From Mesoplasma melaleucae (GTDB lineage: Bacteria > Bacillota_I > Bacilli_A > Mycoplasmatales > Mycoplasmataceae): a DNA stretch of 64,000 nt. The notes beneath the pieces are model-generated. The model saw only the letters and a list, made by a program, of their open reading frames with translations, was not told where the DNA came from and searched no databases. Every line of letters begins with the position of its first letter. Position 1 is the stretch's first letter. The DNA is taken from positions 1 to 64,000 of the forward strand of contig NZ_CP024964.1 in the NCBI RefSeq assembly GCF_002804105.1, written 5' to 3'. The translations under genes and the position numbers were made by a program. Of this stretch, positions 1-64,000 are shown piece by piece.

Positions 1-1332
1 ATGGAGACAAAACAATTTTGAGAATTAATCGTTAATAAACTTAAGAAAGAAAACCTAATTGATCCAGATATTATTGAGGAATATATCCTTACTTCTGAAC
101 TTGTCAAAATTTCAAACAAGGAATATGTAATTCTTGTTAGATCTAATTTAGGTGTAACTATCTTAAATGAATTAAAAGAAGTATTTGTTTACGGATTCAA
201 ATCTTTCTTAAATGACTATGTTGCTGTTGAATTCTCTACTAAAGTTATTTTTAATAAAAATAACAAAGCAAATATAAAGAAAGAAGAAGCCTCAAAACTT
301 CTTCCTGATAATGCATTAACATTTGATAACTTCATTGTTGGATCAAGCAATAAGCAAGCTAATTTAGCTGCTAAAAACGTTGTAACAAATCCTGGTTCTT
401 CATTTAATCCTTTATTTATCTATGGTGATTCTGGTTTAGGAAAAACTCACCTTCTTCAAGCAATTAAAAATGAAGCTACTTTAAGTAATAAAAAAGTTTT
501 ATATTTAACTTCTGAAGACTTTACTAAAAGTGTTGTAAATGCCCTAAATAAGGGGGATTTAAAAGAAATTGAAGATTTAAAAAATAAAATTAACTCAAAT
601 GATTTTTTTATTTTAGATGATATTCAATTCTTAAGTAAAAAAGATAAAACAAATGAATTTTTCTTCAACATTATCAACAATTTTACTGAAAATGGGAAAC
701 AACTTGTTTTTTCAAGTGATAAAACTCCTGAATTACTTAATGGTTTTGAAAAAAGAATGATAACTAGATTTAATTCTGGTCTTTCTACTCCAATAAATTC
801 GCTTGATATTGCAACAGCTAAACTAATAATTGAATGAGAAATTAAAAAACAAGGTTTAAAACAAAAAATTAAAGAAGATGCGATTGTTTATTTAGCACAA
901 AATTTTAGTGATGATGTTAGAAAAATTAAAGGAATAGTTAACAGATTGTTATTTTTTGGGATTCAAAGTGACTTAAATCATGTTATTGATCTAGAAAATA
1001 TAATTGATTTATTTAAAGATACTCCTTCAGCTAATTTAGGATTATTAAATGTTAAAAAAATTAAAGAAGTTGTAGCTAAAAAATATGATGTTACTATTAA
1101 AGCAATTGATGGAAAAGCAAGAACAACTGAAATTAAAAATGCTAGACATTTAGCAATGTACTTTGCGAAAATTATTTTAAATCATACTTCAACTCAAATT
1201 GGTGCTGAGTTTGGTGGAAGAGATCATAGTACTGTTTTAAGTGCTATTTCTAGAATAGAAAAATTAATATATAAAGAAAAAGAATTCAAAAAAATTGTTG
1301 AGTCTCTTAAAAATGAAATAGTAGTAAAATAA
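1..1332 (+). CDS. dnaA: Chromosomal replication initiator DnaA
   Basis: AAA+ ATPase that binds DnaA boxes and opens the origin. The 443-residue frame starts at base 1 with ATG and has UGA-Trp at codon 7. Visible parts are the Walker A motif GDSGLGKT (about residues 142-149), Walker B with the acidic pair D206-D207, and the C-terminal DNA-binding helix-turn-helix signature GGRDHSTV (405-412). Length is normal for the family. The window begins exactly on the start codon, so any promoter or upstream part of the origin lies outside. It is followed by an AT-rich spacer with DnaA-box-like sites and then dnaN, the usual order at bacterial origins. Identity is secure. Confidence 0.97.
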
Positions 1333-1561
1333 ACTGTTTTGCGATGGTTTATTTTTTTATGAGGAAAAGTGGATAATTAATGTTGATATATTTTTAAACA
1401 AAGTTTCTTATTTACTAATATTTTTTAATGTTTTCCACATATAAACCTTATTATAAATATTAACTATATAATAAATAATACAATATAAAAATAAGGTTAT
1501 TTTCTTTTGTTTTTAATTTGTATATATGAGATAATATACTTTGTAAAAAGATGGAGGAAAT
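1333..1561. other. Origin-like dnaA-dnaN spacer with DnaA-box-like sites
   Basis: This 229-base, extremely AT-rich spacer lies between dnaA and dnaN, the usual place for part of oriC. Two nonamers differ by one base from the DnaA box TTATCCACA: AGTGGATAA at 1368-1376 (reverse orientation) and TTTTCCACA at 1431-1439. A weaker match, TGTTGATAT, is at 1381-1389. Origin function is inferred from position and these sites. The other half of the origin may lie upstream of base 1. Confidence 0.6.
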
Positions 1562-2683
1562 ATGAAAATAAGTATAAATAAAGATGTCTTATTAGAAGAA
1601 TTATCAAAAGCAAGTAAAATTATTGATCCTAAATCTTTTAATCCTGCTTTATTAGGAATTCATATTGAAGCTAGTTTTGATAAATTAGTGATTATTTCAT
1701 CTAATACTTCAACTTCTTTTAAATCTGATCTAATAAATGAAAATTCTGATCTTGTAATTGATCAACCAGGAAAAATATTAGTTAAACCTAAATTCATCTT
1801 AGAATTACTAAGAAAGTTAGATAGTGAATTTGTAACACTTTCAACTTTTGGAGAAAACGAATTAGAAATAATTACAAAGAAATCAAATTTAAAAGTTTCA
1901 ATCTTAAATTTTGATGATTTCCCTATTCTTGGTTTTGTTGAAAGAGGAATTGAATTATCAATTAATCCACAAGAGTTTAAAAACACTTTAAACCAAACAA
2001 TTAATTCAATCAGTATGTATAATCAAAAAGTTGTTTTAACAGGAATGAATTTAAAAATTAAAGATAACAAAATTTCATTTGTTACAACTGATCTTTTCAG
2101 AGTAAGCTTAAAAGAAATTACATTAAACGAAAATACATCAGAAGAAATAGATATTATTATTCCACATAAAACATTATTAGAATTATCAAGATTAATCGAT
2201 AATGTTAATGATTTTAAAATCATTATGCATGATGGAAATGCCACATTTAAATTAGATAATAATTTATTACAATCTACTTTAATTGAAGGAAGATATCCAA
2301 ATGTATATTCTGCTTTCCCTGTAACACATGAAATTAAGCTAGAATTAAACGCTAGAACTATTTTAAAAGTGTTAAGCAGATTTGAACTAACAACAGACTC
2401 AAATATCGCGTCAGTGGTTAATTTAGATATTGGAGTTAGTGAAATAATTTTAAAAGCAACAATTGCTGAAACAGCTAAGTATGAAGAAAAATTTACAGAT
2501 TATAAATTTGAAGGTTCAACTTCTTTAAATATTAACTTTAATACAAAATATTTAATTGAAGCAATTAGAACATTTGATGATCAATTAATTTATATGACAT
2601 TTAATACACAAAACAAACCAGTATTAATTACAGGTGCACAAAAACGTGATTTAAAACAAGTTGTTTTACCAACATATGCTTAA
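1562..2683 (+). CDS. dnaN: DNA polymerase III sliding clamp (beta subunit)
   Basis: Ring-shaped processivity clamp that tethers DNA polymerase to the template. The 373-residue frame has the family length and three-domain character, and ends with a typical clamp C-terminus (about residues 355-373). The start ATG follows an AGATGGAGG-like ribosome binding site at about 1549-1557. It lies directly after dnaA and the origin-like spacer, probably in the same replication cluster. No unusual features. Identity rests on sequence character plus position. Confidence 0.95.
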   Translation: MKISINKDVLLEELSKASKIIDPKSFNPALLGIHIEASFDKLVIISSNTSTSFKSDLINENSDLVIDQPGKILVKPKFILELLRKLDSEFVTLSTFGENELEIITKKSNLKVSILNFDDFPILGFVERGIELSINPQEFKNTLNQTINSISMYNQKVVLTGMNLKIKDNKISFVTTDLFRVSLKEITLNENTSEEIDIIIPHKTLLELSRLIDNVNDFKIIMHDGNATFKLDNNLLQSTLIEGRYPNVYSAFPVTHEIKLELNARTILKVLSRFELTTDSNIASVVNLDIGVSEIILKATIAETAKYEEKFTDYKFEGSTSLNINFNTKYLIEAIRTFDDQLIYMTFNTQNKPVLITGAQKRDLKQVVLPTYA

Positions 2684-2685
2684 TA

Positions 2686-2717
2686 AAAAAATAAAAACAA
2701 GTCGACCCTTATTTTTT
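2686..2717. terminator. Possible bidirectional terminator after dnaN
   Basis: Nine-base inverted repeat AAAAAATAA / TTATTTTTT around a 14-base loop, three bases after the dnaN stop. It lies between dnaN and the minus-strand relic that ends at 2730, so it could serve both. The stem contains only A and T, so this is weak. Confidence 0.4.
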
Positions 2718-2729
2718 ACTTTATTAAAT

Positions 2730-3693
2730 TTAAATATTTAATAGTTTCTTCGATATCTTAGTATACAAGTTTTTTGAAATAGTTACTGGAAAGTTAAAGA
2801 AGTATTCAAAGAAATCTTTTACATCACTAACTCCTGATAATTCACCATTTACATATAATCCATTTTTAACAACACCACTTCTTACTAAAGTAGAAGAGTT
2901 TTCTAAAACAGCTGTAATTAATGATTTGTAATTTGTAAAAGATTTAATAAAATTTTTTTAAATTCTTCACTATCACAAACAACACTTCTTCTTTCGTTTG
3001 TAATAATATTTTTTCCAACAATACTTAATTCTAATTCATCTATTAATTTAATAATAGTTCCTAATGATGATTTAATTTTTTCAATCATGTCACTATCAAC
3101 AGAAATTTAATGTTCTTCTCTCATATATTTATTTAAAGAATCATCTAAAAATTTTTTTGCATACATATTTTCTTTATCATTAACAATTTTACCTTCAACA
3201 ATTAATGTTAATGCAACTTTTGCATAATCTTGATTGATGTCTAAAATTAAAAAACCATGTTCATCATTAATTTCAGCATTAGCTCCTAGTGCTGAAAGAA
3301 TTACTCTTGGAGCAAAAGTTAAACAAAGCATATTTGTTTGTTCACTAAATAAAATTTGGAAGAATTCTTGAATAAAGTCATTGTCAGAGTTAGGACAAGC
3401 AATAACAATATTAGCGCCGTCAAATTCATCTTTGAATTTTTAACAAGAATATTTACATAGTGTTTAAAAATTTCTAAATCTTGAATAATAAATTTATCAA
3501 GAATATTAACAACTTTTAAAGAATCATCTAAACGACCGATTGTATTTTTACATCACGACAATACAGAAGAATTTCAGTTGTTAAAACGTTTCAACAAACT
3601 AAACTAAAATAGTCATATGTTTTTCCTTTTTCAGAATAAATTATTCTTGTAAATTCTTCACCAAAAACTATTCCTATTTTTTTTATTGTTCAT
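2730..3693 (-). pseudogene. Decayed actin/MreB-like protein gene
   Basis: A minus-strand reading can be followed from ATG at 3693 (GAAGAAG ribosome binding site upstream) to TAA at 2730, but only by crossing several frameshifts and at least one stop (TAA at about 3107). The restored protein of about 320 residues has an MreB-like plan: an N-terminal phosphate-loop-like segment (IGIVFGEEFTR), a middle segment (ANIVIACPNSDNDF) resembling the MreB stretch before phosphate 2, the segment ILDINQDYAKVAL like the phosphate-2 loop, and a C-terminal VKNGLYVNGELSGV resembling the MreB glycine-rich adenosine segment. No frame longer than 74 codons survives. The actin-fold assignment is by pattern only. 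It could be another member of the actin/Hsp70 superfamily. Confidence 0.5.
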
Positions 3694-3752
3694 AATCTTC
3701 TTCACATTAATTATAGTATATAATAATCTTAATGTTATATATAGGTGAATTA

Positions 3753-4280
3753 ATGGTAAATGAAATAATTATTGTTGAAGGTAAATCAGATTCACAAAAA
3801 TTGAAGAAAATATATGGTGAAAATTTAATTACAATTGAAACAAATGGTTTAGGATTTAATAATAAAAAACTTAATCTAATTAAAGAATTAAACAAAAAAA
3901 ATAAGATTATAATTTTTACAGATCCTGATGGACCAGGAAAGAAAATTCGCGAAAGTTTAATTGAGTATTTAGACACAGATATTTACAATGCTTTTATTTC
4001 AAAAACTGACATTGATAAAAACTCTAAAAAAATTGGAATAGCTGAAGCAAATGAAACAGCGATAAAAAATGCTTTAAATAATTTAATAACTTATAATAAA
4101 AATAATGAATCTATTTCTTGAAATGATTATGTTAATAATGATTTTTATTTAAAAGAAAATAGGAACAAAATAACAAGTTATTATAATTTGAGTGATGAGT
4201 TAAGTTCAAAGAGTTTATTTAAATGAATTAACTGAATGAATTTGAGTGTAACAGATATAGAAAAAATCATAGGAGAATAA
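3753..4280 (+). CDS. rnmV: Ribonuclease M5 (5S rRNA maturation)
   Basis: TOPRIM-domain endonuclease that trims 5S rRNA precursor. The 175-residue frame shows the TOPRIM N-terminus IIIVEGKSDSQKLK with the conserved Glu, and the DPDGPGKKIR motif with the metal-binding DxD. I chose ATG 3753 over ATG 3732, seven codons upstream, because AGGTGA at 3743-3748 is correctly spaced for 3753. UGA-Trp codons near the end (about 4119, 4221 and 4233) must be read through to reach TAA at 4280. One base separates it from ksgA, whose AGGAG ribosome binding site lies inside the rnmV end. This rnmV-ksgA pairing is common in Firmicutes and Mollicutes. Confidence 0.92.
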
Positions 4281-4281
4281 A

Positions 4282-5085
4282 ATGAAAGTTGAATCAAAGA
4301 AAAAGTTTGGTCAAAATTTTATTAGTGATCAAAATTTAATTAATAAAATAGTTTCAATTCTTGGTGACGACAAAGATCAATTAATTATTGAGATTGGTCC
4401 TGGAACAGGTGCTTTAACTAAATTGCTTGCACAAAAATATAAAAAAGTTGTAGCAATTGAAATTGATACAGACATGGAACCAATTTTAAAAAGAGAAATT
4501 CCTAATGATAATTTTGAATTATTTTTATCTGATGTATTATTAGTTGATTTTGAAAAATTAATTAAAGAAAAAAAACAACATGAAAATCAAAAAGTATCAA
4601 TTATTTCTAATATGCCATATTACATTACAAGCGAAATTTTATTTAGAACATTAAATGTAAGTGATCAATTAACAAAAGCTGTTTTTATGATGCAAAAAGA
4701 AGTTGCTATTAGAGTTTGTTCTTACAAAGGTGAAAACAACTATAATAACTTATCTGTTGCTTGTGAATTTTTTGCAGATAAAAAATATGAATTTACAGTA
4801 CCAAAACATATGTTTTATCCTGTGCCAAAAGTTGACTCAGCAATTATATCTTTAACTTTTAATAATAAATATACTAGTCAAATTAAAAACAAAGATAAGT
4901 TTTTAGTATTTTTAAGAAAAATTTTTAATAATCGAAGAAAAACAATATTAAACAACTTATCAAATGTAACAAATGATAAGATAAAAGCAAATGAAATACT
5001 TCAAAAAGTGTACATTGATAAATCATTGAGACCTGAAGTAATTGGGTTAGAAGATTTTATAAAAATATTTAATGAATTAGTTTAG
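4282..5085 (+). CDS. ksgA: 16S rRNA dimethyladenosine transferase RsmA/KsgA
   Basis: SAM-dependent enzyme that dimethylates two adjacent adenines near the 3' end of 16S rRNA during small-subunit assembly. The 267-residue frame shows the KsgA N-terminus KKKFGQNFI, SAM motif I IEIGPGTGALT (about residues 38-48), and the catalytic NMPYY motif (N-I/L/M-P-Y, about residue 110). The start uses AGGAG at 4271-4275, which overlaps the end of rnmV. Length is normal. Loss of this gene classically gives kasugamycin resistance, and here it looks intact. Confidence 0.96.
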   Translation: MKVESKKKFGQNFISDQNLINKIVSILGDDKDQLIIEIGPGTGALTKLLAQKYKKVVAIEIDTDMEPILKREIPNDNFELFLSDVLLVDFEKLIKEKKQHENQKVSIISNMPYYITSEILFRTLNVSDQLTKAVFMMQKEVAIRVCSYKGENNYNNLSVACEFFADKKYEFTVPKHMFYPVPKVDSAIISLTFNNKYTSQIKNKDKFLVFLRKIFNNRRKTILNNLSNVTNDKIKANEILQKVYIDKSLRPEVIGLEDFIKIFNELV

Positions 5086-5093
5086 GGAATAAA

Positions 5094-6590
5094 ATGGAAA
5101 AAATAGAAGTAAATACAACTGAAAAAGTTAAGTTTGATTTAAAGGAAAAGCGTTTTTTGCTCCACGAAATTTTAAAGAAATTATTTCAATAACAGGGCGT
5201 ATCTTTTTTCAGTTGTTTATTATAAGCTTTAATTTCACAAATAAACGTCTTATAGTTTAGTTGATATGAAACAGGAGATCAGTTATTTGTGTCTGGAATT
5301 GCTAAAGCAACAATCTTAATTAATGCTGTTAGTTTTATTCCTTCATTAATTGCAAGTGGTACTCTTGTAGTTGAAAGTAACTTATTTGGTCAAAATATAC
5401 AAAAAAAATTATCATCTGTTGTTACAACAGGAATAATTGTTAACTTCTTTATTACTTTGTTTGTGTTTATTATTTTACAAGTATTTGCAAAAGACTTTTA
5501 GGAATGTTAAATGCAACTGATGAAATCATTACTACTAAACCTGATTATCCAAATTGAACAGAGATAAATTTTTGTAAAGCTTATTTTAGAATTAATATTT
5601 TTAGTCTTTTAATTATGAGTGTTACACAAGTTTATATTTCTGGATTACAAGATTGTAAAAAAAGGATCATTGCAATTGGAGCAATTTGTTCAAACTTTGT
5701 TAATGTAATCGTTGTTTGTTTTGTGCTTTATGTATTTAAACTAAATTCTGTTTATGGTGGTTTATCAGTGACTGCAGCTAATTTTGCACAATTAATTTAC
5801 ATGATGATTATGAACTTTAAATATATTGACTATAAAAATCAAAATTTTAAAGAATTAGTTAAATTTAAGTTTGTAATTGAAACAGTCAAAATTGGTTTAA
5901 CCATAACTTTAGAAATGAATTTATGCAATATTTGTAACTTTGTTATGTTAAGTGCAATTACAAATGTACAACTACCAGTTTGATATGATCCATAATTAGC
6001 AGGAACAGATAATCAAAAACACGTATTAGATAGTTTAGTAAATCTAAATACAAGAATTAGTTCAATCATGTTATATTAACAACCTTCTTACAATTAATTC
6101 GAACAGTAACATCAATTCTTGTTGCACAAAAGGCAGTATTAAAGACAAAGAAAGAGTATTTAAAATTGGGATAGATTGTTGAAGAATTTCAATTTTTGCA
6201 AAATTAATTTTGTCTTCAGTTACATTCATTTTAATTTATCCAATTTTCTTAGCGTTCCATATTTCAAGAGTTGTGATTATTAGATATGGAATCTTATTAT
6301 TTGGAATTCTATTTATTAAATATTTATTTGATATGGTTAACATGACATTACTAAGATCATTATAATCAGTTGGTTATTTATGAGTTCCATTACTTATTTC
6401 TGTTTGTACAATGATTTTATTTATGGATGTATTACCAAAAGTTATTTCAAATAATGTTGTTACAGACCCGGGTTACACAATGGCAATCATATTTGTAATC
6501 GTGGCATTTGATCCAATTGTAAGATCCATTATTTATATTATTATTTGGTTTAGAAAAAAATGATTTAAATATGTAAGAAAAGTAAGTTAA
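5094..6590 (+). pseudogene. Decayed MATE-family multidrug/Na+ exporter
   Basis: Begins with ATG 5094 directly after ksgA and ends at TAA 6588-6590, giving about 500 codons if repaired, the usual MATE length. Surviving pieces are a cytoplasmic N-terminus, a hydrophobic stretch with FIPSLIASGTLVV and LFGQN (5289-5501), another with IMSVTQVYISGLQ (5615-5983), and C-terminal helices. Breaks include a frameshift near 5150, stops near 5239, 5499 and 5994, and further shifts near 6075-6180. MATE proteins export cationic drugs by Na+ or H+ antiport. No functional product is expected. Identity comes from the MATE-like internal sequence pattern and comparison with Mollicutes MATE proteins from memory. 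Confidence 0.75.
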
Positions 6591-6596
6591 TAATCT

Positions 6597-6630
6597 TTAA
6601 AAAAATGGCCTTTAGTCATTTTTATTTTAT
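6597..6630 (+). terminator. Rho-independent terminator before gyrB
   Basis: Hairpin AAAAATG (6601-6607), nine-base loop, CATTTTT (6617-6623), running into a T-rich tract. It would end transcription of the decayed MATE gene and isolate gyrB. Confidence 0.6.
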
Positions 6631-6755
6631 TTTTAATAAATATATCTAAATAAAGCAATTTAAGGGCATTTTTTAAGCAATTTAGATAAAATCAGTACTT
6701 TTTATGGGTTATGCCTTGCCGCTTTATTTTATGAACAAAAATGACTAAATTAATA

Positions 6756-6761
6756 TATAAT
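6756..6761 (+). promoter_or_regulatory. Likely gyrB -10 box
   Basis: A perfect TATAAT lies 42 bases before the gyrB start, after the terminator at 6597-6630. No convincing -35 element is visible at the standard spacing. Confidence 0.5.
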
Positions 6762-6803
6762 ATATATTAACCAAACTTAGAAAGAAAAGGGTGAATAAAT
6801 TAT

Positions 6804-8711
<1,908 letters not shown>

Positions 8712-8737
8712 ACAAAGAATAGAAAAGGTGAATTAAA

Positions 8738-11215
8738 ATGAGTGAAAAAAACTTAGAACATAACCATGGTATTATTAAGGGTATTGATATTGCTGCTGAG
8801 GTTAGAAAAGACTTTTTAGAATATTCAATGTCTGTTATTGTTAGTCGTGCGCTTCCAGACTTGAAGGATGGTTTAAAACCTGTTCACCGTCGTATTATTT
8901 ATGCGATGAATGATTTAGGGATTACTGCAGATAAACAACACAAAAAATCAGCACGTATTGTTGGGGAAGTTATTGGTAAGTACCACCCACACGGTGATAC
9001 TGCTGTTTATGACTCAATGGTAAGAATGGCTCAAGACTTTTCATACCGTTACCCATTAGTTGATGGTCATGGTAACTTTGGTTCAATCGATGGTGATGGA
9101 GCCGCTGCCATGCGTTATACTGAGGCTAGATTAGCTAAAGTATCAAATTTTATTATTAAAGATATTGATATGAACACTGTTCCTTTTGTTGATAACTATG
9201 ATGCTAGTGAACGTGAACCTGCTTACTTAACAGGTTACTTCCCTAACTTATTAGCAAATGGGGCAATGGGAATTGCTGTTGGGATGGCTACAAGTATTCC
9301 ACCACATAACTTAAGAGAAGTAATTAGTGCGATTCATGCATTTATTGATAATCGTGATATTACAATTGATGAAATTTTAGATAACCACATTATGGGACCA
9401 GATTTCCCAACTGGTGCGTTAATGACAAATGGAATCAGAATGCGTGAAGGATACAAAACTGGTAGAGGTGCTGTAACTATTCGTGCTAAAGTTGCACTTG
9501 AAGAAAATGATCGTCATGCAAGATTTATAATTACTGAAATTCCATACCAAACTAACAAAGCTAAATTAATTGAAAGAATTGCTGAATTAGTTAAAACAAA
9601 ACAATTAGAAGGTATTTCAGATATTCGTGATGAATCTAACTATGAAGGAATTAGAATTGTTATTGAATTAAGACGTGATTCAAACCCTGATGTTGTTTTA
9701 TCTAAGTTATATAAATTTACTAACTTACAAACAACTTACTCATTAAACTTGTTATCACTACACAATAACATTCCTGTGTTATTAGATTTAAAATCAATTA
9801 TTAAACACTATGTTGATTTCCAAATTAATGTAATTATTAAACGTTCTATCTTTGAAAAAGATAAAATTGAAAAACGTTTTCATATTTTAGAAGCTTTAGA
9901 TACTGCATTAGATAACATTGATGCAATTGTTAATATTTTAAGAAATTCACCAGAATCAAATGAAGCTAAATTAAAATTAACTGAAGCATTTGGATTTGAT
10001 GAAGAACAAAACAAGGCTATTCTTGATATGAGATTACAACGTTTAGTTGGATTAGAACGTGGAAAAATTCAACAAGAAATGGCACAAATTAAAGAAAGAA
10101 TTGATTATCTAACTTTATTAATTTCTGATGAAACAGAACAAAATAATGTATTAAAAAATCAATTAAGTGAAATTGCTGATAAATTCGGTGATGACAGAAG
10201 AACTAAAACAATTGATGAAGGATTAATGGACATTGAAGATGAAGAATTAATCCCAGATGTTAAAACAATGATTCTTTTAAGTGAAGAAGGATACATCCGC
10301 CGTGTTGATCCTGAAGAATTTAGAGTACAAAAACGTGGTGGTAGAGGAGTTAGTGTTAACTCAGCTAACGAAGATCCAATTGTGATTGCCACAATGGGAA
10401 AAATGCGTAATTGAGTATTATTCTTTACTAACTCAGGAAAAGTATTTAGAACTAAAGCATATAACATTAGACAATACTCACGTACAGCACGTGGATTACC
10501 AATTGTTAACTTCTTAAATGGACTAACAGCTGAAGATAAAATTACAGCTATCTTGCCATTAAGAAATGCAAAAGAAAAAATGCATTATCTAACATTCATT
10601 ACTGAAAAAGGAATGATCAAAAAAACAGATATTTCATTATTCGACAATATTAATAAAAATGGTAAGATTGCAATTAACTTAAAAGAAAATGATCAATTAG
10701 TAACAGTATTTGCTACAACTGGAGAAGATACAATCTTTGTTGCTAATAAATCAGGTAAAGTAATTAGAATCCAAGAAAATATTGTGCGCCCATTATCAAG
10801 AACAGCATCAGGGGTTAAAGCAATTAAACTTGATGAAAAAGATATTGTGGTTGGAGCAGTAACTTCATTTGGAATTGAAAACATTACAACTATTTCTTCA
10901 AAAGGAAGTTTCAAGAAAACAAACATTGATGAATATAGAATTTCTGGTCGTAATGCTAAAGGTATTAAAGTTATGAACTTAAATGAAAAAACAGGTGACT
11001 TTAAATCAATCATTGCAGCAAGAGAAACTGATTTAGTATGTATTATTTCAACTGATGGAAACTTAATTAAAACAAAAGCATCAGACATTCCTGTATTAGG
11101 AAGAGCTGCTGCTGGAGTTAGAGGAATTCGTTTAAGTGAAGGTAATAAAATTCAAGCAGTAATGTTAGAATACCGTAAACACGGAGAAGAAAACCAAGAG
11201 TTCGAAGAAGATTAA
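8738..11215 (+). CDS. gyrA: DNA gyrase subunit A
   Basis: Breakage-reunion subunit of DNA gyrase. The 825-residue frame is preceded by AAAGGTGA. The quinolone-resistance region reads [17 protein letters not shown], with Thr88 and Asp92 at the positions of E. coli Ser83 and Asp87. The catalytic tyrosine is Y127 in [12 protein letters not shown]-terminal beta-pinwheel follows, including a GyrA-box-like QKRGGRG (about residue 530) and repeats such as [16 protein letters not shown]-Trp at about 10412 splits the gene under the standard code. It is co-oriented with gyrB. Confidence 0.95.
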
Positions 11216-11243
11216 AATTAGGTTATTCATAATATTAATAAGT

Positions 11244-11295
11244 AAGTATTAAATAAAGTAGTAGTAAAAGCTATTTTATTAAAATACTTATTTTT
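11244..11295 (+). terminator. Terminator after gyrA
   Basis: AAGTATT (11244-11250) pairs with AATACTT (11283-11289), with further AATAAA/TTTATT pairing inside. The run TTATTTTT follows. It lies 28 bases after the gyrA stop. Confidence 0.6.
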
Positions 11296-11350
11296 AAACA
11301 TTTTTAACATATGATTTTGCGTTTTTTATTTTTTAATACTTTTTTATTTA

Positions 11351-12030
11351 TTACATAAAGTTTTTGTTTTTAAATAAAAGGTTGTGATAACGAATTCCTT
11401 TTGATGAATTAGAAATAAATACTTTTTTTCTATTTATTTTAACTTTATGTTTTTTAGCTATTTCAAATATTTTGTTTATTGTTTCTTGTAATTGATTTTC
11501 ATTTTTAAAAGATAAAAATATATCATCAACATAAATACTCATTTTTCCATTTTTAGTTTTAATAAAATTAAAAAGTTCATTAAAAAAAGAAGCATTTGAA
11601 AGAAAACAAACGATACCAGATTGAAAAAACTCTGAGGTATAAATATTTTTTTAATAATCTCTTATTAATGCATACGGCAAGGTACAAAACTTATATATAA
11701 TTTTATTTATGTCTTTTGAATTTTCTGTTTTTTCAGAAATATATTTTAATAACTTTAAAGATTGAGTATTTTCGAAATATTCTTGTATATCTATTTTTAC
11801 ATAAAATATAGTTTCTTTTGTAACATATTTATGCATTTTAACTGCTTTAAATATGCTAGAACCCTTTAGACAGAAGATAAATACTCTGGGCATTCTTTTT
11901 TAATTTAAAAATTTTAATATTGTTTTCAATAAAAAAATCAATTTACTTGTTTTTTAAAATATTTTTTGCAAAATCTTTTTTTGTTGTTATTTTTTCCACA
12001 TTTAACCTTGCTTTCAACCTTTTTGTTATA
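11351..12030 (-). pseudogene. Decayed reverse transcriptase (retron/defence-type)
   Basis: On the minus strand several frames together give a reverse-transcriptase core. From the N-terminal side: KLKKNAQSIYLLSKGF (about 11845-11920), then HKYVTKE and YVKIDIQEYFENT (motif A, with the catalytic Asp), LPYALIRDY (about 11651-11680), the segment QSGIVCFLSN, and YVDD (11522-11533, the catalytic motif) followed by KVKINRKKVF. The order matches palm motifs of retron-like or defence-associated reverse transcriptases. At least three breaks (near 11855, 11648 and 11930) leave no intact frame, and no clear start is visible. No maturase/endonuclease domain or intron boundaries were seen, so the exact class is open. 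It points away from the structured transcript at 12027-12475. Confidence 0.65.
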
Positions 12031-12032
12031 AT
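12027..12032 (+). promoter_or_regulatory. Extended -10 promoter of the structured transcript
   Basis: TGTTATAAT (12024-12032) is an extended -10 (TGn-TATAAT). No -35 at a normal distance is visible, which is typical of extended -10 promoters. It would start a plus-strand RNA near 12040 that ends at the terminator 12431-12475. Confidence 0.5.
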
Positions 12033-12039
12033 TAATATA

Positions 12040-12217
12040 TCAAGATTTCGTGGTTACCCACACTTGTTTGCCTTTTGGCGTAAATAATTTCAGGCGATAT
12101 ACAATAGTTTATTTGACTTAAATTAGTTTAGAATAATTGATAACTTCATTGCCTAGGTGCATCACAGATAAGATTTGTTATTTTGGGCATCAGTATCTTT
12201 GGTGCTCCTTTATTTCT
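12040..12217 (+). ncRNA. Structured 5' leader or small RNA of unknown family
   Basis: Between the extended -10 box and the first micro-ORF the sequence holds several inverted repeats: GTGG/CCAC with a TTAC loop (about 12059-12070), GCC-TTTT-GGC, and a long imperfect hairpin at 12155-12209. In that hairpin AGG, GCATCA and AGATA pair with TATCT, TGGTGC and CCT, giving 14 pairs with two mismatches. The G-U pairs of GCATCA/TGGTGC become C-A mismatches on the other strand, which favours a plus-strand RNA. I do not recognise the family. It fits no tmRNA, SRP RNA, RNase P or common riboswitch pattern that I know. Confidence 0.45.
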
Positions 12218-12232
12218 ATGTTGGTAAGAGTA

Positions 12233-12352
12233 ATGCTTATTCTTATAAAAACTATTTTATTAGCAGTAACAATTCATCTTATTAAAGAGCTTATTTTATT
12301 CATTATTAAACGCATTTGTAAATGAATGAGAAATAAAAAAGGAGGTAGATAA
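12233..12352 (+). CDS. Small hydrophobic membrane peptide (39 aa), possibly toxin-like
   Basis: A frame open from about 12137 contains ATG 12233 preceded by a weak AAGAG. From there it encodes 39 residues: one hydrophobic helix (LILIKTILLAVTIHLIKELI) and a basic tail KRICKWMRNKKGGR. ATG 12218 is an alternative start with a poorer ribosome binding site. A single helix followed by a W-x-R-N-x-K tail resembles short type I toxins of the Ldr/Fst kind in general plan only, and no homology is established. A UGA-Trp at 12323 lies in the tail. The last codons encode the ribosome binding site of the next micro-ORF. It could also be a phage-derived holin-like peptide, or not translated at all. Confidence 0.35.
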
Positions 12353-12353
12353 A

Positions 12354-12428
12354 ATGAAACAAATAAATAAATTGTTATATTGAAATCTAACCTGATGCCA
12401 ATTATGTTACTTGCTTAACATAAATTAG
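12354..12428 (+). CDS. Micro-ORF of 24 residues with a very strong ribosome binding site
   Basis: ATG 12354 follows AAAAAAGGAGG (12335-12345), one of the best Shine-Dalgarno sequences in the window. It starts two bases after the stop of the preceding peptide, so translation is probably coupled. The product is 24 residues, starts MKQINKLLYW, contains two UGA-Trp codons and two cysteines, and ends directly before the terminator stem. The function is unknown. Support is the ribosome binding site and the packing between coupled stop and terminator, not similarity. Confidence 0.35.
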
Positions 12429-12430
12429 AT

Positions 12431-12475
12431 AGTCACCTTAAATCATTCAATTTCGATGGCTTAAGGTGACTTTTT
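12431..12475 (+). terminator. Strong terminator of the micro-ORF transcript
   Basis: Perfect 11-base stem AGTCACCTTAA (12431-12441) / TTAAGGTGACT (12461-12471) with a 19-base loop, followed by TTTTT. It is oriented for the plus strand. Confidence 0.85.
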
Positions 12476-12500
12476 AAATATCTTTTAAAGTTTAATGAGA

Positions 12501-13859
12501 TTATTTACCAAGACAATATTTTTTAAAGATATTATCAATGATTTCTTCATCATATTGCTCACCAATAAGTTCATTTAAGTAATTTCAAGCTTCATGTAAA
12601 TCAACATTAACAATGTCAATTGGCATTCCAGCAATAATGGCGTTTAGAGATCTTTCTAAACGCTCTTTTACTTGTTCTACAAATGAAATTTGCTCAATGT
12701 TAATTAAAATTAAAGAATCATTTTTTGTTAGTTCTTCACTAATATGTATTTTCTCAATTTTATTAATTAATGCGTTAATATCTTGGTTAATTGCACTTGT
12801 AAATACAACATTATTAAATTGATTTAATAGTTGTTGCTTTTCATCATCTGAAAGTAGTTCACTTTTGTTAACAACTAAAATAAATTTTTTATCTGTTAGT
12901 TTATTAAAAATATTTTTGTTTTCATTATCTTCTATAGATTCATTATTCACAACAAATAAAACTAGTTCAGCTTCTTCAATCATTTTAAATGATTTTTCAA
13001 TTCCTAAACTTTCAACAACATCACTAGTATTTCTAATTCCGGCTGTATCAATTAAATTTAAACTGATATGTTCAAGATTAATTTCACCAGTTACAATATC
13101 TCTAGTTGTTCCGTGAATATCTGTAACAATTGCTTTGTCTTCATTTAATAATGCATTTAATAAAGAAGATTTACCAACATTGGTTTTACCAACAATTGCT
13201 GTTTTAATTCCGTTAGTATTTTTAATTGCCATTTTAGATCTTTTTAATAATTTATTAACTTCAACATTGATATCAGATAATGCACTTGTTAACTCAGGAA
13301 TGCTATTTCCTTCAACATCCTCATAATCAGGATAATCAATTGAAACTTGAATTCTTGAAATAATATCTAATAAGTTTGCTTTCAAGTTAATGATGCTTTG
13401 ATTATGCGTACCACTCATGTTATTAACTCCAATTTTTAAAGCTAATTCATTCTTAGCAAAGATTAAATCATTAATTCCTTCTGCTTGAATTAAATCTATT
13501 TTATTATTTAAAAATGCTCTTTGGCTAAATTCACCTTTATTAGCCATTCTTGCACCGTTCTTGATAATTAGGTTGATTATGCGTTGAGTGTTTAAAATAC
13601 CCCCATGACAAGCGATTTCAACCACATTCTCACCAGTAAAGCTTGCTGGAGCTACGAACGAAGTTAACACAACTTCATCAACTAGTTCATTTTTATCAAA
13701 TAATTTTCTCACTCAAACATTTTTTGTTTCAGTAATTTTAAGATTTAATAGTTTATTAATAATATTAAAACTATCATCTCCACTAATTCTGATTAAAGAG
13801 ATAGCTTGAGTTGAAATATTGGTTGTTGGTGCAACTATTGTTTGATTTATATTATTCAT
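12501..13859 (-). CDS. mnmE: tRNA modification GTPase MnmE (TrmE)
   Basis: With MnmG this GTPase builds the 5-carboxymethylaminomethyl group on wobble uridine U34 of certain tRNAs. The 452-residue frame starts at ATG 13859. The N-terminal formyl-THF-binding domain opens with [20 protein letters not shown]. The embedded G domain has the P-loop GKTNVGKSS, then DIHGTTRD (G2), DTAG (G3) and NKSE (G4 region). The C-terminus ends CLGK, corresponding to the catalytic Cys of the C-[IL]-G-K motif. UGA-Trp codons split it under the standard code. Length is normal. Confidence 0.96.
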
Positions 13860-13898
13860 GTCTATTTCCTTGCTATTTATTATTATACTATTTTAGTA

Positions 13899-13923
13899 AT
13901 AAAAATAGATTCCGAAGAATCAA
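13899..13923 (-). terminator. Terminator between the YfcC relic and mnmE
   Basis: Minus-strand stem GATTC/GAATC (13908-13921) closed by a UUCG tetraloop, followed on that strand by TATTTTTATT. It lies directly after the stop of the upstream minus-strand carrier gene. Confidence 0.6.
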
Positions 13924-13929
13924 TTTGAA

Positions 13930-15474
13930 TTAAGCGATATTTCCACCAATTGTTCCACCAATTGAAATCAATACAATTGCAAGCACAAATAGAATTGCTA
14001 ATATTGGTCACATGACTTTAAAGAACTTTGTATAATCGATTCTTGCTATTCCAATTGCAGCCATCAAAATTCCTGATGTTGAGGTAAATAAATTAATAAA
14101 CCCATTTGCGATTACAAACGCTCTTACTGACTCACTAGCTAAAACTTTTGGGTCTTTTGCAACTACTCCTGAAAGTAATGAGAAAACAGCTCTTGCAAAT
14201 TCTGATGTTGAAGGAATAAATAATGAAAGAGGTAAGAATAAAATAAATAGAATAATTAAAATTCCAATAGATGAATTAATTCCACCAATTGAATCAGATA
14301 ATCCTGAAACAACTAAATCTTGAATCAATGAAGTTTTTAATGATCAACCAATTCTACCAGCAACAGAAATAACTAAACATACACCAAATAAATCTTTTGC
14401 TCCGATCATAAATTGATCTAAGAAACCTTCTTCACCAAGCCCGTTAATAAATTTTAAAACAATTGCTGATACTAAGAAGATAGCAGAAACAACAATAAAT
14501 CCGCCATTACCAAAGCCTTCAGCTGTATTGTTAAATAAGAGATCTGTAAATGTATTCATTCACCAAATTTATAAATGGCCCTCATGTGCTTTCATCTAAA
14601 GGATCATTTTCAAATCCAAAGATGCTATCTTAACCAACCGTGTAAAAAATCATTAATAAGAAGGTAAGACCAAAAACGGTAAGTGTTAATTTTCTTTTTC
14701 ATGTCATTTCAATTTTTTCAGTTGCTTCATTTAAAAAGAATTTTTTATTTGCTTCCATTGTTTTAAAAACAACAGATTTTTGTAGATTCTTTTTAACTTT
14801 TCATGAATATCACATAACAAACATTATTGAAGCAGTTGTCATTACAAATCATGAAACTATTCTTCAAACTAATCCATCTCCAACAGATGTTTCAATTCGT
14901 AAATCTTTAATAGTATCTACAGCAACCCCAATTGCAAATGGGTTAACTGTTGAATTCATAACTCCAACACCAGCTCCAAGTAGAACGATCATAAAACCAG
15001 TTAATTTATCAAATTTTGTAGCCATCATTAATGGAATACAAATCATATAAAATCCTAGTGATTCTTCAGCTAGTCCTTCTGCACTACCAACAATTGAAAA
15101 AAACTATTAATGGAATAATTGCCCAAATCTCTTTCCCTTTTAATGCTGCTGTAATGTTTTGAGAAAATCCTTCTAATGCTTTAGAACAGATTATGATATT
15201 TAAAAATCCACCCAATGCAACTAAAAAAAACAATAATTTTAGCACCACTAACAAATCCATGAATTGGTGCTAAGAATAAATCAAATATTCCTAAAACTTT
15301 AATTTTATCTTTTGTCCCATCATGATGCGTAATGCTTGCTCCATTTCATTTTAAAATTCAACTAATTAAAATGATAAAAGCAATGATTAGTAAAAGAATT
15401 GTAAATGCTGACCAAATTTTAAACTGTTTTTTCTTGGTCTGTAGGAACATTTTTATTTTAAAGTCATTTTTCAT
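13930..15474 (-). pseudogene. Broken YfcC-family (C4-dicarboxylate/amino-acid type) carrier
   Basis: Begins at ATG 15474 behind GGAGGC and runs to TAA 13930, about 515 codons if repaired. It has strongly hydrophobic segments throughout. The best-preserved parts are near the C-terminus: FIPSTSEFARAV, the LFTSTSGILMAA motif (about 14060-14110) typical of YfcC/ArcD-like carriers, and VMWPILAILFVLAI. Frameshifts occur in A/T homopolymers near 15220 and 15100 and again near 14630 and 14560. Family members move dicarboxylates or basic amino acids, and the substrate here is unknown. The good ribosome binding site and several long surviving segments suggest recent inactivation. Confidence 0.75.
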
Positions 15475-15566
15475 CTAAAAGCCTCCAATCTTTTATAATA
15501 TTTAGGCAAGATGATTATATAAAAAAAGAACATTAAAATAGAACATTAAAATGCTCTTTAAATTTA

Positions 15567-17166
15567 TTATTTAATTTTTCTTTTAAAAACTTTATTCTTT
15601 AAAATTATTAAATCTTTTTTAATACTTAAATTATCTTTAACAATAATGTCAGGATTAATTTCTCCGTCTCATCCTTCAAGATAAGGATCTTTTTTAAATT
15701 TATATTCTTGAATTAAAAATACAATTAAATTAATTGATAATGAAATAACTAAGATAATTAAGAATCACATTCCAGATTGAGTAATTCCTCAATCATTCTT
15801 AGCAATATTTTTTGGTTCTCAAATAAAGGCTATTATTCCAAATAAAATGAAAATAGTCATAAAGAATGAAGAAATGATTCCACAAACCATAAATAATTTA
15901 GTTTGTTCAACTTTTACCTTTTTTGTAAAACGATTAACAACCCCAGCAATCATTACAGCTAATACCATAATAAATACTAATGCACTAGTTCCAGAAGAAA
16001 ATCAATTTATATAATCAGCTGGTTTATTTAACAGGTTTTCAATAAATGTAACACTTTGTGATCCAACAGCAGAGTTAATTCCATCTCAACCTTCTCTTTT
16101 TGTACAAATACCAATTGTAATTAAGAAAGTATAAGCAACAATAAAAATTAAGAATTGAATAAATCCTGCTTCTTGATAACTCATAGCTCTTTTCTTAGTA
16201 TAAATAGTTTTATTGTTTGCATCAGATGCTAAATCAACAATTGCAATATCCACAAAGATACTTGAACCTAATAAACAGATAGTCATTAAAATTAAATTAG
16301 AAATAATTCTAGCAACATTGCTTTCTTTACCACCTAACATTTTTTCAAATAACTTAACAATTGATCCATCTGGTGATCCCAAAAATAATGATAAAGCCAT
16401 TAATACATAAAAGATTGCTACAAAGATCATTCCAGCAAATAAAGCTTTAGGTACAACATCTTTATTAGTTGCAGTTTTTTGGGCATTTGCAATATATACA
16501 TAACCATCAAAGGCAAATAGAATTCCACCAAAACCACCTAAGAATAGCACTGGTGATCAACCATATGCATTACCATCACTTGGTCACATAGCACTACTTC
16601 CACCTGTTTTATCAATTAAAATAAACCCAGCAATGAAAGCAATTAATAATGGAACAAACTTAATGATAATTCCAATTACTTGAATTCTTTGGTTAATAAA
16701 TCTTTTATAAACTGAAAGAACAGTACAAGTAATAAAAATACTAATTCCTACTAATAGATAAATAATTAATTGTTGATATGGAAGGATTGGTGCTCCGATT
16801 GCTAATAGTAGATAATTAACAGCTCCAGCAATAAAGACACTTTGTGTACTTGGTATATAAACTCATCCATACATAATTGAAAAGAATGATGCTGTTTTTC
16901 GATTAATAAATATTTTTGCTCAGTTTCCTAATGTACCATTTCCAAAGTGTTTTGTTGATGATGAAATCTCAATAAACACCACCATTGACATAATACAAAT
17001 TACCCCAACAAATGTTCAAAGTATTAAAGCTATAATAGGGTTGTTAGTTTGATTCAATAGTTCACTATTTTTCATGTATATTCCAGAACCAATAACAGTT
17101 CCAATTACCATGACAAAAAGAGTTAAGAATTCAAACGTTTTTGTTTTTGTTTTTCTTGTATTCATT
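15567..17166 (-). pseudogene. APC-superfamily amino-acid permease frameshifted at codon 3
   Basis: From 17162 to TAA 15567 there is an uninterrupted reading (531 codons plus stop) with about a dozen hydrophobic helices and the APC N-terminal signature VIGTVIGSGIYMK. The segment FGGILFAFDGYVYIANAQKT lies in mid-protein, and the tail is basic. However, the only well-placed ATG (17164-17166, AGGAAG upstream) is one base out of register with this frame: an extra T in ATGAATTACAAG seems to have broken it. Translation could start at ATT 17162 or a later internal ATG, but that would be unusual. It is listed as a pseudogene because of the start defect. A sequencing error would restore a normal gene of about 532 residues. 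Substrate unknown. Confidence 0.75.
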
Positions 17167-17334
17167 TTTATGCTTCCTATATTGTTTAAAAATAATTGTA
17201 AATGAAAAAAACTTAAAATGAATTAAAAAGAAACACTTTATTGAGACACTAAAATAGTAAATATTAAAAAACACAATTTATTAAGGTTGCGTTTTTTAAT
17301 TTGATTTCAGTATATTTTCCTAATTATTTTTTGT

Positions 17335-17754
17335 TACAGCTAAATAGACATAATATATTTCCATCTTTGAATAAATCAATATCAGTTGTATATTTTCTTG
17401 TAATTCATTATTTTCTTCAAGATTTCAAATTTTTTTCAAAGACTAGCTATTTTAGAATTTTCTTCAGTAACTTTTTTTGAATATACTATAAACTTTGAGT
17501 CAGTCCCATCATTATCATTTAATTCTAAATCCCAAACTTCATCAGAACCATCTTCAATTATATATCCAGAAGAATAGTCAAAATTCCCCTTTGTAATTAT
17601 TTTCATAATTACTATAAACACCAACCAATTGGTCATTGATTGAATTTTGGAAGGCATAGTTATAAGCATTCATAAAGACTTTTTTTATTTTCTCTTGGTT
17701 CAACTTATCTAAAAAGTTATTTGTTGTAATTGTTTTTAATATTTTGATTTTCAT
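17335..17754 (-). pseudogene. Relic of a GyrI-like effector-binding domain protein
   Basis: ATG 17754 opens MKIKILKTIT, then breaks by a frameshift near 17680. The continuing frames carry DQLVGVYSNYE, then DYSSGYII, WDLELN and KFIVYSKKV, and finally TDIDLFKDGNI (about 17350-17390). This order (VYsnYE...YdyxxGy...tDidlfkdg) matches the GyrI-like / AraC-type effector-binding domain fold, a small-molecule binding domain of about 150 residues. Further frameshifts near 17590 and 17440 remove any usable product. The start overlaps nothing. It lies just downstream of serS on the same strand. Confidence 0.55.
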
Positions 17755-17780
17755 TGTTTGTTACCTATAATTTTTCTAAT

Positions 17781-19049
<1,269 letters not shown>

Positions 19050-19188
19050 AATATCCTCCAAATCATTTAGTGATTTAATATTTAAAGTATAATACAAAAT
19101 AAGATAAAAAATCTATTGATAAAATTACTTAATTGTTAATTTTATTATAGAAATAGAGTAAAATTTAAAAATAATAGGAGAAAACAAA

Positions 19189-20052
19189 ATGGATTTACAA
19201 ATAAGAGCAATAAGTCATAAACATAATGCGAAAATTGCAATTGTTGATATTAGTGAAAGTATGAAACAAATTTGTGATTTACAACAAACCAATCCATTAA
19301 TTAGTATTGCTTTAGCTAAATTTACAATTGGGAATACTTTAATTGCATTAGATAATAAAGAATTAGCAAAAATTAATACTAACTATATAACAAGTAATGG
19401 AGCAGTTAAAAAAATGATTGCTGAATTCCAAAATAACAAACTTAGAGCATATGCACAAGTTAAAGATTTTAATATTGATGAATATATTCCACATGTAAGT
19501 AATAATCCAATTTATGCAACAATTGGAAGCCAAGGTCAATTATTAAATAGTAGAGATATTGGTTTAAAAGAACCTTATGTTTCAACAATTAATACAGATT
19601 CACCTAATATGGATCATATCTGAATGGACTTTTTAAGAGACAGTAACCAAGTTGGTTCATTATTAACAAGTGATGTAATATTAGATGATGATTTAAAAAT
19701 TAAAAAAGTTGTAGGAGTATTAATTCAACTACTACCAGAACATACACAAGAAGATATTGATTTATTAGAAGCTAAATTAGGAAATACTAATTTCTTATGT
19801 GAAATATTAATGAAATCAACAAATTATTATGAAGTAATTAAAGATATTTTAGATGATGCTGAAATTCTTCAAAGTAAAGAACTTATTTTTAAATGTACAT
19901 GCAATGATAAAAAGATTTTAAATTCTGTTAAATTACTTGGAACTGATGAACTTAAAGAAATTGTAGATAGAAAAGAAGATATTCAAGTAATATGTGATTT
20001 TTGTAATAAAGAATACACAGTTAATAATGCTGAATTAAATAAATTAATCTAA
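19189..20052 (+). CDS. hslO: Hsp33 redox-regulated chaperone
   Basis: Cytosolic holdase switched on by oxidative unfolding. The 287-residue frame follows an AATAGGAG ribosome binding site and crosses one UGA-Trp at 19621. The C-terminal redox zinc site has all four cysteines: C236-T-C238 and C269-DF-C272 (CxC...CxxC). The N-terminal domain contains the Hsp33 stretch LISIALAKFTIGNTLIAL. It is divergent from serS, with a 139-base AT-rich spacer that presumably carries both promoters, though no clean -35/-10 pair stands out. Intact. Confidence 0.93.
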
Positions 20053-20063
20053 ATTTAAACAAG

Positions 20064-20104
20064 AGATTTTAGCAAAGTTAAAGGCTAAAACTTTTGTTTT
20101 TTTG
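20064..20104 (+). terminator. Terminator after hslO
   Basis: Stem TTTTAGC (20067-20073) / GCTAAAA (20084-20090), followed within a few bases by a long T run. Confidence 0.7.
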
Positions 20105-20177
20105 TTATTAATGTTAATATTATTAAGATATTGTTTTAACATTTTGAAAAATTTAATAAACAGAAATGGAGACACAA

Positions 20178-21821
20178 ATGGCTGATAACAAAAAAAACGT
20201 AAGTACCAATACTTGATCAAAAGCTGCCAATGAACAAAAAGTAGCTAAATTAAAAGGTAAATCAATTGATAAAGAATTACTACCTAAACAAGAAGAAAAA
20301 CCAGCTAAACAACCAAAACCAGTTGTAGCTAAAACTGAAGCAATTAAAGCTGCTAAAGTTGAAAAATTAGCTGGACTAAAAGTTGTTGCTCAACCAAAAC
20401 CTGCTAAAGTTAAAGCTGAAGCAGTTAAACCAGCTAAAGCTGAAAAAGTAGTTGAACCAAAAACTAAATCAATTATTAAAAGAGATCAAAAATTTATTAA
20501 TGAAATTAAAGAAAAAGAATTAATTAAACAAAAAATCAAAGAAGAAAAAGCAGCTAAAAAGCAAAACAAAATTGACGCAAAAAGAATTTATCAAGAACAA
20601 ATCGAAGAAGAAAAAGCTCGTGTGTTCTTAGAAAAACAAGAAGCTGCTAAAAAATTAGAAGCAGAAGCTGAAGCAAAAAGACTTGAAGAAGAAAAAGTTA
20701 AAGGACTTGCTGATAAAGAAAGATTAGCAGAGGCTAAAAGAGTTGCTAAATTAGAAGAAGAAGCCGAAGCAAAAAGATTAAAAGAAGAAAAAGCTGCTAA
20801 ATTACTTGCTGATAAAGAAGCTAGAAATAAAAAAAATGTAGTAATGGAAAAACAAACTAACAAAAAAACTAAGAATGAAGAAATAATTATTAAAGAAGTA
20901 AAAGAAATTGAAATTTTTGACATTTCAACTCAATCTGAAGCTGAACGTGAATTTATTGAACTTGAACCAAAAACAAACTTTGATAAAGGTATTAAAGGTT
21001 TAAAACAAAAAAATAAATACCAAAAACAATTAACAAGTAAATATTCTAAAAAAATTTTAGCTGATGGTGCAATTATTACAACAACAAATTGCAAACCAAG
21101 TACTGAAAAACACATTATTGAATTAAAAGATGTTAAAAAATCATACATTACTGGAGATTTAGAAACACCAATTTTAAAAGGTATTGATGTTAAATTAGAC
21201 AAAGGTGACTTTATTGTTATCTTAGGACCATCAGGATCAGGAAAAACTACATTCCTTAACGTTATTTCAGGATTAGATAAAGCAACTGAAGGTGACGTAT
21301 TTATCTTAGGATCAAACTTATCATTATTAAAAGATTCACACTTAACAAAATTTAGAAGAAGAAATGTAGGATTTATTTTCCAACAATATAACCTTCTAAC
21401 AAACTTAACTTCAAAAGAAAATGCTGAAGTTGGACAAAACCTTGCAAACAAAAATAAACAAGGAATGAGTATTGAAGATATATTTAAAACAATCGGTATG
21501 AAAGAACAAATGAATAAATACCCTCACCAAATGTCTGGGGGACAACAACAAAGGGTTTCTATTGCCAGAGCATTAGCTAAAAACCCAGAAATCCTATTTG
21601 CCGATGAACCAACAGGAGCATTAGATGAAGAAATGGGACGTAAAGTATTAGAAATTTTAGTTAAAGTTAACCGTGAACAAAAAACTACAGTTGTAGTTGT
21701 TACTCATAACCCTAACATTGCCAAAATTGCTAACACAGTTATTCATATTAAAAATGGATTAATTGACAGTTTAGAGAAAAATAAAAAACCAGCTGATCCA
21801 AAAACAATTGAATGATCATAG
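20178..21821 (+). CDS. ABC transporter ATPase (LolD/MacB type) with a 300-residue charged N-terminal extension
   Basis: The 547-residue frame begins MADNKKNVSTNTWSKAANEQ at ATG 20178 (GGAG at 20168). Residues 1 to about 310 are Lys/Ala/Glu-rich: repeated PAK/VAK/KAE units first, then a long predicted coiled coil of EEEA-K-R-L type repeats (about 125-240). The ATPase follows: Walker A GPSGSGKTT (from G350), signature [15 protein letters not shown] and Walker B ILFADEPTGALD with an H-loop VVTHN. This motif set is typical of LolD/MacB-like ATPases that work with FtsX/MacB-type permeases. No such permease is adjacent. A UGA-Trp is the penultimate codon. The extension may anchor or oligomerise the ATPase. 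Partner and substrate are unknown. Confidence 0.85.
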
Positions 21822-21825
21822 AAAA

Positions 21826-21850
21826 GAAGCCAATAGTGGTTTTTTTCTTT
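21826..21850 (+). terminator. Terminator after the ABC ATPase gene
   Basis: Short stem AAGCCA/TGGTTT with an ATAG loop, followed by a run of seven T, five bases after the stop codon. Confidence 0.5.
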
Positions 21851-21913
21851 GTGATTTTTGTTAAAAAAAGATTTATAATTAAAATATTATATAAAGAAAG
21901 ATGTTGAAATAAA

Positions 21914-24046
21914 ATGAAAAAACTATTATTAACACTATCATCTGTACTTGTGGTAGGGGGAGCTGCGATTTCTGTAGTTTCATGTGGGGTGAAACCAGAA
22001 AAAGAAGTAATATTCATGCTGTTTGGTACAACAAGCAGTTCAGGAGATCAAGAAAAAAGACAAAACTTTCAAGATTTAGCTGATGGATATAACGCAATTC
22101 ATAAAAATGATGAAAATTTTGTACCAATTAAAGTTGTAATGAAAAATTCAAACTACTTAGATTTAGCTATTCAATCAAAAGATAATTTACCAGACTTATA
22201 TGTATCATATGTTGATGCTGCATCAACATATGTAGATTCTTCAGTTGGAAGCAAAGTTAGAGATATGAAAAAATCTATGGGAGATGAAGGATATAATAAG
22301 CTTAATGCTGACTTAATAACACCTGCTTTCATGGAAGAAGGACAATATAGAAATGAACAAATTGTTTTACCATTTGGTAAATCTTTTGACATATCTGTTC
22401 TTAACGTAAACTTATTTATTCAATTTATGGCGTTGTTCCCTGAATTAAAAGCTGATGCAGCTGCACTTGAAAAAACATTTGAAGAATATAACAAGCAAAG
22501 AGCATTATTATTAGATGAATCAGAAAAATGAGCAAAAACAAAAATTTTTGCAGACGGATTAACTTTTAGTACAAAAACTACTGACGCAATCACTAAAGAA
22601 ACAAAGGCAATTGAACTAGATTCTGCACTATTTACTAGTTTAGAAACTTCATTAAAAGAAATTAAAGATGTTGATGGAATAAAAGCATTTTTTAATTCAA
22701 CAAAAAATGTTTTAAACGTTACTAATGCTTTTAGAGAAGTTGTGGCCAATAAAGGTCTTGATGTAAAAGTTACTTTAAATGAACAAACTCGTAAAGAAGC
22801 TGTAACAGCAACAGATAAATATAATTTTGCTTTTGGAATTGATTCACTAGATAACAAATATTACATGGATTGTGCTGCAACAACTGCAGCACAAGAAGGT
22901 GTAATAAATGTTCAAAAACCAATTTCAGAAACTCCTCAAAATGATTTTTGATATAGTACAACTTATGAAAACAAAGTTGCAAATATTGAACTAAACCCAT
23001 ATTCTCAAGGATTTGTTAATACAACTGAATATCTTCAAGGTATGAAAGATGCTGCTTTAAAAAACGGTGATGATTCTATAACAACAGATTGAAGAGATCA
23101 ATGAAACGGTGTATTTTCAACAGCAAGAAAATCAAACAATACACAAAACTGAGTAACTGAAGATTTTGTTAAATCAACAATGTTCATGGCAAGTGCGTCA
23201 TCAGCAAATGACACTTACTTTACTGATCAATTACAAAACAGAGATGTTACAAATAGTGAAGGTGAAATAGTTAAAAAAACATACAGACCAGTAAGTAAGG
23301 CTGACGTTATAACAACATCAACAACAAATGGTGAAGGAACAAACAAAAACGTGTTTCTATCACAAGGAAGAGGAATTGCTGGTTTCCAATCGGAAGGAAA
23401 AAATGCTGTTGAAAAAGAAAAAACAGTTCAAGGATTCTTAAACTATATAATGCAACCAATTAAAACAGCTCAATATGGTTTAAAAACAACTTACATGCCA
23501 GCAACAAAATTAGGAATGAAAATCTATGAAAGTTATTTAGATGGAAGTTACAATAATAAAACTGATAAAATAGGTGATAAAACTAACTTAATTAAAGTTA
23601 TAACTGAAATTGAAAAAGACTATTTTGAAAGAAACATTGATGAAACTGAAGCAAAAGCATTAATTCCTGAATACTTTAAACAAATTTTAAATTCAACAAC
23701 TGGAAAACCAGAAGTTAAAGCGGGAGTAAGTTCAATTAATACTTCATTTATAAAAGACTATTTAAATTCATTAATGAGTAAAGAACAAAATAAAGCAAGT
23801 AGTAATGTTGCTTTAGTTTCTTCAAAAGCAATCCCAACTACAGATATTATTAGATCAAGTCTTAAACCAGCATTAAGTGGTTCACAAGGATTACTTGATT
23901 TAACAAAAAATAATTCAGATTCTAGAAATAAAAAAATGACTGAATTATTAGTTGATGGTGATAACACATATAACTTAGCAAGATACATTAGAACTTATAA
24001 AAATAAAGAGTTCTTTAAAGAAATTAATATCAAAATAACAAAATAA
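21914..24046 (+). CDS. Lipoprotein, sugar-type ABC substrate-binding protein
   Basis: The 710-residue frame starts MKKLLLTLSS at ATG 21914. A lipoprotein signal peptide ends at the lipobox VVSC with Cys24, so the mature protein should be anchored outside the membrane. Two segments mark the family: LPDLYVSYVDAAS in the N-terminal lobe and FLSQGRGIAGFQSEGKNA further on, both with close counterparts in the second locus (LPDLYVSYPDAVS and FLSQGPGIAGFNSQGSNA). Size and order before two MalF/MalG-like permeases indicate a carbohydrate-type system, with oligosaccharide or glycerol-phosphate as possible ligands. The substrate cannot be read from sequence. Several UGA-Trp codons occur. No ATPase gene lies in the cluster, so the ATPase at 34405 may serve both systems. 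Confidence 0.8.
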
Positions 24047-24086
24047 AAATAATTGACAAATTTTTAATTTTGGAGGGTTATTAAAA

Positions 24087-25058
24087 TTGAAAAACACAAA
24101 TAAAGGTTTAATTTTAAGTGGAAAACATTTTATTAAAAAAACCGGCACAAAAAATTTAGAAAAAACCAGATTTGAAGCATTCAACCAATTAATTTGAGTG
24201 CTTCCTGCTTTCTTCTTTATTTGTGTTTTTTCATATTTTTCAATCTTTATTGTTTTTAAATTTGGTTTAAGTGAAAATGGAGCTCAAGGTGTCTTTAAAT
24301 TAAGTTTTCTTACAATTAAAGAATTATTTACAGAACCATTAAATGAATTTCCAATTGCTTTAAGAAACACACTGCTTTATGTTGTGTTATCAGTTCCAAT
24401 ATCATTACTATTATCATTATGAGTTGGTAAGTCTTTAAGTAATGTTTTAAATAGAAAAGCATTTTCATTTTTTCAATCAGCATTATTTTTACCATATGTA
24501 ACATCTTCCTTAGCTGTTGCAATGGCTTTTTCTATTATCTTTTCAAATAGTAATAATTCATTACTTGCTCAATTGTTACATAAACTAGGAATGCAAAATA
24601 TTGATTGAACAAAACCTAAGAATGCAATTACAATGACAACAATTTATGGAATATGAAGAATGTTACCATTTCAAATTATTTTATTTACAGCTGCCTTTTT
24701 AAAAGTTGACAAAAGGTTATATCATGCAGCAGCTGTTGATGGTGTTCCTAGATGAAAACAATATTGACAAATTTCAATTCCGCAAATAATGCCTGTGATT
24801 GTTTATATGATAACAACAGCAATCATTGGATCATTAAAATTTATTCCATTTGGTTTATTTACTGATTATGATGAAGCAGTTAAAGCACATGCACAAACTG
24901 CAGTGTATTATATCTTTAACCAGATTAATGGTGATATTGGAACAGTAGCTTCTTATAGTAAAGGTGGAGCTGCGGCAATTATTCTTATGTTAATAATTCT
25001 TGTAATCACTTTATTTAATCTAATCTTAAGTAAATATCTTAGAAAGAAATTTAGATAG
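24087..25058 (+). CDS. ABC sugar-type permease, MalF-like
   Basis: The 323-residue frame starts at TTG 24087, chosen because GGAGGG (24072-24077) is well placed and no ATG lies nearby in frame. About six membrane helices are visible. The cytoplasmic EAA loop that contacts the ATPase reads AAAVDGVPRWKQYWQISIPQ (about residues 215-235), typical of the MalF/UgpA family. It lies 40 bases after the binding-protein gene and four bases before the second permease. It closely resembles the permease at 36321 (for example ALFLPYVTSSLAVAMAFS in both). It forms the channel of a sugar-type importer. Confidence 0.85.
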
Positions 25059-25067
25059 GTGATGCTT

Positions 25068-26246
25068 ATGAAAAATACAAACAATATATCACAAATAGCA
25101 TTTAACAGATCTGAACTTAAGTTTAGCAGACGTCAAAAAAGCTATGATAAAGACATCCTTAAATTAGATAAAATTAAAAACCAATATGAAAATGTAATAA
25201 TTTATACACAAAATAAAGTTAAAAAATGATTAATGCAAATACTGCTGATCATTCGTATTTATTTTTATAAAAAATATATTAATATAAAACACAGAAATTA
25301 CATAAGAAGTGTAAGTAAAAAGAATAGCAGAATACTTAAGCTAGCAGGAGATTTTTGATATAAGAGAATCTTTTTAAACTTATCAACATATTCAGCAATT
25401 TTTATTATGTTAATATTCTTAATCTTTCCATTCTATTGAATGTTAATGACTTCGTTTAAACCTTATTCAGAAGTTGAAAGTGGTGTTTTAGAATCTTTAT
25501 GACCAAAGGAATGAACACTACAAGTATATAAAGATATGTTTAAATACATTAATGCAGAAGGAAATCCTGATTCAATCTCAATTCCGAGATTCTTTTTTAA
25601 CTCATTATTAGTTGCTTCATTATCAACAATCTTTCAATTAATTGTTTCTGTATTAGCTGGGTTTGCAATTTATAATTGAAGGACAAAACTTAATCCGTTA
25701 TTCTTAATGGTTATTTTCTCAATTATGATGGTACCAGCAGAATCACTACTTTTAGGTAGATATTGAATAACAGTGCAAATGCAATGAAAAGATACATTGA
25801 TGGCATTGATTGTGCCATTCATAGGAAATGTATTTACAATTTATTTAATGAGTAATGCCTTTTATGATTTAAGTAAGGACTTAAAAAGGGCGTCAAAGAT
25901 TGATGGTTTAAATACATTCCAATACTTTTTAAAAATTGCAGTACCAGCAGTTAGTGGAGCAATTTTAACAGCAGGAATTATTTCATTTATTGATTCTTGA
26001 AATGCTGTTTTATGACCAATCACTGTAATGGATAAAGATTCAGGTCAATGAAGAACAATTCCAATGTTACTTTATTCAATTATGTATTCTGATGGAATTA
26101 TTCCTGGATATCAATTAAATCCAAATAACATTAAAATGGCAGCATGTATTATTTCAATTGTGCCAATGATTGTAATCTTCTTAATCTTCCAAAAATGAAT
26201 TATTCGTGGTTTATCAAGACAAGGGTCTAATGGAAGCAAAGGATAA
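25068..26246 (+). CDS. ABC sugar-type permease, MalG-like
   Basis: The 392-residue frame starts at ATG 25068 with AGGTGA just upstream; an ATG six bases earlier overlaps that site. About 110 basic N-terminal residues precede the membrane part, longer than in most MalG homologues. Six helices follow, with the EAA loop RASKIDGLNTFQYFLKIAVP (about residues 275-295). A UGG/UGA mixture encodes many tryptophans. It pairs with the MalF-like permease immediately upstream. The second copy at 37298 has the same plan. Confidence 0.85.
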
Positions 26247-26256
26247 AACAATAATT

Positions 26257-26279
26257 AAGAACTTTCGAGTTCTTTTTTA
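26257..26279 (+). terminator. Terminator after the first sugar ABC operon
   Basis: Perfect stem AAGAACT/AGTTCTT closed by a TTCG tetraloop, followed by TTTTATTTT. Confidence 0.85.
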
Positions 26280-26320
26280 TTTTCTATTTGTTAAAATAAA
26301 TAAAAGAAAAGAGTGATTTT

Positions 26321-26638
26321 ATGCCAATTTTAAAATTTAATGGAACAACTGAAGCACAAGTAAAAGCGTATGCAACTAAGGTTGATGAACTTGTAGATTT
26401 AATTGTAGCCAAGCCAGAAGCAATTTTAATGATGAGTAATGATAATAATGTTTATGCTGCACAAAACACAAACAAAAGAATATATGTAGAAGTAGATTGA
26501 TTAGCAAGACCAGAAGAAGCACGAGTTGCATTAGTTAAACACTTAACTGATTTTTTTGGTGGTGAAGGTATCACAGTTTCTGTTAAGTTTACAGAAATTA
26601 ATAAACACTTATATGTAAACAATAATAGAATGGGTTAA
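26321..26638 (+). CDS. Small DUF1904-like protein
   Basis: The 105-residue frame starts MPILKFNGTTEAQVKAYATK at ATG 26321, with an AGAGTGA ribosome binding site, and contains two UGA-free blocks and one UGA-Trp. The N-terminal Met-Pro, the small alpha/beta character, and the segments VDELVDLIVAKPEAI and IYVEVDWLARPEE resemble DUF1904, a tautomerase-like family of unknown function. It ends two bases before dus and was probably transcribed with dus and lysS. The family call is from memory of the pattern and is moderate. Function unknown. Confidence 0.55.
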
Positions 26639-26640
26639 TA

Positions 26641-27618
26641 ATGAAAATAGGTAATGTAGAAATAAAAGGTAAATTAGTACAAGGCCCAATGGCTGGAGTT
26701 TCTAATCCACCATTTAGATTAATTTCAAAAGAGCATGGTGCTGATTTAGTATGTGCTGAAATGGTTTCTGTAGAAGGAATTACACACAATAATAAAAAAA
26801 CATTTAGTATGTTAGCAGTTGATCAACAAGAATTCCCAATGAGTATGCAAATATTTGGCAATGATGTTGACTCATTTATTGTTGCAACTAAATGAATTGA
26901 TGAAAACGTTGATTGTGACATTATTGATTTAAATATTGGATGTCCAGCTCCTAAAGTAGCTGTTAGATCAGCTAGTGGCTCAAGTTTATTAAAAACTCCA
27001 GAACTAATTTATGATATTGTGAAAGCTGTTGTTGAAAACACTTCAAAACCAGTCACTGCTAAAATCAGATTAGGATGAGATAAAAATAGTGTTAATGCTG
27101 TTGAAGTTTCAAAGCTAATTGAAAAAGCAGGGGCTAGTGGTATTACAGTACATGGAAGAACAAGAAGTGAATTTTACTCAGGTCATGCTGATTGAGAAAA
27201 GATTAAAGAAGTTAAGGATGCTGTTAATATTCCAGTCATTGGTAATGGAGATGTAATAGATGGACCAAGTGCTAAAGCAATGTTAGACTTAACTGGATGT
27301 GATGGAGTAATGATTTCAAGAGGATGCCAAGGTAATCCTTGAATTTTTAAACAAGTTGCACATTATTTAGAAACTGGAGAAGAATTAGCTAAACCAAGTT
27401 TTGAAGAATGAAAAGAAACAGTCTTAAAGCATGCTAAAATGTTAATAGATTATAAAGAAGATGAAACAAGTGCAATCAGAGAGTTTAGAAAACACTTAAC
27501 TTGATATTTAGCAGTATTACCTAAAACTGAAACATTAAATCAGTTAAAAGATGAAGCAAACAAAATTGATACATTTGAAGATATTAAAAAGATTATAGAA
27601 AAGTATAAAGAGGTATAA
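26641..27618 (+). CDS. dus: tRNA-dihydrouridine synthase
   Basis: FMN enzyme that reduces specific uridines in tRNA to dihydrouridine. The 325-residue frame opens with the TIM-barrel signature QGPMAGVSNPPFR and carries LNIGCPAPKV with the catalytic Cys (about residue 103), then KIRLGW, HGRTR and GNGDV, all standard Dus landmarks. It is DusB-like by length and motif set, but which uridine is modified cannot be read. The stop is followed after one base by the lysS start, indicating translational coupling. Confidence 0.9.
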
Positions 27619-27619
27619 G

Positions 27620-29119
<1,500 letters not shown>

Positions 29120-29137
29120 GATATTTAATAATAAAAG

Positions 29138-29165
29138 AAGAGCACTTAATGTGCTCTTTTATACT
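29138..29165. terminator. Bidirectional terminator between lysS and the MBL lipoprotein gene
   Basis: Stem AAGAGCAC (29138-29145) / GTGCTCTT (29151-29158), followed by T on the plus strand and preceded by A-rich sequence that becomes T-rich on the minus strand. The minus-strand gene's TAA lies in its edge. Confidence 0.8.
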
Positions 29166-30439
29166 AAGTATTTGTTAACTATATTTGCATTATGATAAAT
29201 CATTTTATTTTCTGATGTATTATTTGTTGTTAAACGATATTCAAAAGTATAATTTTGATGATCATAATCCATTATATTATTATATTCTGCAACTGATGTA
29301 ACTGATTTAGGAGCAACTCCAGTTAGTTTAACTAAACCTGTAACATCACCAAATGATTGTTTTATATTATAAATAACTTTTCCTCTATTTGGGTCTTCTG
29401 TTTGATTCTTTTTACCAAGTTCTGATGTTGGTCTTTCATCAGGAAAAACTAATGCATTAGCATATCCCTTTCAATATTCTGTGGCTGTTGTTCCTGAAAT
29501 AATTACTTCTTCTGGTTTAATTTGTAGTGCACCTAAGGCAAAAGTAATTGATTGTGATGAGTTAGCTGATCCATGATGAGATGGTAAATAAACATCAACA
29601 GGTTTTTCTTTGATTTTATTTTGAACAGTTAAATCACTCATTATTGGAGTTTTATTAGTTTTAAGGTTTGTTTTTCAATTGTCATGATCTTGCATATCTC
29701 CCGGAAGTAAAAATGTTTTATTGTTTACTGCAAATCTTCAAATTGCACTAGTTGAATTTGGATTATCACCACAAGCTTCATCTAAATTTTCTTGACTTGC
29801 GTATGCAGAAATGTTTTCAATATCAACGCCCATAAATTGATAGTTTCTGTCAAAGTTAGTATCTACCTTAATATTCTTTCCATTACTTAAAGCATGAATA
29901 GTTGTCTCTAATCCAAGACTATCCATTGGAGCAACAACAGTACCAACATCAAAGTTATTAACTATAGCTTTTAACCCACTAAAATGATCTTGGTGTTTAT
30001 GTGAAATAAGGATAGCATCAATATAATTTACATGAGCAACATTTTTCATGTAATCAACAACTCACTTAGTTCTGTCTGTGCTATCCATTTTTCAATTTCC
30101 TGTTTCACTTGCTTTTGAACTATAATGATCTAAACCATCATCACTAACACCTTCATTTACTTGTCCACTCATTCCAACACCCACATCAAAAATTACTGCG
30201 TGATCTTGGTTTTGTAAAAAAGTAAAATTAGCATTTCCAACAGATAAAACTCAAAATGAGGTTGTTCTTTCTAAATTAACGTTGTTACGACTTCTATTGC
30301 CTTCGCTGCCGCAGTTGTTATTGTTGTTACTTGCATCTCTTGGATTTGTAACATCATTGTTTCATTTGCATGATACTAATAATGAACTAGAAGCCATTGT
30401 TAAGCTTAATGATCCTAAAATACTTACAAATTTTTTCAT
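29159..30439 (-). CDS. Lipoprotein with metallo-beta-lactamase (ComEC-like) domain
   Basis: The 426-residue frame starts MKKFVSILGS at ATG 30439 behind a G-rich GGGGG site. The lipobox is LVSC with Cys24. The mature part contains a metallo-beta-lactamase fold: strand LSVGNANFTFLQ, FDVGVGMSG, the metal motif HKHQDH (HxHxDH, near 30000), LPGD and PSHHGS. These resemble the ComEC C-terminal hydrolase. It is probably a surface-anchored metallohydrolase, with nucleic acid or phosphoester as possible substrate. A broken paralogue sits at the end of the second sugar ABC locus (38437-39663). It is transcribed divergently from the first riboswitch cassette. Activity and substrate are inference. Confidence 0.8.
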
Positions 30440-30522
30440 GAAACCCCCAAGTTTTAATTATTTTCTCATAAAAAAATTAAAAGAAATTAAAAATTGTATA
30501 ACTATAAGATTTTTTTTAATAT

Positions 30523-30528
30523 ATAATT
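30523..30528 (+). promoter_or_regulatory. -10 box of riboswitch cassette 1
   Basis: TATAAT, followed after a few bases by TTATCAACTTAATAT. The same arrangement occurs before riboswitch 2 (-10 at 31287-31292), so the promoter-proximal region was duplicated. No clear -35. Confidence 0.55.
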
Positions 30529-30559
30529 TTCTTATCAACTTAATATCGCTAATATCGCA

Positions 30560-30628
30560 AAAATTTATACATGGTAGCATAATCGGCTAATGAACCGCCT
30601 CAAGACCTATGTTGAGACTATAAGTTTT
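30560..30628 (+). promoter_or_regulatory. Purine-family riboswitch, 2'-deoxyguanosine variant type (copy 1)
   Basis: Three-way junction aptamer. P1 is AAAATTTATA / TATAAGTTTT. P2 uses GTAGC with GCTAA (one mismatch) and loop ATAATCG. P3 is CTCAA/TTGAG with a loop holding CCTAT. The 3' junction reads GACTATAAG, with C at the specificity position (C74 of the xpt numbering), so a guanine-type base is read. The string TGGTAGCATAAT...GACTATAAG and its junction closely resemble the M. florum 2'-deoxyguanosine riboswitch. A terminator follows at once, so it should act by transcription attenuation. Ligand choice between guanine and deoxyguanosine is inferred from similarity. Confidence 0.8.
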
Positions 30629-30635
30629 ATTAAAA

Positions 30636-30674
30636 GGGAATGTTTTTGCTTGGTCAAAAATATTTCCTTTTTTC
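30636..30674 (+). terminator. Riboswitch 1 expression-platform terminator
   Basis: Stem GGAA-T-GTTTTTG (30637-30648) / CAAAAAT-ATTTCC (30655-30667) followed by six T. It begins eight bases after P1 and lies before the lipoprotein start. Confidence 0.75.
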
Positions 30675-30703
30675 TTATGTTTAAGTTGGAAGGGGAATTA
30701 TAA

Positions 30704-31266
30704 ATGAAGAAATTATTGTCAATTTTTAGCGCACTTACTTAAACTGTTACATCTTCAATTGTTTTAGTTTCATGTAATAATGATAAAGATACAGGTGGAA
30801 ATCGAAATGGTGAATCTGGGGAAACGGATCTAATGAATCTGATTTAATTGAAGCAACAGCAAAATATAATACAAATATTAAAGACGTACAGACTTTTATT
30901 ATTAAAGGTTTAAATATTACAACTAATAAGACATTTACATCAAAAAGTGATGTAAATGCACAATTAAAAACATTAGATTATACTGAATTAGCATCTGAGA
31001 AAATTCACTTTTCACCAAACTTAATAATTGGTGGTAGTAAATAAAAAGAAACAACAACAGTAGCAGAAGCAAATATAAAAGCTGCATTATTAACATCAAT
31101 GTCTGTATATATTACTTCTATTAGAGCTTAATATACACAAGCAACAACAACACCTTCAAAGAATGTAATAACAATTGATTATCTTCAAGTTAAAAATGGA
31201 ACATGAGATGGTGGAACTTATGGTTTATGAGGTGAAAAACTTTTTATAAATGATTATGTAAGTTAA
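30704..31266 (+). pseudogene. Broken lipoprotein gene under riboswitch 1
   Basis: Starts MKKLLSIFSALT at ATG 30704 behind GGAAGGGGAA. A lipoprotein signal peptide with lipobox VLVSC is visible. TAA interrupts it at about 30740 inside the signal peptide, a frameshift occurs near 30820, and more stops appear near 31042 and 31129. The frame can be followed to VSstop at 31266. The mature part has no family I recognise. It includes INTTNKTFTSKSDVNAQL-like and VKNGTWDGGTYGLWGEKLFI segments (shown only in part). It is a surface lipoprotein remnant, not functional as it stands. Confidence 0.75.
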
Positions 31267-31286
31267 AAAATATAACATTTTTAGTC

Positions 31287-31292
31287 TATAAT
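31287..31292 (+). promoter_or_regulatory. -10 box of riboswitch cassette 2
   Basis: TATAAT followed by TTATCAACTTAATAT, as in cassette 1. Confidence 0.5.
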
Positions 31293-31313
31293 ATTTTTAT
31301 CAACTTAATATAA

Positions 31314-31380
31314 AAAACTTATAATGGTAGCATAATGGGCTGCTGTACCCCTTCAAGACCGATTTTGAGACTATAAGATA
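31314..31380 (+). promoter_or_regulatory. Purine-family riboswitch, 2'-deoxyguanosine variant type (copy 2)
   Basis: Second copy of the aptamer. P1 is ACTTATA / TATAAG. P2 is GTAGC/GCTGC (one G-U pair) with loop ATAATGG, closer to the M. florum 2'-deoxyguanosine aptamer than copy 1. The 2/3 junction contains CCCC, P3 is TTCAA/TTGAG with loop GACCGATT, and the 3' junction is GACTATAAG with the specificity C. A strong terminator follows 6 bases later. It controls the second broken lipoprotein gene. Confidence 0.8.
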
Positions 31381-31385
31381 AATGT

Positions 31386-31420
31386 AGAGGTTTTTGTTAG
31401 TAAACAAGACCTCTTTTTTC
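31386..31420 (+). terminator. Riboswitch 2 expression-platform terminator
   Basis: AGAGGT (31386-31391) pairs with ACCTCT (31409-31414), with inner TTGTT/AACAA pairing, followed by six T. Confidence 0.85.
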
Positions 31421-31481
31421 TTTGACAAATTTTTAAAGTTGATTTTTTTAAAAAATTAGGCGTTAAATATTAGGCGAATAA

Positions 31482-32165
31482 ATGAAAAAATTATTAGCTA
31501 TATTAGAAGCAGTTGGATTAACTGCAACAACATCAGTTGCTGTAGTTTCATGTAGTGGAGATAAAGCAAACTGAAAATTAAACGATGACAAAAAAGTTAC
31601 TTTAAATACTGTTAAAGGTGTTAAAACAGATTTGGGGAAAGTTGCAGACTTTAGTTATAAAACAATTCAAAATAAATTTTTTTGAATTAAACTCAGACAT
31701 TCTTCCAGAAGATAGTTAAGCACCACATTTCTTTGTAAGAATAGATTCAGATACTACAGCAACTGTAACAGGTGCAAATAAACAACTTTTATATGAAACA
31801 ACATTTGACGAAGGAGTAAAGTTACTTTTACAGTACCTGGTTCAGAAAACTTAGTTGTTCTTTCTACTTTAACATTAGATAAAGAATTAGATGAAGCACA
31901 AGCAGCAAATATTACTTGATATACTAACAGTGAAGGAAAAACAATTCCTGATTATGCAACTAGAACTCAAGCATTCTTTGATGCTAATAAAGATGCATTA
32001 CCAGCAGGAACAACAGCTTCAGATTTATATATAAATGGAAAAAACTTTACAGAAGTTAATGCAACAACAAAAAAATGAGAAAGTACTGTTAATGGATCAA
32101 ATACATCAAAAATTTTAAAATCAACAGGTGCAAATATTAAATTTACTTTCATAATACCAGCATAA
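31482..32165 (+). pseudogene. Broken lipoprotein gene under riboswitch 2
   Basis: Starts MKKLLAILEAVGL at ATG 31482. The signal peptide ends in lipobox VVSC. The reading breaks at the T run near 31680, has a TAG at about 31710 and a shift near 31820, and then continues in one frame to TAA 32163-32165. The last part contains TWYTNSEGKTIPDYATRTQAF-like sequence (partial) and ends FTFIIPA. No enzymatic motif was seen. It is a surface lipoprotein remnant, apparently of the same type as the preceding cassette but not closely similar to it. Confidence 0.75.
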
Positions 32166-32189
32166 TAATAATCGTTATAATATCAAATA

Positions 32190-32218
32190 AAAAATCAAAA
32201 AAATTTGATTTTTTTTTA
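32190..32218 (+). terminator. Terminator before the second sugar ABC operon
   Basis: Stem ATCAAA (32194-32199) / TTTGAT (32204-32209) flanked by A and T runs, ending in eight T. Confidence 0.65.
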
Positions 32219-32313
32219 TAACATTTTTATTTTTAAAAAACAATAAGAATAATCGGTTTATCTTATAAAAATAAAATATAATAATATTAACTTAAATTAA
32301 AAAGGGGTAAAAA

Positions 32314-34392
32314 ATGAAAAAATTATTAGCTATTGGATTATCTTTAAGTATTGTTGCATCATCAGCAACATTAGCCGTATCTTGTGGTCCGGGAAATACA
32401 AAAAATGTTCAACTTTGATTGTTACAAGAATCTGCAAGTGCAACAAGTAAAATTAACTCAGCTTATGCACAATTAGTTAAAGACTATAATAAGCAAGCAA
32501 AAGCTGCGGGAAAATTACAAGTTGATTTTAAATGAAAGGCTTCTGGTGCAATTAATAAAACAATGATTACTGACAAAGCAAAATTGCCAGATCTTTATGT
32601 AAGTTATCCAGATGCAGTTTCTTATTATAAAGTTGCTTCAACAACAAAAGATTTAGTTAGAGATATGAAAAAAACATATGGATCAAACTATGAAAAAGAT
32701 ATTCAAAATGGGTTTGTTGATCCAGTCTTTTTAACAGAAGGAACAATTGGTGAAGATATAAATGTATTACCATATTTTAAATCATTAGATTTTTCAACAA
32801 TTAATTTAAATTTATTTAGAGAAGTATATACAATTTTAGTTACAGGTTCTAATGATTATACAGCTGATGAAGGTAAAGCAATGACTGACCAAATTAATGC
32901 ATATAATGCAATTAGAGCTAAAAGAACATCTAATTCAAATGAGCAAAAAAATTCAGATTTATCAGATATTAAAATATTTGGGAAAATAGATGCTCAAGGA
33001 AAAGTCGTTGTAACAAAAGAACAAGTTCAAGATATGCAAGATGCATTTGGTGGAGAATCAGCAATTACAGCTTTAAAAGAAAGATTTGATGGAAAAAAAG
33101 GTTCAGAAGTAATTAATGAAATTAAAGCAATAAATGCTAGACATTCTGAAATTTTGCCATTTATTAGAGCTATAAATGCAGGCTTAACTTTTAATGAAGG
33201 TGTTGATGCTATTGCTCAAGCTAAAAGTGATAAAAATGGTAAGTATGCAAAAATGACTACTAAAACTACTAATCAACACTATGCAATAGCAATTGATTCA
33301 TTAACAAATAAATTCTTTATGGATTATGCTTCACAAAGTGGAAAAACAGTAGCTGATACAACAAGTGCTGATAGTGATTTCATATATACAGTAAATCCTA
33401 ATTTTGATAAAAAAGAAGCAACTGTTACTTTAGATAAAGAATCACAAGCTTATAAAAATACAACTAGCTTTTTACAAGAATTAAAAAACATAGCTTTACA
33501 AAATAATAATGCAACAAATACTGATATTGCAGCACAATGAGATGGTGTATTCTTATCAGGTAAAATGGATGCTTCAGCTAAACTATATGTTTCTGAATAC
33601 TTTAATTCAGGATCAACTTTATATTCATCAGGATCAACTGCAGGTATGTGAGCATATCAAAGTTCAACAAACTTAAATAGATATGATATTCTAGTAACTT
33701 CTGCAATAAATGCTGAAGGTAATCAAGGTTACTTCTTGTCACAAGGACCTGGAATCGCAGGATTCAATAGTCAAGGTTCAAATGCAGCTGAAAAAGAAAA
33801 AACAGTTACAGATTTCTTAAATTACATCTATAAAGCAAATGTTCAAGCTGCATCTTCAATTCAATCAGGATATTTACCTTCAACTAAAGATGGTATGTCT
33901 GTATTTGAAAAATATCATACAGAAAAATTTAATGTTAATACTGGTGAATGAAATGTAGATTTAGATGCTGAAACAAATGCAGATCTAAAAGCAGAAGTTG
34001 AAAGATTAGAATCAACTTATAATTTTAAATTTGCACCAATTACAGCGGTTGATTCAAATGATATCATTGTAGGTAAATGATTAACTAATGATATGTTAGT
34101 AGATTACTTTGGATTTAATAATCAAGGTGTCATGGATCCAAGAGTAATGAAAAATAATTTAAAATATGTAATAGGTACACTAAATATTTTAGGTGATGGA
34201 ATTAGAAATTCATTTGATTCTGCACTTAAAACTGGAACAAAAACATTAATGAATTTAAATGATAATCCAGGAACTAATTTTAGTGAATTATTTACAATTG
34301 GTAAAGAAAATTATAATGTCTCAAAATGAATTTATGAAAAAAGAAATGATCTAATTAGTGATATTTATGTTAATCCTAAAAACAAAAAATAG
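32314..34392 (+). CDS. Lipoprotein, sugar-type ABC substrate-binding protein (second locus)
   Basis: The 692-residue frame starts MKKLLAIGLS at ATG 32314 behind AAAGGGGT. The lipobox AVSC has Cys24. It shares segments with the protein at 21914 (LPDLYVSYPDAVS, FLSQGPGIAGFNSQGSNA), which shows that the two loci are paralogous. It is the first gene of a complete importer: binding protein, ATPase (12 bases later), and two permeases. The ligand is probably a carbohydrate or phosphosugar, by the permease and ATPase types. Several UGA-Trp codons interrupt it under the standard code. A -10-like TATAAT lies at 32277-32282. Confidence 0.8.
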
Positions 34393-34404
34393 TAAAGGCA
34401 AATT

Positions 34405-36303
<1,899 letters not shown>

Positions 36304-36320
36304 AAAGTTTTAAATTTATA

Positions 36321-37289
36321 ATGAAACAAAGAAGTATTAAACAAGAAAAAGATAATTTTAAACCTAAATTTTTTGCTAGTTCATCGAAGCCAAAAAATAT
36401 GGAATCAAGAAAAAGTGATCTTTGAATTCAATTGATTTGAATAATTCCTGGATTATTTTTCATATTACTGTTTTCATATTATGCAATTTACATTATTTTT
36501 GCACAAGGTTTTAATGCTAATGGTGCTTTAGAAGGTTTTATTCTTTCAATAAAGAACTTTCAAAATGTTCTTTATAAATCAAATGAATTTCCAATTGCGT
36601 TAAGAAATACATTAATTTATTCAGTTGTAGCAATTCCGATATCACTTTTAATCGCTCTTATAACAGCAAAAGCTTTATCAAATATTTTAAACAGAAGAAT
36701 TTTTTCTTTCTTACAATCTGCATTCTTCTTACCATATGTAACATCTTCATTAGCTGTTGCTATGGCATTCTCAATGATTTTTTCAAACAATGGAACTTCA
36801 TTATTAAATCAATTTTTTAGATGAATTGGGACAGGATCAATTGACTGAGCAAAACCAAGTAACGCTATTATCGTTTTAATTATTTATGGTGTTTGAGGAA
36901 TGTTACCTTTTAAAATTATCTTATTTACTGCAGCATTTATGAAAATTGATAAAAGGTTATATCAAGCTGCTTCAATTGACGGAACACCTCAATGATTACA
37001 ATTTTGAAAAATATCAATTCCCCAAATTATGCTAGTTATAATTTATACAATAACAACAGGAATTATTGGTGGATTTAAATTTATGCCTTTTGGATTATAT
37101 CCTTCATATCAATCAGCTGTTGCATCTCAAGCACAAACTGCTGTTTATTATATTTTTAACAAAACAAGCCAATCAGCAGGAGCAGCAGGAGAAGCAGGAG
37201 CCGCTTCAATTATCTTGATGTCAATCATTTTAGTGATGACTATATTTAACAGATATTTAACAAAATATTTAAATAAGAAATTTAGGTAG
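36321..37289 (+). CDS. ABC sugar-type permease, MalF-like (second locus)
   Basis: The 322-residue frame starts at ATG 36321, 17 bases after the ATPase gene, with only a weak AGAAAG ribosome binding site. Six hydrophobic helices. The EAA loop reads AASIDGTPQWLQFWKISIPQ (about 215-235). Strong similarity to the protein at 24087, including FFLPYVTSSLAVAMAFSM. UGA-Trp codons are frequent. Confidence 0.85.
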
Positions 37290-37297
37290 GTATTAAA

Positions 37298-38437
37298 ATG
37301 AGAAAAGACATTAATAAATATAAAGAAAGATATGATGGTGATATTCTTAAAAAAGAAGAATTCATTTATGAACATAACGAAAAGGCAATTTATGAAAGAA
37401 ACTTTTTTAAAAAAGTTTCTAGCAATATGAAATTTAATATAACTTTAAAAATGATAAATATAAAGTTTCAATTAAGAAATAGAATTTATTTAAATCATGT
37501 TAAAAAAACAGCTAAAAAAACATTAACTTTATCATCTGATAGTTTACTTAAAAAAGCTGCTTCAAAATTTTTAAATGCAATTGTTTTATTGATTGTAGGA
37601 ATTATAATATTATGCCCTTTCTATTGAATGATTATTACGTCATTTAAAACATATCCTGAAGTTGCTCCTGGCATTGATCAAACAATATGACCAAAAGTAT
37701 GATCACTTCAAGCCTATAAAGATACATTGAAAGTTGTAAAAAATATGGCAGATTTAAATGACTTAAATATAAGTAGATTCTTTATTAACTCAGTTGTAGT
37801 TGCATTACTTTCAACTTTACTTCAATTATTTGTATCACTACTTGGTGGATTTGCTATTTATAATTGAAAAACACGTTTTAATTCAGTATTTTTAATTATT
37901 ATCTTTTCAATAATGATGGTTCCAGGTGAAGCATTATTAATGGGAAGATTTGTTCTAATAAGTAGAATGGGGTGGGCAAACACTGGTCTAGCTTTAATTG
38001 TGCCATTTATAGGAAACGTGTTTACCATTTATTTAGTAGCAAATGCTTTTAGTGCATTAGGTTCAGATTTAAGAAAAGCATCAAAAATTGATGGTTTATC
38101 AAACTTTCAATATTTCTTTAAAATTGCTACACCTGCAATTAGTGCTACATTAGTTACTGCATTTATAACAGGACTTATTACATCATGAAACTCAATCCTT
38201 TGACCAATTACAATTATTGATCAAAATGGTACATGAACAACTATACCTATGCTTTTATACAAATTCTTGAACATTACAGGACAAGAAGTTGGTAATAATG
38301 CACCTAATGATCCAATTAATGTTAAAATGGCAGCTTGTTTAATTTGTATTTTACCAATGATAGTATTGTTTGTTGTTTTCAATAGACCTATTATTAATGG
38401 ATTAACAAAAAGAAATTCAGGAGGAAATAAAGGATAA
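37298..38437 (+). CDS. ABC sugar-type permease, MalG-like (second locus)
   Basis: The 379-residue frame starts at ATG 37298 after AGGTA and begins with about 95 basic residues before the first helix, as in the copy at 25068. The EAA loop is KASKIDGLSNFQYFFKIATP. One Trp in GWANTG is encoded by UGG while most are UGA. Its last codons, GGA TAA, are followed immediately by the ATG of the broken MBL gene. It partners the MalF-like protein upstream. Confidence 0.85.
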
Positions 38438-39663
38438 TGAAATTTGGTAGAATGGTAGAAAAAAATCTTATTTTATAGCTCTTTACCATTAGTATTATTA
38501 ATTGGAACAACTGTTGTAAGTTGTGGAACTAAATATGTTGATTCACAATATTATGTTCTTTCAGTTGGTAATGCAAACTTTACTTATCTTCAAATTGTAG
38601 ATACAGCAACTGTTATTGATGCTGGAGTAGGAAGAAGTGCAGAACAAGGTGATTCACTTAGTGGAACTGAAGATAGCATAATCTACTCAAACGCAGAAAC
38701 AAGAGCAAACGATTGAAAATGAGAAGACAGAGCTGGTGTTACTGATTGAGAAGTTAACTTTATGAAGTCAATTGGTGTTAAACAAATAGATACTATTTTT
38801 ATTACTCACCAACATACAGACTATTACAATGCTGTTAATGCATTAGTAAAAGCATTCCCTGTTAAAACTGTGAACGCTCCTTTAATGGGTGCAACTGGTT
38901 TAAGAATAGAGTTATCATCTTCTATTACAACAGTAAACACTAAATTTGAAAAGACATATAAAAGTCAAGGATACACATTTACAAACATTACAGCGTAAAC
39001 TAGTGATGAAGCAATTAAAGAAATAAGTAATCCGTCAACAGATGAAAATGATAGAAGTGTTGTTTTTGAATTTAAAGTAAAATGTCAAACATTTATGCAA
39101 CCAAATGATATAACAAATCAAATATTTTCAAATGATGACAAATTTATGAAAAAAGTACTTTCTAATAAATTTAACTTTTTATTAGCGGCTCACCATGGTT
39201 CAGGTAATTCTATGACTGATGTTTATGAAGCAATGACTGAAAAAGGTTGAGTACCAAAACAAGTTGTTATTTCTGGAATTTCAGATCCTTCAACTTAAAC
39301 CCTGATGTTGATTTAAGTGAATTTTCAGGAGGGCATCGTTTTCCTGGAACAAATGTTGTTCTGCAATTAATCAATGAATTTAAGCCAAATGGTTTATCTG
39401 AAAATTCAATACATGTTACAGGTAGTGGAGATACTTTAGGTTCATATACAAGTCCATATTTAGATTCAGAACATTTTAATCATTCATTTGTTTATAGTTT
39501 AACTTCTGAAAATGGTTACAAAGGAGAAATAACTCCAATTAATGACAATATAACTAATTATAAGAATTCAACAACAACTAAAAAAATATATTTAAACAAA
39601 ATTTTAACTCAATATTTGCGTGTACAGATTATTTATACACAATATTTACAAAAGACTAAAAAT
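38437..39663 (+). pseudogene. Broken MBL-fold lipoprotein gene
   Basis: Begins at an ATG overlapping the preceding TAA (ATG at 38437). The early frame is interrupted by TAG near 38477. In the restored reading the signal peptide LPLVLLIGTTVVSC ends at a lipobox Cys. The domain then runs YYVLSVGNANFTYLQ, FITHQHTDY, then AAHHGSGNS, with TAA stops at about 38998 and 39296 and a shift near 39290. The metal motif has become HxHxDY, losing the final His of HxHxDH. It is a paralogue of the intact lipoprotein at 29159-30439. The final part (39247-39663) has the longest surviving frame (139 codons). Confidence 0.8.
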
Positions 39664-40022
39664 TAAAAAAAGCTATAAATTCAGGCTTATTTTTTAGTAT
39701 GAAAATAAAACTTATACTTTAGCAAATATATTAGATTATTCATCAATAAAATTTACGACAAATAAGTTACTAACTAAACTAATACAATTCTTAAATCAAG
39801 AGCTAAATAAAAATAAAATATTTTAACTCTAAAATTAAGTAAAAATATAAATTTAAAACAAATAAAAAATAGTAAGTTAAAACACAAAAAACGGTGCTTG
39901 TTCACTATTTTTTTGTACATTCATACGATGATTTATCAAAATTTATAATATCATATAAGTGTTTTTTACAAATCATAAAAATTATTCCATTTTTTTTTAC
40001 ATAATTTGGAATTAATTGTTAA
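39664..40022. other. Intergenic stretch before the citrate operon
   Basis: A 360-base AT-rich stretch without an intact gene. A short frame of about 40 codons (about 39703-39826, ending LNKNKIFstop) may be a further remnant of the preceding pseudogene or noise. It holds the terminator at 39865-39915 and ends at the citrate promoter. Confidence 0.4.
39865..39915 (+). terminator. Terminator before the citrate operon
   Basis: AAAAATAGT (39865-39873) pairs with ACTATTTTT (39904-39912), then TTG. The 30-base loop makes it moderate. Confidence 0.5.
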
Positions 40023-40039
40023 TATAATATTGTATACAA
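40023..40039 (+). promoter_or_regulatory. Citrate operon -10 box with overlapping TTGTATACAA palindrome
   Basis: TATAAT at 40023-40028 is followed directly by the perfect 10-base palindrome TTGTATACAA at 40030-40039, which would cover the transcription start. Symmetric TGT...ACA sites are typical operators of GntR-family regulators. The operon encodes a GntR-type domain fused to CitX (44749-45891), so autoregulation is a reasonable inference. No strong -35 is visible. Confidence 0.5.
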
Positions 40040-40055
40040 AAGAAGGAGGTATTTT

Positions 40056-42017
40056 ATGGAGTTTATGTTCACGCCTGAAGAAATGCAAAGGTTTCAGCTG
40101 AAAAAAGAAGCTGGTCAGGCTAAAATAGATAAAAGTAAAGTCAAATTAAATAAAATTCAAGAAAAAAATGAATTAATTATTGAAAAACATTTAGCTAAAG
40201 AAAATCTAAGACATACAAAAGAATTAGATAAACTAGAAACTAAAAGGAAAAAGAAACTTTCAACATTATCAACTAAAAATGTTTCAATTGAAATAACTGA
40301 TGAAATAGTTAAATTTTACGATTCTAAGATCGCTAAAGAAAATGAGTTGTATAAAATTGCTATTAAAAACTTAACTTTAGCAAAACAAGATTTACTAAAT
40401 GGTATTGAGTCTTCAAATGCAAACAATATTAAAGTTTATTTAGAGTCAATAAATGTAAAAATTAGTAAAGTTAATTGAAAAAGAAATTGAAAAAAATTAA
40501 AAGAAAAAGAGTTAACAAAAGATAAAAAAGAAGCAACTTATAAATTATATGAAGAGAGTGATAAAAAATATAAACCACTTCAAATTAAAGTTGATGAAAT
40601 GATTGAAAATTTTAAACTGCAATGAAGCACTTTTAAATTGAAAACTGAAGTTAAAATTAATAAAACTTCTCAATATACATGAAAGGATTGAATAAATGTA
40701 AAAATTTGAACAATCCCTGCATGATTAGCATTTACATTTTTAGCAATAATAATCACAGCCATATTAACTAAATCAGTTGAATCAAACATGATTTACGCAC
40801 CTGCTATATTATTAATTATTGCAGTTTTTGCTGGATCAATTTTTAGCAAAATACCAGTATGAAAAAAATATTTTGGTGGAGCAGTTATGGGTTCAATGTT
40901 TATTGCAGCATTCCTTGTTTACTTTAATGTTTTAGGGCCTGAAGCAAATGCAGCAGGACAAGAAGTTTATGCTTCAATTAAGGCTTGATTTAAAAACCAA
41001 GACTTCCTAAGTTTATATATTTCAGTATTACTTGTAGGAGCGGTTTTATTAATGCCTAGAAAATTAATTATTAAAGCAACTGGTGGATTCTTAGTTATTA
41101 TTGTTGCTGGATCATTATTAGGATTATTATTAGCTATGATGAGTACTTTAGTAACAGGAATGAGTATGCAAAATTTAATTTTAAATTATACTTTACCAAT
41201 TTTAGCAGATGGAAATGGTGGAGGTATCCAACCAATTGGAAAAATTGCTGAAGCTAACGGTTATGATTCAGGAGTTTGAATGTCTAGAGCATTAGCTATT
41301 TCAACTTTAGCGTCTATATTATCAGTTATTGCTGCTGCTATTGTAAGTGGTATTGGAAAATCAAAACCTTCTCTTTCAGGAAATGGAAAATTAATGTTAA
41401 CTGATATTCATACAGTTTATAGAACAGCTAAAGTAAACGATAGAAATATTGCTGCAGCTTTCTTATTAATTTTAGTTATTTACATTGCATCAGATATTTT
41501 AGCAAAAGCTGTATTTACTGAAGCTAGAGTAGGAATTTTAATTCCAAACTTTGCATGAATGATTATTTTATGTTTATTAGCTAACTTATTAGACGTAGTT
41601 CCATTGGAAATGAGATTGGGAGCAGAAAAAATTAATAAATTTATATCAAAACAAACAACATGATTATTAATGGTAGGGGTAGGTATTTTATTCATTGACT
41701 TAAAAGAATTTATATCAGCATTAAACCCAACTTCAATCTTAGTTTGTGTACTATTTGTATTAGGAGCAGTTGTTGGTCCAATGCTATTAGCAAAAGTATT
41801 AAAATTTAATTGTGTAGAAGCTGCTGTTTCAGCTGGATTGTGCATGACAGCTCAAGGTGGTAGTGGAGCTATTGCTGTTTTAGGAACATCAGAAAGAATG
41901 AATTTAATGCCATTTGGACAAATTACTTGTAGAATTGCTGGTAGTTTAATCTTAGTGTTTGCTGCCATTGCATTCTCAAAATGACCTGGACCAAACCCAG
42001 TAGCAGCATTAGTATAA
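40056..42017 (+). CDS. 2-hydroxycarboxylate (citrate/malate) transporter with an N-terminal coiled-coil extension
   Basis: The 653-residue frame has GGAGG at 40044-40048 and ATG 40056. Residues 1 to about 205 are hydrophilic and coiled-coil-like (many Lys/Glu/Leu repeats), an addition not present in the usual 440-residue 2HCT proteins. Residues from about 210 on form the carrier with about 11 helices. The two reentrant-loop signatures are recognisable: GNGGGIQPIG in the first half and AQGGSGAIAVLGTSERMNLMPF in the second (family form GG-G followed by N-R-M-x-L-M-P-F). Position before citD-citE-citF makes citrate the likely substrate, as in CitP/CitS. Citrate uptake may be by exchange or H+/Na+ symport; this cannot be read. 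Confidence 0.88.
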
Positions 42018-42041
42018 AATGAAAAGAAATAAGGAGAATAT

Positions 42042-42299
42042 ATGGAAAAAATTATAGTCGGAAGTGTTGAATCCGGGGATTTAATGATAACAATTGATAA
42101 AAATTCAACAGAGGAAAATAAAATAATTGTTAATTCTAAATTTTTAAACCAATTTGGTGATGAAATTAAGGGAATAGTAAACGAAGTTTTAATTGAAAAT
42201 AACGCAAAAGGGTGCATTTTAAATATTAATGATCAAGGAGCAATACCTGCAGTCATAAGAGCAAGAACAAAAACAGCATTAGAAAGATTTAAAAAATAA
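42042..42299 (+). CDS. citD: Citrate lyase acyl carrier protein (gamma subunit)
   Basis: The 85-residue frame starts at ATG 42042 with AAGGAG upstream. It carries the prosthetic-group site as ESGD, with Ser11 matching the Ser of the ESSD motif in other CitD proteins. That Ser receives the phosphoribosyl-dephospho-CoA arm made by CitG and attached by CitX. The C-terminal half ends with a helix (ARTKTALERFKK), as in the family. The gene is two bases from citE. Function is as part of the citrate lyase complex with CitE and CitF. Confidence 0.92.
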   Translation: MEKIIVGSVESGDLMITIDKNSTEENKIIVNSKFLNQFGDEIKGIVNEVLIENNAKGCILNINDQGAIPAVIRARTKTALERFKK

Positions 42300-42301
42300 T
42301 T

Positions 42302-43195
42302 ATGTCAAATACAAAAGTAAATAAATCTAGAAAACACATGTTGTTTGTTCCAGCTGACAAACCCGCAATGTACCGCGATGTTATATTTTACAAACCAGAC
42401 ACAGTAATGTTTGATCTAGAAGATGCTGTATCATATTCAGAAAAAGATGCAGCTCGAAACTTACTTGTTGAAATATTACAAGATATTGATTATTCTAAAA
42501 ATAAAATTGAAACTTGTGTAAGAATTAATGCTATTGATACAGAATTTTTTGAAAAAGACGTTGAAGCATGTGTAAAAGCAAACGTTGATCTAATTAGAAT
42601 ACCAAAAGCAGAAACAAAAGAAGACGTTTTAAAAACAATTGAAACTTTAAAAAAATATGAAACAGAAAATAAATTACCTTACGAAATCAAGATATTTTTA
42701 GCATTTGAAAGTGCTAAAGGTATATTGAATGCTTATGAAATTTCAGCATGTAGTGAAAGAATTGTTGGAATTGCATTAGGAGGAGTAGATTATTTATTAG
42801 ATTTAAAAGCAAGTAAGCTCCCAAATAGAGAAGAACTTATGTATGCAAGACAACACTTAGTACATGTTGGTAGAACATTAAAATTAGATGTTTTTGACGT
42901 TATCTATCCAAAAACTACAGATGCAGAAGGCTTTACTAAAGAATTTAAATTTATTAAAGCTCTAGGATTTAGTGGTAAATCAGTAGTTCACCCTAACCAA
43001 ATTGGTTTAATAAATGAAATTGTAAAACCAACACAACAAGAATTAGAATTTGCTATTGAAATGCAAAAAGCTTTTGATGAGTCAATTAAAAATGGTAAAG
43101 GTGTATTCTTATTTAAAGGACAAATGGTTGATAAGCCAGTTGTAGAGAAACAACTTGAAATTATCGAATTAGCTAGAGAGATGGGGATGTTATAA
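42302..43195 (+). CDS. citE: Citrate lyase beta subunit (citryl-ACP lyase)
   Basis: Cleaves citryl-ACP to oxaloacetate and acetyl-ACP. The 297-residue frame shows the HpcH/HpaI-family TIM barrel: RKHMLFVPADKPAM at the N-terminus, DLEDAV (metal-binding acidic residues), RIPKAET, and GIALGGVDYLLDL with the catalytic acidic region, and SVVHPNQIGLIN near the end. Length is that of CitE. Two bases after citD and one before citF, so the three are co-translated. Confidence 0.95.
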   Translation: MSNTKVNKSRKHMLFVPADKPAMYRDVIFYKPDTVMFDLEDAVSYSEKDAARNLLVEILQDIDYSKNKIETCVRINAIDTEFFEKDVEACVKANVDLIRIPKAETKEDVLKTIETLKKYETENKLPYEIKIFLAFESAKGILNAYEISACSERIVGIALGGVDYLLDLKASKLPNREELMYARQHLVHVGRTLKLDVFDVIYPKTTDAEGFTKEFKFIKALGFSGKSVVHPNQIGLINEIVKPTQQELEFAIEMQKAFDESIKNGKGVFLFKGQMVDKPVVEKQLEIIELAREMGML

Positions 43196-43196
43196 A

Positions 43197-44747
43197 ATGA
43201 GCAGACCAGAAATGACAAAAGAATATTTAGAAAGTATTAAAGGAAGTATTCCATATGAAATGAAGCCTTTTGATGTTAAAAATCCTAATACTTCTAATTT
43301 TTCTACAAATAAAACAACACTTCCTAACAAAGGAATAATAAGAGACAAAAGAGTTTCATTAAAAGAAGCAATTATTCAATCTGGACTAAAAAATGGAATG
43401 ACAATTTCTTTCCATCATCACTTTAGAAGTGGAGATAAAACCATTAAAACTGTTATGGAAATAGTTAAAGAATTAGGAATTAAAGATTTAACTATAGCAA
43501 GTAGTAGTTTAACAGATGCACATAACTTTTTAACAAATTTTATTAATGATGGGTATGTTAAAGCATTACAAACTTCAGGATGTAGAGATACTTTAGGAAA
43601 ATTTGTTTCTGAAGGACATTGTAAAACTCCGATGATCATCAGAAGCCACGGTGGTAGGGGAAGAGCTATAGAATCAGGTGACTTAAAAATTGATGTTGCA
43701 TTTATTGCAGCCAGTTCAAGTGACATGATGGGTAACTCAAATGGTAAAATCGGAAAATCAAGATGTGGAAGTTTAGGATATGGAATTGTTGATGCTGAAA
43801 ATGCTAATAAAACAGTTATTATTACTGACAACTTAGTTGATTATCCAAACAAAGTAATTTCAATTTCTCAAACACACGTTGATTTTGTTGTTGAAGTTGA
43901 AGAAATTGGAGATGCTAAAGGAATAATGACTAATGAAATTCGTCTTTCATCTAACCCAAAAGAAGAAATTATCGCTAAAAATGTAACAAATGTTATTACA
44001 AATACAGAATTGTTTAAAGATAAATTTTCAATACAAATGGGCACTGGTGGAGCATCACTCTCAGTAGTTAAATTACTTAAAAAAGAAATGATTGATAAAA
44101 ACATAAAAGCAAGTTTTTGTTTAGGTGGAATTACAGGACACCAAGTTTCATTATTAAATGAAGGTCTTGTAGAAGCATTATATGATACTCAATCATTTGA
44201 TATGATTGCTGGAGAATCAATTGCAACAAACCCAAATCACATTGAAATTTCAGCATCAATGTATGCAAACCCTCATAATAAATCTCCATTTGTTAATAAA
44301 TTAGACTATGTAATTTTAAGTGCGCTTGAAGTAGACACAAACTTTAATGTTAACGTAATTACAGGAAGCGATGGAGTTATTAGAGGAGCAGCTGGAGGAC
44401 ACCCTGATACTGCTGAAGGAGCAAAAATATCTATTATTTGTTTACCATTAATTAGAGGAAGATTAAGTTGTGTTGTTGAAAAAGTAAACACAATCATTAC
44501 ACCAGGTCATACAGTTGATGTTATTGTTACTGATTTAGGTATAGCTGTAAACCCTTTAAGAAAAGATATTCAAGATCAGTTAAAAGCTGCAGGTATTAAA
44601 ACAATTACATTAGAAGAAATGCAAAAATTTGCAGAAGATATTATTGGTAAAGCAAAACCTATTGAATGGGATTATTCAAAACCAGTAGCTCTAATTGAAG
44701 ACAGAGATGGTACAATATTAGATATAGTATACAAGGTAAAAAAATAG
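43197..44747 (+). CDS. citF: Citrate lyase alpha subunit (citrate CoA-transferase)
   Basis: Swaps acetyl-ACP for citrate to form citryl-ACP. The 516-residue frame has the CitF plan of two CoA-transferase-like halves, with GLKNGMTISFHHHFRSGD near residue 65, IRSHGGRGRAIESGDL, GTGGASLSVVKLLKKEM and a C-terminal ITPGHTVDVIVTDLG. It starts one base after the citE stop. Length matches other CitF proteins (about 510). No defect was seen. A UGG codon encodes the Trp in IEWDY. Confidence 0.95.
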   Translation: MSRPEMTKEYLESIKGSIPYEMKPFDVKNPNTSNFSTNKTTLPNKGIIRDKRVSLKEAIIQSGLKNGMTISFHHHFRSGDKTIKTVMEIVKELGIKDLTIASSSLTDAHNFLTNFINDGYVKALQTSGCRDTLGKFVSEGHCKTPMIIRSHGGRGRAIESGDLKIDVAFIAASSSDMMGNSNGKIGKSRCGSLGYGIVDAENANKTVIITDNLVDYPNKVISISQTHVDFVVEVEEIGDAKGIMTNEIRLSSNPKEEIIAKNVTNVITNTELFKDKFSIQMGTGGASLSVVKLLKKEMIDKNIKASFCLGGITGHQVSLLNEGLVEALYDTQSFDMIAGESIATNPNHIEISASMYANPHNKSPFVNKLDYVILSALEVDTNFNVNVITGSDGVIRGAAGGHPDTAEGAKISIICLPLIRGRLSCVVEKVNTIITPGHTVDVIVTDLGIAVNPLRKDIQDQLKAAGIKTITLEEMQKFAEDIIGKAKPIEWDYSKPVALIEDRDGTILDIVYKVKK

Positions 44748-44748
44748 A

Positions 44749-45891
44749 ATGAATTTACAAGAAATATTAGATGCCAGAGAAAAGAGAACGCTGTTTCTAA
44801 ACAATAAACTGGATGGTAACACTTTAGTAATTACCTTTTCTTTAAATATCCCAGGGCTAAACAAATTAGGAAATGACAAAAGAATTTTTATTGAAAAGTA
44901 TTTTTATGAATATTTAAAATACGTTAATAAGAGATCAAATCAAGTTAGTTATGATTTACTAACTGATGCAAATGGTTATATTTACTATCTATATTTAGAC
45001 ATTAAAAATATTAATCCGATTGACTTGAAAAAAGATGCTTTAAAATTTGAAGAATCTGTTGGCGATGCTGGAAAAATTATTGACATCGATATTTATCTTG
45101 CTTTAACAAAAAAAATATCAAGACAAGATATAGCTAAATTAGCTAGAAAATGTTTCTTGTGTGATAATTTTGCAAAAGAATGTGCGTTTTTACAAAAACA
45201 TAGTGAAGCAGACTTATTAAGTTTTGTTAATAAAACAATAAATTTAAAAACACCATTTATTTTATCTGAAGAATTTATTTTTGCAGATATTCTAAAAAGA
45301 ATTAGTGATGGAGAGTTATCTGAAGGAGATAGACTTAAAGAAGAAGAATTATCAGAAAGATATAATGTATCTAGAACTAAGATTCGTGAAGTTATTAAAA
45401 AGTTAAAAGAAGACGATTTAGTTACTTTAAAAAAGCACATTGGCGCAAAAATTAAAGTGCTTAATAATACAGAAATAAAAGAAATATTAGAATTAAGAAT
45501 TTTATTAAAAAGAATAATTTTCAAAAACGTATTTAATAATTATTTAAAACAAAATTACTTTATGATTGATGATGTAAAAAACAGAATTTTAAAAATTAAA
45601 GAAAATGATTATGAATTAAAAGCTATTTGAAATATAGAGATTCATACTTTTCTATTTTCTTTATCAACAAAATATTATACAAAAAGTTACTATAACAAAT
45701 TAGAAACTACATTTGCTTGTATAAATAGAAAAATAAAGGAAAAAATTTTAAAAGGAGAATTTGATCTGTTGAAAAATTTTTTAATTATGTGTGATTCTAT
45801 TATTAAAAGAGATGAAAAAACATTTTTTAGCAATATTGAAGATTATTTTAATAAAATAGAAAGTTTAATTTTGAGTTTTAAAAATGAGTAA
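44749..45891 (+). CDS. CitX holo-ACP synthase domain fused to a GntR-family regulator
   Basis: The 380-residue frame joins two functions. Residues 1-165 are CitX: DAREKRTLFLNN, VITFSLNIPGLNK and the characteristic RKCFLCDNFAKECA (about 140-153), the apo-citrate-lyase phosphoribosyl-dephospho-CoA transferase that loads CitD. Residues about 180-245 are a winged helix of GntR type: FADILKRISDGELSEGDRL, ELSERYNVSRTKIREVIKKL and a wing. Residues 245-375 are helical, with ELRILLKR at the start, as in FadR/FCD regulators. The gene starts one base after citF and overlaps citC by eight bases. It may load the lyase and also sense citrate to control the operon. Fusion is seen in sequence; the regulatory role is inference. 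Confidence 0.85.
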
Positions 45892-46936
45892 TATAGTTTT
45901 TGAAAAAGTTAATTTAGAAAATCAAAATATAGAAAATAAAGTAAAAATATTTTTGAACAAATTTGATTTAAAGTATTCAAATATAGATTGCACAATCATT
46001 GCTTGAGAAGCAAACGAAATTATTGGCGTTTGTAGTAAAAATAAAAATATTATTAAAAATATTGCTGTAGATGATTCACAAAAAGGATTAGGACTCTTTA
46101 ATCAATTACTATCTGAAATTAAAAAACAGATAATTATAGAAAATTATAATAACACTTTTGTAATAACAAAAAAATGTAATAAAAAGTTTTTTGAAGATAT
46201 TAATTTTAAAAAAATATATGAAAATGACAAAATAGCGTTTTTAGCTGAAAATATAGATGAATATAATAATTACAAAAAATTTGTTAATAATAGTAAATTT
46301 TGCAAAAAAACCGGAGTTATATTATTAAATGCAAACCCATTAACTAAAGGGCATCAATTCTTAATTGAAGAATCAAGAAAAGAAAATGATTTAACAGTAC
46401 TTATTCCAGTTATAGATGATTCATCATTTTTTACTACAAAAGAACGTTTAGAAATATTATCAGCAAATTATCAAAATAGTAAAGATATTAAGATCTTTGA
46501 AGGAACACAGTTTTTAATTTCTAAAAAATTATTTCCTAGCTATTTTATAAAATCTGATGAAGATGTAATAACTGAAGAAAGCGAAATGAATGCTTGATTA
46601 TTTAAAGACATATTTTCTGAACAAGTAAAAAGTGGTAATACAATAACTAGATATTTAGGTAGTGAACCATTTTCAAAAACAACTAACAAATATAATGAAT
46701 TTATTCAGCATTTATATGAAAAAGATGCATTAAAAATCAAAGTTAAAATTGTTGAAAGATATACTAATAAAAATAATGATATTATTAGTGCTTCAAAAGT
46801 AAGAAAATTAATTTATGATGAGCAAATTGATAAATTAAAAGATTTTGTTTCTGATGAAACATTTAAATTAATTACAAAAGATGAAATTATTGAAAGAGCA
46901 CAAGCTAAACCTGAATTAATTTTTAAGAATAATTAA
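45884..46936 (+). CDS. citC: [Citrate lyase] ligase (citrate lyase acetyl-activating enzyme)
   Basis: Acetylates the thiol of the CitD prosthetic group with ATP and acetate. The 350-residue frame starts at ATG 45884 inside the end of the CitX-GntR gene. The N-terminal 130 residues are GNAT-like (IAVDDSQKGLGLFNQLL). The C-terminal nucleotidyltransferase part has the NPLTKGHQFLIE form of the HxGH motif (about residue 150) and a late ISASKVRKL corresponding to the family's S-[AG]-S-x-V-R. Length matches CitC. Its 3' end overlaps the opposite-strand citG by 14 bases. No own ribosome binding site is obvious, as expected with coupling. Confidence 0.88.
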
Positions 46937-47702
46937 TTAGTTTTAAAAACATTACTAAAACAAACAAGTCAGCTGCACCACCAGGTGACACACGCTCTTT
47001 TATAAAATGGTTATTGATTTCTTCAATTTCCTTAAAAGACAATTCATTCTTTTCAATTTTGATAGCTAAAGAATTTAGATCAGCTTTAATATTATTATAA
47101 GATTGAATCCCAATTTTAAGTATCATAGTTGTATCATCAATATTGACAGTAAGAAAAATTAATAAAAGAAAATATTTTAAATTTTCTTCCAAATTTAAAT
47201 GTTGAATTGATTGATAATAATTTAATGCTTTAAAAACAACAGGATAGCCAGAAATGGCTATTTGTGTTGGATGTGCTAAATTGTACTCTTTGCACAAATC
47301 CATAGATTTTGATTTAATTGGAATTGATTTTAAAGGTTTACAAAAATTAATTATATTTTTTTGTAGAGTACCAGCATTAATTTGTGTGTATAAAAAACAA
47401 TAAAAGAAAATTGAACTATGAAAAATTAGACCTTTATGGGTGTTGACACCATTAGTCTCTTCAAACATCTTATTTTCAAAATTAAAGCCAATTTGTTTTA
47501 AATCATAAAAATCTTTAATTTGATTAAAATCCTTATAAATAGTTTTTAAAAAAGGCTTAAAAATTTTTAAAGAATTTTGAAAAGTTTTATAATCCATGTC
47601 AAAATGACAGCCTGAATTTTGTTTTGAAACTAATCCTAAAGAAGGATAAAAACTAAATTCAATTTCAATAGCTTTTAAAAAATCGTTAATAACTTTATTC
47701 AT
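46923..47702 (-). CDS. citG: 2-(5''-triphosphoribosyl)-3'-dephospho-CoA synthase CitG
   Basis: Makes the precursor of the citrate lyase prosthetic group from ATP and dephospho-CoA. From ATG 47702 the frame is about 259 residues. Family marks are the N-terminal SLGLVSKQNSGCHFDMDYKTF (partial: GLVS, GxHxDMD), NGVNTHKGLIF with the conserved NTHKG, and SPGGAADL near the C-terminus. The minus-strand orientation, convergent with citC, is unusual because citG normally lies co-directionally with the other cit genes. No good ribosome binding site precedes ATG 47702 or the alternative ATG 47717, so the start is uncertain. Confidence 0.88.
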   Translation of the reverse strand: MNKVINDFLKAIEIEFSFYPSLGLVSKQNSGCHFDMDYKTFQNSLKIFKPFLKTIYKDFNQIKDFYDLKQIGFNFENKMFEETNGVNTHKGLIFHSSIFFYCFLYTQINAGTLQKNIINFCKPLKSIPIKSKSMDLCKEYNLAHPTQIAISGYPVVFKALNYYQSIQHLNLEENLKYFLLLIFLTVNIDDTTMILKIGIQSYNNIKADLNSLAIKIEKNELSFKEIEEINNHFIKERVSPGGAADLFVLVMFLKLINYS

Positions 47703-47732
47703 ATTTTCATTGTACATTAGAAAGGTATAAAA

Positions 47733-48359
47733 ATGACAACAACAAAAAAGCATTTAGAAGAATTAAAAAAAGAAAAATTATCAGCCATAATCAGAACAGA
47801 TGATTATGATCATGCATATAAAATTATCAAAGCATGTAACGAAGCAGCCATCAAGTTTATTGAAATAACATTAACAGTTCCTAATGCTTACAAATTAATT
47901 GAACAAACATCAAAAGACTTTCCTAATTTATCAATTGGAGCAGGAACAGTTTTAACTATTGAACAAGCGCAAAAATCATTAGAAGCTGGAGCTAAATATT
48001 TTGTTTCTCCTGTTTGTTTACCTGAATTGGTTAAATGATCAAAAGAAAAAGGTATTTTATGCATGGCTGGTGCAATTACACCAACAGAAATGTTTACATT
48101 ATGAGAAGCAGGAGCAGAATTAATTAAATTTTTCCCCGCAAATTCAATGCCAAAAGATTATATTAAATTAGTTAAAAACCCACACACAGAATTCCAATTT
48201 ATTGCAACAGGTGGAATTAACTATAATAACTGTTTAGATTATATTGAAGCAGGATGTATTGCTGTTGGAGTAAGCGCTGATTTAGGATCTGCACCTATTA
48301 CAAAAACTTATGAAGAAATTTTAGAAGTTGCTAAAAAATATAAAGCTAAATTAAAATAA
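47733..48359 (+). CDS. eda: KDPG/KHG aldolase-family protein, possible oxaloacetate decarboxylase
   Basis: The 208-residue frame starts at ATG 47733 behind GAAAGG and shows the class I aldolase signature: KFIEITLTVPNA (catalytic Glu), SIGAGTVL, YFVSPVC and LIKFFPANSMPKD with the Schiff-base Lys. KDPG aldolase normally splits 2-keto-3-deoxy-6-phosphogluconate in the Entner-Doudoroff pathway, which is not evident in this window. E. coli Eda is known to decarboxylate oxaloacetate too. Next to citrate lyase, and with no oxaloacetate decarboxylase (oadABG or mae-type) seen nearby, that role is a reasonable inference. One UGA-Trp at about 48037. Divergent from citG. Confidence 0.85.
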
Positions 48360-48426
48360 ACATAAGACAAAACAAAAATACTTTAAATTTATTTAATATA
48401 AATCTAAAGAATAAAAATAAATTATC

Positions 48427-48460
48427 AAATACCTTATTAAAGGTATTTTTTATTTTTCAA
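48427..48460 (+). terminator. Terminator after the aldolase gene
   Basis: Stem AAATACCTT (48427-48435) / AAGGTATTT (48439-48447) followed by TTTATTTTT. Confidence 0.75.
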
Positions 48461-48518
48461 ATATTTTATTTATGTATTATAATTTTTTAATATTTGTATA
48501 TAATTGATGTATGTAATT

Positions 48519-48595
48519 AACAGTATTTGTATAAGCCAATATAATGGATTGGTGTTTCTACGACTAAACCTATTTAGTCTCTATAAGTTACTGTT
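48519..48595 (+). promoter_or_regulatory. Guanine-type purine riboswitch upstream of hpt
   Basis: P1 is AACAGTA (48519-48525) / TACTGTT (48589-48595). P2 is GCCAAT/ATTGGT with loop ATAATGG. The 2/3 junction reads TTTCTAC, the classic purine form, and P3 is GACTAAA/TTTAGTC. The 3' junction CTCTATAAG has C at the specificity position. The classical TTTCTAC junction separates it from the two variant copies at 30-31 kb. TATAAT at 48499-48504 is the -10. GTAATTAACAG (48513-48523) also pairs perfectly with CTGTTAATTAC (48627-48637) downstream, a possible switching helix. The ligand is probably guanine or hypoxanthine. Confidence 0.85.
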
Positions 48596-48669
48596 GAAAA
48601 CTTATTTGGATTTTCATATCCCAATTCTGTTAATTACACCAAGATAAATGATCAAGGAGTTTATTTATA

Positions 48670-49197
48670 ATGGAATTTAAGCATAATTTAAAGTTGTTAA
48701 TTTCAAAAGAAGAAATTGCTAAAAAAAATTGCTGAATACGGTGCTATTTATAATAAGAAGTATGAAGGTAAAACACTTTCATTAGTTACTATTATGAATG
48801 GCTCTGTGTTCTTTTTCGCTGATTTTGCAAGAACACTAGAAATGGCAATTAAAATGGATACTTTAACTGTATCTAGTTACTCAGGCACACAATCAACAAA
48901 AGAGCTAACATTTCATAAGAAGATTACAAAACCAATTATTTAAGATCAACATGTTCTAATTGTTGAAGATATTATTGATAGTAGTTTAACTTTAGAAAAG
49001 GTTTATGAGTATTTATTATCTTTAAAACCTAAAAGTTTAGAAATCTTAACATTAACTTAGAAAAAAACAAATCACCCAAATTATAAATATGAGTAACTAC
49101 TTTATTTGAATTACCTGATATTTATGTTTTAGGTTATGGTTTTGAAATTGACGACCTTTATAGACAACTTTCTGACATTTATCCTTTAGAAGGATAG
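48670..49197 (+). pseudogene. hpt: Decayed hypoxanthine phosphoribosyltransferase
   Basis: ATG 48670 follows AAGGAG at 48653-48658. The frame starts MEFKHNLKLLISKEEI and slips at the A run near 48720. The continuing frame carries the PRT features TIMNGSVFFFADFAR, HVLIVEDIIDSSLTL (the PRPP-binding loop V-E-D-I-I-D-S-x-x-T-L) and FELPDIYVLGYGFEIDD near the end. Stops at about 48943 (TAA), 49060 (TAG) and 49096 (TAA), plus shifts, abolish the product. The gene sits behind an intact-looking guanine-type riboswitch. Intact HPRT would salvage hypoxanthine and guanine; another copy may exist elsewhere in the genome. Confidence 0.88.
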
Positions 49198-49210
49198 GAA
49201 ATTTCTTAAA

Positions 49211-50677
49211 ATGAGAGAAACAAAAAAAGAAAATTTTAAAGTTAAAGATAAAAGATTTAACGCAAATAAATCGACAAATGCAATTGCTAAGTTTTTCAAC
49301 TTTAGTGATTTAAACACAACATTTAAAAAAGAAATTATTGGTGGAATAAGTACATTCTTATCAATGATGTATATTCTATCAGTTGAACCAGCAATTCTTG
49401 GAAGTGCTCCAAGTATCACAGGAAATGGGACTATGGATAGCCAAGGTGTATTTTTAGCAACTGCTTTAGTTACTGCATTAGCAACAATTGTAATGGGGAT
49501 GAGTGCAAATGTTCCAATTGGGTTAGCTCCAAGTATGGGATTAAATGCCTTATTTGCTTTTAACATTGCTCAAGCAGGAAAAATTGGATATGAAGGAGCA
49601 TTAATTGCTGCAATGATTTCATCAATTATCTTATGCATTATTTCAATTACAAAACTAAGAGCAATTATGATTAATGCATTACCACATTCATTACACTTAA
49701 TTATTGGAGTAGCAATTGGATTCTTTATTGCTTATGTTGGTATTTCAAACATGGGATTTGTTGAAAAAACTACTTCAGGATTACCAGTTGCAAACTTATC
49801 AAATTTTAAATTAAACTATCCAGCAATGATTGTTGGAACAATTGTATTATTTGGATCAATTATTTTATTTTTCAAAAAATTCTTTGCACCAGTTGCAGTG
49901 ATGATGCTTGGAGGATTAATCTTTACAGTTATTCTAGCTAACACTGTTGATGCTGCTGCTATTAAAGAATCATTTGGAAACGCAAAATGAGTAAGTGGGT
50001 CATGAAACTTTGATAGTTTATTCAGTGGATTTGCTGCAAACATTAAAAACTTATTCTCACAAATTGGTCATTCAGAAATATGAAACAAACCAACTATGTA
50101 TATTTTTATCTTTGTTTTAGTTGTTTTAAACTTCTTTGATGCAACTGGAACTTTAACATCAATTAACATTGAATTAAACAAAGCAATCGGACAAGAAAGA
50201 GAAATTCCACAAAGAGCATTAGTTATTGATGCAGGAGCAACAATTGTTGGTTCAGGATTAGGAGTTTCTCATATGGCTTGTTATTCAGAAAGCTGTGTGG
50301 GGATTTCACAAGGAGCAAGAACAGGATTTGCAAGTATTATTACTGGATTATTATTTTTAGTAAGTATTCCACTATTTCGAATCTTTAAAATGATGCCTAA
50401 CTGTATTACTGGTGCAGTTACTGCATTTATTGGTACAATCATGGTTACTTCAATTACAGAAATTGAATGAAAAAAACCTGAAATTGGAATTACAGGATTC
50501 TTCAGTATTCTATTCATGGTTATTACTTATAACATTGCTAATGGAATTGCAGTTGGAATTATTTCATATACTGTAGCTTCTATTGGGATTGGAAAAACAA
50601 AAGAGATTAAACCTGTTATTTGAGGTTTAGATGCAATATTTATTATGTATTTCATTGCAAGCGCATTTATTCAGTAA
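49211..50677 (+). CDS. NCS2-family purine permease (AzgA/PbuG type)
   Basis: Imports guanine, hypoxanthine or adenine. The 488-residue frame starts at ATG 49211, 13 bases after the hpt relic. About 12-14 helices are predicted. Signatures are EIIGGISTFLSMMYIL at the N-terminus, PIGLAPSMGLNALFAF, VLNFFDATGTLTSI and SCVGISQGARTGFASII, the AzgA-like form of the conserved helix 10 region. It may be read through from the hpt riboswitch, so purine supply would control it. Trp codons by UGA occur at about 49988, 50006, 50024, 50090 and 50468. Intact. Confidence 0.9.
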
Positions 50678-50683
50678 AAAACA

Positions 50684-50715
50684 AAAAAATCTGCAAAAGC
50701 AGATTTTTTATTTTG
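50684..50715. terminator. Terminator between the purine permease and thiT
   Basis: Stem AAAAAATCTGC (50684-50694) / GCAGATTTTTT with an AAAA loop. Symmetric A and T runs make it usable from both strands; the two genes are convergent. Confidence 0.85.
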
Positions 50716-50716
50716 T

Positions 50717-51379
50717 TTAATAAATGTTTTTAGCTACAGGATATACTGTATGACAAATAGCTGGAATTGTTACTAAATAGATAGCTCAGTCAAAAACTGA
50801 GTTTACACCATTTACACTCATTGAAAAAATTCAAACTTTTTGATTTTTTTCAACAGCACCAGCTGAATAGAATAATACACCAGCAAATGTTTTAGATCAA
50901 AAACCTAAAAAGGCATAAATTGAAATTACAACAATTCAAATCCCCATAATACTAAATCATTTTCTAACTACTTTAGTATCATATTCTTTACCATAATTTT
51001 CACACTTGCAAATATGTGAATTTTTTCATTTCAATTTGTTTTTAACTGTAACTGGTAAAAATATACTACAAACTGAAACTAATAAAAGTGGTATTCAATA
51101 ATCAAATATATATGCTAGTGGAATTCCAGAATCTGCATTGGTTGGTAAAAATAATGCGATTACTCCACCAATGATCCCAACAATTAATGTTCTAAGTCAA
51201 TCTGTATAAACAGCTAGAACAAAAATGGGAATAAGTTTAATGTTAAAAGATAAATAAAACTGTGTAAATGAGTATGCTGTTAATAAGTTTAAAATTAAAT
51301 ATAATGCTAACATTAAACCCATTATGACAATGTCTTTAGTTCTTATTCTCTTAACTCGCAAATAAAAATATCTTTTCAT
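50717..51379 (-). CDS. thiT: ECF transporter S component, thiamine type (ThiT-like)
   Basis: Substrate-binding membrane subunit of an energy-coupling-factor importer, which uses shared EcfA/EcfT modules encoded elsewhere. The 220-residue frame starts at ATG 51379 behind GGAGG and has about six hydrophobic helices (IVIMGLMLALYLILNLL, IKLIPIFVLAVY and others). The C-terminal motif VFDWAIYL is similar to S components of this class. A TPP riboswitch directly upstream supports thiamine as the substrate. The middle contains an unusual hydrophilic loop with CKCENYGKEYD (about 110-125). The gene converges on the purine permease. Confidence 0.8.
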
Positions 51380-51423
51380 GTAAAAGAACCTCCTACATAA
51401 AAAGACAGAATACAAAATATTTT

Positions 51424-51501
51424 AGGACTTCCTACGCTAGTGTTAACTAGATCAGGTTCTAAGAGTATTTCTCAAGCTTTCGCTACCTCTGCCTTCTTAC
51501 A
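51424..51501 (-). promoter_or_regulatory. TPP riboswitch (THI element) upstream of thiT
   Basis: On the minus strand the conserved THI-box blocks appear in order: TGAGAAATAC (51467-51476), ACCTGATC, then TAACACTAGCGTAGGAAG. These match the pyrophosphate- and pyrimidine-sensing helices of TPP aptamers. It lies about 45 bases before the thiT start. A clear intrinsic terminator was not seen, so control may be at translation initiation. A TATTAT-like -10 lies near 51507-51512. Confidence 0.9.
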
Positions 51502-51629
51502 ACTATAATATTAACATTTTTATAAGCTAATAAGTAACACAAGAACATTTATTTGATATTCTTTTTGATATTATCTAAATATAAAGAGTAGAATATTTAA
51601 TTTTTTAAAATAAATACTTAATAACATAA

Positions 51630-52049
51630 TGAGTAGAGGTTAAAAGTATTATTGAAAATGAGATTATATATGAATTTAAAATTTAGTTATATTCGAATAA
51701 TTCACTTAAGATTAAAACAATTGGTGATTTACAAGAATTAAAAATTAATCTTGAATAATTAAATATATCTAGACGTAGAAATATGAAAACAGAACTAACT
51801 AATGCTTTTAAAATTTTGCAACAAACAATTTATACAAAAGAATTTAAGAAAACTAAAAAATTATCTAAAGATGAAATTATTCAAGATTTAAGAGTTGAAA
51901 TTGCTGAGTTGAGAGCTGAGAATATAGAACTAAGAATCTTAGTTAAACAATTAATAATTAAAGTTGAAGAATTAACAATTAGAGTTTAAGAGTTAACTGC
52001 TAAAAATTTACAATTACGTGATAAAATTGTTGAATTGGAAAATAAATAA
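51630..52049 (+). pseudogene. Decayed small coiled-coil / DNA-binding-like protein
   Basis: One reading frame runs from about 51630 to TAA 52049 but has stops at about 51693 (TAG), 51757 (TAA) and 51987 (TAA). The readable parts are TIGDLQELKINLE, LNISRRRNMKTEL, LTNAFKILQQTIYTKEFKK and a heptad-rich coiled coil (DLRVEIAELRAENIELRILV and beyond) ending KIVELENK. The SRR-N segment after a short helix resembles a DNA-binding turn. The central frame 51783-51989 is 68 codons. I recall similar Spiroplasma/Mesoplasma hypothetical proteins but can name no family. Probably inactive. Confidence 0.5.
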
Positions 52050-52164
52050 TATTCACTAATTAAAATGATTTTTATGTTATGCTATAATATAAAAAATAAA
52101 TTAAAAATATTATGTTAAAACATTAATTTTTTAAATTTAGAACTAATAGAAAGAGATATCATAT

Positions 52165-53694
52165 ATGCCTAAAAAATTTTATGTAACAACTCCAATTTAT
52201 TATCCAAGTGGAAATTTACATATTGGTCATGCTTATACAACAACACTTGCAGATATTTTAAAAAGATATAAAGATATGCAAGGATATGAAACATACTTTT
52301 CAACAGGAAGTGATGAACATGGTCAAAAAATAGAACAAAAAGCTAAAGAAGCAGGATTATCTCCGATGGATTATCTTGCAGATAAAGTTGAAAGTTTTAA
52401 AGAGCTTTGAAAACATTTAAAAATTGATTATACAAAGTTTATTAGAACAACAGATAAATACCATGAAGAAACAGTTCAAAAAATATTTTCTATCTTATTA
52501 GAAAAAGGTTTCATCTATCAAGGTAATTATGAAGGTTTATATTGCGTAAGCTGTGAAGAATTTTTAAATGCTGATCAAATTGATGAAAATAATATGTGCA
52601 AAATATCTAATACTAAATTAGAGCTAGTTAAAGAAGAAACTTATTTTTTAAAAACATCATTGTTTCAGGAATTTATGGAAAAAGATGTATTGGGTAGTGA
52701 ATTTTTAATCCCAGCATACCGAAGAAATGAAATGCTAAATTCATTTGTTAAACCTGAATTAAAAGATTTATCAGTTACAAGAACTTCATTCTCTTGAGGT
52801 ATTCCAATTAAAGAAAATCCTAAACATGTTGTTTATGTTTGATTGGATGCATTAACAAACTATATTACCGCTTTAGGTTATTTACAAGATGATCATACAA
52901 ATTTTGATAAGTTCTGAGCAGATGAAGAAGTTGAAATTTTACAATTAGCAGGTAAAGAAATTATTAGATTTCATTCAATTTATTGACCCATTATTTTAAA
53001 GGCATTAGATTTAAGACAACCAACTCATTTATTAGGGCATGGTTGAATTTTAAGTAAAGATACAAAGATGAGTAAGTCATTGGGTAATGTTGTTGATCCA
53101 ATTGATATTATTAATCAACATGGAGCTGATGCTTTAAGATTTTACATTGGTTATGAATTGCCTACAGAAAAAGATGGTAACTTTACTGATGAATTATTTA
53201 TTGAATCATTTAATGCACACTTAGCAAATAATATAGGTAATTTAATTTCAAGAACAAATCAAATGATCACAAAGTATTTTGAAGGTTATGTTAACCTTGA
53301 AGATGTTGAATATGATCAAGAATTAATTAAACAAGGTCAAGAAACAATTAAAGCATATACTGCTAATATGGATGAATACAAAATTAGTGATGCAATTAGA
53401 AATGTATTAGATTTAGGAAATGCATGTAATAAATACATCGAAGAAAAAGCACCATGAAATTTAGCTAAAGAAGAAAACTTTGAAGAGTTAAAAAATGTGA
53501 TTGCAACACTGCAAAGAACAATTAGTATTATTGTGTTTTTAATGAAACCAATTCTTGTTGAAAACTATGATAATATGATCGAACAAATTGGATTAAAGAA
53601 TCAAAAGTTAACTTTTGAAAAATTGTTAAATTGAAAAGAAATTTCTTTTGAAAAATTGGGTGATAAAAAAATTATATTTAAAAGAGTTAATTAA
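52165..53694 (+). CDS. metG: Methionyl-tRNA synthetase
   Basis: Class I synthetase that charges tRNA-Met, needed for initiator tRNA as well. The 509-residue frame has the HIGH motif in [13 protein letters not shown] (residues about 14-26) and KMSKS as [13 protein letters not shown] (about 300). A metal-binding-like CVSCEEF (about 131) lies in the connective peptide. The helical anticodon-binding region follows with WNLAKEE. No C-terminal tRNA-binding domain is appended, which gives the short bacterial form. Start at ATG 52165 with AGAAAGAGA upstream. Multiple UGA-Trp codons. Confidence 0.95.
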
Positions 53695-53718
53695 TGACCA
53701 AAAAAGGTCATTTTATTT
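53693..53718 (+). terminator. Terminator after metG
   Basis: AATGACC / GGTCATT with an A6 loop, followed by TTATTTTG. The stem overlaps the last bases of the metG stop. Confidence 0.8.
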
Positions 53719-53772
53719 TGTTTATTAGGTATTAAAAGTGCACTATTGTATTTTTTATTATCTTAATAAGAG

Positions 53773-53778
53773 TATAAT
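53773..53778 (+). promoter_or_regulatory. -10 box for nox
   Basis: TATAAT 123 bases before the nox start. A long leader of about 115 bases follows, with a small hairpin TTAAGA/TCTTAA near 53854-53871. I recognise no riboswitch in it. Confidence 0.45.
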
Positions 53779-53900
53779 CTTATTAGGAATATTTTTATTT
53801 TTTATGTTATTTTTGAAAAATCTTCCAAATTTAAAAAGGAACCACCCTTTAAAATTAAGAGTAAAATCTTAAATCAAAACTATTCAAAGGAGTTATTATT

Positions 53901-55268
53901 ATGAAAGTTATAGTTTTAGGAACTAATCATGCAGGTACAACTGCTGTTAGAACATTAAAAAGATTAAACCCACAAATAGAAGTTACAACATACGACAGAA
54001 ACGATGTTATTTCTTTCTTAGGATGTGGAATTGCATTATGAGTTAAAGGTGAAGTTAAAGATCCAAACGGATTATTTTATGCAACACCTGAAATTTTAAA
54101 ATCAGAAGGAATCAATGTAAAAATGAAACACGAATGAGTTTCAATTGATGGCAAGAAAAAAACTGTTTCAATTAAAAATTTAGAAACAGGTGAAGTATTT
54201 GACGACAACTACGATAAATTAATTGTAGCTACAGGTACATGACCTTTATTACCTCCAATCCCAGGATTAGATTTAAAAGGTGTACAAATTTGTAAAAACT
54301 ATGACCACGCTAAAAAAATTCAACAAGCTAACTTAGATGATTCAATCAAAAAAGTTACTGTTGTAGGAGCTGGTTATATTGGAGTTGAATTAGTTGATGC
54401 ATTTGTTGCTCATGGTAAAGAAGTTACTTTAGTTGACTTCGCTGACAGAATTATGCCAGTTTACTATGATCCAGAATTTACAAAACATGTTGAAGACAGA
54501 ATGACAAAAGCTGGTGTTAAATTAGCTTTAGGACAAGGTGTTAAAGAATTCAAGGGTACAGATGGAAAAGTTACACATGTTGTTACTGATAAACAAGAAA
54601 TTGCAACAGATTATGTAATCTTCTCAGTTGGAGTAGTTGCACAAACTAAGCAATTAGAAGGTGTTGTTGATCTAAATGATAGAAAAGCAATTTTAACTAA
54701 TGAATACTGTCAATCATCAAATAAAGATATTTATGCAATTGGAGACTGTTCAACAGTATTTAACAAAGCATTAAATATGGAAATGCCAATTCAATTAGCA
54801 ACAACAGCAGTTAGAACAGGTATCTTAGCAGCTGTAAACATTTTTAATGGAAACAAATTACCATCACCAGGATTCACTGGAGCAAACGGTATTGAAGTAT
54901 TTGGATTTAAGATGGCTTCAGCTGGTGTAAGTGAAACTAGTGCTAAAAAAATGGGATTAGATTATGAAGCAATCTTATTATCAGATTCAGATCGTCCAGA
55001 ATTTATGTCAACATACAAAGAAGCATGAATTAAATTAGTATGAGACAAAAAAACAAGAAAAATTATTGGAGCTCAAGTAGCTAGTGAAAACAACCATACA
55101 GAAATTATGTACATGCTTTCATTAGGAATTCAAAAAGAATTAACTATTGATGAATTACCATTAGTTGATATCTTCTTCTTACCTCACTTCAATAAACCAT
55201 ACAACTTTGTTACATTAGCAGGGTTAGAAGTATTAGGATTAAACTACTTTAAAAATAAGCATGATTAA
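53901..55268 (+). CDS. nox: NADH oxidase, flavin type (probably water-forming)
   Basis: Regenerates NAD+ by reducing O2. The 455-residue frame starts at ATG 53901 behind AAAGGAG. It is a pyridine-nucleotide disulphide oxidoreductase: FAD GxGxxG-like N-terminus VIVLGTNHAGTTAV, the redox-active cysteine C42 in FLGCGIAL, the NAD-binding VVGAGYIGVEL (about 155-165), and IYAIGDCSTVFN (second FAD motif). Cys42 is the single active-site cysteine seen in Nox and CoA-disulfide-reductase relatives. Water production is inferred from similarity to Enterococcus Nox. The stop overlaps the lplA start by eight bases, which ties it to the pyruvate dehydrogenase cluster as the NADH sink. Confidence 0.9.
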
Positions 55269-56265
55269 TTTAAAAATTTCAAAATCAAACGATCCATCAT
55301 ACAATTTAGCAGTTGAAGAATATTTAACGTACCATTATAAAACTAATGATCCTATTTTGTATATTTGACAAAACAGTAACACTATTGTTGTTGGGAGAAA
55401 TCAAAACACATATGCTGAAATAAATATTGCAGAAGCAATGAAAGACGAAGTAAAGATTATAAGAAGAAATACAGGTGGAGGGACAGTTTTCCATGATATG
55501 GGAAATGTTTGTTATTCACTTATTGTTAATAACGACAAAGACTCTCAAACTAGCTTTGAAATTGCTTTACAACCAATCATTAAATATTTAAGAAGTGAAG
55601 GGTTGAATGCAAATTTCTCAGGAAGAAATGATATTGAAATTGATGGTTATAAAATTTCAGGAAATGCACAATTAAAAACAAATAATAAAATTCTTCAACA
55701 TGGAACATTGTTGTTTGATGTTGAATTACCAAGAATTTTAAAATACTTAAATGTTGATCCCGAAAAAATTAAACATCAAAAAGTTAAATCTAAACCTGCA
55801 AGAGTTGCAAATATAAAAGCACTTTTAAATGGAATAGATAAACAAATTGAACTAAATGATTTTATTAATAATGTTATCAACAGTTATACAGCAAATCAAG
55901 AAACTAAATGAATTGAATTTACTGATGAAGAAAAAGCTGAAATTCAAAAATGTTTTGAAGAAAAATACCAATCACGTGAGTGAACATTTGCTAAAAATGA
56001 AAACTTTGAAATCATTAACAAAAAATATTTAGAATCAAAAGGTTTAATTGAAATTAAAATCAATGTTGATAAAGGAAAAATTAAAAATATTAAAATTTAT
56101 GGGGATTTCTTAGGATACATTGGAACAGAGGCATTAGAGTTTGCGTTAATTAATGTTGACTATGACTACAATGCAGTTAAAAATGTTTTAGATAAGTTTG
56201 CACTAAAAGAAATATTTGGTGATAACTTCCAAGCAGAAGATATATTAAATTTAATATTTAATTAA
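55261..56265 (+). CDS. lplA: Lipoate-protein ligase A
   Basis: Attaches lipoate, via lipoyl-AMP, to the lipoyl domains of PdhC and PdhD downstream. The 334-residue frame starts at ATG 55261, overlapping nox. The catalytic part has YIWQNSNTIVVGRNQN, RRNTGGGTVFHD (the RRxxGGGxVxHD motif), and SGRNDIEIDGYKISGNAQ with the lysine of the adenylate site. A C-terminal accessory domain of about 90 residues follows. Length is normal. Its position next to pdhA is functionally coherent. Confidence 0.93.
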
Positions 56266-56279
56266 AGAAAGGGAATTAT

Positions 56280-57392
56280 ATGAAATATATAGGAAAATTT
56301 GATCCTCAAAAAGATGAAATAGTTCGTGTAATGGATAAAGACGGTAAAATCGTTAATCCTAAATTAGCTCCAACAATCTCAGATGAAGAAGTAATTAAAG
56401 CGTACTCAATTATGAATCTTTCAAGAAGACAAGATGATTACCAAAACAAAATGCAAAGACAAGGAAGATTATTATCTTTCTTAAGTTCAACAGGACAAGA
56501 AGCTTGTGAAGTTGCATATACAATGGTAATTGATCCGAAAAAAGACTTCTTTGTTTCAGGATACAGAAATAATGCAGCTTGATTAACAATGGGTCAATCA
56601 ATTAGAAACATTATGTTATATTGAGCAGGAAATGAAGCTGGAGCAAAAGCACCAGATGGTGTTAATTCATTACCACCAAACATTATTATTGGTTCACAAT
56701 ACTCTCAAGCAACAGGAATTGCCTTTTCAGAAAAATACCAAGGTAAAAAAGGTGTTGCTGTTACTACTACTGGAGATGGTGGAATGAGTGAAGGTGAAAC
56801 TTATGAAGCAATGAACTTTGCTAAGTTACATGAAGTACCAGTTGTGTTTATTTGTGAAAACAATAAATGAGCTATTTCAACTCCAACAGTACAACAAACT
56901 AAATCTTTAAATATTGCAATTAAAGCAATTGCTACTGGAATTCCTTCAATTAAAGTTGATGGAAATGACTTTTTAGCAAGCTACGCTGTTGCAAAAGAAG
57001 CAGTTGAATTTGCAAGAAGTGGAAATGGTCCAGTATTAATTGAATTTGATACATACAGACTTGGAGCCCACTCATCATCAGATGCACCAGACGTATATCG
57101 TCCAAAAAGTGAATTTGAAGATAGAGTTCCTTATGAACCATTAGTAAGATTAAAAGCTTACATGATCGCAAAAGGAATTTGAAGTGAAGAAAAACAAACA
57201 GCTTTAAATGAAGAACAAGATAAACATATTGCTAGTGAATTTGCTTGAGTAGAACAAAACAAAAACTACCCAATCGAAGATATTTTCAACTACCAATATG
57301 CAGAATTAACAGAAGATTTAAAAGATCAATTAGCAGAAGCAAAAGAATTCTTTGCTAAATACCCAGAAACAAAAGACGGAGGACACCACTAA
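56280..57392 (+). CDS. pdhA: Pyruvate dehydrogenase E1 alpha subunit
   Basis: TPP-dependent decarboxylation of pyruvate with PdhB. The 370-residue frame starts at ATG 56280 with AAAGAAAGGGAA upstream. TPP-binding motif: TTGDGGMSEGETYEAMNFA (GDG...N, about residues 163-181). FVSGYRNNAAWLTMG is the E1-alpha segment near residue 85. The phosphorylation loop region of E1-alpha reads YRLGAHSSSDAP. The TAA shares its last A with the pdhB ATG. Several Trp codons are UGA. Intact. Confidence 0.94.
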
Positions 57393-58381
57393 TGGCAGTT
57401 ATTAATAATATTAAAGCAGTTACTGAAGCACTTGATGTTGCAATGGGGCTCGATAAAAACGTTATTGTTTTTGGTGAAGACGTTGGACTAGAAGGTGGAG
57501 TTTTCAGAGCTACTCAAGGATTACAACAAAAATATGGAATTGAAAGAAGTTTTAACGCTCCAATTTCAGAAGCAATGTTTGCTGGTGTTGGTTTAGGAAT
57601 GGCAATGAATGGAATGAAACCAGTTGTTGAATTACAATTCCAAGGATTAGGATTACCAGCATTACAAAACGTTATTGCAAACATTTCACGTATGAGAAAC
57701 AGAAGTCGTGGTAAATGAACTGCACCAATGGTAATTAGAATGCCTATGGGTGGGGGAATTAGAGCCTTAGAGCACCACTCAGAAGCTTTAGAAGCTATCT
57801 TTGCACATATTCCAGGGATTAAAACAGTTATGCCATCAACACCTTATGATACAAAAGGTTTAATCTTGGCAGCTATTGAGTCACCAGATCCAATTATTGT
57901 TTTAGAACCAACAAAATTATACCGTGCATTTAAACAAGAAGTACCAGATGGATACTATACAGTTCCAATTGGTAAAGGATATAAAATCCAAGAAGGAAAT
58001 GATTTAACAATCGTTACTTATGGTGCACAAACAGTTGACTGTATGAAAGCAGTTGAAATGATTAAATCAACTCACCCAACAGCATCAATTGAATTAATTG
58101 ACTTACGTTCAATTCAACCATGAGATAAAAAAATGGTAATTGAATCAGTTAAAAAAACAGGAAGATTATTAGTTGTAAGTGAAGCAGTTAGATCATTTGG
58201 TGTACCTGCAGAAATTATTGCAACAGTTAATGAAAATTGTTTTGATTCATTAAAAGCACCTTTAGCAAGATGTACTGGATATGATGTTGTTATTCCTTAT
58301 GACAGAGGAGAAGGATACCACCAAGTGAATCCACAGAAAGTTGTAGAAGCAATTAAAAAAGTGCTTGACTATAAATTTTAG
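57392..58381 (+). CDS. pdhB: Pyruvate dehydrogenase E1 beta subunit
   Basis: Partner of PdhA in the E1 heterotetramer. The 329-residue frame overlaps the pdhA stop by one base. Recognisable segments are NVIVFGEDVGLEGGVFRATQ, ISEAMFAGVGLGMAMNG, IELIDLRSIQPWDKK and ALARCTGYDV-like C-terminal region (APLARCTGYD). These match the transketolase-like fold of E1-beta. The length is normal and the frame intact apart from UGA-Trp codons at about 57716 and 58124. Confidence 0.94.
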
Positions 58382-58402
58382 TTAGAGAGGAATTAGTAAA
58401 AT

Positions 58403-59668
58403 ATGTTTAAAGTTAAATTTGCTGATATTGGAGAAGGACTTACTGAAGGAAAAGTAGCAGAAGTTCTTGTTGAATTAGGGCAAGAAATTAAAGAAGGAGA
58501 CGCTTTATTCTTTGTTGAAACAGATAAAGTTAACTCAGAAATCCCAGCACCAGTCGGTGGGAAAATAGCAAACATTTTAATTTCTCAAGGACAAGAAATT
58601 AAAGTTGGTGATTTAGTTATTGAAATCGATGATGGATCTAAAACTGCTGAAGTAACTCATGTTGCTGAAGTTAAAACTAAGAATGAACCAATTGAAGAAA
58701 ATGCTTCAGTTGTAGGTTCTACACCAGTTTCAAATGACGTTATTGCTTCAAGAGCGACAACAAACACAACTGCAGAAGTTTCTAATAGTGGAGTTAAAGC
58801 AACACCATTAGCAAGAAAAGTTGCAGCTGATAAAAAAATTGATTTATCAACAGTTAAAGGAACAGGTCCAAATGGAAGAATTTTAGTTGCAGACTTAGAT
58901 TCAGGACCAGTTGCGGCAACTGCAACTTCAGCTCCAAAAGCAGCTGTTAAAACTGTTGAAATTGATGCACCATTATCATGAGATTCAGTTCCAATGAATG
59001 GAATTAGAAAAGCTACTGTTAAAGCAATGGTTAAATCTCATTCAGAAAATGCTGCATTTACAGGAATGAAAAATATTAACATCACTCCTACATATGATAT
59101 GCGTGCAATGTTAAAAGATGGATGTGAGTTAAAAGGAATTAAATTAACTTATTTAGCATTTATCGTTAAAGCAGCAGCAAAAGTATTAGAAGAAATGCCA
59201 AACATTAATGTGCGTATTGATGCAGAAAATAATGTAATCTTACAAGTACATAACATTAATATTGGAATTGCAGTAGATACTGATAAAGGATTAATGGTTC
59301 CAGTTATTAAAGGAGCAAACCATTTATCAATATTTGATATTGCAAACAAAATTGGAGAGTTAGCTAAAAAAGCTAGAGATGGTAAATTATCAATGGCTGA
59401 AATGAAGGATGCAACTTTCACAGTTTCAAACTTTGGATCAGTTGGTTTAGATTACGCAACACCAATTATTAATTCACCTGAATCAGCTATTCTTGGAGTA
59501 GGAACAATGACAAAAACACCTATCTTTGTGAAAGATGAAATTAAAGCAGGATGAATCATGCCATTCTCAATGACATGTGATCATAGAATAATCGATGGTG
59601 GAGATTCCGGAAGATTCTTAATGAAAATAGAAAATTATTTAAGTAATCCAGCATTACTATTAATGTAA
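58403..59668 (+). CDS. pdhC: Dihydrolipoamide acetyltransferase (E2) of pyruvate dehydrogenase
   Basis: Core acetyltransferase of the complex. The 421-residue frame begins with one lipoyl domain (residues 1-75) carrying the lipoyl lysine in ETDKVNSE. A flexible linker with [14 protein letters not shown] follows, then a peripheral-subunit-binding segment (ATPLARKVAADKKIDLSTV), then the catalytic domain ending with DHRIIDGG, which holds the His/Asp of the HxxxDG motif. A GAGG ribosome binding site lies at 58386. The lipoyl domain is nearly identical at DNA level to that of pdhD. LplA upstream should lipoylate it. Confidence 0.95.
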
Positions 59669-61498
<1,830 letters not shown>

Positions 61499-61499
61499 T

Positions 61500-62468
61500 A
61501 TGTATTCAGTAGAACAAATTAAAAAAATTCTTATAGATTCAGATCATAAAAAAACTATTGTATTACCAGAAGGTGAAGAACCAAAAATTCAAGAAGTAGC
61601 AAATACACTTGTGAAAGAAAATATTTCAAAAGTTATTATGTTATTTCAAAAAGCAGAATCAATTCCAACAACTTTAGATGCAAAAATCGAAGTTATTACA
61701 ATTGATAAATTTGACAAAGAACCTTTAATCCAAAAATTTATGGATTTAAGAAAAGATAAAACCAATTTAGAGCAAGCAACTAAATTAATGGGGCAAGCGA
61801 ACTATATTGGTGCAATGCTAGTTAAAATGGAAAAAGCAGACTGTATGTTATGTGGAATTACATATACAACAGCTGACACTATTAGACCAGCATTACAAAT
61901 CATTAAAACATCACCAAATGTTGCATTAGCAGCAAGTGTGTTTATTATGAACAAAGGTGATGAAAATTACTTCTTTACAGATTGTGCTTTAAACTTAAAG
62001 CCAACAAGTCAACAATTAGCAGATATTGCAAAAATGACAGCAAAATTTGCTCAATCGTTTGATGTTAAAAATCCTGAAGTTGCTTTATTAAGTTACTCAA
62101 CAGCAGGATCTGGAGCAGGTGAAGATGTTGATCGTGTTAAAGAAGCAATTAACTTATTAGATTCTCAAACAGTCGATTTTAATTATGCCGGAGAAATTCA
62201 ATTTGATGCAGCATGAGATAAAGAAATTAGAAATAAAAAATTTAAAGATTGTAAATTAACTAAACAAACACCTGATGTATTTGTGTTCTCTGATATTAAT
62301 GCAGGAAACATTGGTTATAAAATTGCACAAAGAATGGGTGGATACGAAGCAATTGGTCCATTTGTTCTAGGATTCAATAAACCAGTTAATGATTTAAGCC
62401 GTGGGGCTACATTAGTTGATATTATGAACACAGCAATTATTACAATTTATCAAGCATTGGAGGCATAA
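61500..62468 (+). CDS. pta: Phosphate acetyltransferase
   Basis: Turns acetyl-CoA plus phosphate into acetyl phosphate. The 322-residue frame starts at ATG 61500, one base after pdhD. Motifs: IVLPEGEEPKIQEVA (N-terminal), ADTIRPALQIIKT, LLSYSTAGSGAGEDVDRV and VFVFSDINAGNIGYKIAQR, all diagnostic of Pta. One UGA-Trp at about 62214. Length is that of the single-domain type. With ackA it makes ATP from the acetyl-CoA that PDH supplies. Confidence 0.94.
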
Positions 62469-62469
62469 T

Positions 62470-63663
62470 ATGATTTTAGTAATTAATGCAGGAAGTAGTT
62501 CAATCAAATTTAGATTGTTCAACGATTCTGATAAAAAAAATCCAATTGATATTCTTGATGGAATAGCTGAAAGAATAACAATTGGTGGAGATGTTTCGTT
62601 TAAATATGAAGGCAAGAAATACGAATATGAAGTAGCTTTACCAAATCACGAAGTAGCAATTAAATTTATTTTAGATAAATTAATTGAATTAAATATTATT
62701 AGCAATGTTGATGATATTAGTGCAGTTGGATTTAGAGTTGTTCATGGGGGAACAATTAGTAAATCATCAATTATTAATGATGATGTGTTTAATAAAATTA
62801 AAGATGCTGTTAAATTAGCACCTTTACATAACCCAGGAGCAATTACAGCTATTGAAGCTGTTAAAAAAGTTATGCCAAAAGCAGAATTGGTTGCATGCTT
62901 TGATACAGCATTCCATCAAACTTTAGCAGAGGAACAATATTTATATGCAGTTCCTTATTCTTGATATCAAAAATATGGAGTAAGAAAATACGGATTTCAT
63001 GGAATTAGTTACCAATACATCACAGAAAAAATGTCTGAGGTTTTAAACAAACCAAAAGATAAACTAAACTTAATTGTTTGCCACCTTGGTAATGGTGCAA
63101 GTATAGCATGCATCAAAAATGGTAAGTCATTTGATACAACAATGGGATTAACTCCTCTCGCTGGTGTAATGATGGGTACAAGAAGTGGTGATATTGATCC
63201 ATCAATTATCGAGTACATGTGTAAACAATTAAATACAGATGCTTCAAAAATAACAAATATGTTAAATAAAGAATCAGGTCTATTAGGAGTAAGTGGTAAA
63301 TCAAGCGATATGCGTGATGTAGCAGGTGGATATTTTAGCGGTGATTCAGATTTCAAGCGTGCACTTAACAAATATACTCAAGTTGCAGCAGATTACATTA
63401 TTAGGTTTGCAAACTTATTAGGACACGATATTGATGCAATCGTTTTCACAGCAGGTGTTGGAGAAAACTCAGCGCATACAAGACAGTTTACACTTCAAAA
63501 GTTACCTTTACTAGACATTAAATTAGACATGGATAAAAATGAAGAAAGAAACTACAAAGATTACAAATACATTTCTGCAGCAGATTCAAAAATTAAAGTA
63601 TTAGCTTTTAGAACTAATGAAGAATTAATGATTTGTAAAGACACAATAAGTTTAACTAAATAA
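62470..63663 (+). CDS. ackA: Acetate kinase
   Basis: Makes ATP and acetate from acetyl phosphate and ADP. The 397-residue frame begins MILVINAGSSSIKFRLF (ASKHA phosphate-1 signature) at ATG 62470, one base after pta. Further marks are GFRVVHGG, GFHGISYQYI, IVCHLGNGASI and DAIVFTAGVGENS. All are standard for AckA. UGA-Trp at about 62963. It is followed by a terminator, which ends the nox-to-ackA operon. Confidence 0.96.
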
Positions 63664-63671
63664 TATTTTCC

Positions 63672-63697
63672 AAAAAACCCTTATATTGGGTTTTTTT
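63672..63697 (+). terminator. Terminator after ackA
   Basis: AAAAAACCC (63672-63680) / GGGTTTTTT (63688-63696) with loop TTATATT, ending in a T run. Confidence 0.85.
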
Positions 63698-63758
63698 CCA
63701 TCAATTTACAACATTTCTTGTTTAAAATAAAATACAATAATTAGGAAGGAGAAGCAAT

Positions 63759-64000
63759 ATGAAAAAAGTTTTATTTATAGGGCTTGGACACATGGGTTCA
63801 GCTCTAATAAAAGGTGTTCTTTCAAAGAAAGAACACAAAATTGAAGTATATGGATATGATGCTATTAAAGAAGTACAAGAAAAAGCATTAGCCAATATTT
63901 CAGCTTTAAAAGCATTTAACGATTTAAAAGAGGTTGAGTCAGAAAACATTGATTTTGTTGTTATAGGAACAAGACCAATGGATGTAGAGCCATTATGTGA
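63759..64000 (+). CDS. proC: Pyrroline-5-carboxylate reductase, 5' part (runs off the window)
   Basis: The frame starts at ATG 63759 with the ribosome binding site AGGAAGGAG and is open to the window end (80 codons visible). The N-terminal Rossmann motif is KVLFIGLGHMGSALIKGVL, close to the ProC GxGxMGxAxxxG pattern, followed by IEVYGYD and a FVVIGTRPMDV segment resembling the ProC VxLxVKPQ-like region. ProC reduces pyrroline-5-carboxylate to proline with NAD(P)H. The rest lies outside, so completeness cannot be judged. Confidence 0.8.
   Translation, partial: MKKVLFIGLGHMGSALIKGVLSKKEHKIEVYGYDAIKEVQEKALANISALKAFNDLKEVESENIDFVVIGTRPMDVEPLC

Follow-up and report, generated by a model that had tools for sequence, protein, structure and literature searches.

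The cit operon of Mesoplasma melaleucae raises the question of whether a single gene can encode both the enzyme that matures citrate lyase and the regulator that controls the lyase genes. For the window analysed here, a 64,000-nucleotide stretch covering positions 1 to 64,000 of contig NZ_CP024964.1, a sequence-only reading had proposed that one open reading frame joins CitX, the prosthetic-group transferase of citrate lyase, to a GntR/FCD-type transcription factor. Both the proposed fusion and the domain limits given for it (Table 1) were borne out by Pfam matches to CitX and GntR, by fold matches and by orthologues that are fused in the same way elsewhere. Maturation of citrate lyase and control of its genes probably fall to one protein. 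In the arrangement that we consider likely, the N-terminal CitX domain would attach the prosthetic group to CitD, and the C-terminal CitO-like GntR/FCD part would dimerise and bind the palindrome TTGTATACAA on the cit promoter, so that the operon, including the fusion gene itself, would be autoregulated, most likely through repression; the gene would have been born from the joining of adjacent citX and gntR genes.

Table 1. Features of the cit region of M. melaleucae (positions in the window; domain rows give residues of the fusion protein)
Feature	Position	Strand	Remarks
Predicted operator TTGTATACAA	40030-40039		between -10-like TATAAT (40023-40028) and Shine-Dalgarno (AGGAGG from 40044)
citS	40056-42017	+	2HCT citrate transporter, first gene of the operon; 215-aa lysine-rich N-terminal extension
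citD	42042-42299	+	citrate lyase acyl carrier, CitX substrate
citE	42302-43195	+	citrate lyase beta subunit
citF	43197-44747	+	citrate lyase alpha subunit
citX-gntR fusion gene	44749-45891	+	380 aa, table 4, W294 = TGA
CitX domain, residues 1-165	44749-45243	+	Pfam, fold, kept residues
GntR winged helix, residues ~174-235	45268-45453	+	Pfam, model, fold match
FCD-fold helical effector/dimerisation domain, residues ~240-380	45466-45888	+	orthologue Pfam, model, fold match; metal-site residues mostly replaced
citC	45884-46936	+	citrate lyase ligase; overlaps 3' end of fusion gene
citG	46923-47753	-	triphosphoribosyl-dephospho-CoA synthase, maker of CitX substrate
eda	47733-48359	+	KDPG/KHG aldolase homologue, candidate oxaloacetate decarboxylase

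The reading frame and its two halves

The source genome is a single contig of 845,295 bp (99.5% complete) from a mollicute, in which TGA encodes tryptophan. The fusion frame contains a single TGA, read as tryptophan under genetic code 4; translation with table 11 would instead stop after 293 amino acids, within the FCD domain and away from the domain junction. Such a stop at residue 294 could mislead, and the sequence-only reading had itself allowed for an assembly error joining two genes, with a stop or boundary near residue 170. The table-11 stop lies far from that junction, however, and full-length open orthologues with 31-44% identity are present in six other genomes, so that the same junction recurs in seven genomes of three genera. 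Because these orthologous fusions are independent, an assembly error is ruled out, and a merging of two genes by any assembly or frameshift artefact is extremely improbable.

The combination for which a domain-architecture search had been suggested is present in one frame with both families above their curated cut-offs: Pfam CitX (PF03802) matches residues 2-164 (E 6e-30, 104.6 bits against a cut-off of 25) and Pfam GntR (PF00392) matches residues 175-234 (E 5e-15, 55.5 bits against a cut-off of 27). The NCBIfam model TIGR03124 scores the fusion at 91.1, under its stricter cut-off of 105.25. The fusion retains all 20 near-invariant CitX positions (85% conservation or more across an alignment of 31 CitX domains), including K39, D112, D114, R125, R133, C135, C138, C145 and H151. 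In an AlphaFold2 model of the fusion with seven orthologues as input (mean pLDDT 86.8, pTM 0.84), residues 1-169 match 7dcm, a crystal structure of CitX (Z 19.3, 165 residues aligned at 2.2 A). The domain is the only CitX copy in the source genome, and from its sequence we infer that it is enzymatically active. Other CitX domains in the class sample lie mostly in frames of ~425 aa that fit CitX-CitG, or are standalone.

Pfam FCD gave no match in the M. melaleucae fusion protein itself; it is found above cut-off in relatives, namely the Mesoplasma lactucae fusion (E 1.5e-9) and the unfused GntR protein of genome G015 (E 5e-10). Residues 174-380 of the model match the FCD regulator TM0439 (3sxy; Z 18.8, 2.5 A over 200 residues). 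The metal ligands of FCD domains, which we take to be D..FH, H and H (the D..FH, EH and HL motifs), align in the M. melaleucae fusion with N295, H299, F and Y at the positions of D, H, H and H. In CitO-like proteins, in G015 and in the M. lactucae fusion, FN replaces FH and the two later histidines are kept; the remaining fusions keep at most one of these two. As metal-site residues are mostly lost, metal-mediated ligand sensing is unlikely in most fusions. Loss of the ligands lowers metal-dependent sensing and leaves the FCD fold assignment unaffected.

Distribution and origin of the fusion

Seven genomes from three genera carry the fusion at full length, M. lactucae among them; they represent a few small insect-associated bacteria. 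Orthologues in G029, G030, G031, G032 and G036 are 41-44% identical, and that of M. lactucae (G001) 31-32%. No further fusions were found outside these seven genomes among 395 genomes of the class and 392 of the phylum (overlapping samples), none matched in plasmids at E 1e-8, and none matched in six sampled congeners; a search of genome contigs returned M. lactucae (NZ_CP023668.1) plus GntR proteins from other groups. The sequence-only reading had known of no described precedent, and literature searches likewise gave no CitX-GntR fusion.

Genome G015 carries citX and gntR as adjoining separate genes that overlap by 17 nucleotides in different frames, such that one frameshift would nearly fuse them, and this arrangement is likely the ancestral state of the fusion. 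G005 has CitX alone, and G002 has kept CitX, followed by a C-terminal tail with neither an HTH nor any Pfam match. In the GntR tree, the fusion GntR parts and the G015 protein form one clade (96/95), within which the fusions form one clade (98/91); the fusion domain is not placed with CitO, a grouping that the data do not reject (p-AU 0.227). A frame in G635 (L116:6013-7578) links citC and citX across 521 codons when TGA is read through (table 4). Under table 11 it resolves into two adjacent genes, with the CitX frame starting from about 7090, and it is probably not a fusion.

The CitF and CitE trees place the cluster at 40056-48359 with a different genus (in the CitF tree M. melaleucae falls within the g8 group, 100/98), and the MetRS tree places the organism with its own genus. 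Because the CitF and MetRS placements conflict and no match was found in the sampled congeners, the whole cit cluster was probably acquired by horizontal transfer with the fusion already formed.

The predicted operator and the neighbouring genes

The gene order is citS-citD-citE-citF-[citX-gntR]-citC, followed by citG on the opposite strand and then by the eda homologue. The putative operator that the sequence-only reading had placed upstream of citS held up, as it is an exact palindrome whose presence at cit promoters matches the presence of the GntR part across genomes. The perfect copy of TTGTATACAA lies 16 bp ahead of the citS start codon and is one of two in the whole 845-kb genome, although the M. 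melaleucae operator is imperfect beyond the 10-bp core. In a genome sample that is small and partly interrelated, 8/8 genomes with a GntR part have perfect TTGTATACAA at the promoter that precedes their first cit gene, as against 0/2 without one, the cit clusters of G002 and G005 having no copy. Six genomes (G029, G030, G031, G032, G036 and G015) have two perfect copies ahead of their first cit gene; M. melaleucae and G001 have a single copy at the cit promoter. Of 35 perfect sites across the eight genomes, 14 fall in the 150-211 bp that precede the first cit gene, against an expectation of ~0.005 for evenly spread sites; the reversed-pattern control gave 0 in these stretches. Genome-wide, TTGTATACAA has 2-7 copies in these genomes and is not commoner than the reversed control, and in G036 both of its two copies are at citS. 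Tandem copies are spaced by 13 to 31 bp with the 10-mer unchanged, and with variable spacing around an exact 10-mer, selection on operator sites is the natural reading.

With regard to promoter elements, for which the -10 assignments are simple consensus matches within AT-rich DNA, the operator in other genomes overlaps either the -35 element or the spacer of the promoter that best fits the consensus. In spiroplasma-type genomes the proximal site is placed around -25 to -33 relative to the presumed start, a location also compatible with activation. The same TGTATACA core was found upstream of CitO-like genes beside cit clusters in four other Bacilli, three of which are close relatives, so this evidence is weaker than it appears.

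Additional sites were observed away from the cit promoter. In G029, a perfect TTGTATACAA at L108:3301-3310, far from the cit cluster, precedes a malic enzyme gene (3351-4496) by ~40 bp, and judging from this site the gene is a plausible extra regulon member; the malic enzyme gene of G036 has no perfect TTGTATACAA site. As the G029 cit cluster also contains eda (275455-276072), the operator-bearing malic enzyme is an addition and not a replacement. G015 has a second GntR gene (L107:3056-3745), next to an eda homologue and sugar genes, with TTGTATACAA on both sides (3004-3013 and 3948-3957), and this gene may encode a paralogous regulator sharing the cit operator.

KHG aldolases decarboxylate oxaloacetate, which makes eda a candidate for the oxaloacetate-decarboxylating step of the citrate pathway. 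An eda homologue accompanied 10/10 cit clusters checked, and no close match was found in 4/5 cit-negative relatives; a TAA interrupts the frame of the G015 copy. Mollicutes of this type have been reported to be without the means to process oxaloacetate further (PMC9666726, PMC12239587). At the other end of the operon, the CitS extension (residues 1-215, 40056-40700) recurs in most other mollicute CitS proteins, where its length varies and reaches ~580 aa in G002, and G001 has a separate upstream 462-aa ORF in its place.

Mode of regulation and comparison with known systems

Between G036 and G031, dN/dS is 0.09 for CitX, 0.15 for the linker and HTH and 0.11 for FCD, rough values given that synonymous changes are near saturation, and at the sequence level purifying selection acts on both halves of the fusion. 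These low ratios throughout, together with operators conserved wherever the HTH is present and a CitX half that is the sole copy of its genome with all family residues kept, make it very unlikely that either half is a decaying passenger without function, even though the missing HTH of G002 illustrates that loss does occur. The position of the operator, especially in M. melaleucae, where a protein bound between TATAAT and the Shine-Dalgarno sequence would block RNA polymerase, suggests an autorepressor and not a CitO-type activator. In Enterococcus faecalis, the GntR protein CitO activates the cit operons in a citrate-dependent manner and has operators O1 and O2 (PMC3198936); the sequence-only reading had cited both CitO and CitI as GntR activators, which is correct for CitO, but CitI belongs to SorC/DeoR. 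Activation by citrate bound in the FCD pocket, with the joining to CitX a mere convenience of co-expression, would account for the FN motif and TGTATACA core shared with CitO-like genes and for the paired operators at the promoters of most species, which recall O1 and O2. We nevertheless consider this unlikely, as the M. melaleucae operator occupies a repressor position, the operator overlaps the -35 or spacer in other genomes, and most fusions have lost their metal-site residues.

What points to a possible coupling of cofactor loading to operon control is the physical linkage of the two halves and the matching predicted operator. For an autorepressor, the signal could be citrate or a related compound lodged in the FCD pocket, probably without metal mediation, a reading to which we give somewhat less than an even chance; that there is no dedicated signal, or another input, is distinctly unlikely. 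Cofactor-loading enzymes physically combined with the regulator of the operon that encodes them are rare, and BirA is the textbook case. By analogy, apo-CitD or the triphosphoribosyl-dephospho-CoA precursor on the CitX domain might control DNA binding, in which case the operon would be silent once every CitD carries its prosthetic group and active when apo-CitD accumulates. The logic would be the same, with a transferase of a prosthetic group to a carrier protein joined to an operon-repressing winged helix, and in BirA an excess of acceptor protein derepresses the operon (PMC4016012). The FCD metal-site residues are largely replaced and the CitX residues all kept, so the input may have shifted to CitX, but CitO-like proteins are already without D..FH, which means that some of these residues were lost before the fusion arose. 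Furthermore, communication between the domains is here an analogy, and BirA represses cofactor-supply genes, whereas the cit operon holds the carrier and the lyase. We therefore regard such a switch as tentative and rather doubtful. If true, it would be an independent invention of the BirA logic, in which the CitD loader would report its own workload and the level of apo-CitD would set operon output.

In total, known parts meet in a new combination in this conserved domain fusion, and its operator is well supported as a prediction. For mollicutes, whose regulators are few, it would supply a specific citrate-operon switch with a defined candidate regulon. Unfused neighbours, fused forms and genomes in which the regulator was lost together with the operator provide a natural series, and the small system with its clear predicted operator makes coupling of protein maturation to transcription accessible.

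The fusion shares with known CitX the full domain, the 7dcm fold, all near-invariant residues and the cit operon setting, and differs in its C-terminal GntR/FCD regulator. With TM0439 and FCD regulators it shares the fold of residues 174-380, at 18% identity and with metal ligands that are not conserved. In common with CitO are the GntR/FCD class, the presumed cit operon target and the location of the gene in a cit cluster, and the TGTATACA core is a feature shared between the upstream regions of CitO-like genes in other Bacilli and the cit operator of the fusion; unlike CitO, the fusion is joined to CitX, has mostly lost the metal-site residues and has an operator position that fits repression. 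Like BirA, it joins a loader of a carrier protein's prosthetic group to a winged-helix operon regulator, but it is built from unrelated enzyme and regulator families in the reverse domain order, and any coupling between its halves is suggested by analogy with BirA.
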